Under the pieces are notes generated by a model, which worked only from the letters and a program-made list of their open reading frames with translations, made no database searches and had not been told where the DNA came from. Shown piece by piece: positions 1-35,057 of a DNA stretch of 35,057 nucleotides (the stretch's first letter is position 1; the number at the start of each line of letters is the position of its first letter). A program made the translations under genes and the position numbers. Location of the stretch: the NCBI GenBank assembly GCA_030653935.1, contig JAURYL010000127.1, positions 1 to 35,057 on the forward strand, written 5' to 3'. The stretch comes from Pseudomonadota bacterium. GTDB lineage: Bacteria; Pseudomonadota; Gammaproteobacteria; Burkholderiales; Thiobacillaceae.

Positions 1-2
1 CC

Positions 3-72
3 GTAGGAGCGTCCGCTTGCGGCGCGAACTCCCCCCGACGCAGTGGCTCGCGCCGCAAGCGGACGCTCCTAC
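3..72. repeat. GTAG-headed REP palindrome, family A, copy 1
   Basis: Two 25-nt arms (3-27 and 48-72) are exact reverse complements. Each begins, read inward, with GTAGGAGCGTCC and contains a small CCGC-TT-GCGG hairpin. The outermost bases are GTAG and CTAC, as in bacterial REP elements moved by RAYT transposases. Related copies are at 14594-14665 and 34996-35057. It lies 64 bp past the stop of the minus-strand nuclease gene. It might also form a transcript-end hairpin, but no U tract follows. Confidence 0.85.
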
Positions 73-118
73 GCACGCGGATGGGGTGGTTGTTTCACAG
101 TAATCGTTGGAATTAAAA

Positions 119-140
119 GACGCTGGCAAGCGGGCGCTAC
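119..140 (-). repeat. Single REP unit supplying a stop codon
   Basis: On the minus strand this reads GTAGCGCCCGCTTGCCAGCG, a GTAG tetranucleotide followed by a short imperfect hairpin and similar in style to the family A units. Its TAG (139-137) is the stop codon of the DnaQ/GIY-YIG gene, so the repeat begins exactly at the end of the reading frame. Confidence 0.55.
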
Positions 141-1633
141 AGCACCCGCACTTTCAGCTTGCCTTTGCCCAGGTGGGTTTTCAGCAGCTTGTAGATGTCC
201 AGGTCGAAGGGCACGCCGGCGCTTTGTTCCAGCAGTTCGTGAATTTCCGCTTCGTTGTGCGCGGTGCCGAGATAGCGCCAGCCATTCAGGACGTGCACGT
301 CCTCCACATCGCGGAAGTCGTCGCGTTCGATTAGCCCCACCGGGCCGGGCCAGGGCCAGGGTTTGACCTTCATCTTGGCGAGGGCGCTCATCAGGCGGGC
401 GCTGTGCAGGTCGCGCGGTTCCTTGTCGACGCAGGCGCCCTTGCATTGGCCCACCTGGAAGGCGAGGTTAACCGCCCCCACGCTTCGCTGCCCCCCGAGG
501 GGGCGCAATTCCCGCTTTGGGACGGCCCGGCAGCGGGAACACGGGCGCGGTGTCTTGTTGGGTTTTTCCAGGCCGAGCAGGATGGGGCAGAGTTTGTAGG
601 CCTCGGCGATCTTGCGCAGGGTATTGGTCGCTTCACGTTTTGAATTGAACGGGCCGTAGAGGTCATCGTCGGCGCCCATGTCGACGTCTTCGGCGAAGAC
701 CAGGCGTGGGCGGAAGTCGCCCGTCTCCACTTCCTCCAGGCGCCAGGCGCAGATTTCCGGGTGTTCGTGCAGGCGGCGGTTGTGCAGCGGTTTGAGTTGC
801 TTCACCAGACGCGATTCCAGCAACAGGGCGCCGACTTCGCCGACGGTTTCGTGCCAGTCCAGGCGGCGCGCCTGCCGGCTCAAGTTCATTTCCTTGTGTT
901 CACGGCCGCTGTTGCCAACCTCGGCGGCGAAGTGCGCAAACACCCGCTGGCGCAGGTTGATGCTCTTGCCGGCATAGAGGCAGAGGTCGCCCTCGCCGTA
1001 GATCAGGTAGACGCCGGGCGCTTCCGGCAGGTCGTCGAGCACGGCGGGGTCGAGGTGGGGCGGCAGGGCGGGGCGTTTGAGTTGCAGTTGCAGCGCAGTC
1101 AGCAAAACTTCCTCCGGGTGATTCACCCGTATCTGCTGCCAGAACTGCCAGATCAGTTCCGCGTCGGCCAGTGCTCGGTGGCGGTCGTCGGCGTGCAGGC
1201 CGTGGCGGGCGATCAGGCTGTCAAGGTTGTGCTTGTGGTGTTCGGGGTGCAACTTGCGCGAGAGGCGCACGGTGCACAGCACGTCGGACTGGAAGCGCTG
1301 GCCCAGACGCTTGAATTCGTTTTTCACGAAGCCGTAATCGAAACGCACGTTGTGGGCGATGAACAGCTTGCCGTGCAGGCGCGTCCGCAATTCTTCGGCG
1401 ACCTGGTCGAAGGTGGGGGCATTGGCCACCATCTCGTCGCGGATGCCGGTGAGATGCTGGATGAAGGCGGGAATGGTGCGTTGCGGGTTGACCAGGGTGG
1501 TCCAGCGCGTGGTCTCGCCATCGACCACTTCGATCAGGCCGATTTCGGTGATGCGGTCTATGAGCGGGTTGGCGCCGGTGGTTTCCAGGTCGATGAAGAC
1601 GAGTCGGCTGGGAAGGGTCGTTTCGCTGCTCAC
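137..1633 (-). CDS. DnaQ-like 3'-5' exonuclease fused to a GIY-YIG (UvrC/Cho-like) nuclease
   Basis: This 498-residue protein joins two nuclease modules. Residues 10-175 are a DEDDh exonuclease of the DNA polymerase III epsilon type: DLETTG (D15, E17), the HNVRFDYGF block with D99, and H152/D157. Residues 205-285 are a GIY-YIG domain (GVYLIY, LCLYAGKS, R228, catalytic E273) as in UvrC and Cho, and the rest resembles the Cho C-terminal part. Such fusions are known in Proteobacteria and probably act in DNA repair. The GTG start at 1633 overlaps the upstream gene's TGA in a GTGA, so the two are translationally coupled. Residues of about 366-388 are encoded by a palindromic repeat (about 470-545) and look like an in-frame insertion next to the conserved QVGQCKGAC block. 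The stop TAG lies in a REP GTAG. The family is secure, the cellular role is inferred. Confidence 0.88.
   Translation of the reverse strand: MSSETTLPSRLVFIDLETTGANPLIDRITEIGLIEVVDGETTRWTTLVNPQRTIPAFIQHLTGIRDEMVANAPTFDQVAEELRTRLHGKLFIAHNVRFDYGFVKNEFKRLGQRFQSDVLCTVRLSRKLHPEHHKHNLDSLIARHGLHADDRHRALADAELIWQFWQQIRVNHPEEVLLTALQLQLKRPALPPHLDPAVLDDLPEAPGVYLIYGEGDLCLYAGKSINLRQRVFAHFAAEVGNSGREHKEMNLSRQARRLDWHETVGEVGALLLESRLVKQLKPLHNRRLHEHPEICAWRLEEVETGDFRPRLVFAEDVDMGADDDLYGPFNSKREATNTLRKIAEAYKLCPILLGLEKPNKTPRPCSRCRAVPKRELRPLGGQRSVGAVNLAFQVGQCKGACVDKEPRDLHSARLMSALAKMKVKPWPWPGPVGLIERDDFRDVEDVHVLNGWRYLGTAHNEAEIHELLEQSAGVPFDLDIYKLLKTHLGKGKLKVRVL
470..545. repeat. Palindromic repeat inside a coding region
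   Basis: The segment holds the G/C-rich inverted repeat GCCCCCCGAGGGGGC (about 490-504) followed by CCGCTTTGGGACGGCCCGG. This is the style of dispersed repeat common between genes of Betaproteobacteria. Here it lies in frame inside the DnaQ/GIY-YIG gene and adds a basic, Pro/Arg-rich stretch. The boundaries are approximate. Confidence 0.55.
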
Positions 1634-2910
1634 CCCTGTGCCACCTTGTTCATCCGCATCAGGCGCCCGGCCAGGCTGCCGACGATGCGGCGCGCCAGCG
1701 GGGCGGAGTAACGCATCAACTCTTCCAGCATTTCCGGCGGCAACACCAGGGCGGTGACCTCGGTTTGCGCGCGCACCGTGGCGGTGCGGTGCTCGCCCAA
1801 TAGGTAGGCCATTTCGCCGAACAATTCGCCCTCGCCCAATTCGGCCAGATGCCTTTCCTGGCCATTGATTTCCTTGAACAGGCTTACCTTGCCGGCATAC
1901 AGAAAAAACGCCTCCCGCGAGGTATCGCCTTCGCGGATCAGCGTCTCTCCCACGGCGAAGGTGCGGCCGTATTTGGCCAGCAGTCGGTTGGCGCGGCCGA
2001 ACACGATGCCATCCAGTTTGCTGGCGCCCGTGCCCTCGCCGATGAGAAACAGTTTTTCCAGCGCGGCGACGTCCACCTTGGTCAGGGCGTAGAGGAATTG
2101 CGCCCAGAAATAAAAGGTCATGCAGGCGAGAAAGGCGCCGATCAGGACAAAAACCACGCCGCCGAGGGCGCCATATACCGCCTGGTATTTCTCGATATGG
2201 AAGAAGTGGCCGAAGCCGAGGTAGAGCAGGCTCAGCGTCAGCGTCGCCAGGCCGCTGACGACGAAGGTGGGCCACCGGGGAGGGTGTTGCAGCGGCATCT
2301 GGCGCAGCACCACGTAAAGCAGGCCCCACACCAGGCCGATGCGGGCGAGCAGGTTCAGGCCATTGAACAGATAGATGCGGCCAGCGCCGAGCATTTCGAC
2401 ATTGGCGAGGAAGTTGATCACCGCCTGGGTGGCCACGGTCAAGCTGACCAGAGCGAAGGCCACGGGAATGATGATCAGCGGCAGCACCCACTTGAACACG
2501 AAATTGCGTTTCGCGTCGTCGGGAAAAATCACTCGGAACGCGCTTTGCAGGGCGTTGACCAGGCCGCGCGAAGACAGCAGCAGGGTGAGCAGGCCGACAC
2601 CGCCGGCGGCGATGGCGGTTTGTTGGGGAATCAAGCCCAAAGACGCGAGTTGTTCCAACTGGAACTGGTCATACAGCGCGGCCAGCAACATGCTCGCCAG
2701 GTTGGAGGTTTCCGCCAGTTGCGCCAGGTATTGCGCGCCATAGGTGAGCAGCAGCACCAGCGGCGCGGCGGAGAGCAGAAAGTAGAAGGTGGTGGCGGCG
2801 GCGTGATTGAGCAGTTCGTTCTTGATGAACAGGCGCCAGGCGGTATAAGCCGTCTGCAACAGCCAATCCAGGCTGTTTTGTTGGTTTTCTTGCAGCCGGA
2901 TGACAGACAT
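1630..2910 (-). CDS. YihY/BrkB-family inner membrane protein with C-terminal cNMP-binding domain
   Basis: The protein has 426 residues. The first 285 or so carry about six hydrophobic membrane segments and the YihY/UPF0761 pattern, including the early NHAAATTFYFLLSAAPL helix. E. coli YihY was once called ribonuclease BN in error, and the true function is unknown. From about residue 290 a cyclic-nucleotide-binding-type barrel follows (FAVGETLIREGD, then GELFGEMAYLLGEHRTATV), keeping the Gly-Glu and Arg-Thr-Ala phosphate-binding signature. E. coli YihY lacks this tail. The arrangement suggests a membrane protein gated or regulated by a nucleotide ligand, which is inference. It is the first gene of a two-gene minus-strand operon, overlaps the nuclease gene by 4 nt, and is divergent from the DUF1015 gene. 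Confidence 0.88.
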   Translation of the reverse strand: MSVIRLQENQQNSLDWLLQTAYTAWRLFIKNELLNHAAATTFYFLLSAAPLVLLLTYGAQYLAQLAETSNLASMLLAALYDQFQLEQLASLGLIPQQTAIAAGGVGLLTLLLSSRGLVNALQSAFRVIFPDDAKRNFVFKWVLPLIIIPVAFALVSLTVATQAVINFLANVEMLGAGRIYLFNGLNLLARIGLVWGLLYVVLRQMPLQHPPRWPTFVVSGLATLTLSLLYLGFGHFFHIEKYQAVYGALGGVVFVLIGAFLACMTFYFWAQFLYALTKVDVAALEKLFLIGEGTGASKLDGIVFGRANRLLAKYGRTFAVGETLIREGDTSREAFFLYAGKVSLFKEINGQERHLAELGEGELFGEMAYLLGEHRTATVRAQTEVTALVLPPEMLEELMRYSAPLARRIVGSLAGRLMRMNKVAQG

Positions 2911-2971
2911 GGGAGGCGGGAAGTCGGGACGGGACGTTAAAATGCGCTATTTTCAAAGCCAGGAAAACCCC

Positions 2972-4219
2972 ATGACGCTAGTTTCCCCCTTTGCCGCGTT
3001 GCGTCCCGCCCCCGGCCGCGCCCCGGAAGTGATCGCGCCGCCCTATGACGTGCTCAATACCGAAGAAGCGCGGGCGCTCGCCGATGGCAGGCCGTGGAGT
3101 TTCCTGCACATCTCCAAACCGGAGATCGATCTGCCCCCCGGCACCGATCCTTACGCGCCCGAGGTGTATGCCAAGGCGGCGGAGAACCTGAAGAAGATGG
3201 TGGCCGCCGGGGTGCTGCAACAGGATGAGCAAGCCTGTTACTACGCCTATCGCCTGATCATGGGCGAGCACGTCCAGGTTGGCCTGGTGGCCGCCGCCAG
3301 CGTCGCCGACTACGACACCAACCGCATCCGCAAACACGAGTTCACCCGCCCGGACAAGGAAGACGACCGCGTGCGCCAGATCGAAGCGCTCGACGCCCAG
3401 ACCGGCCCGGTGTTGTTGGCTTATCCGAATGCGCCGGAAGTGGATGCCATCCTCGCCACCGCCACCCAGGGCGAGCCGGATTCCGACGGCATCGGCGACG
3501 GGGTGGCCGGCGGCGGCGTGCGCCATACGCTGTGGGTGATTCGCGATGCCGGCGCCATCGCCCGGCTGACCGAATTATTCGATGCCATGCCCGCGCTCTA
3601 CATCGCTGACGGCCATCACCGTTCCGCGTCCGCCAGCCGCATTTGCGCGACGAGAAAAGCAGCCAATCCTTCCCATACCGGCGATGAGCCCTACAACACT
3701 TTCCTCTCGGTGATCTTCCCGCATCACCAGATGCGTATCTTCGATTACAACCGGGTGATCAAGGATATGAATGGCCTGTCCGAGCCGGCCTTCATGGAGA
3801 AGGTTGCGGAAAACTTCATGATCGAGCTGTCGAACGAAGCGGTGAAACCCGCCGCGCCCGGCGAGTTCGGCCTCTATCTCAATGGCCGCTGGAACAAGCT
3901 GACCATCCGCGCCGATCTGATCCCAGCCGACCCGGTGGGGCGCCTTGATGTCAGCCTGCTGCAAAACAACCTGATCGCCCCCATCCTCGGCATTGCCGAC
4001 CAGCGCCGCGACAAGCGCATCGACTTCGTCGGCGGCATTCGCGGTCTGGGTGGATTGGAAAAACGGGTGGACTCCGGCGAGATGGCCCTGGCCCTGTCGC
4101 TGCACGCCACCAGCATGGAAGACCTGATGGCCGTGGCCGACGCCAACGAAGTCATGCCGCCCAAGTCCACCTGGTTCGAGCCCAAGCTGGCCGACGGGCT
4201 GGCTTCGCATCTGCTGTGA
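2972..4219 (+). CDS. DUF1015 family protein
   Basis: This is a 415-residue protein of the DUF1015 family, recognised by the N-terminal LVSPFAALRPAPGRAPEVIAPPYDV, the RKHEFTRPDKEDDR segment and the ALYIADGHHRSASA block. The family is widespread in bacteria and archaea and has no firmly established function that I can state. The conserved His-His-Arg suggests a phosphate or nucleotide ligand. The ATG at 2972 is chosen because AGGA (2961-2964) sits 7 nt upstream and family members begin at this point; an in-frame start at 2900 would overlap the divergent gene. About 60 bp separate the two divergent starts. No membrane segment or signal peptide is visible. Confidence 0.85.
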   Translation: MTLVSPFAALRPAPGRAPEVIAPPYDVLNTEEARALADGRPWSFLHISKPEIDLPPGTDPYAPEVYAKAAENLKKMVAAGVLQQDEQACYYAYRLIMGEHVQVGLVAAASVADYDTNRIRKHEFTRPDKEDDRVRQIEALDAQTGPVLLAYPNAPEVDAILATATQGEPDSDGIGDGVAGGGVRHTLWVIRDAGAIARLTELFDAMPALYIADGHHRSASASRICATRKAANPSHTGDEPYNTFLSVIFPHHQMRIFDYNRVIKDMNGLSEPAFMEKVAENFMIELSNEAVKPAAPGEFGLYLNGRWNKLTIRADLIPADPVGRLDVSLLQNNLIAPILGIADQRRDKRIDFVGGIRGLGGLEKRVDSGEMALALSLHATSMEDLMAVADANEVMPPKSTWFEPKLADGLASHLL

Positions 4220-4243
4220 TCTTTTCCCGCAAGTTCAGCCAGA

Positions 4244-4349
4244 TTCCCCCCCCCTTTACCAAAGGGGGGCAGGGGGGATTTAGCGACGGTTGTGCGAGTG
4301 CCGCGCTTGGAGAAATCCCCCCCAGCCCCCCTTTTGCAAAGGGGGGGGC
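4244..4349. repeat. Inverted pair of G/C-tract repeats (CCCCCTTT...AAAGGGGG type)
   Basis: A unit of about 37 nt (4244-4281: a C tract, CTTTACCAAAGGGGGGCAGG, then GGGGATTT) recurs inverted at 4313-4349. Each unit is itself palindromic around the central TTT...AAA. This family of dispersed repeats is common in Betaproteobacteria and cyanobacteria. The pair fills almost the whole 166-bp gap between the DUF1015 gene and tsaB. It could act as a transcript-end hairpin, but no U tract follows. Confidence 0.8.
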
Positions 4350-4385
4350 GCTTCGTGGTGATGTCCTTTTGCACAGGGGGGGACT

Positions 4386-5129
4386 GTGAAGCTCCTCGCC
4401 TTCGATACCGCCAGCGAATGGTGTACCGCCGCCTTGCTGGTCGATGGCGCGGTCAGTTTCCGCGCCGTACATGCCGGGCAGACGCATTCCCAATTGCTTG
4501 CCCCGATGCTGGGTGAACTGCTGGCCGAGGCCGGTCTGAGCTACCGGCAACTCGACGGCCTCGTTTACGGCATGGGGCCGGGTTCCTTCACCGGCCTGCG
4601 TATCGCCTGTGGCGTGGCGCAAGGGCTGGCGCTGGGCGCCAACCTGCCGGTTTTGGGTGTCTCCACCCTGGAAGCGTTGGCCGAGGAAGCCGGAAATGCC
4701 CCTCACCCCCAGCCCCTCTCCCGCCTGCGGGAGAGGGGAGCTTCGAGCTCCCCTCCGGGGAAGGAGATTGTGGAAGAAGTGCTGGCCTGCCTGGATGCGC
4801 GCATGAACGAGGTCTACGCCGCGCTCTATCGCCGTGAAGGCGCCGGCTGGCGCGCGCTCGCCGGGCCGGTCGTTTGCCCGCCGCAGGCCGCGCCACTGCC
4901 GGAAAGCCCCGGCTGCATCGGCGCCGGCCCCGGCTTCGCCGCCTATCCAGCACTGGTCGAACGCATGCAAGGCCGTCTCGTTCGCACCGCCGCCGACGCC
5001 ATTCCCCATGCCCGCGCCATCGTCAGGCTGGCGGCGCCTCGCTACGCCGTCGGCGAGTTCGGCGCGCCGGAAACAGCGGAACCGCTCTATGTGCGCAACA
5101 AGGTGGCGCTCAAGGTGAGTGAGCGATGA
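4386..5129 (+). CDS. tsaB: tRNA t6A37 synthesis protein TsaB
   Basis: TsaB is the scaffold partner of TsaD and TsaE in making N6-threonylcarbamoyladenosine at position 37 of ANN-decoding tRNAs. The 247-residue protein shows the ASKHA fold start MKLLAFDTASEWCTAAL, the HSQLLAPML helix and the signature GMGPGSFTGLRIACGVAQGLA. It is longer than usual (about 225-235). The excess is residues of about 104-127, encoded by a palindromic repeat at 4697-4762, between VSTLEALAEEAG and IVEEVLACLDARMNEVY. The insertion falls in a predicted loop, so function is probably kept. The stop overlaps the rimI start (ATGA at 5126), the usual tsaB-rimI arrangement. The ATG at 4386 matches the family N terminus. Confidence 0.93.
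   Translation: MKLLAFDTASEWCTAALLVDGAVSFRAVHAGQTHSQLLAPMLGELLAEAGLSYRQLDGLVYGMGPGSFTGLRIACGVAQGLALGANLPVLGVSTLEALAEEAGNAPHPQPLSRLRERGASSSPPGKEIVEEVLACLDARMNEVYAALYRREGAGWRALAGPVVCPPQAAPLPESPGCIGAGPGFAAYPALVERMQGRLVRTAADAIPHARAIVRLAAPRYAVGEFGAPETAEPLYVRNKVALKVSER
4697..4762. repeat. In-frame palindromic repeat within tsaB
   Basis: The segment contains CCCCTCACCCCCAGCCCCTC and the perfect palindrome CCCCTCTCCCGCC/TGCGGGAGAGGGG (4713-4738), then CCCCTCCGGGGAAGG. This is the widespread 'CCCCTCACCC...CTCTCCC' intergenic repeat. Here it stays open and adds about 23 residues (Pro-, Arg- and Ser-rich) to TsaB. Confidence 0.75.
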
Positions 5130-5590
5130 ATGCCCTGTTGAAGCCGCTGGAAATGGCGTTCCGGCCGATGCGTTCGGAAGACCTGGATGCGCTGATCAAG
5201 ATCGAGCGCGCCGCCTATCCCTACCCCTGGACCCTGGTCAATTTTCGCGATTGCCTGGACTCCGGCTATTCCAGTTGGGTGGGGGAAGTCGAGGGCGCGA
5301 TGGCCGGCTACTGGGTGATGATGCTGGCGGTGGGTGAGGGGCACATCCTCAACTGCTGCATCGCCCCCGCCTGGCAGGGGCGCGGCTTTGGCCGCTCGCT
5401 GGTGGAGAACCTCATCGACACCGCCCGCCACCACGGCACCGAAACGCTTTACCTGGAAGTGCGCCCCTCCAACACCCGCGCCGTGAATCTGTACGAACGC
5501 CTCGGTTTCGACGGCATCGCCCGCCGCCGCAACTACTACCCGGCCGACCAGGGGCGCGAAGACGCCCTGGTCATGCGGATGATCCTGTGA
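5126..5590 (+). CDS. rimI: Ribosomal protein S18 alanine N-acetyltransferase RimI
   Basis: The 154-residue GNAT-family protein matches RimI: FRPMRSEDLDALIKIERAAYPYPWT at the N terminus, the acetyl-CoA pyrophosphate loop QGRGFGRSLVENLI, then LEVRPSNTRAVNLYERLGF and the C-terminal RRNYYPA..GREDALVMRM block. RimI acetylates the N-terminal Ala of S18 and often lies directly after tsaB, as here with a 4-nt ATGA overlap. Its stop TGA overlaps the ATG of the next gene (TGATG at 5588-5592), so tsaB-rimI-udg form one translationally coupled operon. Nothing unusual is seen in the motifs. Confidence 0.93.
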   Translation: MNALLKPLEMAFRPMRSEDLDALIKIERAAYPYPWTLVNFRDCLDSGYSSWVGEVEGAMAGYWVMMLAVGEGHILNCCIAPAWQGRGFGRSLVENLIDTARHHGTETLYLEVRPSNTRAVNLYERLGFDGIARRRNYYPADQGREDALVMRMIL

Positions 5591-6897
5591 TGCTCACGCG
5601 CGAGGATTGCTTCAAGGAAATGGGCCTGCTGCCGCGCTGGCGGCTGAAGAATGTAGCGCCGGCGTCTCGCCGGCCCGCTGACGACGTTACAACCCCACCA
5701 GACAGCAAACACCCGCACCTGACCCAGGGCATCCACACACGCGGCTACCTGCCTCACGTCAAAGCCCAGGGCGCGACCTACTTTGTGACGTTCCGTCTGG
5801 CTGACAGTCTGCCGGCGGAAGTGCTGGAATCCTGGGCGGACGCGCCGGAATCCGAACGGGCGAGGAACAGCGAACGCTATCTTGATCGGGGCGTGGGTGA
5901 GTGCCTGTTGAGCCGGAACGAGATCGCCGACATCGTGGTTCAGGCGTTGCGTCACCATGAGGGCGCGCGTTATACGCTGCATGAATATGTGGTCATGCCC
6001 AATCATGTGCATCTGCTGCTGACGCCGCTGGGTGAACACACGTTGAGCGAGATATTGCACAGCCTGAAGTCCTGGACTGCGCAGAAAATCAACGGCTTGT
6101 TGGGACGCAACGGGGCGATCTGGCAACGGGAAAGTTTTGACCGGGTGGTTCGGGACGACGACGAGATGCGCGCGCTCGCGGCTTACATCCGAAGGAACCC
6201 GGTGAAGGCGAGGTTGTGCGCCGAGGAAGATGGGTTTCGCTTCGGTAGCGCCTGGAAAAACGCAGGCAGGGATGCCTGCGCTACATCCCCTGTAGCGCAG
6301 GCATCCCTGCCTGCGTCTGTCCAAAGCCTCGACTGGCCCGCTCTCACCGCAGCCATCAAGACCTGCACCCTGTGCGACCTGCACCAGACCCGTACCCAGG
6401 GGGTGCCGGGGGTGGGCGACATTCACGCCGACTGGTTGTTCATCGGCGAGGCGCCGGGGGCGGATGAAGATCGTCAGGGTGAGCCCTTCGTCGGCCAGGC
6501 CGGCAAGTTGCTCGACGCCATGCTCGGCGCCCTGCGCTTGAAGCGCGGCGAGAACGTCTACATCGCCAACGTGCTGAAGTCGCGCCCGCCCGGCAATCGC
6601 GATCCGCAGCCGGCGGAAGTCGCCGCTTGCCTGCCTTACCTGGAGCGGCAGATCGATCTGATCAAGCCCAAGCTCATCGTTGCCGTCGGCCGTATCGCGG
6701 CGCAGAACCTGCTGCGTACCGACACGCCCATCGGCAAGCTGCGCGGGCGGGTGCATGAGTATCGCGGCCTGCCCCTGGTGGTGACCTATCATCCCGCCTA
6801 CCTGCTGCGCAGCCCGGCGGACAAGGCCAAGGTCTGGGAAGACTTGGTGCTGGCGGTGACCACGATGAATCACTTGAAAGCCGGCACCAAGCCCTGA
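5590..6897 (+). CDS. Family 4 uracil-DNA glycosylase split by an in-frame RAYT transposase domain
   Basis: This is one 435-codon open frame. Residues 1-21 (LTREDCFKEMGLLPRWRLKN) match the start of betaproteobacterial family 4 uracil-DNA glycosylases. Residues 248-435 are the rest of that enzyme: CTLC (C259, C262), GEAPGADED at 286, EPFVGQAGK, C347 and HPAYLLR at 401. Between them lies a full REP-associated tyrosine transposase (about 45-225) with HUH (H139, H141) and Tyr Y199. REP-coded residues flank it on both sides. A normal family 4 enzyme has roughly 200-280 residues. The third cluster cysteine expected in the VLKxRPPGNR block is Ser (S331). GTG at 5587 is an alternative start. Activity of either half is unknown: the frame could give a fusion protein, or the glycosylase could be disabled. 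Confidence 0.9.
   Translation: MLTREDCFKEMGLLPRWRLKNVAPASRRPADDVTTPPDSKHPHLTQGIHTRGYLPHVKAQGATYFVTFRLADSLPAEVLESWADAPESERARNSERYLDRGVGECLLSRNEIADIVVQALRHHEGARYTLHEYVVMPNHVHLLLTPLGEHTLSEILHSLKSWTAQKINGLLGRNGAIWQRESFDRVVRDDDEMRALAAYIRRNPVKARLCAEEDGFRFGSAWKNAGRDACATSPVAQASLPASVQSLDWPALTAAIKTCTLCDLHQTRTQGVPGVGDIHADWLFIGEAPGADEDRQGEPFVGQAGKLLDAMLGALRLKRGENVYIANVLKSRPPGNRDPQPAEVAACLPYLERQIDLIKPKLIVAVGRIAAQNLLRTDTPIGKLRGRVHEYRGLPLVVTYHPAYLLRSPADKAKVWEDLVLAVTTMNHLKAGTKP
5653..6315 (+). mobile_element. RAYT (Y1/HUH transposase) insertion with flanking REP units
   Basis: The insertion begins with a REP unit of the GTAGCGCCGGCGTCTCGCCG type (5653-5672) and ends with a head-to-head pair of a different REP family (6261-6284 and 6292-6315, GTAGCGCAGGCATCCC...). 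Between them is a Y1-transposase domain starting near HTRGYLPHVKAQGATYFVTF, with MPNHVHLLL and AAYIRRNPVKARL, the HUH and Tyr motifs of RAYTs. These single-copy enzymes cut REP hairpins next to GTAG. Having different REP families on the two sides suggests more than one event. No stop codon separates it from the host gene on either side. Confidence 0.85.
6261..6315. repeat. REP family C, head-to-head pair inside udg
   Basis: The arm 6261-6284 (CGCAGGCAGGGATGCCTGCG, then CTAC) is followed by a 7-nt spacer and its exact reverse complement at 6292-6315. A single unit of the same family stands at 9803-9826. In the udg frame it encodes AGRDACATSPVAQASLPAS. Confidence 0.85.
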
Positions 6898-6927
6898 CGT
6901 TCCGAACACGCATTTGAGGAGGAATCC

Positions 6928-7527
6928 ATGCGCAATCTGTTCATCACCATCGCCCTGTTGCTATCCCTGTCCAGTCTGTCCGGCTGCGGTTACAACACCC
7001 TGCAAACTCAGGACGAAGCCATCAAGGCGGGCTGGTCGGAAGTGCTCAACCAGTATCAGCGTCGCGCCGATCTGGTGCCCAACCTGGTCAACACGGTGAA
7101 GGGCTACGCCGCCCACGAAGCCCAGGTGCTCACCGAGGTGACGGCGGCGCGCGCCCGGGTCGGCCAGATGTCGGCCAGCCCGGAACTGATCAACGACCCC
7201 GCCGCCCTGGAGAAATTCCAGGCCGCCCAGGGCCAACTCTCCGGCGCCCTTTCCCGCCTGCTGGTGGTTTCCGAGAACTACCCGCAACTCAAGGCGGATG
7301 CCGGCTTCCGCGACTTGCAGGCGCAACTGGAAGGCACCGAGAACCGCATCACCGTCGCCCGTAACCGCTACATCAAGACCGTGCAGGAATACAACGTGAC
7401 GGTGCGCTCCTTCCCCAGCAACCTCACCGCGATGATGTTCGGCCACCAGACCAAGGCGAATTTCACCGTGGAAAACGAGAAAGCCCTGGCGAAACCGCCC
7501 AGCGTCGATTTCGGCGGTGGCAAGTAA
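6928..7527 (+). CDS. LemA family lipoprotein
   Basis: This is a 199-residue LemA-type protein. It has a lipoprotein signal with lipobox LSGC (C20), so the mature protein is probably lipid-anchored in the envelope. The family core follows: EVLNQYQRRADLVPNLVNTVKGYAAHE near residues 40-65, and RYIKTVQEYNVTVRSFPSNLTAMMFG towards the C terminus. LemA proteins are mostly helical and of unsettled function. They often sit beside a TPM-domain (YgcG-like) gene, but no such partner is present here. A strong GAGGAGG ribosome-binding site at 6915-6921 supports the ATG at 6928. The gene follows udg by 30 bp. A GGCGTGC-GA-GCACGCC hairpin just downstream (7535-7550) may slow or end transcription. Confidence 0.92.
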   Translation: MRNLFITIALLLSLSSLSGCGYNTLQTQDEAIKAGWSEVLNQYQRRADLVPNLVNTVKGYAAHEAQVLTEVTAARARVGQMSASPELINDPAALEKFQAAQGQLSGALSRLLVVSENYPQLKADAGFRDLQAQLEGTENRITVARNRYIKTVQEYNVTVRSFPSNLTAMMFGHQTKANFTVENEKALAKPPSVDFGGGK

Positions 7528-7534
7528 GGCGGCC

Positions 7535-7550
7535 GGCGTGCGAGCACGCC
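7535..7550 (+). terminator. Possible hairpin terminator after the lemA-like gene
   Basis: GGCGTGC, a GA loop, then GCACGCC form a perfect 7-bp stem 7 nt after the stop codon. No U tract follows, so intrinsic termination is not certain. The start of a separate promoter 14 bp later (7564) fits a transcription boundary here. Confidence 0.35.
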
Positions 7551-7563
7551 GCATCGCCCGCCA

Positions 7564-7592
7564 TTGCCCCACCTCCGGTGGCTCGGGATAAT
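7564..7592 (+). promoter_or_regulatory. Predicted sigma-70 promoter for bcp
   Basis: TTGCCC (7564-7569), a 17-bp spacer and GATAAT (7587-7592) lie 28 bp before the bcp ATG. The -10 matches the consensus at five of six bases. The same layout, TTGCCC-17-CATAAT, stands before the Rieske oxygenase gene. Confidence 0.55.
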
Positions 7593-7620
7593 GGCCCCGA
7601 CCCCATTCAGCGAGAGTCCG

Positions 7621-8085
7621 ATGGAACAGCCCGCCGCACCAGATTTCGACCTTGCCGCCACCGGTGGCAAGAACGTGAAGCTCAGTGATTTCAAAGGGCG
7701 CGGTGTCGTCCTTTATTTTTATCCCAAGGACAATACGTCCGGTTGCACCACGGAAGGTCAGGATTTCCGCGATCTCCACCCTCTGTTCCAGGCCCTGGGC
7801 TGGGAAGTCTTCGGCATCTCGCGTGACAGCGTGAAGTCGCATGATGGCTTCAAAGCCAAGGAGGCGTTTACCTTCGACCTCGTCGCCGACCCGGATGAAC
7901 TGGCCTGCGAGGCGTTCGGCGTCATGAAACTGAAAAACATGTATGGCAAACAGGTGCGCGGCATCGAACGCAGCACCTTCGCCATCGCGCCGGACGGCAC
8001 GGTCGCGAAAGCCTGGCGTGGCGTAAAAGTGCCCGGCCATGCCCAGGAAGTGCTGGAGTTCGTTCGTACCCTCGCAACCCCCTGA
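7621..8085 (+). CDS. bcp: Bcp/PrxQ-type thiol peroxidase (peroxiredoxin)
   Basis: The 154-residue cytosolic peroxiredoxin reduces H2O2 and organic hydroperoxides. The catalytic block is VVLYFYPKDNTSGCTTEGQDFRD with peroxidatic Cys42; TSGC replaces the more common TPGC. The resolving Cys found five residues later in E. coli Bcp is absent (Gln47). The only other obvious candidate is C96 (ELACEAF), so this may be a one-Cys or alternative two-Cys member, as in other betaproteobacterial homologues. KNMYGKQVRGIERSTFAI is a family hallmark. The ATG at 7621 is chosen because it gives the normal length and follows GAGAG at 7612-7616. The stop TGA is directly followed by a REP GTAG. Confidence 0.9.
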   Translation: MEQPAAPDFDLAATGGKNVKLSDFKGRGVVLYFYPKDNTSGCTTEGQDFRDLHPLFQALGWEVFGISRDSVKSHDGFKAKEAFTFDLVADPDELACEAFGVMKLKNMYGKQVRGIERSTFAIAPDGTVAKAWRGVKVPGHAQEVLEFVRTLATP

Positions 8086-8140
8086 GTAGCGTGCGCCGCG
8101 CGCACGACTGCACATACAACGTGCGCATGGCGCACGCTAC
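8086..8140. repeat. GTAG-headed REP palindrome, family E
   Basis: GTAGCGTGCGCC at the left edge pairs with GGCGCACGCTAC at the right edge (8129-8140); inner parts also pair (GCGCGCAC/GTGCGCAT). The element starts on the base after the bcp stop codon and ends 26 bp before the phoH-family ATG. Confidence 0.75.
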
Positions 8141-8165
8141 AGATTCCCCAACCGGAGAGACCCAG

Positions 8166-9608
8166 ATGGTGAGCAAGACCGGCACGACGAAGCAGACACG
8201 CAAGCCTGCCACGGCCAAAAAAGCGGCGCCGACCAAGTTGTTCGTCCTCGACACCAACGTGCTGTTGCACGATCCCACCTGCCTCTACCGCTTCCAGGAA
8301 CACGACATCTATCTGCCTATCGCGACCCTGGAAGAGCTCGACCACAACAAGAAGGGCATGACCGAGGTCGCGCGCAACGCCCGCCAAGTCACCCGCTTCC
8401 TGGAAGAAATCGTCAGCCCCTCCGAACTCGATATCAAGGACGGGATTGCCCTCGCGGAGCACAGCCACAAAGCCGCCACCGGCCGCCTGTTTCTACAGAC
8501 CCATACGATCACCAGCGACATCGCCGCCCTGCTGCCGTTCAGCAAGGTGGACAACCAGATCCTCGGCATCGTCTCCTATCTGCAGGAGCAGCAGCCGGCG
8601 CGCCAGGTCATCCTGGTGTCGAAAGACATCAACATGCGCATCAAGGCGCGCGCGCTGGGAATCCCCGCCGAGGATTACTTCAACGACAAGGTGCTGGAAG
8701 ACACCGATCTGCTCTACAGCGGCGTCAGCGAATTGCCGGCCGACTTCTGGGACAAGCACGGCAAGGGCATGGAGTCCTGGCAAAAGGACGGCCGCTCCTA
8801 TTACCGGCTGAGCGGCCCGTTGGTGGCCTCGCTCGTGGTCAACCAGTTCGTCTGGCAGGAAGGTCCCAACCCGTTTCAGGCCAAGGTGATTGAAATCGCC
8901 GGCAAGACCGCCGTGCTGGAAACCGTGAAGGACTACACCCACCACAAGAACAACGTCTGGGGCATCACCGCGCGCAACCGCGAGCAGAACTTCGCCCTCA
9001 ACGTGTTGATGGACCCGGAGATCGACTTCGTTTCCCTGCTCGGCCAGGCCGGTACCGGCAAGACCCTGCTGACCCTCGCCGCCGGCCTCGCCCAGATCCT
9101 CGAAGCCAAGACCTACAGCGAAATCATCATGACCCGCGTCACCGTGCCGGTGGGCGAGGACATCGGCTTCCTGCCCGGCACCGAGGAGGAAAAGATGACG
9201 CCCTGGATGGGTGCGCTGGAAGATAACCTGGACGTGCTCAACAAACCCGACGAGGAAGCCGGCGAGTGGGGCAGGGCGGCCACACAAGATCTGGTGCGCA
9301 GCCGCATCAAGGTGAAATCGCTCAACTTCATGCGCGGCCGCACCTTCATCAACAAATACCTGATCATCGACGAGGCGCAGAACCTCACCTCGAAACAGAT
9401 GAAGACCCTGATCACCCGCGCCGGCCCCGGCACCAAGGTGGTCTGCCTGGGCAACATCGCGCAGATCGACACGCCCTACCTGACCGAAGGCAGCTCCGGC
9501 ATCACCTACGTGGTGGACCGCTTCAAGGGCTGGGAGCACGGCGGCCACATCACCCTGGCTCGCGGCGAGCGGTCGCGGCTGGCGGATTACGCGGCGGGGA
9601 TCCTCTGA
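8166..9608 (+). CDS. PIN domain-PhoH family ATPase
   Basis: The 480-residue protein has an N-terminal PIN domain (about 24-165: FVLDTNVLLHDP with D29, the EELDHNKKG helix, a later VSKDINMRIKA) and a C-terminal PhoH ATPase (about 265-480). Walker A is GQAGTGKT (293-300), Walker B is YLIIDEAQN (398-406), and GNIAQIDTPY follows. PIN domains are usually metal-dependent RNases and PhoH domains are helicase-like, so an RNA-processing role is likely (PhoH2/YlaK type). Residues 5-24 are Lys/Thr/Ala-rich and probably disordered. The ATG at 8166 follows GGAGAG (8154-8159); earlier in-frame starts would lie in the REP. In many Betaproteobacteria this gene follows bcp, as here. Confidence 0.92.
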   Translation: MVSKTGTTKQTRKPATAKKAAPTKLFVLDTNVLLHDPTCLYRFQEHDIYLPIATLEELDHNKKGMTEVARNARQVTRFLEEIVSPSELDIKDGIALAEHSHKAATGRLFLQTHTITSDIAALLPFSKVDNQILGIVSYLQEQQPARQVILVSKDINMRIKARALGIPAEDYFNDKVLEDTDLLYSGVSELPADFWDKHGKGMESWQKDGRSYYRLSGPLVASLVVNQFVWQEGPNPFQAKVIEIAGKTAVLETVKDYTHHKNNVWGITARNREQNFALNVLMDPEIDFVSLLGQAGTGKTLLTLAAGLAQILEAKTYSEIIMTRVTVPVGEDIGFLPGTEEEKMTPWMGALEDNLDVLNKPDEEAGEWGRAATQDLVRSRIKVKSLNFMRGRTFINKYLIIDEAQNLTSKQMKTLITRAGPGTKVVCLGNIAQIDTPYLTEGSSGITYVVDRFKGWEHGGHITLARGERSRLADYAAGIL

Positions 9609-9682
9609 GCGCACACAGCATCGAGGAATACAGGAGAACGGCCATGACACTCGCTGAAGTCATCCAGACCCATGTACAGCGC

Positions 9683-9787
9683 GTAGCCCGGATGGAGCGC
9701 AGCGGAATACGGGGCCTTTGGCCTGACACTCCGAACCGGAAGCACGTCTTGTGTTCCCCGGATTTCGCTGCGCTCCATCCGGGCTAC
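9683..9787. repeat. GTAG-headed REP palindrome, family D
   Basis: The left arm GTAGCCCGGATGGAGCGCAG (9683-9702) pairs with CTGCGCTCCATCCGGGCTAC at 9768-9787. This is a long-armed palindrome of a type widely dispersed in proteobacterial genomes. Confidence 0.85.
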
Positions 9788-9802
9788 CTTGTTACCCAAA
9801 AA

Positions 9803-9826
9803 CGCAGGCAGGGATGCCTGCGCTAC
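9803..9826 (-). repeat. Single REP unit, family C
   Basis: The 24-nt unit is identical to 6261-6284 inside udg; on the minus strand it starts GTAGCGCAGGCATCCC. It ends 11 bp before the TTG proposed as the start of the yhaO-like gene and contains an in-frame ATG (9814). Confidence 0.8.
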
Positions 9827-9837
9827 ATCTTCTGACC

Positions 9838-11082
9838 TTGTTCCGCTTCCTTCACGCCGCCGACACCCATATCGACAGCCCGCTCGAAGGGCTGGACATC
9901 TATGACGGCGCGCCGGTGGACGCCCTGCGCGGGGCGACGCGGGCGGCGTTCGAGAATCTGGTGCGCCTGGCGCTGGATGAAAAAGTGGATTTCCTGCTTC
10001 TGGCCGGTGACGTCTACGACGGCGACTGGAAGGATTTCAGCACCGGTCTGTTCTTCACCCGCCAGATGGCGCGGCTGAAGGCGGCCGGGATTCCGGTCTA
10101 CCTCATCGCCGGCAATCACGATGCCGCCTCGGTGCTGACCCGGCGCCTCAGCCTGCCGGACAACGTCCAGGTGTTTTCCACGCGGGTGGCGGAAACCAGG
10201 CTGCTCGACGGCCTGCCCGTGGCCATCCACGGGCGCGGTTTTCCGCATCGCGCCGTGCCGGAAAACCTGGCCCTGGACTATCCGGCGCGGCAACCGGGGC
10301 GTTTCAACATCGGCCTGCTGCATACCAGTCTCACCGGCGCGCCCGGCCACGATGCCTATGCCCCCTGCTCCCTCGCCGATCTGGCCGGAAAGGGCTACCA
10401 GTACTGGGCGCTGGGCCATGTGCATCAACCGCAGGTCGTCGCGCGCGCGCCCTGGGTGGTCTATCCCGGCAACAGCCAGGGCCGTCATATCCGCGAGGCG
10501 GGCGCGCGCGGTTGCCGACTGGTGACCGTGGGCGACGATCTGGAAGTGGTCGACGCCGAATTCCGCGCCCTCGACGTGGTGCGCTGGGCGCGTCTGGAAG
10601 TGGATATCTCCGGCATTAATCCGCTCGCGGAGGTGTACACGCGCATCGGCGCCGAACTTGCCGGCGCGGCGGCGGCGGCCGAGGGGCGCCTGCTCGCCGT
10701 CCGTGTCGTGCTCACTGGCGTCAGCGACCTGCACGCCGCGCTCAAGCGCGACCTGCCCGGCCTGCGCGCCGAGTGCATCAACCAGGCGCAGCGCGTTCCG
10801 GATGGCCTCTGGATCGAAACCGTGGAGGTTCGCACCGCGCCGCGCCAGAATCTCGCCGACCTCGCCGCCCGTGACGATCTCACCCGCATCGTCCTGGAGA
10901 CCCTGGAACAGGCCGCCATCGGCGAACTGGCCGTGCCGGTGGAAATCGGCGATCTCCTGAAAATTCTGCCGGCGGAATTGCGCGACGACGTCGAGGCGGA
11001 CCTGGCGCCGTCACGGCGCGCCGATCTGCTCGACGACGTGCGAGGCATCCTGCTTTCCGCCCTGGAACGCGGAGAAGGCTGA
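9838..11082 (+). CDS. Mre11/SbcD-like DNA exonuclease, YhaO family
   Basis: This calcineurin-like metallophosphoesterase shows the full motif series: FLHAADTHIDSPL, LLAGDVYDGDW, LIAGNHDAASV, LLHTSLTG and ALGHVHQPQ, then a C-terminal region that probably binds the partner. It belongs with the YhaO-type subunit of Mre11/Rad50-like complexes (double-strand-end processing), and the next gene is the matching ATPase. The start is uncertain. TTG at 9838 gives 414 residues and places (M)FRFLHAADTH as in homologues, but it has no clear ribosome-binding site. ATG at 9814, with AGGCAGGG before it, lies in frame inside a REP and would add eight residues. The REP may have replaced the native upstream signals. 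Confidence 0.88.
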   Translation: MFRFLHAADTHIDSPLEGLDIYDGAPVDALRGATRAAFENLVRLALDEKVDFLLLAGDVYDGDWKDFSTGLFFTRQMARLKAAGIPVYLIAGNHDAASVLTRRLSLPDNVQVFSTRVAETRLLDGLPVAIHGRGFPHRAVPENLALDYPARQPGRFNIGLLHTSLTGAPGHDAYAPCSLADLAGKGYQYWALGHVHQPQVVARAPWVVYPGNSQGRHIREAGARGCRLVTVGDDLEVVDAEFRALDVVRWARLEVDISGINPLAEVYTRIGAELAGAAAAAEGRLLAVRVVLTGVSDLHAALKRDLPGLRAECINQAQRVPDGLWIETVEVRTAPRQNLADLAARDDLTRIVLETLEQAAIGELAVPVEIGDLLKILPAELRDDVEADLAPSRRADLLDDVRGILLSALERGEG

Positions 11083-11087
11083 ATAGC

Positions 11088-14000
11088 ATGCGATTCAGCC
11101 GCCTCGCCATTCCCGCCTATGGTCCGTTCACCGACCTGTCCCTGGAATTCCAGAAGGGGGAGGGCGGTGCCGATTTCCATTTGATCTACGGCGGCAACGA
11201 GGCTGGCAAGAGCTCGCTGCTGCGCGCCATCCGCGATCTGCTGTACGGCATCCACGCTCAGACGGCGGACAATTTCCTGCACGATTACAAGGCGTTGCGC
11301 ATCACGGCGGAGATCGAGAACGGCGCCGGCCAGCGACTCGCGTTGCAGCGGCGCAAGGGCAATCTCAACACCCTGCTCGACGCGGCGGGGCAAGCGTTGC
11401 CGGACGACGCCCTGGCGCCGTTTCTCGGTCCAGTGGATCGCGATTTCTTCACCACCATGTTCGGCCTCGGTTCCGAGGAGTTGCGCCAGGGCGCCCATGA
11501 CCTGCTGCAAGGCAAGGGCGATCTTGGCCAGGCGCTGTTTTCCGCCAGCCTCGCCGGCACCCCCGTGCACCGGGTGCTGGAGACGCTGGAGGCCGAGGCG
11601 CGCACCCTGTTCAACGGTCGCGCCCGTGTCGGCGTCAGCCTGCGCCCCGCCATCGACGCCTGCGACGAGGCCATGCGCGCCAGCCGGCAGGCTCAGGTGA
11701 AGCCGGAAGCCTGGGAGGAGGCCCTGCGCGAACTCGAAACCGCGCAAGGCGCCAAGGCCGAGCTCGATGCCGAGTTGCACACACTGCGGGGGCGCCAGGA
11801 CTGGTTGCGCCGCTGCCTCGACGCGCAGCCGACCCTGGGCCGGCTGCGCGAGGTGGAGGCGAATCTGCAATCCCTGCCGCCCTTGCCCGACCTGCCGCCG
11901 GGCTACGAAGCGGCGGCGGCCAGCGGCCGCGACCAGCTCGCCGGCGTCGAACACACGCTGCGCGAACTGCGCCGGCGCCGCGACGAACTTGGCGGCCGCC
12001 GCGACGCCCTGACGCCCCGCCAGGACGTGCTCGCCGCCGCCGCCGGCATCGATGCCCTCGCGGCGGGACTCGCCGTCTATCGACAACGGCGAGAAGCCCT
12101 GATCGCGGACAAGGCCGAGTCGGCGCAACTGCGGGCTCGCCTGGACAGCGGCCTGCTCGAACTCGGCCTGCGTCCGGAGACTGGCGTGGTCGAGGCCTTG
12201 CGGATTCCCCTGGCGGCGCAACTGGCCCTGCGCGAGGCCGCCGCCACCCTGTCGCGGGCCGAGCTGGCAAGCGAGGCACAGCGGCGCGAATTCGAGCGGC
12301 TGGAAACAGCGCGGCGGAAAACCGAGCAACGGCTGGCCCAACTGTGCCTGGAGGATGTCGCTACGCTGCGCGAAGCCCAGGCCGCCACCGCGTCCACCGC
12401 CGCCGCCGCCCAGGCGCTCACCGGCAAGGCCGCCCACCTGGATGCCCTGGCCCGGCGCCTGGCGAGCCAGCGGCAATTGCTTCCTGGCGCCCCCGCCGAC
12501 CCGGATGCGGCCTACGCGCTGGCGCTGCCCGCCGCCGCCCGCCTGCGCGAATTCGAGGCCGCCGCTGTCGAACGGGCGAATCGCGGCCGGCAACTGGAGG
12601 AAGCGCTGCGCGAGGCCGAGAAACGCCGGCGCGATTTGGCCGGAAAACTGACCCGCCTGGAGAAACGCGGCGCCCTGCCGTCGCCGGCGCAACTCGCCGC
12701 CGCGCGCGACTGGCGTGACGCCGGCTGGGCCCGGGTGCTGGCCTGCTGGCGGGTGGGCGAGGTGGCAACGGAGTGGGATGGCGCCGCCCTGGACACCGCC
12801 TATCCCGCCGCCGTGCGCCAGGCCGACGCCCTGGCTGACCGTCTGCGCGAGGAGGCCGATGCCGTCGCCCAGGCGGAAGAATTGCGCGGCCAGCTCCTGG
12901 AAGCCGAGGCCGCCGGCGAGGCGGCGCGCCAGGAAGAACAACGGCTGGAACAGGCGCGACAAGCCTGGCAAGACGACTGGACCGAACTCTGGCGAGCATC
13001 CGGCCTGACGCCCGCGAGTCCGGCGGAAATGCTGGAATGGCGCGAGCAATGGTTGGAATTCCGCAATCGCCACGAAGCCTGGCGCGACCTGCGCGACGAA
13101 CTGGAAACCACGCGGCGGCTGATCGGCGTGGCTGAGGCCCGCTTGCGCCCCTTGCTGGCGGGGGTGGAACAGCCCCTGCTGGAACTGCGCGAACTGGCGG
13201 AAAGCCGCCTGCGCGCCACCGACCAGGTGCTGGGTGAACGCCGTGGCCTCGAACTGCAACTGGCGGAACAGCGCGCCGAGGCGGAAAACCTGGCCCGGCA
13301 ACAAGTGCCGCTCGATGAGGCGCTGGCGCGGGCGCAAACGCGTTGGCGCGAGACATGCCTTGGCGGCGACAACCGCCCGGAAACCGCGCTGCGCCTACTG
13401 GAGGCGCACATCGACCTGGTTACACGCCACGACGCCTGGACCCGCCTGAGTGCCGCCATCGCCGAGACTCAGGGCGCGCTGGCCGGTTACCAGGAACAGG
13501 CCCGGTCGCTGCTGGCCGCCGTGGTGCCAGGAGGGGGCGCCGCAGCCTCCGGCATCGACGCCGAGATTGCCGTCAACCGTCTGCGCGAGCTGCTCGCCGA
13601 GGCCCGCGACCTGCGCGCGCGGCGCGCCCAGGTGGAGGAAGACCTGGAACAGGCGACGGCGCGCCTGCCCTTCGCCGAGCGGGAAGTCGAGGCCGCGCGC
13701 GCAGCGATGGCGGCACTGCTGCGCGAGGCCGGCGCCGCCGATCAGGCCGCCCTGCAAGCGTTGCTGGAAAGTCACGCGCTCAGGCGGCGGTTGCGCGGCG
13801 AGCGTGACGGCCTGCGCGCCAGTCTTCATGCGCAGGCGCGCGGCGAGGTTCTGGATGATTTCATCGAGCGCGCGCGCGGCGAGGAAGTCGCGACCCTGGC
13901 CGCCGACCTGGAAGACCTGGCGCGGCATCTCGGCGAGCGGGAGGCGTTGCGCGTCGCGGCCATCCAGACGCTGGCCCGCGCCGAGGACGCGCGGGCGCGC

Positions 14001-14573
14001 CTGGAAACCAGCGGCGCCGCCGCCGCCGAACACCTGCAAACCGCCCGTCACGCCGCCGCCCGTATCCGCCAGGACGCCGCCCGCGTGCTACGCCTGCGGC
14101 TCGCCATCCAGTTCCTGCGCGGTCAGATCGAGGCCTTCCGCGAACGTAATCAAGGCCCGTTGCTGCTCAAGGCGGGGGCACTGTTCCGGCAAATGACCAC
14201 GGCCAGTTTTAGTGGCCTCGGCTGCGAATACGATCACAACGACACGCCCACCCTGGTCGGCTTGAAAGACGGCGCGAGCGTGCCGGTGACGGGCATGAGC
14301 GAAGGCACCCGTGACCAGCTCTACCTCGCCCTGCGCCTCGCCGCCATCGAGACGCACCAGGCCAGCCACGAGCCGATGCCGTTGATTCTCGACGACCTCC
14401 TCATCACCTTCGACGATGATCGCGGTCGCGCCATCTTGCCGCTGCTGAGCGCGCTCGCCGGTCGCTCCCAGGTGCTGTTGTTCAGCCACCACCGGCATTT
14501 GATCGACCTGGCGCGGGAGTCCCTGCCCAGTGACGCCGTGCGCGTGCACCAGCTCGCCGGTGGCATTGCCTGA
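11088..14573 (+). CDS. Rad50/SbcC-like AAA ATPase, YhaN family
   Basis: The 1161-residue SMC-like ATPase starts with MRFSRLAIPAYGPFTDLSLEF and Walker A GGNEAGKSSLL (near residue 36). A very long Ala/Arg/Glu/Leu-rich coiled-coil region follows. The C-terminal ATPase half has the signature GMSEGTRDQLYLALRLA and Walker B PLILDDLLITFDDDRG, then LLFSHHRHL. The early block DFFTTMFGLGSEELRQG is typical of YhaN rather than SbcC. It lies 5 bp after its nuclease partner, so the two surely form one operon and complex acting on DNA ends. No Rad50-type CxxC zinc hook is obvious in the central part. Extreme codon bias keeps long opposite-strand frames open across this gene; these are not genes. Confidence 0.92.
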   Translation: MRFSRLAIPAYGPFTDLSLEFQKGEGGADFHLIYGGNEAGKSSLLRAIRDLLYGIHAQTADNFLHDYKALRITAEIENGAGQRLALQRRKGNLNTLLDAAGQALPDDALAPFLGPVDRDFFTTMFGLGSEELRQGAHDLLQGKGDLGQALFSASLAGTPVHRVLETLEAEARTLFNGRARVGVSLRPAIDACDEAMRASRQAQVKPEAWEEALRELETAQGAKAELDAELHTLRGRQDWLRRCLDAQPTLGRLREVEANLQSLPPLPDLPPGYEAAAASGRDQLAGVEHTLRELRRRRDELGGRRDALTPRQDVLAAAAGIDALAAGLAVYRQRREALIADKAESAQLRARLDSGLLELGLRPETGVVEALRIPLAAQLALREAAATLSRAELASEAQRREFERLETARRKTEQRLAQLCLEDVATLREAQAATASTAAAAQALTGKAAHLDALARRLASQRQLLPGAPADPDAAYALALPAAARLREFEAAAVERANRGRQLEEALREAEKRRRDLAGKLTRLEKRGALPSPAQLAAARDWRDAGWARVLACWRVGEVATEWDGAALDTAYPAAVRQADALADRLREEADAVAQAEELRGQLLEAEAAGEAARQEEQRLEQARQAWQDDWTELWRASGLTPASPAEMLEWREQWLEFRNRHEAWRDLRDELETTRRLIGVAEARLRPLLAGVEQPLLELRELAESRLRATDQVLGERRGLELQLAEQRAEAENLARQQVPLDEALARAQTRWRETCLGGDNRPETALRLLEAHIDLVTRHDAWTRLSAAIAETQGALAGYQEQARSLLAAVVPGGGAAASGIDAEIAVNRLRELLAEARDLRARRAQVEEDLEQATARLPFAEREVEAARAAMAALLREAGAADQAALQALLESHALRRRLRGERDGLRASLHAQARGEVLDDFIERARGEEVATLAADLEDLARHLGEREALRVAAIQTLARAEDARARLETSGAAAAEHLQTARHAAARIRQDAARVLRLRLAIQFLRGQIEAFRERNQGPLLLKAGALFRQMTTASFSGLGCEYDHNDTPTLVGLKDGASVPVTGMSEGTRDQLYLALRLAAIETHQASHEPMPLILDDLLITFDDDRGRAILPLLSALAGRSQVLLFSHHRHLIDLARESLPSDAVRVHQLAGGIA

Positions 14574-14593
14574 CCTGGAACCCTTGTTCGGTG

Positions 14594-14665
14594 GTAGGAG
14601 GGTCCGCTTGCGGCCCGAAACCGCACCCTGGGCGACCTATTCGGGCCGCAAGCGGACCCTCCTAC
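14594..14665. repeat. GTAG-headed REP palindrome, family A variant, copy 2
   Basis: Two exact complementary arms (14594-14618 and 14641-14665) begin GTAGGAGGGTCCGCTTGCGG. It differs from copies 1 and 3 at two bases per arm, with both arms changed to match. It lies between the convergent yhaN-like and mak genes. Its right-edge TAG (minus strand, 14664-14662) is the mak stop codon, so it may end transcription from both sides. Confidence 0.88.
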
Positions 14666-15558
14666 TGGCGGTTCCACAGCCAGGCGGCGCCGCGCACGCC
14701 ACCGGAGTCACCGTGGCGCGGCGGTAGCAGTCGGGTGGTGACGGCGTCGGAAAATACGAAGCGGCCCCACAGGCGCGGGACGTTTGCGTAGAGCCGGGCG
14801 ATTTTCGAGAGGCCGCCGCCGAGGACGATGACCTCCGGGTCGAGCAGGTTGATGACCTGGGCGAGGCCGCGCGCCAGGCGCTCCTCGTAGCGCGCCATCG
14901 CCGCCAGACAATCGCCGTCGTCCAGGCCGGCGATGGCTTTGGCGCTGAGCTCACGGCCACTATGGCGGTGGAAATCCTGGGCCAGGCCCGGCCCGGACAG
15001 CCAGGTTTCGATGCAGCCCTGTTTGCCGCAATAGCAGGCGGGGCCGGGGCGTTCCTCGTCGCGCGGCCAGGGCAGCGGGTTGTGGCCCCATTCGCCGGCG
15101 ATGGCGTTGGCGCCATTCAATACCTGGCCTCGCACCACGACGCCGCCGCCGCAGCCGGTGCCGAGGATCACCCCGAATACCACTTCGGCGCCCGCCGCCG
15201 CGCCGTCCACGGCTTCGGAGAGCGCGAAGCAGTTGGCGTCGTTGGCGAGGCGGATTTCGCGGCGCAGCAGGGTTTCCAGGTCGTGGCGCAGGGGGTGCCC
15301 GATCAGGCAGGTGGAATTGGCGTTCTTGATCAGGCCGGTCACGCGCGATTCGGCGCGGGGCATGCCGATGCCCAGCGTGCCTTGCCTTCCCAGTTCACTT
15401 TCCGCCGCCGTGACCAGCGCCGCCACGGTTTCCAGGGTGGCGGCGTAATCGCCTTGCGGCGTGGCGACGCGGCGGCGCAGCAGCTGCCGGCCATCCGCGT
15501 CGAAGGCGGCGATTTCGATCTTGCTGCCGCCGAGGTCGATGCCGATGCGTAAAGTCAT
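14662..15558 (-). CDS. mak: ROK-family fructokinase (Mak type)
   Basis: The 298-residue protein closely follows E. coli Mak: RIGIDLGGSKIEIAAFD, KNANSTCLIG, RLANDANCFALSEAVDGAAAGA (catalytic D107), GEWGHNPLPWP (H159), zinc ligands CYCGKQGC (C175, C177, C182), LDPEVIVLGGG and the C-terminal GDSGGVRGAAWLW. It phosphorylates fructose, possibly other hexoses, with ATP. One difference is MPRAES where Mak-type proteins have Pro-Gly near residue 68. The ATG at 15558 gives the family N terminus. The stop TAG is the TAG of a REP GTAG. The gene stands alone, convergent with the yhaN-like gene and divergent from the SseB-like gene. Confidence 0.9.
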   Translation of the reverse strand: MTLRIGIDLGGSKIEIAAFDADGRQLLRRRVATPQGDYAATLETVAALVTAAESELGRQGTLGIGMPRAESRVTGLIKNANSTCLIGHPLRHDLETLLRREIRLANDANCFALSEAVDGAAAGAEVVFGVILGTGCGGGVVVRGQVLNGANAIAGEWGHNPLPWPRDEERPGPACYCGKQGCIETWLSGPGLAQDFHRHSGRELSAKAIAGLDDGDCLAAMARYEERLARGLAQVINLLDPEVIVLGGGLSKIARLYANVPRLWGRFVFSDAVTTRLLPPRHGDSGGVRGAAWLWNRQ

Positions 15559-15795
15559 GCGGGTGTGGGCTCAACGCCGTAACTTGAATTGCCGAAGGCT
15601 ACCCGACATGGCGGGGAACCGTGCTGGCAGCCTGTCGGAGTTCGTAATCGTCGGCTGCAAATCCGGCAAAAACTGGCCTCGCTGGGGCCAATTTTCGCTC
15701 TCGACGAACAAAATACGACAGGCCGCGAGGCGAACTTCTGCCAGGTGTTGCGCAATGGTATGCTGGCCCGCCTTGCGAACTGTGTGCCTTATTCC
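15559..15795. other. Divergent intergenic region, mak / sseB-like gene
   Basis: In these 237 bp I see no gene, palindromic repeat or convincing promoter pair. An open plus-strand frame continues upstream of the SseB-like start, but it has no ribosome-binding site and no recognisable protein content. Confidence 0.4.
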
Positions 15796-16221
15796 ATGAC
15801 TTTTCCTGATATTTCTTCCCGCAACGAGGTCGAGCGTCTGCTGACCGAAATGAACGAAGGCAGCATCGAGCCGGAGAATTTCGCCCGCGCGCTGCTTGAT
15901 CAACAGGTATTCATTCCGATCCAGGATGAAAAGCATCAGATCGCCGGTTTTCAGCTTTCCACCAAGGCGACGCCGCTGGTGGTCGAGGACGAGGATGGCC
16001 ATCGCGTGTTGATCGCTTTCTCCTCGCCGGAACGGGCCAAGGACTTCGTCGCGGAATTCCCCGGCCACGGTGGCGGCCTCCTGACCGAAGTGTCCTGGAT
16101 CCTGCGCCGCATCGGCGCCGACATGGGGTTGTCGATCAACCCCGGCGAGGAATTGGGTTTCGATTTCGACGCCGACATGGTCGCCATGATGGCCTCGCTG
16201 TTGCCGGAGGAAGCGGTATGA
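15796..16221 (+). CDS. SseB N-terminal domain-like protein
   Basis: The 141-residue acidic, soluble protein has the layout of the SseB N-terminal domain: NEVERLLTEMNEGSIEPENFARALLDQQVFIPI, then a strand-rich middle (TPLVVEDEDGHRVLIAFSSPERAKDFV) and a helical end. The family function is unclear; in E. coli SseB is linked to serine sensitivity. The ATG at 15796 is chosen because homologous content begins there. The ribosome-binding site is weak. The stop overlaps the next start (ATGA at 16218), so the two are co-translated, and the third gene (GlcD-like) is also coupled. Confidence 0.7.
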   Translation: MTFPDISSRNEVERLLTEMNEGSIEPENFARALLDQQVFIPIQDEKHQIAGFQLSTKATPLVVEDEDGHRVLIAFSSPERAKDFVAEFPGHGGGLLTEVSWILRRIGADMGLSINPGEELGFDFDADMVAMMASLLPEEAV

Positions 16222-16790
16222 GCGAGCTGCACACCTTTCCCGCGCCGGGTTTCGTGCCGAAGGAGCCCGCCGTCGGCGAGCCCTGGTCGAGCGAATTCAC
16301 CGAATACGATGAGGGCGTGCGTTATCTCTATCGCTACGGCGCCCATGATCTGACCCTGTTCTGGCCGGCGCCGACGCCGGCGGAAGTGAGCGGCCTGCGC
16401 GACGCCGACGTGGAAGTCGGCTTGTTCAGCCACGGTCCCGCCGCTTTCCTGCTGTACAAGATCAAGAACGTCTGCGAGTGGTCGGATGCCGCGTTCAATA
16501 TGCATTTGCTGCCGGAAGGCGAGCGCGAACTGCCGAACGAGGAACCGGGCGACCGCGCCCGCCTGAAACTCACCCTGGTGGATGCCGACGACGGCATCGT
16601 CCGCGCGCGCCGCATTCTGTCGCTGGACAAGGTGACAACCCAGGCCCTGAAGCACGCCATGCGCGAACAGGCCGGGGCGGCTTTCAATCGCCTGGTCTAC
16701 GACGCGGCGATCGCGGAGGTTCACGCGCGCTACCAGGACTCCGATGCCCTGGCCGCGGTCGCCGAAGTGGTCGAACCGGCGTTTGGCTGA
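16218..16790 (+). CDS. Unrecognised soluble protein, coupled to the SseB-like gene
   Basis: This is a 190-residue protein that I do not recognise. It has no signal peptide or membrane segment. Visible features are an aromatic N-terminal part (TEYDEGVRYLYRYGAHDLTLFWPAPTP), a central FLLYKIKNVCEWSDAAFNMHLLPEGERELP stretch that could be beta-rich, and a helical C terminus (ALKHAMREQAGAAFNRLVYDAAIAEVHARY). It overlaps both neighbours (ATGA at 16218, TGATG at 16788-16792), so it is expressed with the SseB-like protein and the GlcD-type oxidase. Codon use matches its neighbours. Confidence 0.75.
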   Translation: MSELHTFPAPGFVPKEPAVGEPWSSEFTEYDEGVRYLYRYGAHDLTLFWPAPTPAEVSGLRDADVEVGLFSHGPAAFLLYKIKNVCEWSDAAFNMHLLPEGERELPNEEPGDRARLKLTLVDADDGIVRARRILSLDKVTTQALKHAMREQAGAAFNRLVYDAAIAEVHARYQDSDALAAVAEVVEPAFG

Positions 16791-18184
16791 TGCTCGCCGA
16801 TACCCTGCTGGCCGAGTTCCAGGCCCTTCTCGGAGCGGAGCGCGCGCGCGCCGACGCCGATACGCTGGCGCTGTACGGTAGCGACGAGACCCCCAAGTTC
16901 TGCCTTCCGGAAGCGGTGCTGTTTCCGACCAGCCACGACCAGGTCGTCGAGATCGTGCGCCTGGCCAACCGGCATTGCCTGCCACTGACCGGACGCGGCG
17001 CCGGTTCCGGTAACGTCGGCGGCGCCATGCCGGTGCCGGGCAGCGTGGTGGTGAGCTTCGAGTGCATGCAAAGAATCGTCGAATTCGACGTGGCGAACCG
17101 CCTGGTCGTGGTCGAGCCGGGCGTGGTCACCGACGAGATCGACCGCCTCGCGCGCAAGCACGGCCTGATGTACGCGCCCGACCCCGGTTCCGGCGCCTAT
17201 TGCCGCATCGGCGGCAATCTGGCGATGAACGCCGCCGGCCCGCGCGCGGTGAAATACGGTGCCACCCGCGATCATGTCCTGGGGCTGACCGCCGTGACCG
17301 GCGACGGCCGCGTCATCCACACCGGTGGCCGCACCACCAAGTACGCCACCGCTTACGACCTCACGCGCTTGCTGGTGGGGTCGGAAGGCACGTTGGCCTT
17401 CATCACTCAGGCGACGCTGAAACTGGTGCCGGCGCCGGAGACCGTGGCCACCCTGCGCGTCTGCTACGCCAGCAATCAGAGCGCCTGCGAGGCGGTAAGC
17501 CGGGTGATGAATCAGCCGACGACGCCGTGCGCCCTGGAATTCATGGATCGCCGCGCCATCGACGCCATCCGCGAATATGGTGACGGGGTTTTTGAAAGCG
17601 CGGGCTTGCCGCCGGGCACCCAGGCGGTGCTCATGGTGGAAGCCGACGGCAACCACGAGGATGTGCCGCGTCAGATCGTCGCCCTGGAAAAGGCGCTGGC
17701 CGGGCCGGAGTTGCTGCAAATCCAGAGCGGTTTCACCCGGGAGGACACGGTTCGCCTCTGGACCGCGCGCAAGTCGCTGTCGCACGCGGTCAAGCGCATC
17801 GCGCCCTTGAAGATCAACGAGGACGTGGTGGTGCCGGTGGGGCGCCTGGCGAATCTGGTCAACGCCGTCGATGCTCTCGCCGAGTTTCATCGCCTGCCCA
17901 TCGTCGCCTTCGGCCATGCCGGTAATGGCAACCTGCACGTCAATATCATGGTCGACAACGGCGACGAGGAGGAAATGCAACGTGCCCGCGCCTGCCGCGC
18001 CGCCCTGGTGCAGGCGGTGATCGGCCTCGGCGGCAGCCTCTCCGGCGAACACGGCATCGGCAGCGAGAAACGCCACTTCGTGCCCCTGGAAGTGGATGCG
18101 CCGACACTGGAGTTGATGCGCGGCCTGAAACACCTGTTCGACCCGCTGGGGATTTTGAACCCAGGGAAGAAGTTGCCGGATTAA
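16790..18184 (+). CDS. FAD-linked 2-hydroxyacid oxidase, GlcD / D-lactate dehydrogenase type
   Basis: The 464-residue flavoprotein has a PCMH FAD-binding domain (about 40-215: TGRGAGSGNVGGAMPVPGSVV, VEPGVVTDEI, YAPDPGS, IGGNLAMNAAGPRAVKYG, LLVGSEGTLAFIT) and a C-terminal oxidase cap (VPVGRLANLV, GHAGNGNLHVNI, LSGEHGIGSEKR, FDPLGILNPGK). It oxidises a D-2-hydroxyacid such as glycolate or D-lactate and passes electrons to an acceptor. GlcE and GlcF are not adjacent, so D-lactate dehydrogenase is at least as likely as the glycolate oxidase subunit. The ATG at 16790 overlaps the previous stop (TGATG) and matches the family N terminus. A tandem heptamer repeat follows the stop. Confidence 0.9.
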   Translation: MLADTLLAEFQALLGAERARADADTLALYGSDETPKFCLPEAVLFPTSHDQVVEIVRLANRHCLPLTGRGAGSGNVGGAMPVPGSVVVSFECMQRIVEFDVANRLVVVEPGVVTDEIDRLARKHGLMYAPDPGSGAYCRIGGNLAMNAAGPRAVKYGATRDHVLGLTAVTGDGRVIHTGGRTTKYATAYDLTRLLVGSEGTLAFITQATLKLVPAPETVATLRVCYASNQSACEAVSRVMNQPTTPCALEFMDRRAIDAIREYGDGVFESAGLPPGTQAVLMVEADGNHEDVPRQIVALEKALAGPELLQIQSGFTREDTVRLWTARKSLSHAVKRIAPLKINEDVVVPVGRLANLVNAVDALAEFHRLPIVAFGHAGNGNLHVNIMVDNGDEEEMQRARACRAALVQAVIGLGGSLSGEHGIGSEKRHFVPLEVDAPTLELMRGLKHLFDPLGILNPGKKLPD

Positions 18185-18192
18185 CCTCATTT

Positions 18193-18220
18193 CCGAAATC
18201 CGAAATCCGAAATCCGAAAT
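18193..18220 (+). repeat. Tandem heptamer repeat (CCGAAAT x4) before ubiA
   Basis: Four consecutive CCGAAAT units end 3 bp before the ubiA ATG and occupy the place where a ribosome-binding site would be expected. Similar short tandem arrays occur between genes in many bacteria. Copy number could vary by slippage. Confidence 0.8.
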
Positions 18221-18223
18221 CCC

Positions 18224-19090
18224 ATGACCCTGACTGAACGCCTTTCTCTCTACGAAAAGTTGATGCGCCTGGATAAGCCCATCGGCATCCTGCTGCTCGC
18301 CTGGCCGACGCTGTGGGGGTTGTGGCTGTCTGGCGCCGGCGAGCCGGACCCGATGGTTTTCTGGATTTTTGCCCTGGGTGTGGTGTTGATGCGTTCCGCG
18401 GGATGCGTGATCAACGACTACGCTGATCGTGATTTCGACGCGCATGTGGCGCGCACGAAAGATCGTCCACTCGCCAGCGGCAAGGTCAGCGGCAAGGAGG
18501 CGCTGCTGCTGGCGGGCGGACTGGCGCTGTTGGCGTTCCTGTTGCTGCTGCCGTTGCAGAACAAGCTGCTGATCGGGTTGTCCTTCGCCGCGCTGTTTCT
18601 GGCCGGCTCCTATCCTTTTACCAAACGCTTTTTCGCCGTGCCGCAGGCCTACCTGGGGGTGGCCTTCGGCTTCGGCATTCCGATGAGTTACGCCGCGCAC
18701 CTGGAATTCATTCCCGTCGAAGCCTGGTTGCTGATGCTCGCCAATATTTTCTGGGCCATCGCCTATGACACCGAATACGCGATGGTGGACCGCGAGGATG
18801 ATCTGAAGATCGGCATCAAGACTTCGGCCATCACTTTCGGCAAGCACGATGTCACGGCGGTCATGGCCTGCTACGGCCTCGCCTTGCTGATTCTGGCCTG
18901 GGTCGGCTCCCGCTTGCAGTTAAGCTGGCCGTTCTATCTGGGTCTGGTGGTCGCGGCCGGGGTGGCGGCCTATCACTGGACCTTGATCCGCGAGCGCGAC
19001 CCCGCGCGCTGCTTCAAGGCCTTCCTGCACAACAACTGGTTCGGCGCGGCGATATTCGCCGGCATTGTCGCCAGCCTGCTGCATCTGTAA
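18224..19090 (+). CDS. ubiA: 4-hydroxybenzoate polyprenyltransferase UbiA
   Basis: The 288-residue integral membrane prenyltransferase attaches the polyprenyl tail to 4-hydroxybenzoate in ubiquinone synthesis. Both Asp-rich Mg/diphosphate motifs are intact: NDYADRDFD (after CVI) and DTEYAMVDREDD. RLDKPIGILLLAWPTLWGLW starts the first helix and about eight membrane segments follow. The length matches E. coli UbiA. The ATG at 18224 has no recognisable ribosome-binding site because a CCGAAAT tandem repeat fills that position. No ubiC (chorismate lyase) is adjacent. The next gene follows after 14 bp and may be co-transcribed. Confidence 0.95.
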   Translation: MTLTERLSLYEKLMRLDKPIGILLLAWPTLWGLWLSGAGEPDPMVFWIFALGVVLMRSAGCVINDYADRDFDAHVARTKDRPLASGKVSGKEALLLAGGLALLAFLLLLPLQNKLLIGLSFAALFLAGSYPFTKRFFAVPQAYLGVAFGFGIPMSYAAHLEFIPVEAWLLMLANIFWAIAYDTEYAMVDREDDLKIGIKTSAITFGKHDVTAVMACYGLALLILAWVGSRLQLSWPFYLGLVVAAGVAAYHWTLIRERDPARCFKAFLHNNWFGAAIFAGIVASLLHL

Positions 19091-19104
19091 CACAAGGAAT
19101 CTAA

Positions 19105-19827
19105 ATGGATACCGATCACGCCCTGAGCGACGAGGAACTCGACGAACTCGATGCTTTCCTGATGTCGGAAACGCTATCCGAGGAGGCGATGGATCTGTCC
19201 ACCCTGGATGGGTACTTCACCGCCATCGCCCTTAACCCCGAGTTCATCCTGCCCAGCCAGTGGCTGCCCTGGGTCTGGGACATGGACGCCGGCGAGGAAA
19301 CGCCGGCGTTCGAGAATGTCGAGCAGGCCGAGCGTATCAACGGCCTGCTGCTGCGCCATTACAACAGCGTCCAGGGGATGATCGGCGAGGGACGATTCGC
19401 CCCGCTCATGTACACCCTGAACCAGGAGGATGGCAGCGAGTTCTATGACGCCGAAGGCTGGAGCATGGGCTTCATGCTGGGTGTGTCGCTGTTCCAGGAT
19501 GTCTGGCAGCCCATCTTCGACGAACACCCGGAATGGTTGGCGCCGATGATGTTGCTGGGCACCGAGGAGGGTTGGGAGCAGCTGGAAAAAATGCACCCGG
19601 ATCATGCCGACCAGCGTCCCATGATCCGCGCCGCCTACGACAGCATTCCCGAGTTGATCGAGTCCATCTTTCTGCATTTCCTGCCGCGCCGCGATGCCGC
19701 TGCCCAGGCGCGGGTGACCGCCACCCTGCGCCGCGCCGGCGACAAGATCGGCCGCAACGACCTGTGCCCGTGCGGTTCCGGCAAGAAGTTCAAGAAATGC
19801 TGTGGCGCCGGGCCGACACTTCATTGA
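19105..19827 (+). CDS. UPF0149 (YecA/YgfB) protein with C-terminal SEC-C zinc motif
   Basis: The 240-residue acidic protein carries the UPF0149 core ([16 protein letters not shown]...[15 protein letters not shown] near the start, then [25 protein letters not shown]) and a terminal SEC-C zinc-binding motif, [19 protein letters not shown] (four Cys). SEC-C tails occur on SecA and on YecA-type proteins, where they bind zinc and can contact ribosomes or the SecB system. A YecA-like role is therefore plausible but unproven. ACAAGGA (19091-19097) supports the ATG at 19105. The stop TGA is followed after one base by a REP GTAG. Confidence 0.88.
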
Positions 19828-19828
19828 T

Positions 19829-19883
19829 GTAGCGCCGGCGTCTCGCCCGCGATTTCAAGACGCCGGCGAGACGCCGGCGCTAC
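19829..19883. repeat. GTAG-headed REP palindrome, family B
   Basis: GTAGCGCCGGCGTCTCGCC (19829-19847) pairs with GGCGAGACGCCGGCGCTAC (19865-19883). The left unit matches the REP at 5653-5672 inside udg. It begins one base after the UPF0149 stop and ends 6 bp before the tcdA ATG, so it occupies nearly the whole gap and the tcdA ribosome-binding region. Confidence 0.88.
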
Positions 19884-19889
19884 TATACC

Positions 19890-20627
19890 ATGACACCTAC
19901 CCAGTTCTCCCGCACCGAAATCCTTATCGGCCCCGAGGGCGTCGCGCGCCTGGCGGAATGCCATGTGTTCCTCGCCGGCCTCGGCGGGGTCGGTTCCTGG
20001 TGCGCGGAGGCGCTGGCGCGGGCCGGGGTGGGGCGGTTGACCCTGGTGGATATGGATACGGTGGCCGTATCCAACATCAACCGGCAACTGCCGGCCCTGT
20101 TTTCCACGCTGGGGCGGAGCAAGGCCGAGGTGATGGCCGAGCGCATCCGCGATATCAATCCGGATTGTCGGCTTACGGTGCTGACTGATTTCCTGACACC
20201 GGACAACATCCCGGAATTGCTGCCGGGCGATGCCGACTATGTGGTCGATTGCATCGACTCGCTCAACTGCAAGGTCGCGCTGATCGTGGAAGCGCATCGC
20301 CGTGGCCTGCCGGTCGCGGCGAGCATGGGGGCGGGCAACAAGCTGGATGTGACGCGGGTGAAAATCGCCGACATCAGCAAGACCGAGGTGGACAAGCTTG
20401 CGCGCCTGGTACGCAAACGTCTGAAACGGCAGGGGGTGGAGAAAGGCGTGTTGTGCGTGTGGAGCGATGAAATCGGGCGTCCGCCGCTGCCGCCCGAGGC
20501 GGTGAGCCAGGGCCGCGCGCGGGCGGTGAACGGCACGATTTCCTACCTGCCGCCGCTGTTCGGCCTGATGCTCGCCGGCGCGGTCATCCAGCGTTTGCTG
20601 GCGCAGCCAATTCTGGCCTGTGAGTAG
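19890..20627 (+). CDS. tcdA: tRNA threonylcarbamoyladenosine dehydratase TcdA (CsdL)
   Basis: The 245-residue E1-like ThiF-fold enzyme uses ATP to convert t6A37 to cyclic t6A in tRNA. Motifs are RTEILIGPEGVARLAECHVFLAGLGGVGSWCAEALARAGVG (nucleotide loop GLGGVG), LVDMDTVAVSNINRQ, YVVDCIDSLNCKVALI and ASMGAGNKLDVTRVKIADISKTEVDKLAR. The last is specific to TcdA rather than MoeB or ThiF. Its substrate is the t6A made with TsaB, also in this window though not in the same operon. No clear ribosome-binding site is left because a REP ends 6 bp upstream. The stop TAG is part of a REP GTAG (20624-20627). Confidence 0.93.
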   Translation: MTPTQFSRTEILIGPEGVARLAECHVFLAGLGGVGSWCAEALARAGVGRLTLVDMDTVAVSNINRQLPALFSTLGRSKAEVMAERIRDINPDCRLTVLTDFLTPDNIPELLPGDADYVVDCIDSLNCKVALIVEAHRRGLPVAASMGAGNKLDVTRVKIADISKTEVDKLARLVRKRLKRQGVEKGVLCVWSDEIGRPPLPPEAVSQGRARAVNGTISYLPPLFGLMLAGAVIQRLLAQPILACE

Positions 20628-20831
20628 GGTGGATGCCCGAAGGGCGATCCGCCGGAAGGGGGTCTCGAAAAACCCGTCATTCCCGCGAATGCGGGAATCC
20701 AGTGTGTTGATTTCACTGGGTTCCCGCATTCGCGGGAACGACGAATTGGGGGTTTTTCGAGGTGCACGGAAGGGGGTACGTTCAACCTGACGTCCCACCT
20801 TCCGGCGGAACCGCTGCGCGTTCCGCCCTAC
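20624..20831. repeat. Composite repeat: two REP-like units around a nested inverted-repeat element
   Basis: The outer units start GTAGGGTGGATGCCCGAAGG (20624) and, on the minus strand, GTAGGGCGGAACGCGCAGCG (20831). Nested between them, 20664-20761 has 12-bp terminal inverted repeats (CTCGAAAAACCC / GGGTTTTTCGAG) and an inner palindrome on the GTCATTCCCGCG...CGCGGGAACGAC theme. The nested piece is bracketed by an 11-bp direct repeat CGGAAGGGGGT (20653-20663 and 20767-20777). The right unit is read through by mog. Confidence 0.75.
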
Positions 20832-21360
20832 GCGCCGACTTCGGACGGAACGCCTTCACCACTTCTTCCCGCGTTTCCAGGTAAGGGCCGCCGATCAGGT
20901 CGATGCCGTAGGGCACGGCGGCAAAGACGCCATCCAGGGTTTCCTTGATCGCCTTCGGCTGCCCCGGAAGATTGAGAATCAGGCAGTTGCCGCGAACCAC
21001 GCCGACCTGCCGCGAGAGGATCGCGGTGGGGACATACTTCAGGCTCACCGCCCGCATCTGCTCGCCGAAGCCCGGCAACACCTTGTCGGCCACCGCCAGC
21101 GTCGCTTCCGGGGTGACGTCGCGCGGCGCCGGGCCGGTGCCGCCGGTGGTGAGCACCAGGCAACAGTCCCCGGCGAGTTCGATCAGCGCCGCCTCGATCT
21201 GTGCCTGTTCGTCCGGAATCAGCCGCTCGACGAATTCGAGCGGGTTGTGCAGCGCGCCCGCCAGCCATTCCTTCAGGGCGGGCAGGCCCTTGTCTTCGTA
21301 GGCGCCGGTACTGGCGCGGTCGCTGATGGAGACGATGCCGATGCGGGCGGTCTGGTACAT
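20782..21360 (-). CDS. mog: Molybdopterin adenylyltransferase MogA
   Basis: The 192-residue protein adenylylates molybdopterin before molybdate insertion. It matches MogA: ARIGIVSISDRASTGAYEDKGLPAL, LVLTTGGTGPAPRDVTPEAT (substrate-binding loop), FGEQMRAVSLKYVPTAILSRQVGVVRGNCLILNLPGQPKAI and AAVPYGIDLIGGPYLE. The Mog-specific spacing favours MogA over MoaB. AGGAAAA just upstream (minus strand) supports the ATG at 21360. After ...VVKAFRPKSAR the frame runs into a REP GTAG (read CGT AGG), which encodes the last 16 residues up to TGA at 20784, so the C terminus is repeat-derived. No other molybdenum cofactor genes are adjacent. Confidence 0.92.
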   Translation of the reverse strand: MYQTARIGIVSISDRASTGAYEDKGLPALKEWLAGALHNPLEFVERLIPDEQAQIEAALIELAGDCCLVLTTGGTGPAPRDVTPEATLAVADKVLPGFGEQMRAVSLKYVPTAILSRQVGVVRGNCLILNLPGQPKAIKETLDGVFAAVPYGIDLIGGPYLETREEVVKAFRPKSARRAERAAVPPEGGTSG

Positions 21361-21430
21361 GGTTTTTTCCTGTTTCAGGGGCGGGGCGCCTGTTTACCAT
21401 GCCGCAGCGGCGGCAGCCAACAGCATCCCG

Positions 21431-21447
21431 TAGCGCGGAGGATTACG
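21431..21447. repeat. REP-like remnant at the 3' end of the RAYT gene
   Basis: The sequence CGTAGCGCGGAGGATTACG lies over and just past the RAYT stop (TAA, minus strand 21445-21443). On the minus strand it reads GTAATCCTCCGCGCTAC, in the style of the short repeats that flank RAYT genes. Only one arm is seen. Confidence 0.35.
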
Positions 21448-21988
21448 ATTGTTCCTCGGGCGGCGGGCAATCACGGGTAATTCTTGAGATGGCGGCGGGG
21501 GGGCCGAGCTCGGACCAGTTTTCCGCATAGTGCCCCTGCGCGATCCGCGCTGGCAGGCTCGACCAGGGGTAATCGGCGGCGCGCGCGACCTGGCCGTGGC
21601 GAACCGGGTCGTAGTGGATGAAGTCCAGATAGGCGCGTAGATCATCGACGCCGTAGACGCACCGGTATTCGATGGCCTGCTCCCAGAACGGGGTGCTGTT
21701 GGGCAACTCCCGTTCCAGTAGCGGCGTCGCCCTGCGCCTGGCGCGCATGAAGTTTGTGCGCAGTTCATTCATGACCGCTGAACATTCGTGTTCGGCGGGC
21801 AGGCTGAAGAGAAAATGCGCATGGTCATCGAGCAGGACATAGCCGGCGACAATTAATTTGAATCGCTTCTTGGTCTCCGTGAAGCAGTCCAGCAGCAATT
21901 GCTTCAGCTTTCCCTGCGCCAGGAGTGGCGCGCGCTCGTAGGCGCGTAAGGTGACAAATTGATAGGGGGAAACGCGTGAGGCGGACAC
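21443..21988 (-). CDS. REP-associated tyrosine transposase (RAYT) with Phe in place of the catalytic Tyr
   Basis: This 181-residue Y1/HUH-fold protein is of the RAYT type: SRVSPYQFVTLRAYERAPL, YVLLDDHAHFLFSLP (HUH pair H56, H58), FMRARRRATPLLEREL, PFWEQAIEYRCVYGVDDLRAYLDFIHYDPVRHG and DYPWSSL. In RAYTs such as the E. coli enzyme the catalytic Tyr is in a DYIxxNPVKHG block; here the block is DFIHYDPVRHG, with TTC for F123. The neighbouring Y126 cannot be assumed to substitute. The GTG at 21988 is chosen because CCGGAG lies 6 nt upstream and the domain begins there; the frame stays open to ATG 22102 without recognisable content. It probably stems from the same mobile family as the many REPs nearby, but DNA cleavage is doubtful. 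Confidence 0.8.
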   Translation of the reverse strand: MSASRVSPYQFVTLRAYERAPLLAQGKLKQLLLDCFTETKKRFKLIVAGYVLLDDHAHFLFSLPAEHECSAVMNELRTNFMRARRRATPLLERELPNSTPFWEQAIEYRCVYGVDDLRAYLDFIHYDPVRHGQVARAADYPWSSLPARIAQGHYAENWSELGPPAAISRITRDCPPPEEQS

Positions 21989-22100
21989 GAGATGCTCCGG
22001 AGTGCACTGAGAGGACGATGGGCAGTGTCGATTAATCGCCCGGCGGGCGCTATGAAGCCGGTCACAGCTTGAGGGGTTTCCACCAAGTTGCACCGAAGGC

Positions 22101-22130
22101 AAAAAAAATGCGCCCGGGTGGGCGCATTTT
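22101..22130 (-). terminator. Rho-independent terminator of the repeat-protein gene
   Basis: On the minus strand AAAATGCGCCC, loop ACC, GGGCGCATTTT is followed by a further TTTT, 41 bp past the stop codon at 22171. It is a strong stem with a U tract. A second hairpin (22135-22154) precedes it. Confidence 0.9.
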
Positions 22131-22134
22131 GGAA

Positions 22135-22154
22135 GTCCCCGGGTTACCGGGGAC
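22135..22154. other. Perfect hairpin before the terminator
   Basis: GTCCCCGG-GTTA-CCGGGGAC forms an 8-bp GC-rich stem between the repeat-protein stop codon and its terminator. It could protect the 3' end of the transcript. Confidence 0.6.
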
Positions 22155-22170
22155 GTGAATCACGAAGGGA

Positions 22171-23592
22171 TCAGTTGGGCGTGACGCCGAGTGCCTTGAC
22201 CGTTTCGATATTGATGTAACCATCGACCGGCAGGCCTTTGGCCTTCTGGTACGCGGCCACGGCGTTCATGGTCGGGGCGTCCGTGGCACCGGAGATCGCG
22301 CCGGTATAGAAGCCGGCTGTCCGCAGCGCTTTCTGGATTTCCCCGATTTTCTCCGGCGTGGCGTTGACGTCACACAGGATCGGCGTCCAGTACTCCTGCA
22401 CCGGGCAGACCATGACTTCCTGCTGCACGTCGTTGTACTCGGCGGCGATCGGGATGCGCACTTCGCGGGCGGGTGCCACCAGCTTGGTGACTTCACGCTC
22501 GGTATATTCAGCCGGGATGGGAATGCGCTTCTCGGTCGCGGGCTGGACCATGGTCATGATTTCCCGCTCGTAGTCGACCGGAACCACCTTGGTGACGGTG
22601 GTGGCGGGCTTCACCAGCTTGGTGACCTCGCGCTCGGCGTATTCGGCGGGAATCTCAATGGTGCGGGTCGTCACCGGGGTCTTCAGGACGCGCTTCTTGA
22701 CCGTCGTGTATTCAGCCGGGACATCCACATAGCGCACGGTCGCCGGGGTCTTCACCACTTGACGGGTGACGGTCTGGTACTCGGCCGGGACTTCGACCAG
22801 ACACATCACCTGACCGGTGGTCTCGTCGATCTTCTGAAGATTGGTCTGGGTGCCGGGTTTCCAGGTGGTGTAGGCCTCGCGCACCAGTTTCTTCTCGGTG
22901 ACGGTGTCATACACGGCGGGAACCTCGACGGCGGTTTTCGACGCCGGTTTCACCAAAACCTGCTCGGTGACATCCTCGTACACGGCGGGGACTTCCTCCA
23001 GGCGGGTGCTGGCTTCCTTGACCAGGACGCGCTCCTTGACCGTCTCATAGACGGCGGGAACCACTTCCTGAATTTCTTCGTTCTTGACGTGGACTTTCAC
23101 GGCCTTGTAGACGGGCGGCACGATTTCGATGCGCTCGCTGGCTTCCTTGACCAGGACGCGCTCCTTGACCGTCTCATAGACGGCGGGAACGGTTTCGATG
23201 CGCTCGCTGGCTTCCTTGACGAGTTTCTTGATGCTCTCGTTACGGAAGGTGGCGGCACGCGCCACCTTGGCGAAACACTGGCCGGCGATGGCGGTAGACG
23301 GCACGTTGTTGCCGGAAATGGCGCCGGTGGGAAGCGGACACGGGTTCGCCGCCGCCACGGGCTTGGGCGCGGGCTTGGGTGCCACCTTGGGCGCGACTTT
23401 GTCTTCCTCGCAGGGCTTTTCCAGAATGCCGCGGCCAGGGCAGCCGATGGTCTTGTACAAGTTGGCGCCGGTGGTCACACCGCTGTTGCTGGCGGCGTTG
23501 GACGGGTCGTAGAAGCTGCCTGCCTGGGCGCCGCCGATGCTGGCCGCGATGGCGATGGTCAGAGTGCTGAGAGCCAATAGGGTGGTACGCAT
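22171..23592 (-). CDS. Secreted tandem-repeat protein (VPxxY repeats) with C-terminal peptidoglycan-binding domain
   Basis: The 473-residue exported protein has a signal peptide (about 1-23, ending AQA before GSF). A Pro/Lys/Ala linker and several Cys follow. From about residue 115 there are about eleven repeats of 22-23 residues with the consensus VPAVYETVKERVLVKEASxRxE; later copies read IPAEYxEREVTKLVKPA. Alternating hydrophobic residues suggest a beta-rich rod. The last 65 residues are a peptidoglycan-binding domain 1 type fold (IGEIQKALRTAGFYTGAISGATDAPTMNAVAAYQKAKGLPVDGYINIETVKALG). An envelope spacer or anchor is the best guess; I know no described function. AAGGAG 7 nt before the ATG at 23592 is a strong ribosome-binding site. 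A terminator follows at 22101-22130. Upstream lie a CRP-like site and -10, and the next gene upstream is a Crp/Fnr regulator. Confidence 0.88.
   Translation of the reverse strand: MRTTLLALSTLTIAIAASIGGAQAGSFYDPSNAASNSGVTTGANLYKTIGCPGRGILEKPCEEDKVAPKVAPKPAPKPVAAANPCPLPTGAISGNNVPSTAIAGQCFAKVARAATFRNESIKKLVKEASERIETVPAVYETVKERVLVKEASERIEIVPPVYKAVKVHVKNEEIQEVVPAVYETVKERVLVKEASTRLEEVPAVYEDVTEQVLVKPASKTAVEVPAVYDTVTEKKLVREAYTTWKPGTQTNLQKIDETTGQVMCLVEVPAEYQTVTRQVVKTPATVRYVDVPAEYTTVKKRVLKTPVTTRTIEIPAEYAEREVTKLVKPATTVTKVVPVDYEREIMTMVQPATEKRIPIPAEYTEREVTKLVAPAREVRIPIAAEYNDVQQEVMVCPVQEYWTPILCDVNATPEKIGEIQKALRTAGFYTGAISGATDAPTMNAVAAYQKAKGLPVDGYINIETVKALGVTPN
23011..23221. repeat. Near-identical DNA repeats in the VPxxY coding region
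   Basis: A 51-nt sequence at 23011-23061 recurs exactly at 23140-23190, and about 28 nt (23124-23151) recur at 23193-23220. Identity at third codon positions points to recent duplication of protein repeat units, while the other repeats have diverged. Confidence 0.85.
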
Positions 23593-23738
23593 ATGCGATC
23601 TCCTTGTGAGTAACGCTGGAACAACCGAAGAACAATGAATCAAATCCATTCTCGCGTCTCGCCGGTATAGGTAGACGCCAACAAATAATGGTTTTGATCG
23701 GACTTCCGTCTGAATGCAACGGCAAAAAAACAAATAAC

Positions 23739-23752
23739 TTGAGCTAATTCAA
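23739..23752. promoter_or_regulatory. TTGA-N6-TCAA dyad
   Basis: TTGAGCTAATTCAA is a short inverted repeat just downstream of the predicted transcription start of the repeat-protein gene. A related dyad (TTGA...TCAA) overlaps the predicted start of the Crp/Fnr gene itself. A role as a second operator is speculative. Confidence 0.3.
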
Positions 23753-23763
23753 TTGAGGGGTTG

Positions 23764-23806
23764 ATTATATAAAAATAATCTATACATCCGCCGTGATCTA
23801 CATCAC
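23764..23806 (-). promoter_or_regulatory. Predicted class II Crp-type activated promoter of the repeat-protein gene
   Basis: Read on the minus strand, GTGATGTAGATCAC (23806-23793) has the form GTGA-N6-TCAC, the CRP core, and a perfect TATAAT lies at 23769-23764. The site centre is 33 bp from the -10 centre, which places it near -42 of a start at about 23757. No -35-like hexamer is present; the operator occupies that place. This is the geometry of class II activation. The upstream neighbour encodes a regulator with a CRP-type recognition helix. Confidence 0.6.
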
Positions 23807-23916
23807 CCGGAGCTTGAATTGGTATCAATATTCCATGTAACTATATGATCCAGTGGTGAATTGTTTGGTATTGCGATTGTGAGTTCCTGAGCCGAACTCG
23901 GGGTGTCGTGCCACGC

Positions 23917-24642
23917 TCAAGACGCCAAGGCCTCACGGAACAGCGCGTCCGAGTTGCGCACAATGATGGTGCCATGGTCATACTCGATGAGGCCGGCGTC
24001 GATCCACACCCGCACCTGGCGGTTGACGCTTTCCCGCGAAACGCCGACCAGGTGTCCAAGCTCTTCCTGCGACAGCTTGAGGCCGATGACGATGCCTTGC
24101 TGGGTCACCTTGCCGTATTGCTGGACCAGATTGAGCAGAATTCGCGCCAGTCGTTCCGACAGGTTGAGAAAGCTCAGATTGCCGACCAGATTATTGGTGG
24201 CGCGCAATCTTCTCGACATTTCCGCGATCAATTCCAGCATCACGTGCATTCGATCTTGCAAAAACGGCAGGAATGCCTGGCGGCGCAATACCAGAAACCG
24301 GCAGGGCTCCATCGTGGTCACGGAGGCGCTGCGTGGCTCGCCGTCGAACAGGGACATTTCACCGAAGACTTCTCCCGCGCCGAGAATGCTGAGAATGGCT
24401 TCCTTGCCCTCCTCGGAAAGCAGACTCACCTTGACCCGCCCTTCCATGACGATATGCAGGCTGTCTCCAGCCTGACCGGCTTCGCAGACGGTGTGTTTTG
24501 CCGGCGCGTTCTCCACCCGCGCCTGGCTGATCAATTCCCAGGCGTCGTCGTTTGAAAGCGCCGCGAAAAGCACACTGCGCTGACGCAAGGCATCGAGATC
24601 GAGCGTCCGGGGTTCAAAGGGTAGTTTGGAAAGAGGGGCCAT
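23917..24642 (-). CDS. Crp/Fnr family transcriptional regulator
   Basis: The 241-residue regulator has an N-terminal nucleotide-binding barrel (about 25-140: HTVCEAGQAGDSLHIVMEGRVKV, GAGEVFGEMSLFDGEPRSASV with Gly-Glu and Arg-Ser), a dimer helix (about 140-170) and a C-terminal winged helix: LKLSQEELGHLVGVSRESVNRQVRVWIDAGLIE. The recognition helix SRESVNR keeps the Arg-Glu...Arg of E. coli CRP, so GTGA-type half-sites are expected. The N-terminal Cys cluster of FNR is absent. The ligand is probably a cyclic nucleotide but is not proven. The gene lies directly upstream of the repeat-protein gene, whose promoter carries a GTGA-N6-TCAC site. Its own promoter (GTGACA-18-TATACT) is overlapped by a dyad. 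Confidence 0.9.
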   Translation of the reverse strand: MAPLSKLPFEPRTLDLDALRQRSVLFAALSNDDAWELISQARVENAPAKHTVCEAGQAGDSLHIVMEGRVKVSLLSEEGKEAILSILGAGEVFGEMSLFDGEPRSASVTTMEPCRFLVLRRQAFLPFLQDRMHVMLELIAEMSRRLRATNNLVGNLSFLNLSERLARILLNLVQQYGKVTQQGIVIGLKLSQEELGHLVGVSRESVNRQVRVWIDAGLIEYDHGTIIVRNSDALFREALAS

Positions 24643-24673
24643 GGTGTCGTCGAATGAGCGGGAAGGTCTATTG

Positions 24674-24690
24674 TTGATTAATTAACTCAA
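24674..24690. promoter_or_regulatory. Dyad overlapping the crp/fnr-like gene start of transcription
   Basis: TTGATTAATTAACTCAA has TTGA and TCAA ends and directly adjoins the -10 of the predicted promoter, so a bound protein would block initiation. It is a candidate autoregulatory operator. The spacing differs from the CRP-type site, so another regulator is possible. Confidence 0.35.
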
Positions 24691-24719
24691 GTATACAGGT
24701 GCTTGCCGTGCTTTGTCAC
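24690..24719 (-). promoter_or_regulatory. Predicted sigma-70 promoter of the Crp/Fnr gene
   Basis: On the minus strand GTGACA (24719-24714), an 18-bp spacer and TATACT (24695-24690) match the -35 and -10 consensus at five of six bases each, about 48 bp before the ATG. Confidence 0.6.
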
Positions 24720-24823
24720 GGCCACCGTCGGTCCCGGTGTTTCCCGTGGGGATTTGTCCGGCTAAAAAGTACGACAGACTTGCTTGCAAGGTAGCAGCAA
24801 TGCGGGCAAAGCACTACGGCGTG

Positions 24824-25924
24824 TCATAGCTCGGCTTGCAAGTGTTCCCAGTCGATACCGATCGGATAGAGATCATCGGTCGGCTGCCGCGCGATGGCCG
24901 CGCGCAAGTTGGCGAGGCGTTCCTTGCCGGCCGGATGGTTGGTGAGCAGGGTGGGCAATTTGGCTTGCCGCTCCACCATTCTCAATAAAAAGCTTTCCAT
25001 GCCATGCGGCGTGATTCCAGCGCGGCGCAGCATTTCCAGGCCCACCTTGTCCGCCTCGTTTTCCTGTTCACGGCTGTAACTCAGGCTACTCAGGTGCACG
25101 GCCATATTGCTCCAGCCAGCGCCGGAGAAGTCGCCCGTGATCGCCCCCAGCGTCGCCCGCCAGCCCTGCGCGTGCATCAGCGTGCGCAGGGTGTGGCGTT
25201 GTTCCACATGGCTGATTAGATGAGCCAGGACGCCCGCCAGTTCGGCGGCGCTGGCGGCTTCCTTGAGCAGGCCGGTATTGACCACGATAGAGCCGCCGGG
25301 CAGCGCGTAGGCATTGATCTCCGGGTCGACCGCGACATGAAAGTGATAGGTGAAATTGAATTCACCGGCCAGGCGCTTGCCGATGGATTCGACCGCCGCC
25401 AGAGCAAGACCATGCCGCTTCAGCTTGAGCGAAGGTAGAAGCTGGGCATAGCCGAGTTCGCCCAGGCGTTGTTCTTGTTCAGTGCTGATGTGTGATACCG
25501 CCCATTTACCAAGTCGGTCAGCATTCGCCCAGAGCAGAACCTGCCCCAGGAGCAGAAGCGCGATCAACGCGAACAGGGTCGGAACGATACGGACGTGGCG
25601 GCCAGCGTTGGTTTGGCGTTTACGCGCCTGGCCGAGTTGTCGGGCGAGGTTCGCCGGCGCGAGCTGGATGAAGGCTTCCAGCGCCTCCGCGCTCTGCAAC
25701 ATGGCCGAGTAGGTGGCGTCGCGTTCCGTCCAATCGATCAGCCATTGGCGGCCGTCGTATCCCCCTGTGCGCAAGGTAATTCGCTCCGGTGGCACCAGGA
25801 AGAAGCCGTAACGTGACGATATGGCCAGGGCATTGCCCTCGAAGCGAGCACGGGCCCTGGTTCCCGCCGAGTGGAATGACGGGCCATAGAGCAGAATCTT
25901 GAACTCGGGGATGGGTATGCCCAT
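24824..25924 (-). CDS. M48-family metalloprotease-like membrane protein with HLISH in place of HExxH
   Basis: The 366-residue protein has an N-terminal beta-rich cytosolic domain (1-95), one membrane helix (about 113-133: VPTLFALIALLLLGQVLLWA) and an M48 peptidase-like domain (about 170-345). The family context is intact: PEINAYALPGGSIVVNTGLL, AELAGVLAH..SHVEQRH, SYSREQENEADKVGLEML and TNHPAGKERLANL. The zinc motif reads H235-L-I-S-H239, so both His are kept but the catalytic Glu is Leu (codon CTA, 25219-25217). E288 is the likely third ligand. The protein may bind zinc and substrate without cleaving it. The ATG at 25924 gives a sensible N terminus. It is divergent from the nitroreductase gene (64 bp gap). 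Confidence 0.85.
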   Translation of the reverse strand: MGIPIPEFKILLYGPSFHSAGTRARARFEGNALAISSRYGFFLVPPERITLRTGGYDGRQWLIDWTERDATYSAMLQSAEALEAFIQLAPANLARQLGQARKRQTNAGRHVRIVPTLFALIALLLLGQVLLWANADRLGKWAVSHISTEQEQRLGELGYAQLLPSLKLKRHGLALAAVESIGKRLAGEFNFTYHFHVAVDPEINAYALPGGSIVVNTGLLKEAASAAELAGVLAHLISHVEQRHTLRTLMHAQGWRATLGAITGDFSGAGWSNMAVHLSSLSYSREQENEADKVGLEMLRRAGITPHGMESFLLRMVERQAKLPTLLTNHPAGKERLANLRAAIARQPTDDLYPIGIDWEHLQAEL

Positions 25925-25988
25925 TTGTCGTCGTTATGCGTGCTGCGCGGGCGGCGTAGAATGCCGTGCTTTTACAGAGTCTTCCAGC

Positions 25989-26597
25989 ATGAAACAACCC
26001 TTACTCGCGTTATTCAAGAAGCGCTTTGCCTGTCATCAGTTCCAGGCGGAGCGTCCGATCAGCGGCGATGACCTGACCTACCTCCTGGAAGCGGGCCGAC
26101 TGTCGCCCTCGTCCTTTGGCTTGGAGCAGTGGAAGTTCGTGGTGCTGACTTCGCGCGATCACCTTCGTGACCTGCAAGCCGCCTGTTTCAACCAGCCTCA
26201 GGTGGGCAGCGCCAGTGCCGTGGTGGTGATTCTCGCCAAGCTGGCGGAGATGGATCCGGATTCCGACTACGCCCGCCGCTTGCTGGCGCGCGAATATCCG
26301 GGCGACCAGTTCGCGGGCGCGTTGAAGAATTACCGGGGCTTCCATGCCGCCACCGACGTCAAGGCCTGGAGCACCACCCAGTGCCACATCGCCGCCGCCA
26401 ACATGATGACCGCGGCCACCGCGGCCGACCTGGATTCCTGCGCCATCGGCGGTTTCGATGCGGGCGAAGTGCGGCGCCAGCTCGAGATCGATCCAGTGCG
26501 TTACGAGCCCGCCCTGATCCTGGCGTTCGGTTACTGCGCCGAAGAGGCGAGCGAGAAGCTGCGCCTGCCGCTGGAAGCGCTGGTGGAATACCGCTGA
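25989..26597 (+). CDS. Nitroreductase family FMN oxidoreductase
   Basis: The 202-residue flavoprotein of the NfnB/NfsB-like fold starts LLALFKKRFACHQFQAERPISGDDLTYLLEAGRLSPSSFGLEQWKFVVL, the FMN-binding N-terminal pattern. AAANMMTAATAADLDSCAIGGFD and YEPALILAFGYCAEEASEKLRLPLEALVEYR follow at the C terminus. Such enzymes reduce nitroaromatics, quinones or flavins with NAD(P)H; the true substrate is unknown. The ATG at 25989 fits the family start. The stop overlaps the VanZ-like ATG (TGATG at 26595-26599), and a third gene is coupled by GTGA, so nitroreductase, VanZ-like and DUF455 genes form one operon. Confidence 0.88.
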   Translation: MKQPLLALFKKRFACHQFQAERPISGDDLTYLLEAGRLSPSSFGLEQWKFVVLTSRDHLRDLQAACFNQPQVGSASAVVVILAKLAEMDPDSDYARRLLAREYPGDQFAGALKNYRGFHAATDVKAWSTTQCHIAAANMMTAATAADLDSCAIGGFDAGEVRRQLEIDPVRYEPALILAFGYCAEEASEKLRLPLEALVEYR

Positions 26598-26968
26598 TGC
26601 CGGTTGTTTTGGCCAGACGCGACCTGTGGCTGACTTTGGGTTGGGTTCTGGTGCTGGCGGTGATTTATTTGTCACTGACGCCAAAACCGCCGTCGCCGGA
26701 TATTTCCCAGATCGACAAGGTCGGCCACTTACTCGCCTATGCCGCGCTGATGGGTTGGTGGAGCCAGATCGATCGCCGCCATTGCCGGCTTGCCCTGCTG
26801 TTCGTGCTCATGGGGCTTTCCATGGAAATCGCGCAAAGCTTCACCGACTACCGCGAGGGTGATGTCTTCGACATGGTCGCCAATACGCTAGGCGTCGGCC
26901 TCGGCTGGTTGTTTGTCCGTCTCGCGCCGAACTGGCTGCGCCGGATCGACCGGGGGCTGGCCGCGTGA
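26597..26968 (+). CDS. VanZ-like family membrane protein
   Basis: The 123-residue integral membrane protein has three or four hydrophobic segments. VanZ-like features are LTPKPPSPDISQIDKVGHLLAYAALMGWWSQ and LSMEIAQSFTDYREGDVFDMVANTLGVGLGWLF, with the conserved Asp-Lys-xx-His and Glu-xx-Gln polar residues within helices. VanZ confers low-level teicoplanin resistance in enterococci, but most small homologues in Proteobacteria are uncharacterised, so no resistance role is claimed. The gene overlaps its upstream neighbour by one base and its downstream neighbour by four (GTGA at 26965). Confidence 0.85.
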   Translation: MPVVLARRDLWLTLGWVLVLAVIYLSLTPKPPSPDISQIDKVGHLLAYAALMGWWSQIDRRHCRLALLFVLMGLSMEIAQSFTDYREGDVFDMVANTLGVGLGWLFVRLAPNWLRRIDRGLAA

Positions 26969-27747
26969 ACGCGCATGGCGCCGCCCGTGCCGTCCTTGTC
27001 GAATGCGACATGGAGGCCAAGCTGGCGGGCGCCGCACGCCTCTGGGTGGAATGGCGGGCGGGAGACCTGTCCGCCGGTGAACTGGACGCGCCGGCCGATA
27101 CCCCCGGCCGTCCCGCGCGACCCGAACTGCTGCCGCCCCAGGCCATGCCACGGCGCCAGCTCAACGGTCGGGAAAATCACGCCGCCCTGATCCACGCCCT
27201 CGCCCACATCGAATTCAACGCCATCAACCTGGCTCTGGACGCGGTGCAGCGCTTCCCCGGTCTGCCGCCCGAGTTCTACGGCGACTGGTTGCAAGTGGCC
27301 GCCGAAGAGGCGGATCACTTCACCTTGTTTCGTGACCACCTGCGCGCACAGGGCAAGGAGTACGGCGACTTTCCCGGTCACGACGGCCTTTGGGAAATGG
27401 CGCTGAAAACCGCGCACGACCCGCTCGCGCGCATGGCCCTGGTGCCGCGCCTGCTGGAAGCGCGGGGCCTCGACGTGACGCCGGATATCCAGCGCAAGTT
27501 GAAAGGCTTTGGCGATGCGCCCGGCGCCGCCATTCTCGACATCATCCTGCGCGATGAAATCGGCCATGTCGCGGCGGGAGATCGTTGGTTTCGTCATCTT
27601 TGCGCCGAACGTGGCGAGCAACCGGAAGCCGCTTTTCAGGCGCTGCTCAACACGCCTGGCGTGCCGCGCCCGCGGCGCCCATTCAACGAAACGGCGCGTC
27701 TGGCGGCGGGCTTCAGCGCACAGGAACTCGCGGCGCTTTCGGCTTGA
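26965..27747 (+). CDS. DUF455 family ferritin-like protein
   Basis: The 260-residue protein is a DUF455 member with a ferritin-like four-helix bundle. Candidate metal ligands are conserved: HALAHIEFNAINLALDAV (E and H), VAAEEADHFTLFRDHL (ExxH), PRLLEARGLDVTPD and IILRDEIGHVAAGDRWF (ExxH). This suggests a di-iron carboxylate centre. It resembles MiaE-type tRNA hydroxylases in fold, but the substrate is not known. The GTG at 26965 is the start because it overlaps the VanZ-like stop in GTGA and gives the family N terminus. About 125 bp separate it from the Rieske gene, which has its own promoter. Confidence 0.85.
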   Translation: MNAHGAARAVLVECDMEAKLAGAARLWVEWRAGDLSAGELDAPADTPGRPARPELLPPQAMPRRQLNGRENHAALIHALAHIEFNAINLALDAVQRFPGLPPEFYGDWLQVAAEEADHFTLFRDHLRAQGKEYGDFPGHDGLWEMALKTAHDPLARMALVPRLLEARGLDVTPDIQRKLKGFGDAPGAAILDIILRDEIGHVAAGDRWFRHLCAERGEQPEAAFQALLNTPGVPRPRRPFNETARLAAGFSAQELAALSA

Positions 27748-27787
27748 AACGCGGATAAGCAGGTCTGTTTATTTGTCGCCGCGCGCC

Positions 27788-27816
27788 TTGCCCGGGAGGA
27801 GGGTGGGCGGCATAAT
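27788..27816 (+). promoter_or_regulatory. Predicted sigma-70 promoter of the Rieske oxygenase gene
   Basis: TTGCCC (27788-27793), a 17-bp spacer and CATAAT (27811-27816) lie 56 bp before the ATG. The -10 matches at five of six bases. The -35 is identical to that before bcp. Confidence 0.5.
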
Positions 27817-27872
27817 CCCGCCCCATTTTTCCGTTTTTCACCCCGTTTTCATTGATTTAAGGGAACCTGGCC

Positions 27873-28991
27873 ATGTCTGGAATGGCTGCCTCGCCGCTAC
27901 ACACCCAGGCCAGTCTGGCGTTACCCGTGAACTGGTATTTCGACCCCAAGATATACGAACTGGAGATGCAACTCCTGTTCAAGAACGGGGCGAACTACGT
28001 CGGCCATGAACTCATGACTCCCGGCCAGGGCGACTTCCATGTGCTCGACTGGCTGCATGACGGCGGCAAGATGCTGGTGAACAACCCGAACGGGGTGGAG
28101 TTGCTGTCCAATGTCTGCCGGCATCGCCAGGCGCAAATGCTGAAAGGGCGCGGAAGCGCGCAAAACAATGCCCAGCACATCGTCTGTCCGTTCCATCGCT
28201 GGACCTACGATACTCAAGGACAACTCCTCGGCGCGCCGCACTTCCCGGAAAACCCCTGTCTGCACCTCGACAAGAAAACGCTGGCCAATTGGGGCGGCCT
28301 GTTATTCGCCGGCCCGCGCGACATTCACAACGATCTCGCCAAATTGGGTGTGGCCGCCGACATGGATTTCAGCGGCTTCGTCTACGACAGCACCCAGATC
28401 ACCGAATACAAATTCAACTGGAAGACCTTCATCGAGGTCTATCTGGAGGACTACCACGTCGTGCCCTATCACCCCGGCCTTGGGCAGTTCGTCAATTGCG
28501 ACGAGCTGAAATGGGAATACGGCGAGATGTACTCGGTGCAGACCGTCGGCATCAACAAGCATCTGGCGCAGCCGGGCAGCGCCGTCTACAACCGTTGGCA
28601 CCAGCAGGTGAAGCGCTACCGTGACGGCCAAGACCCGGCGCACGGCGCCATCTGGCTCACCCACTACCCTGCGCTGATGGTCGAGTGGTACCCGCACACC
28701 CTGGTGGTCAGCAACATCATTCCCACCGGCGTTGATTCCTGCCTCAACGTCGTCGAGTTCTATTACCCGGAAGACATCGCCCTGTTCGAGCGCGAATTCG
28801 TCGAGGCCGAACAAGCCGCCTACCGGGAAACCGCTATCGAGGACGACGACATCTGCTACGGCATGCACAAGGGCCGCAAGGCACTGTATGAGCAGGGCAT
28901 CAGCCAGGAAGGCCCCTATCAGTCTCCGATGGAAGACGGCATGATCCACTTCCATGAATGGCTGCGGAGGATGATCGAGCCGCATCTGTAA
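27873..28991 (+). CDS. Rieske non-haem iron oxygenase, alpha subunit type
   Basis: The 372-residue protein has a Rieske [2Fe-2S] domain (about 40-145) with C82-x-H84 and C105-x2-H108 in VCRHRQ and IVCPFHRWTY. The catalytic non-haem iron domain follows with FIEVYLEDYHVVPYHPGL (H195, H200 and the bridging acidic residues) and a later acidic ligand candidate in the AIEDDDICYG block. Such enzymes hydroxylate or demethylate aromatic or quaternary amine substrates. No beta subunit, ferredoxin or reductase gene is adjacent, so the redox partner must be elsewhere and the substrate cannot be inferred. The ATG at 27873 is the first in frame and lies behind a predicted promoter. Confidence 0.9.
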   Translation: MSGMAASPLHTQASLALPVNWYFDPKIYELEMQLLFKNGANYVGHELMTPGQGDFHVLDWLHDGGKMLVNNPNGVELLSNVCRHRQAQMLKGRGSAQNNAQHIVCPFHRWTYDTQGQLLGAPHFPENPCLHLDKKTLANWGGLLFAGPRDIHNDLAKLGVAADMDFSGFVYDSTQITEYKFNWKTFIEVYLEDYHVVPYHPGLGQFVNCDELKWEYGEMYSVQTVGINKHLAQPGSAVYNRWHQQVKRYRDGQDPAHGAIWLTHYPALMVEWYPHTLVVSNIIPTGVDSCLNVVEFYYPEDIALFEREFVEAEQAAYRETAIEDDDICYGMHKGRKALYEQGISQEGPYQSPMEDGMIHFHEWLRRMIEPHL

Positions 28992-29104
28992 CTGTAGGTT
29001 CGGAATCGCGGCTTGTCGAAGACTCGACGCAATTCGACGAGTGCCCAACGGTACTCATTGACCATTCAAGTAATGCTCCATTTCGCCGTTAATCCAACTA
29101 CGTA

Positions 29105-29119
29105 GGTTGTATATCAACC
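29105..29119. promoter_or_regulatory. GGTTG...CAACC dyad before the hydrogenase genes
   Basis: GGTTGTATATCAACC is an inverted repeat 28 bp before the small-subunit ATG, in an AT-rich 155-bp gap (28992-29146). Just upstream CAACTACGTAGGTTG is also nearly palindromic. The position suits an operator. No -35/-10 pair could be assigned with confidence. Confidence 0.35.
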
Positions 29120-29146
29120 GTACTATGCAAATGGATATAACTTGAG

Positions 29147-30088
29147 ATGGCGACACTCTTCTGGATTCAGACCGGAGCCTGTGGTGGCGATTCCCTCGCC
29201 ATCCTGAGCGCCGAGGCACCCAGCCTGGAAGGGCTGCTGGCCGAACATGACGTGGAGCTGCTCTGGCACCCTTCTCTGTCGCATCAGTCCACGCGTCATT
29301 ACGACCGGCTGATCGAGCGCATCCTGGCTGGCGAACAGGCGCTGGACATGCTTTGCGTCGAGGGCAGCATCGTCACCGCGCCGCGCGGCACCGGGCTGTA
29401 TGACAGCTACCACGGCCGCGCCAAGATGGATCTGGTGCGCGATCTGGCGCGGCACGCCGGCGCGGTGGTGGCGATGGGCACCTGCGCCGCGTTTGGCGGG
29501 GTTCATGCGGCGCCACCAAATCCCAGTGACTGCATCGGCCTGCAATTCGACAAGGCCGCGCCGGGCGGGCTGTTCCCGCCGGAATGGCGTTCGCGCCGCG
29601 ACCTGCCGGTCATCAACGTGGCCGGCTGTCCGGCGCATCCCCACGCCATGACCCAGACCCTGGCCTGGCTCGCCGGCGGCCTGCCCTTGCGTCTGGATGG
29701 CCTGAATCGGCCGGCGGCGCATTTCAGCACCGTGGTGCACCAGGGCTGCACGCGCAACGAGTATCACGAGTACGACGTCGAGGAGACCGAGTTGGGCGGG
29801 CGCGCCTGCCTGTTCTTCAACCTGGGCTGCCAGGGCCCAATGACCCAGGCGGTATGCAACAGCGACCTATGGAACGGCGTCAGCAGCAAGACCCGCGCCG
29901 GGGTGCCCTGTTTTGGCTGCACTTCGCCCACCTTCCCGCGCGATGAAGATCTGTTCTGCACCGAAAAGGTCGGTGAAGTGCCCCTGCGTTTGCCGTTGGG
30001 GGTCGAGCGGTCGCGCTACATGGCCTACAAGAACCTGGCGCGCGCCGCGGCGCCACTGCGGGTCAAAAACAAGAAGATGGAATCCTGA
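29147..30088 (+). CDS. [NiFe] hydrogenase small subunit without Tat signal (group 2-like)
   Basis: The 313-residue iron-sulfur subunit starts directly with FWIQTGACGGDSL, with no twin-arginine signal or membrane tail, so it is cytosolic. This points to group 2-like (uptake or sensory) rather than periplasmic group 1 enzymes. Cluster ligands can be traced: proximal C12, C113, C161; distal H198, C201, C221, C228; medial C237, C255, C258. The second residue of the proximal CxxC pair is Asp (D15). An Asp ligand is known in actinobacterial-type [NiFe] hydrogenase. The stop overlaps the large-subunit ATG (TGATG at 30086-30090). The ATG at 29147 has only a weak GAG upstream. The exact subgroup needs a phylogeny. 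Confidence 0.9.
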   Translation: MATLFWIQTGACGGDSLAILSAEAPSLEGLLAEHDVELLWHPSLSHQSTRHYDRLIERILAGEQALDMLCVEGSIVTAPRGTGLYDSYHGRAKMDLVRDLARHAGAVVAMGTCAAFGGVHAAPPNPSDCIGLQFDKAAPGGLFPPEWRSRRDLPVINVAGCPAHPHAMTQTLAWLAGGLPLRLDGLNRPAAHFSTVVHQGCTRNEYHEYDVEETELGGRACLFFNLGCQGPMTQAVCNSDLWNGVSSKTRAGVPCFGCTSPTFPRDEDLFCTEKVGEVPLRLPLGVERSRYMAYKNLARAAAPLRVKNKKMES

Positions 30089-31605
30089 TGGCCCGCATCG
30101 AACTCAGCATCGACCTCAACCGGGTGGAAGGCGACCTGGAGATCGGCGTCACCCTGGAAGACGGCGTGGTGGTGGATGCCCGCACCATCGGCACCCTGTA
30201 TCGCGGCTTCGAACAGATTCTGGTCGGCCGCGCGCCGCGCGATGCGATGGTGATTACGCCGCGTGTGTGCGGCATCTGCGGCACCGCCCACCTGTACGCG
30301 GCGGTGCTGGCCCTGGAGCAGGCCTGGAACCTGCCGGTACCGGCCAACGCCACGCGCATCCGCAATCTGTGCCTGATGGCCGAGGGCATCCAGAACGACC
30401 TGCGCCAGACCTTCCTGTTCTTCGCGCCGGATTTCTGCAACCCACGTTATAGCGAACATCCCCTGTTCGCCGAGCTGATGGCCGCGTTCGAGCCGTTCAA
30501 GGGCAGTTTGCATCGCGAAACCTTGCGGGTGACGCGGCAGGCGGTGGAGATCGTTGCCCACTTCGGTGGCCAGTGGCCGCATTCCTCCTACATGCTGCCG
30601 GGCGGCGTGGTGACGCCGCCGGACCAGCGCCGGGTGCTGGCCTGCCGCGCGGTATTGGATGAGGTACGCGCCTGGTACGAGCGGCGCGTCATCGGTGCGC
30701 AGCTGGACCAATGGCTGGCCCTGGACAGCGCCGAGGCCTTGTTCACTTGGCTGGATGCGCCGGAACGCGCGGCCAGCGCGCTTGGCCTGATGACCCGCTT
30801 CGCCCGCTCGCTGGACATGCACCGCCTCGGCGCCGGCACCCCGCACATGATCAGTTTCGGCTCCTGGTGCGACCCGCAAAGTCCAGGTTCACACCTGTTG
30901 CCGGCCGGTTTCTACGACGGCGACAGCGGGGAAATACAGCCGCTGGATCAGGCCCTGGTCAACGAACATGTGCGCCATTCCTGGTTCCGCCCCTACGCCG
31001 GTGGTTTGCACCCCTTCGAGGGCGAGACCGTGCCCGATTTCCAGCCCGGCAGCGACCGTTACACCTGGGCCAAGGCGCCGCGCTATGGCGACCGGGTGGT
31101 GCAGACCGGCCCCTTGGCGGAATTGTTGATTTCCGGCGACCCGCTCATCACCAGCCTGCACGCCGCCGAGGGCGGCAACGCCTGGCTGCGCCAGTTCGCC
31201 CGGGTGCGCCGCGCCGGGGTGGAACTCGTGCGGGCGCGGCAGATGCTCGACGAGCTGGCCGCCAACCTCGATGCGCCGCACTACCTGGCGCCGCCGCCCG
31301 GCAGCGAACGCGACGGCCAGGGTTACGGTCTGGTCATGGCCGCGCGCGGCGCCCTCGGGCATTGGGTGAAGATCAAGGATGGCGTGGTGGAGAAGTATCA
31401 GATCGTCACCCCCACTGCCTGGAACGCCTCGCCGCGCGACAGTTCCGGCGAGATGGGGCACTGGGAACGCAGCCTGCTCGGGGTGAAGGTGAGCGACCCG
31501 GACGACCCGGTGGAAATCGGCCATTTGATCCGCTCGCACGACCCCTGCCTGGTTTGCACCGTGCACATGCTCGGCAGCGGCAAGAAACTGCGCTTCGCGC
31601 CGTGA
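30088..31605 (+). CDS. [NiFe] hydrogenase large (catalytic) subunit
   Basis: The 505-residue subunit binds the NiFe(CN)2CO centre. The N-terminal ligand pair is RVCGICGTAH (C61, C64) and the C-terminal pair is DPCLVCTVH (C487, C490, H493). NRVEGDLEI supplies the conserved Glu14. After H493 twelve residues remain (MLGSGKKLRFAP), consistent with a short C-terminal extension removed during maturation, and a protease gene follows. Sensory hydrogenases of the HoxC/HupV type lack this extension, so the feature favours an enzyme matured by proteolysis. The gene is coupled to the small subunit by a one-base overlap. Accessory hyp genes are not in the window. A small inverted-repeat element begins right at the stop codon (31606). 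Confidence 0.94.
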   Translation: MARIELSIDLNRVEGDLEIGVTLEDGVVVDARTIGTLYRGFEQILVGRAPRDAMVITPRVCGICGTAHLYAAVLALEQAWNLPVPANATRIRNLCLMAEGIQNDLRQTFLFFAPDFCNPRYSEHPLFAELMAAFEPFKGSLHRETLRVTRQAVEIVAHFGGQWPHSSYMLPGGVVTPPDQRRVLACRAVLDEVRAWYERRVIGAQLDQWLALDSAEALFTWLDAPERAASALGLMTRFARSLDMHRLGAGTPHMISFGSWCDPQSPGSHLLPAGFYDGDSGEIQPLDQALVNEHVRHSWFRPYAGGLHPFEGETVPDFQPGSDRYTWAKAPRYGDRVVQTGPLAELLISGDPLITSLHAAEGGNAWLRQFARVRRAGVELVRARQMLDELAANLDAPHYLAPPPGSERDGQGYGLVMAARGALGHWVKIKDGVVEKYQIVTPTAWNASPRDSSGEMGHWERSLLGVKVSDPDDPVEIGHLIRSHDPCLVCTVHMLGSGKKLRFAP

Positions 31606-31774
31606 GAGGCTGTAAATAAATGCCTAAGTTAGAAGAAACCGTCATTCCCGCGCAGGCGGGAATCCAGTTCGTAGGGCTAACTGCAAGAAAAATCAATCAG
31701 ATGCACAACCTGGATTCCCGCCTGCGCGGGAATGACGGTGTGTTTTTCAGCCGTTTCGAAACATTCACAGCCTC
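31606..31774. mobile_element. MITE-like inverted-repeat element inside the hydrogenase cluster
   Basis: Terminal inverted repeats GAGGCTGTAAAT (31606-31617) and ATTCACAGCCTC (31763-31774) match at 11 of 12 positions. An inner pair of perfect 29-nt arms (31638-31666 and 31711-31739) contains GTCATTCCCGCGCAGGCG. It has no coding capacity. It fills the gap between the large-subunit and protease genes and may reduce read-through. A related inner palindrome is at 20676-20742. Confidence 0.7.
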
Positions 31775-31780
31775 TGTCTC

Positions 31781-32230
31781 ATGCGCCACGTGATCGGCTT
31801 CGGCAACGACTTGCACGGCGATGACGGCTTCGGTGTCGCCGTTTGCCAGCGCCTCGCGGAACTGCCGTTGCCGGCCGATGTGCGGGTATTCGCGGCGGGC
31901 ACGCGCGGACTCGACGCGCTCGCGCTGTTCGAGGACTGTGACGAAGCCATCGTGGTCGATGCCGGTGAACCCGCCGGGCAGCCTGGCCGCCTCGGCTTTC
32001 CCGTGCCGGAGACGCTCGTGGAGGACTCCAGCCTGCCCGGTCACGGCGCCGGTGTCGGCTATCTGCTGCGCGCTCTGGCGTCACTGGGTCAGGCGCCGAA
32101 GCTGCGAGTCATCACCGCGGAGGCGGCGGCGCTGACGCCTTTCCATCCGGAACTTTCACCGGAAATGCAGGGGGCGGTGGAGGAAACCGTGCTGTTGCTG
32201 CGCGACTGGCTGGGAGTGGACGGTGTCTGA
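31781..32230 (+). CDS. Hydrogenase maturation endopeptidase (HyaD/HupD family)
   Basis: The 149-residue protein matches the M52 family that removes the large-subunit C-terminal peptide after nickel insertion: RHVIGFGNDLHGDDGFGVAVCQRL (the Gly-Asn and Asp-Asp metal site), EAIVVDAGEPAG (second acidic ligand) and SLPGHGAGVGYLLRAL (conserved His). Its presence and the DPCxxCxxH-plus-tail end of the large subunit fit together. It lies 175 bp after the large-subunit gene, separated by a MITE-like element, and no clear ribosome-binding site precedes the ATG at 31781. The stop TGA (32228-32230) lies within a small frame starting at GTG 32223, which leads into the PAS-GGDEF-EAL gene. Confidence 0.88.
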   Translation: MRHVIGFGNDLHGDDGFGVAVCQRLAELPLPADVRVFAAGTRGLDALALFEDCDEAIVVDAGEPAGQPGRLGFPVPETLVEDSSLPGHGAGVGYLLRALASLGQAPKLRVITAEAAALTPFHPELSPEMQGAVEETVLLLRDWLGVDGV

Positions 32231-32348
32231 CGAACTGGAGCGCCTGCGCACAGCTCGTAGGTTGGGCAAAGCGAAGCGTGCCCAACAAACCGCCACCATG
32301 TTGGGCACGCTTCGCTTTGCCCAACCTACGGTCAGGGATTGGCCATGA
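32223..32348 (+). CDS. Short bridging ORF across a REP, duplicate of the next gene's start
   Basis: GTG at 32223 overlaps the protease stop and opens a 41-codon frame starting MSDELERLRT, almost identical to the first residues of the next gene (MTDELQRLRT). The frame continues through the REP palindrome 32257-32329 and stops at TGA 32346-32348, overlapping the next ATG (ATGA). At DNA level 32227-32251 and 32349-32373 are identical at 24 of 25 bases. It looks like the original start of the PAS-GGDEF-EAL gene, cut off by a repeat and now perhaps a coupling leader. Whether a peptide is made is unknown. Confidence 0.45.
   Translation: MSDELERLRTARRLGKAKRAQQTATMLGTLRFAQPTVRDWP
32257..32329. repeat. 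GTAG-headed REP palindrome, family F
   Basis: GTAGGTTGGGCAAAGCGAAG (32257-32276) pairs with CTTCGCTTTGCCCAACCTAC (32310-32329); inner bases also pair (CGTGCCCAAC/GTTGGGCACG). It is flanked on both sides by a 25-bp near-exact direct repeat of the next gene's 5' end. Confidence 0.9.
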
Positions 32349-34951
32349 CTGACGAACTGCAGCGCCTGCGCACTGAAGTTGAGGCCCTGCGTCTGGCCAA
32401 TACCGCGCTGGAAACCCAGATGCTGGCCGGCGCCGAGCAGAGCGACGCCATGCTGCGCGAGGTCGAGACGCAGCGTAATGCCCTGCGTAGCGCACACCAG
32501 GTGCAACGTACCCTGAGTGGCTTCGTGCAACGGGTCATGGATACCGCTGGCAGCCTGGTCATCGTGCTCGGGCCGGATGGCCGGGTGCGCCTGGCCAATC
32601 GCCGCTGCGAGGAAGCCCTGGGCGAAGCGGCGCGCGACCTGGAAGGCCGGGTGCTGGACGAGTTGTTGCCGGTCGATGAACGCATGACCCTGGCGACGGG
32701 GTTGCCGCCGTTACCCTGGCAAGTGCTCTCACCCCTGTTCGAGACGGTGCGGCGCCAGGGTAATTACTCCGCCGAACACCGGCTGGCCGGCTGCAACGGC
32801 CATTACCGGCACTACCTGTTCGACGCCGCCATGTTGCACGACCCCCAGGGCAAGGAAGAGGGCGCGGTGGTCAACGCGACCGACATCACCCTGCTGAAGC
32901 AACAGGAATTGCGTCTGCGCCGCAGCGAGTCCCTGCTCAAGGAAGCACAGCGGCTTGCCCTTATGGGCAGTTGGGAGCTGGACCTCGCCAGCAAGAGTTT
33001 GTCCTGGTCCGACGAAGTGTTTCGCATCTTCGAGATCGACCCGGCCCGCTTCGGCGCTTCCTACGAGTCCTTCCTCGCGGCCATCCACCCGGATGATCGG
33101 GAACTGGTGAACCGCGCCTACACGGAATCCCTGTGTACGCACCAGGAATACGACTTTGTCCACCGCCTGTCATTTGCCGATGGCCGGGTGAAATGGGTGC
33201 ATGAGCGTTGCGCCACGGTCTACGCCGAGGACGGCACGCCCTTGCGTTCCGTCGGCACGGTGCAGGATGTCACTGCCCAGCGCGAGGCCGACGAAAGCCT
33301 GCGCCTGGCCGCCACGGTGTTCGACAGCAGCCTCAACGGCATTCTCATCACCTCGCCGGAGGGCATCATCCTCCGGGTCAACCAGGCGTTCAGCGAGATC
33401 ACCGGCTATTCGGCGGAAGAAGCGGTGGGACAGACGCCACGCCTGCTCAAGTCGGAACAACATGAGGCTGCGTTCTATCAGGCGATGTGGGCGTCGCTGG
33501 ATCGAACCGGAAGTTGGCAAGGCGAGATATGGGACCGCCACCGTGACGGTCGCGTCATCCCCATGTGGCAGAGCATCACGGCGGTGCGCGATACACAGGG
33601 CGAAGTCAGCCACTACATCGGCATTTTCTTCGACATCACCGAACAGAAACGGGCCGCCGAGCACATCGACCGGCTGGCGCATTACGACGCCCTCACCGAT
33701 CTGCCCAACCGCCTGTTGTTCAACGAACGCATCACCCATGCCCTGGAGCGGGCACGCCGCGAGCACAGCCAGGTCGCCGTGCTGTTTCTCGATCTGGATC
33801 ATTTCAAGCACGTCAACGACAGTCTCGGCCATCCGGTGGGCGATACTTTGCTGCAGGCCGTGGCACAGCGCCTGAAACAGCAGTTGCGTGAGGAAGACAC
33901 CGTGGCGCGCCTGGGTGGTGACGAATTCGTCGTCATCCTGGAACAAGTGGCTTCATCTGCCGATGCCGAATGGGTGGCGCGCAAACTGCTGGAGGCCTTC
34001 GCCGAACCCTTCCCGGTGCGCGGTCACGACCTCTCGCTGGGGCTTTCCATCGGCATCAGCCTCTACCCGGAAGACGGCGAGGACGTCACCAATCTGGTCA
34101 AGAACGCGGACATTGCTCTGTATCGCGCCAAGGAACATGGGCGTGGAAACTTTCAGTTCTTCGAGGCCCATCTCACCCAGGTTGCCGCCGAACGTCTCTA
34201 CATCGAAGGCGAGTTGCGCCAAGCTATCCGGCGCGAAGAACTGATCGCCTACTATCAACCGCAGCACAATCTGATCGACGGCCGTCTGGTCGGCGCGGAA
34301 GCGCTGCTGCGCTGGCGCCACCCCGAACTCGGCCTGGTGTCGCCGGATCGCTTCATCCCCATTGCCGAGGATTCCGGCCTCATCGTCTCCATCGGCGAAT
34401 GGATACTCGCCACCGCCTGTCGTCAGGCCAAGGCCTGGATAGACAGCGGACACCCGCTCGAACGCATGGCGGTCAATCTTTCCGGCGTACAGATCCAGCG
34501 CGGCGACATCGTCGCCACCGTCAGTCGCGTGCTCACCGAGACCGGCCTGCCACCCGAGCGGCTGGAACTGGAAATCACCGAGACCTACATCATGCGGCAG
34601 GCGGAACGCGACATCCGCGTCCTCGAAGACCTGCGCGCCCTCGGGGTGAAACTGGCCATTGACGACTTCGGCACCGGCCAGTCCTCACTCGGTTACCTCA
34701 AGCGCCTGCCGGTGGACAAACTCAAGATCGACCGCTCCTTCGTCATGGACATCCCCCAGGACGCCGACGACGCCGCCATCACCCGCGCCATCGTCGCCCT
34801 CGGCCACAGCCTGCGCCTGAAAGTGCTGGCGGAAGGCGTGGAAACCCCGGAACAGGAAGCCTTCCTCAAGGAACTCGGCTGCGACGGCGTGCAGGGCTTC
34901 TACTACAGCAAGCCGGTAGATGCGGCGGCATTCGAGGCGTACCGGGGCTGA
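32345..34951 (+). CDS. PAS-PAS-PAS-GGDEF-EAL cyclic di-GMP signalling protein
   Basis: The 868-residue soluble protein has an N-terminal coiled coil (1-60), three PAS-type domains (about 60-185, 195-312, 316-435), a diguanylate cyclase domain (about 440-605) and an EAL phosphodiesterase domain (about 615-865). GGDEF is intact (524-528), with an RxxD inhibitory site five residues before it (R515-D518). The EAL domain keeps EALLRW (652), the ExTE block, DDFGTGQSSL and KIDRSFV. Both activities are therefore possible. No membrane segment is present, so the signal is cytosolic. It ends the hydrogenase-protease cluster and is coupled by ATGA to the short ORF before it, which suggests that its input is linked to the hydrogenase. 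That link is inference. A family A REP follows 44 bp after the stop. Confidence 0.93.
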   Translation: MTDELQRLRTEVEALRLANTALETQMLAGAEQSDAMLREVETQRNALRSAHQVQRTLSGFVQRVMDTAGSLVIVLGPDGRVRLANRRCEEALGEAARDLEGRVLDELLPVDERMTLATGLPPLPWQVLSPLFETVRRQGNYSAEHRLAGCNGHYRHYLFDAAMLHDPQGKEEGAVVNATDITLLKQQELRLRRSESLLKEAQRLALMGSWELDLASKSLSWSDEVFRIFEIDPARFGASYESFLAAIHPDDRELVNRAYTESLCTHQEYDFVHRLSFADGRVKWVHERCATVYAEDGTPLRSVGTVQDVTAQREADESLRLAATVFDSSLNGILITSPEGIILRVNQAFSEITGYSAEEAVGQTPRLLKSEQHEAAFYQAMWASLDRTGSWQGEIWDRHRDGRVIPMWQSITAVRDTQGEVSHYIGIFFDITEQKRAAEHIDRLAHYDALTDLPNRLLFNERITHALERARREHSQVAVLFLDLDHFKHVNDSLGHPVGDTLLQAVAQRLKQQLREEDTVARLGGDEFVVILEQVASSADAEWVARKLLEAFAEPFPVRGHDLSLGLSIGISLYPEDGEDVTNLVKNADIALYRAKEHGRGNFQFFEAHLTQVAAERLYIEGELRQAIRREELIAYYQPQHNLIDGRLVGAEALLRWRHPELGLVSPDRFIPIAEDSGLIVSIGEWILATACRQAKAWIDSGHPLERMAVNLSGVQIQRGDIVATVSRVLTETGLPPERLELEITETYIMRQAERDIRVLEDLRALGVKLAIDDFGTGQSSLGYLKRLPVDKLKIDRSFVMDIPQDADDAAITRAIVALGHSLRLKVLAEGVETPEQEAFLKELGCDGVQGFYYSKPVDAAAFEAYRG

Positions 34952-34995
34952 TCGGTGAGTGGCGTGGTGTTGCAGGTTAACGTGAAACACGTCCC

Positions 34996-35057
34996 GTAGG
35001 AGCGTCCGCTTGCGGCGCGAAAACGAGCGTGCGTTGAATTTCGCGCCGCAAGCGGAC
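34996..35057. repeat. GTAG-headed REP palindrome, family A, copy 3 (cut by window end)
   Basis: The left arm (34996-35020) is identical to the left arm of copy 1. The right arm (35041-35057) is complete for 17 bases and is then cut by the end of the window. The loop differs from copy 1. Confidence 0.85.

Follow-up and report, generated by a model that had tools for sequence, protein, structure and literature searches.

Inteins and other homing elements lie in frame and return repeatedly to the same position of a host gene. RAYTs (TnpAREP), which together with their REPs make up REPtrons, are regarded as domesticated genes that do not move, and the reason for their retention by hosts is an open question. 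PMC8049555 describes them as single-copy genes which are inherited vertically and do not copy themselves, and PMC6006769 gives no evidence of mobility for class 2 RAYT genes, for which horizontal transfer is inferred. An earlier classification set aside members of unusual length, which it took for fusions or misannotations (PMC6006769), and nested cases may therefore have been overlooked. TnpAREP genes are described as close to housekeeping genes (PMC8266576), and in-frame REPs and Rickettsia-type palindromes are known in repair and replication genes (PMC3733652). A RAYT inside a uracil-DNA glycosylase (UDG) or any other gene was not reported in the mostly non-subscription literature that was searched.

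The window, which is the whole analysed stretch of 35,057 nucleotides from a member of the Thiobacillaceae, carries on its forward strand an open frame of 435 to 436 residues (5587 or 5590 to 6897) that is unbroken by stop codons. In this frame a 21-residue N-terminal motif precedes a complete RAYT; an inverted REP pair, translated in the same frame, then leads into a family 4 UDG (Table 1). The initial annotation had placed a RAYT in frame inside a UDG, which is confirmed by the scores of both domains above the curated cut-offs of NCBIfam, and it had described the gene as coupled to tsaB-rimI, which agrees with the overlap of the rimI stop and the udg start in all ten nested genomes of the genus. 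As this layout recurs in 17 genomes, it is not due to chance. A second UDG-superfamily gene of the same genome lies on a different contig. Two short repeat-like insertions were noticed by eye further upstream, namely a proline-rich peptide in frame within tsaB (4698-4766) and a PPFxKGG-type repeat ahead of it (4216-4389).

Table 1. Features of the nested locus and the genes that precede it
Feature	Position	Strand	Basis
tsaB, first in the tsaB-rimI-udg run	4386..5129	+	Pfam TsaD family match; named from context
rimI (GNAT acetyltransferase), stop overlaps udg start	5126..5590	+	frame and Pfam
UDG N-terminal motif (21 residues)	5590..5652	+	comparison of UDG loci; AF2
5' REP, translated in frame	5653..5674	+	read directly; loop one base shorter than in the search pattern
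RAYT domain, residues 44-224	5719..6261	+	Pfam, NCBIfam, alignment, profile and fold match to 4ER8
REPIN-like inverted REP pair, in-frame RAYT-UDG linker	6253..6323	+	inverted-repeat and REP pattern matches
Core of the family 4 UDG, stop codon included; GEAPG..ED, HPAYLLR	6331..6897	+	Pfam, NCBIfam, fold

The RAYT part is matched by Pfam Y1_Tnp at residues 126-202 (E 6.7e-7) and narrowly passes the NCBIfam model REP_Tyr_transpos (NF047646) with 82.1 bits against a cut-off of 80. Its nearest solved relative by profile is TnpAREP of E. coli (PDB 4ER8, E 1.3e-8), which the predicted fold also matches in Foldseek (E 1.3e-5). The catalytic residues had been assigned correctly as H139, H141 and Y199; they are invariant in an eight-row alignment together with N203 and P204, with Y199 in a Y---NP context, and the HUH and Tyr-NP motifs are kept in all 16 RAYT rows as well as in Methylobacillus sp. 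MM3. The genome holds five Y1_Tnp matches, and pattern REPs adjoin the nested one only. A second, distantly related RAYT-like frame of 219 residues is present in the window on the reverse strand (21443-22102), with no pattern REPs adjoining it. Two other identities were rejected: a known defence protein, with no PADLOC match at E 0.001, and an intein, since Pfam at E 0.001 yields UDG and Y1_Tnp only and no Hint or splicing domain.

The glycosylase part has a Pfam UDG match at residues 273-419 (E 1.5e-37), 214.9 bits against a cut-off of 125.3 for NCBIfam UDG_fam4 (TIGR00758), and family 4 UDGs as the Foldseek matches of the predicted structure (best E 1.8e-18). All 28 UDG rows of the alignment share the motifs GEAPG..ED and HPAYLLR; the plain UDG of G209, which stands outside this alignment, has the variant GEGPG. 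In family 4 UDGs, four cysteines hold an iron-sulfur cluster. Here C259, C262 and C347 are kept and Ser331 (6580-6582) occupies the expected position of the third cysteine, where serine is also found in 26 of the 72 UDG loci L046-L117.

REPs had been reported to bound the transposase in two families. They are present on both sides, and the two families are read instead as C/G-stem and A/T-stem variants of what appears to be one GTAG-type REP. The 5' unit reads GTAGCGCCGGCGTCTCGCCGGC, and the inverted pair, with 33-nt arms that are 94% complementary, contains GTAGCGCAGGCATCCCTGCCTGC in both orientations (6262-6284 on the reverse strand and 6292-6314 on the forward strand). Both stem types are represented among the 59 pattern sites in the genome of the window, counted with a search pattern that is one base longer than the exact 5' unit. 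The window holds one further, solitary REP of this family at 9804-9826 on the reverse strand, where it directly follows a PhoH-like gene and precedes a gene for an SbcD-like phosphoesterase, both named by eye. A very stable RNA hairpin is predicted at 6230-6345 (-73.8 kcal/mol, z -9.7); such a hairpin between the two halves of the message could lower UDG synthesis.

Whether the frame gives one product or two bears on the glycosylase-HUH fusion that had been put forward initially, and the sequence favours the fusion. In four of the 12 genomes scanned (G000, G002, G012, G431) there is no in-frame ATG, GTG or TTG between the end of the RAYT and the CxxC cysteine pair of the UDG, which favours one polypeptide; candidate start codons are present there in the other eight. 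Separate translation of the UDG core is thus disfavoured in those four genomes only, and separate products may also come about through start codons within the RAYT or through cleavage at the linkers. Both domains are also predicted to fold. An AF2 model from 45 rows, used in place of one from eight rows with a pLDDT of 51, has a mean pLDDT of 80.2, with the RAYT at about residues 61-206, the UDG at 243-430 with mostly more than 90, and less than 50 at residues 26-58 and 219-239, which marks the linkers as predicted to be disordered. Taken together, a single RAYT-UDG fusion polypeptide is favoured by sequence and model. Between species the linkers range from 17 to 36 residues on the 5' side and from 35 to 85 on the 3' side and vary in REP content, with the frame kept in all except G403.

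The nesting of a RAYT in a UDG is far wider than the single case first described. It was found 17 times, of which 12 are open from end to end, four are cut by contig ends and one is broken, and the genus accounts for ten carriers among its 23 genomes, family f50 for six among ten, and Methylobacillus sp. MM3 for the last. Within the genus the frame is open from motif to end in eight genomes (G000, G002, G004, G011, G012, G015, G017, G019), split across two contigs with overlapping ends in G014, and cut in G018, where the contig ends before the UDG core; 12 of the 23 have a plain UDG, and no UDG was found in G016, which is 58% complete. In family f50, G248, G431 and G317 are open, G346 and G457 are cut by contig ends, and G285, G165 and G209 have plain UDGs. 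The broken case, G403 (L136/L151), lacks the REP linker after the RAYT and carries its UDG in another frame, which reflects either a real loss or an error of the metagenome-assembled genome (MAG).

These carriers were recovered by searches of different breadth. A search of the wider family, in which 109 of 117 genomes had a match, gave no further fused protein at E 1e-20; distant RAYTs would escape detection at this threshold. Among 399 genomes drawn from the order, 14 had a RAYT match at E 1e-14, comprising five genus carriers, the six f50 genomes with the RAYT in the UDG, G395 with the RAYT in an HsdR-like gene, and G080 and G438, whose RAYTs are not nested as judged from their frames. A draw of 369 genomes from the class gave five matches beyond that of the window, in frames of 149-232 residues. 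Named genomes supplied 307 UDG loci, the best 80 of which included eight nestings, seven of them in genus members already counted and the eighth in Methylobacillus sp. MM3 (NZ_LXTQ01000057.1), a RefSeq record not labelled as a MAG; L040, which is the same contig as a piece of G014, is cut. The UDG is not the sole host gene, because a related RAYT lies in frame within an HsdR-like type I restriction gene (L127 in G063 and L142 in G395, by eye); these two RAYTs are near-identical in two distant genera and have REP-like peptides on both sides. REP-like cores near the start of a plain UDG with no nested RAYT were seen in Parasulfuritortus cantonensis (L065) and Novimethylophilus kurashikiensis (L075), in the latter visible in the linker peptide. 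The linker of the plain UDG of G285 (L153) encodes a REP-like peptide, VALAPSPAS, with no exact core, which is perhaps the scar of a lost RAYT.

Matching REPs mostly accompany the nesting. In the genus the exact REP pattern occurs in ten of ten nested and in none of 13 other genomes, with no matches for a reversed-pattern control (Fisher 9e-7, kinship ignored). In the order draw it occurs in 16 of 399 genomes, that is in 11 of 11 nested against five of 388 without detected nesting, and the reversed control gave single matches in three genomes; these counts likewise ignore kinship, and the independent nested lineages number about four. Methylobacillus sp. MM3 has 24 sites, 18 exact and six with one mismatch (control 0). 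All six nested f50 genomes have the pattern, including G346 with four exact matches, none of them on its RAYT contig; the plain-UDG genomes G165 and G209 gave no exact match. The five genomes that have the pattern without detected nesting are G151 (58 matches), G375 (24), G285 (2), G193 (1) and G436 (1), of which G375 and G285 also belong to f50, G285 with a plain UDG and G375 with no UDG found. G151 has no RAYT of this lineage at E 1e-14, nor was a RAYT found near ten of its 58 sites that were sampled. REPs of a similar kind can therefore be present in a genome in which no RAYT of the lineage is detected, and those of G151 are left unexplained by the present reading.

The RAYT codons are under strong purifying selection. 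In 22 of 23 chosen pairs the dN/dS of the RAYT lies between 0.06 and 0.24, the 23rd pair being saturated, and in the nine of these pairs given a Fisher test purifying selection on the RAYT was significant throughout (p 2e-8 to 1e-22). For the UDG part the values of 22 pairs lie between 0.07 and 0.33, with the top value from the distant pair G000-G248. Retention of an open frame alone would not restrain amino-acid changes. In view of the strong selection on its codons, the insertion is neither recent nor decaying. Of the two explanations offered at the outset for the open frame, selection or a recent event, selection is borne out by fused homologues of 61-84% identity with these dN/dS values and the recent event is not. 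A pseudogene is rejected on the same grounds.

The history of the nesting was followed in trees of both parts. UDG trees were built without G209, with its motif variant, and without G018 and G457, whose contigs lack the UDG core. In the 100-row UDG tree, in which several genomes appear twice under two handles, the distribution of nesting needs five state changes, at least four of them forced by well-supported branches, and in the 28-row tree four changes, at least two forced. Eight genus carriers form one clade in the larger tree (100/97) with G004 outside it, the f50 carriers group with plain f50 genes, and Methylobacillus sp. MM3 is joined with a plain UDG from its own genus (100/95). This last genome is absent from the motif alignments, the 28-row tree, the dN/dS and approximately unbiased (AU) tests and the scan of linkers and start codons. 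In the RAYT tree, built without L003, L004, L160, L162, L005, L030, L035 and L037, the nested RAYTs form one group (100/100), which also holds the HsdR-nested pair and the solo RAYTs L158, L159 and L161, and five other solo RAYTs fall apart from it; the nested label needs two changes, at least one forced. The nested RAYTs may thus be one lineage of single origin. The RAYT of G004 is only 47% identical to that of the window; it is nearer to the f50 RAYTs in a smaller tree (94/91) and unplaced in the larger RAYT tree.

Within the genus the two parts disagree. In AU tests on eight of the ten genus carriers, leaving out G004 and G018, the RAYT data reject the UDG, the combined rimI and UDG, and the rimI trees (2e-39, 2e-12 and 1e-59, respectively), and the UDG data reject the RAYT tree (0.0045). 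With the rimI data, the AU test rejects the RAYT tree (0.0099), whereas KH (0.057) and SH (0.059) do not. The nucleotide identity between G012 and G014 drops from 91.3% in rimI to 71.8% in the RAYT and is 93.3% in the UDG. Judged by these comparisons, the RAYT segment has a history that differs from that of its flanks, and since the RAYT and flank data conflict and RAYT identity drops, exchange or re-entry of the cassette is the simplest reading. It is probable that RAYT cassettes arrived or were swapped at this single site on more than one occasion. The nesting itself probably has several origins, and the REP population accompanies it.

The N-terminal motif belongs to the host enzyme, being common to plain UDGs of other betaproteobacteria. 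It resembles ELGLxPxWRLR in most of the 72 loci L046-L117, escaped a script in seven, although it can be seen by eye in three of these, and is predicted to form a helix at residues 4-10 (AF2, pLDDT about 82). When 60 N-terminal 25-mers were compared with Pfam at E up to 10, DNA_III_psi was the sole family, matched by seven of them (best E 0.0049), and the other 53 gave no match. L079, the only one of these matches with a score displayed, aligns with psi profile positions 3-22 at 13.4 bits, below the Pfam cut-off of 22.2. A PDB profile search of the motif gave no psi at E up to 10, and residues 1-37 of the window protein gave no DNA_III_psi match. The motif weakly resembles the clamp-loader-binding peptide of the polymerase III psi subunit (HolD), which is no more than a lead; according to PMC3197488, the psi N-terminus is needed for clamp-loader binding. 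No link between psi, uracil-DNA glycosylase and polymerase III was found in the literature searched.

We consider it probable that a REPtron resides in a disordered linker of the UDG, with one fused product, a RAYT that maintains the REPs and repeated, homing-like entry. The REPtron would be translated in frame within a housekeeping enzyme, with expression supplied by the tsaB-rimI-udg run, to give one polypeptide of N-terminal motif, RAYT, REP-coded linker and UDG. The UDG half would retain its repair role, and the RAYT, with HUH and tyrosine intact, would cut and rejoin single-stranded REP hairpins, thereby maintaining the genomic REP population. RAYT cassettes of the lineage would enter or exchange at the one site several times as homing elements do, with no splicing. 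At the level of sequence, the frames are open, the motifs are intact, the RAYT is under purifying selection and has a discordant history, and REPs co-occur with it; we infer that the fusion is made with both halves active, that the REPs are driven by the nested RAYT, and the mode of cassette entry.

Most of this would be compatible with a RAYT that is selected solely for a REP-related role of its own in a linker that is expressed and tolerates it, with no functional tie to the UDG half; the RAYT may then be a selfish element tolerated in a repair gene. We hold this to be a little short of an even chance. It is in keeping with the linker being variable in plain UDGs and predicted to be disordered here, with REP-like cores beside two of 71 other UDG loci, and with the related RAYT nested in the HsdR-like gene. 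About four colonisations of one gene at one place speak for something beyond a site that is permissive at random, although the UDG and RAYT queries bias the detection of recurrence towards the UDG gene, and none of 15 plain UDG genes of the genus and f50 has a REP-like core, in a scan of a fixed 650-nt stretch that missed the linker in about ten loci where the gene lies elsewhere. One ancient insertion with vertical inheritance and many losses would account for the single clade of eight genus carriers' UDGs and the single group of nested RAYTs, but it is improbable in view of the changes forced on both UDG trees, the discord between RAYT and flanks in the genus, and the divergent RAYT of G004.

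An artefact of assembly or annotation, or a decaying pseudogene, can hardly be credited. Most carriers are MAGs or incomplete genomes and G403 is broken, but the layout is shared by many separate assemblies and by a RefSeq record not labelled as a MAG, which makes the assembly error considered in the initial annotation very unlikely, and the selection on the RAYT is strong. A nickase tethered to the replisome, in which the motif would bind the clamp loader as psi does and bring the RAYT to lagging-strand single-stranded DNA with REP hairpins, UDG linkers being favoured as sites because of this tethering, is a doubtful reading. It draws on DNA_III_psi as the sole family matched, on the role of the psi N-terminus, and on Y1 transposases, which act on lagging-strand single-stranded DNA and some of which are thought to bind the sliding clamp (PMC6006769). 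Against it stand the sub-threshold score of L079, the many peptides without a match and the blank results for psi in the PDB and for the peptide from the window. It is equally speculative that a REPtron which spreads by in-frame entry into one repair-enzyme linker, rides the replisome by the psi-like peptide of that enzyme and drives REPs would constitute a new class of translated, unspliced, homing-like element.

The recurrence of one RAYT lineage in one repair enzyme is unusual for a supposedly immobile element. As the matching REP population mostly tracks the nesting, there are natural pairs of genomes with and without it in which RAYT function can be compared, and the locus offers a ready-made HUH-glycosylase fusion for assay.

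The closest described system is the RAYT of REPtrons (TnpAY1 class 2), with which the nested element shares the HUH and Y---NP motifs, flanking GTAG REPs and dispersed REPs in the genome. By contrast, it has no stop codon of its own, lies in frame inside a host enzyme and has a history unlike that of its flanks, and it does not correspond to a stand-alone, vertically inherited gene, as it is nested and the RAYT and UDG trees are mutually rejected. For REPs and Rickettsia-type palindromes in genes PMC3733652 describes only the repeats, whereas here a whole transposase gene is carried along. The host enzyme has the core motifs and fold of a family 4 UDG and differs by Ser331 and a foreign domain of about 180 residues. 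Inteins differ in their splicing domain, which Pfam does not find here; as far as can be told from the sequence, the RAYT stays in the product.
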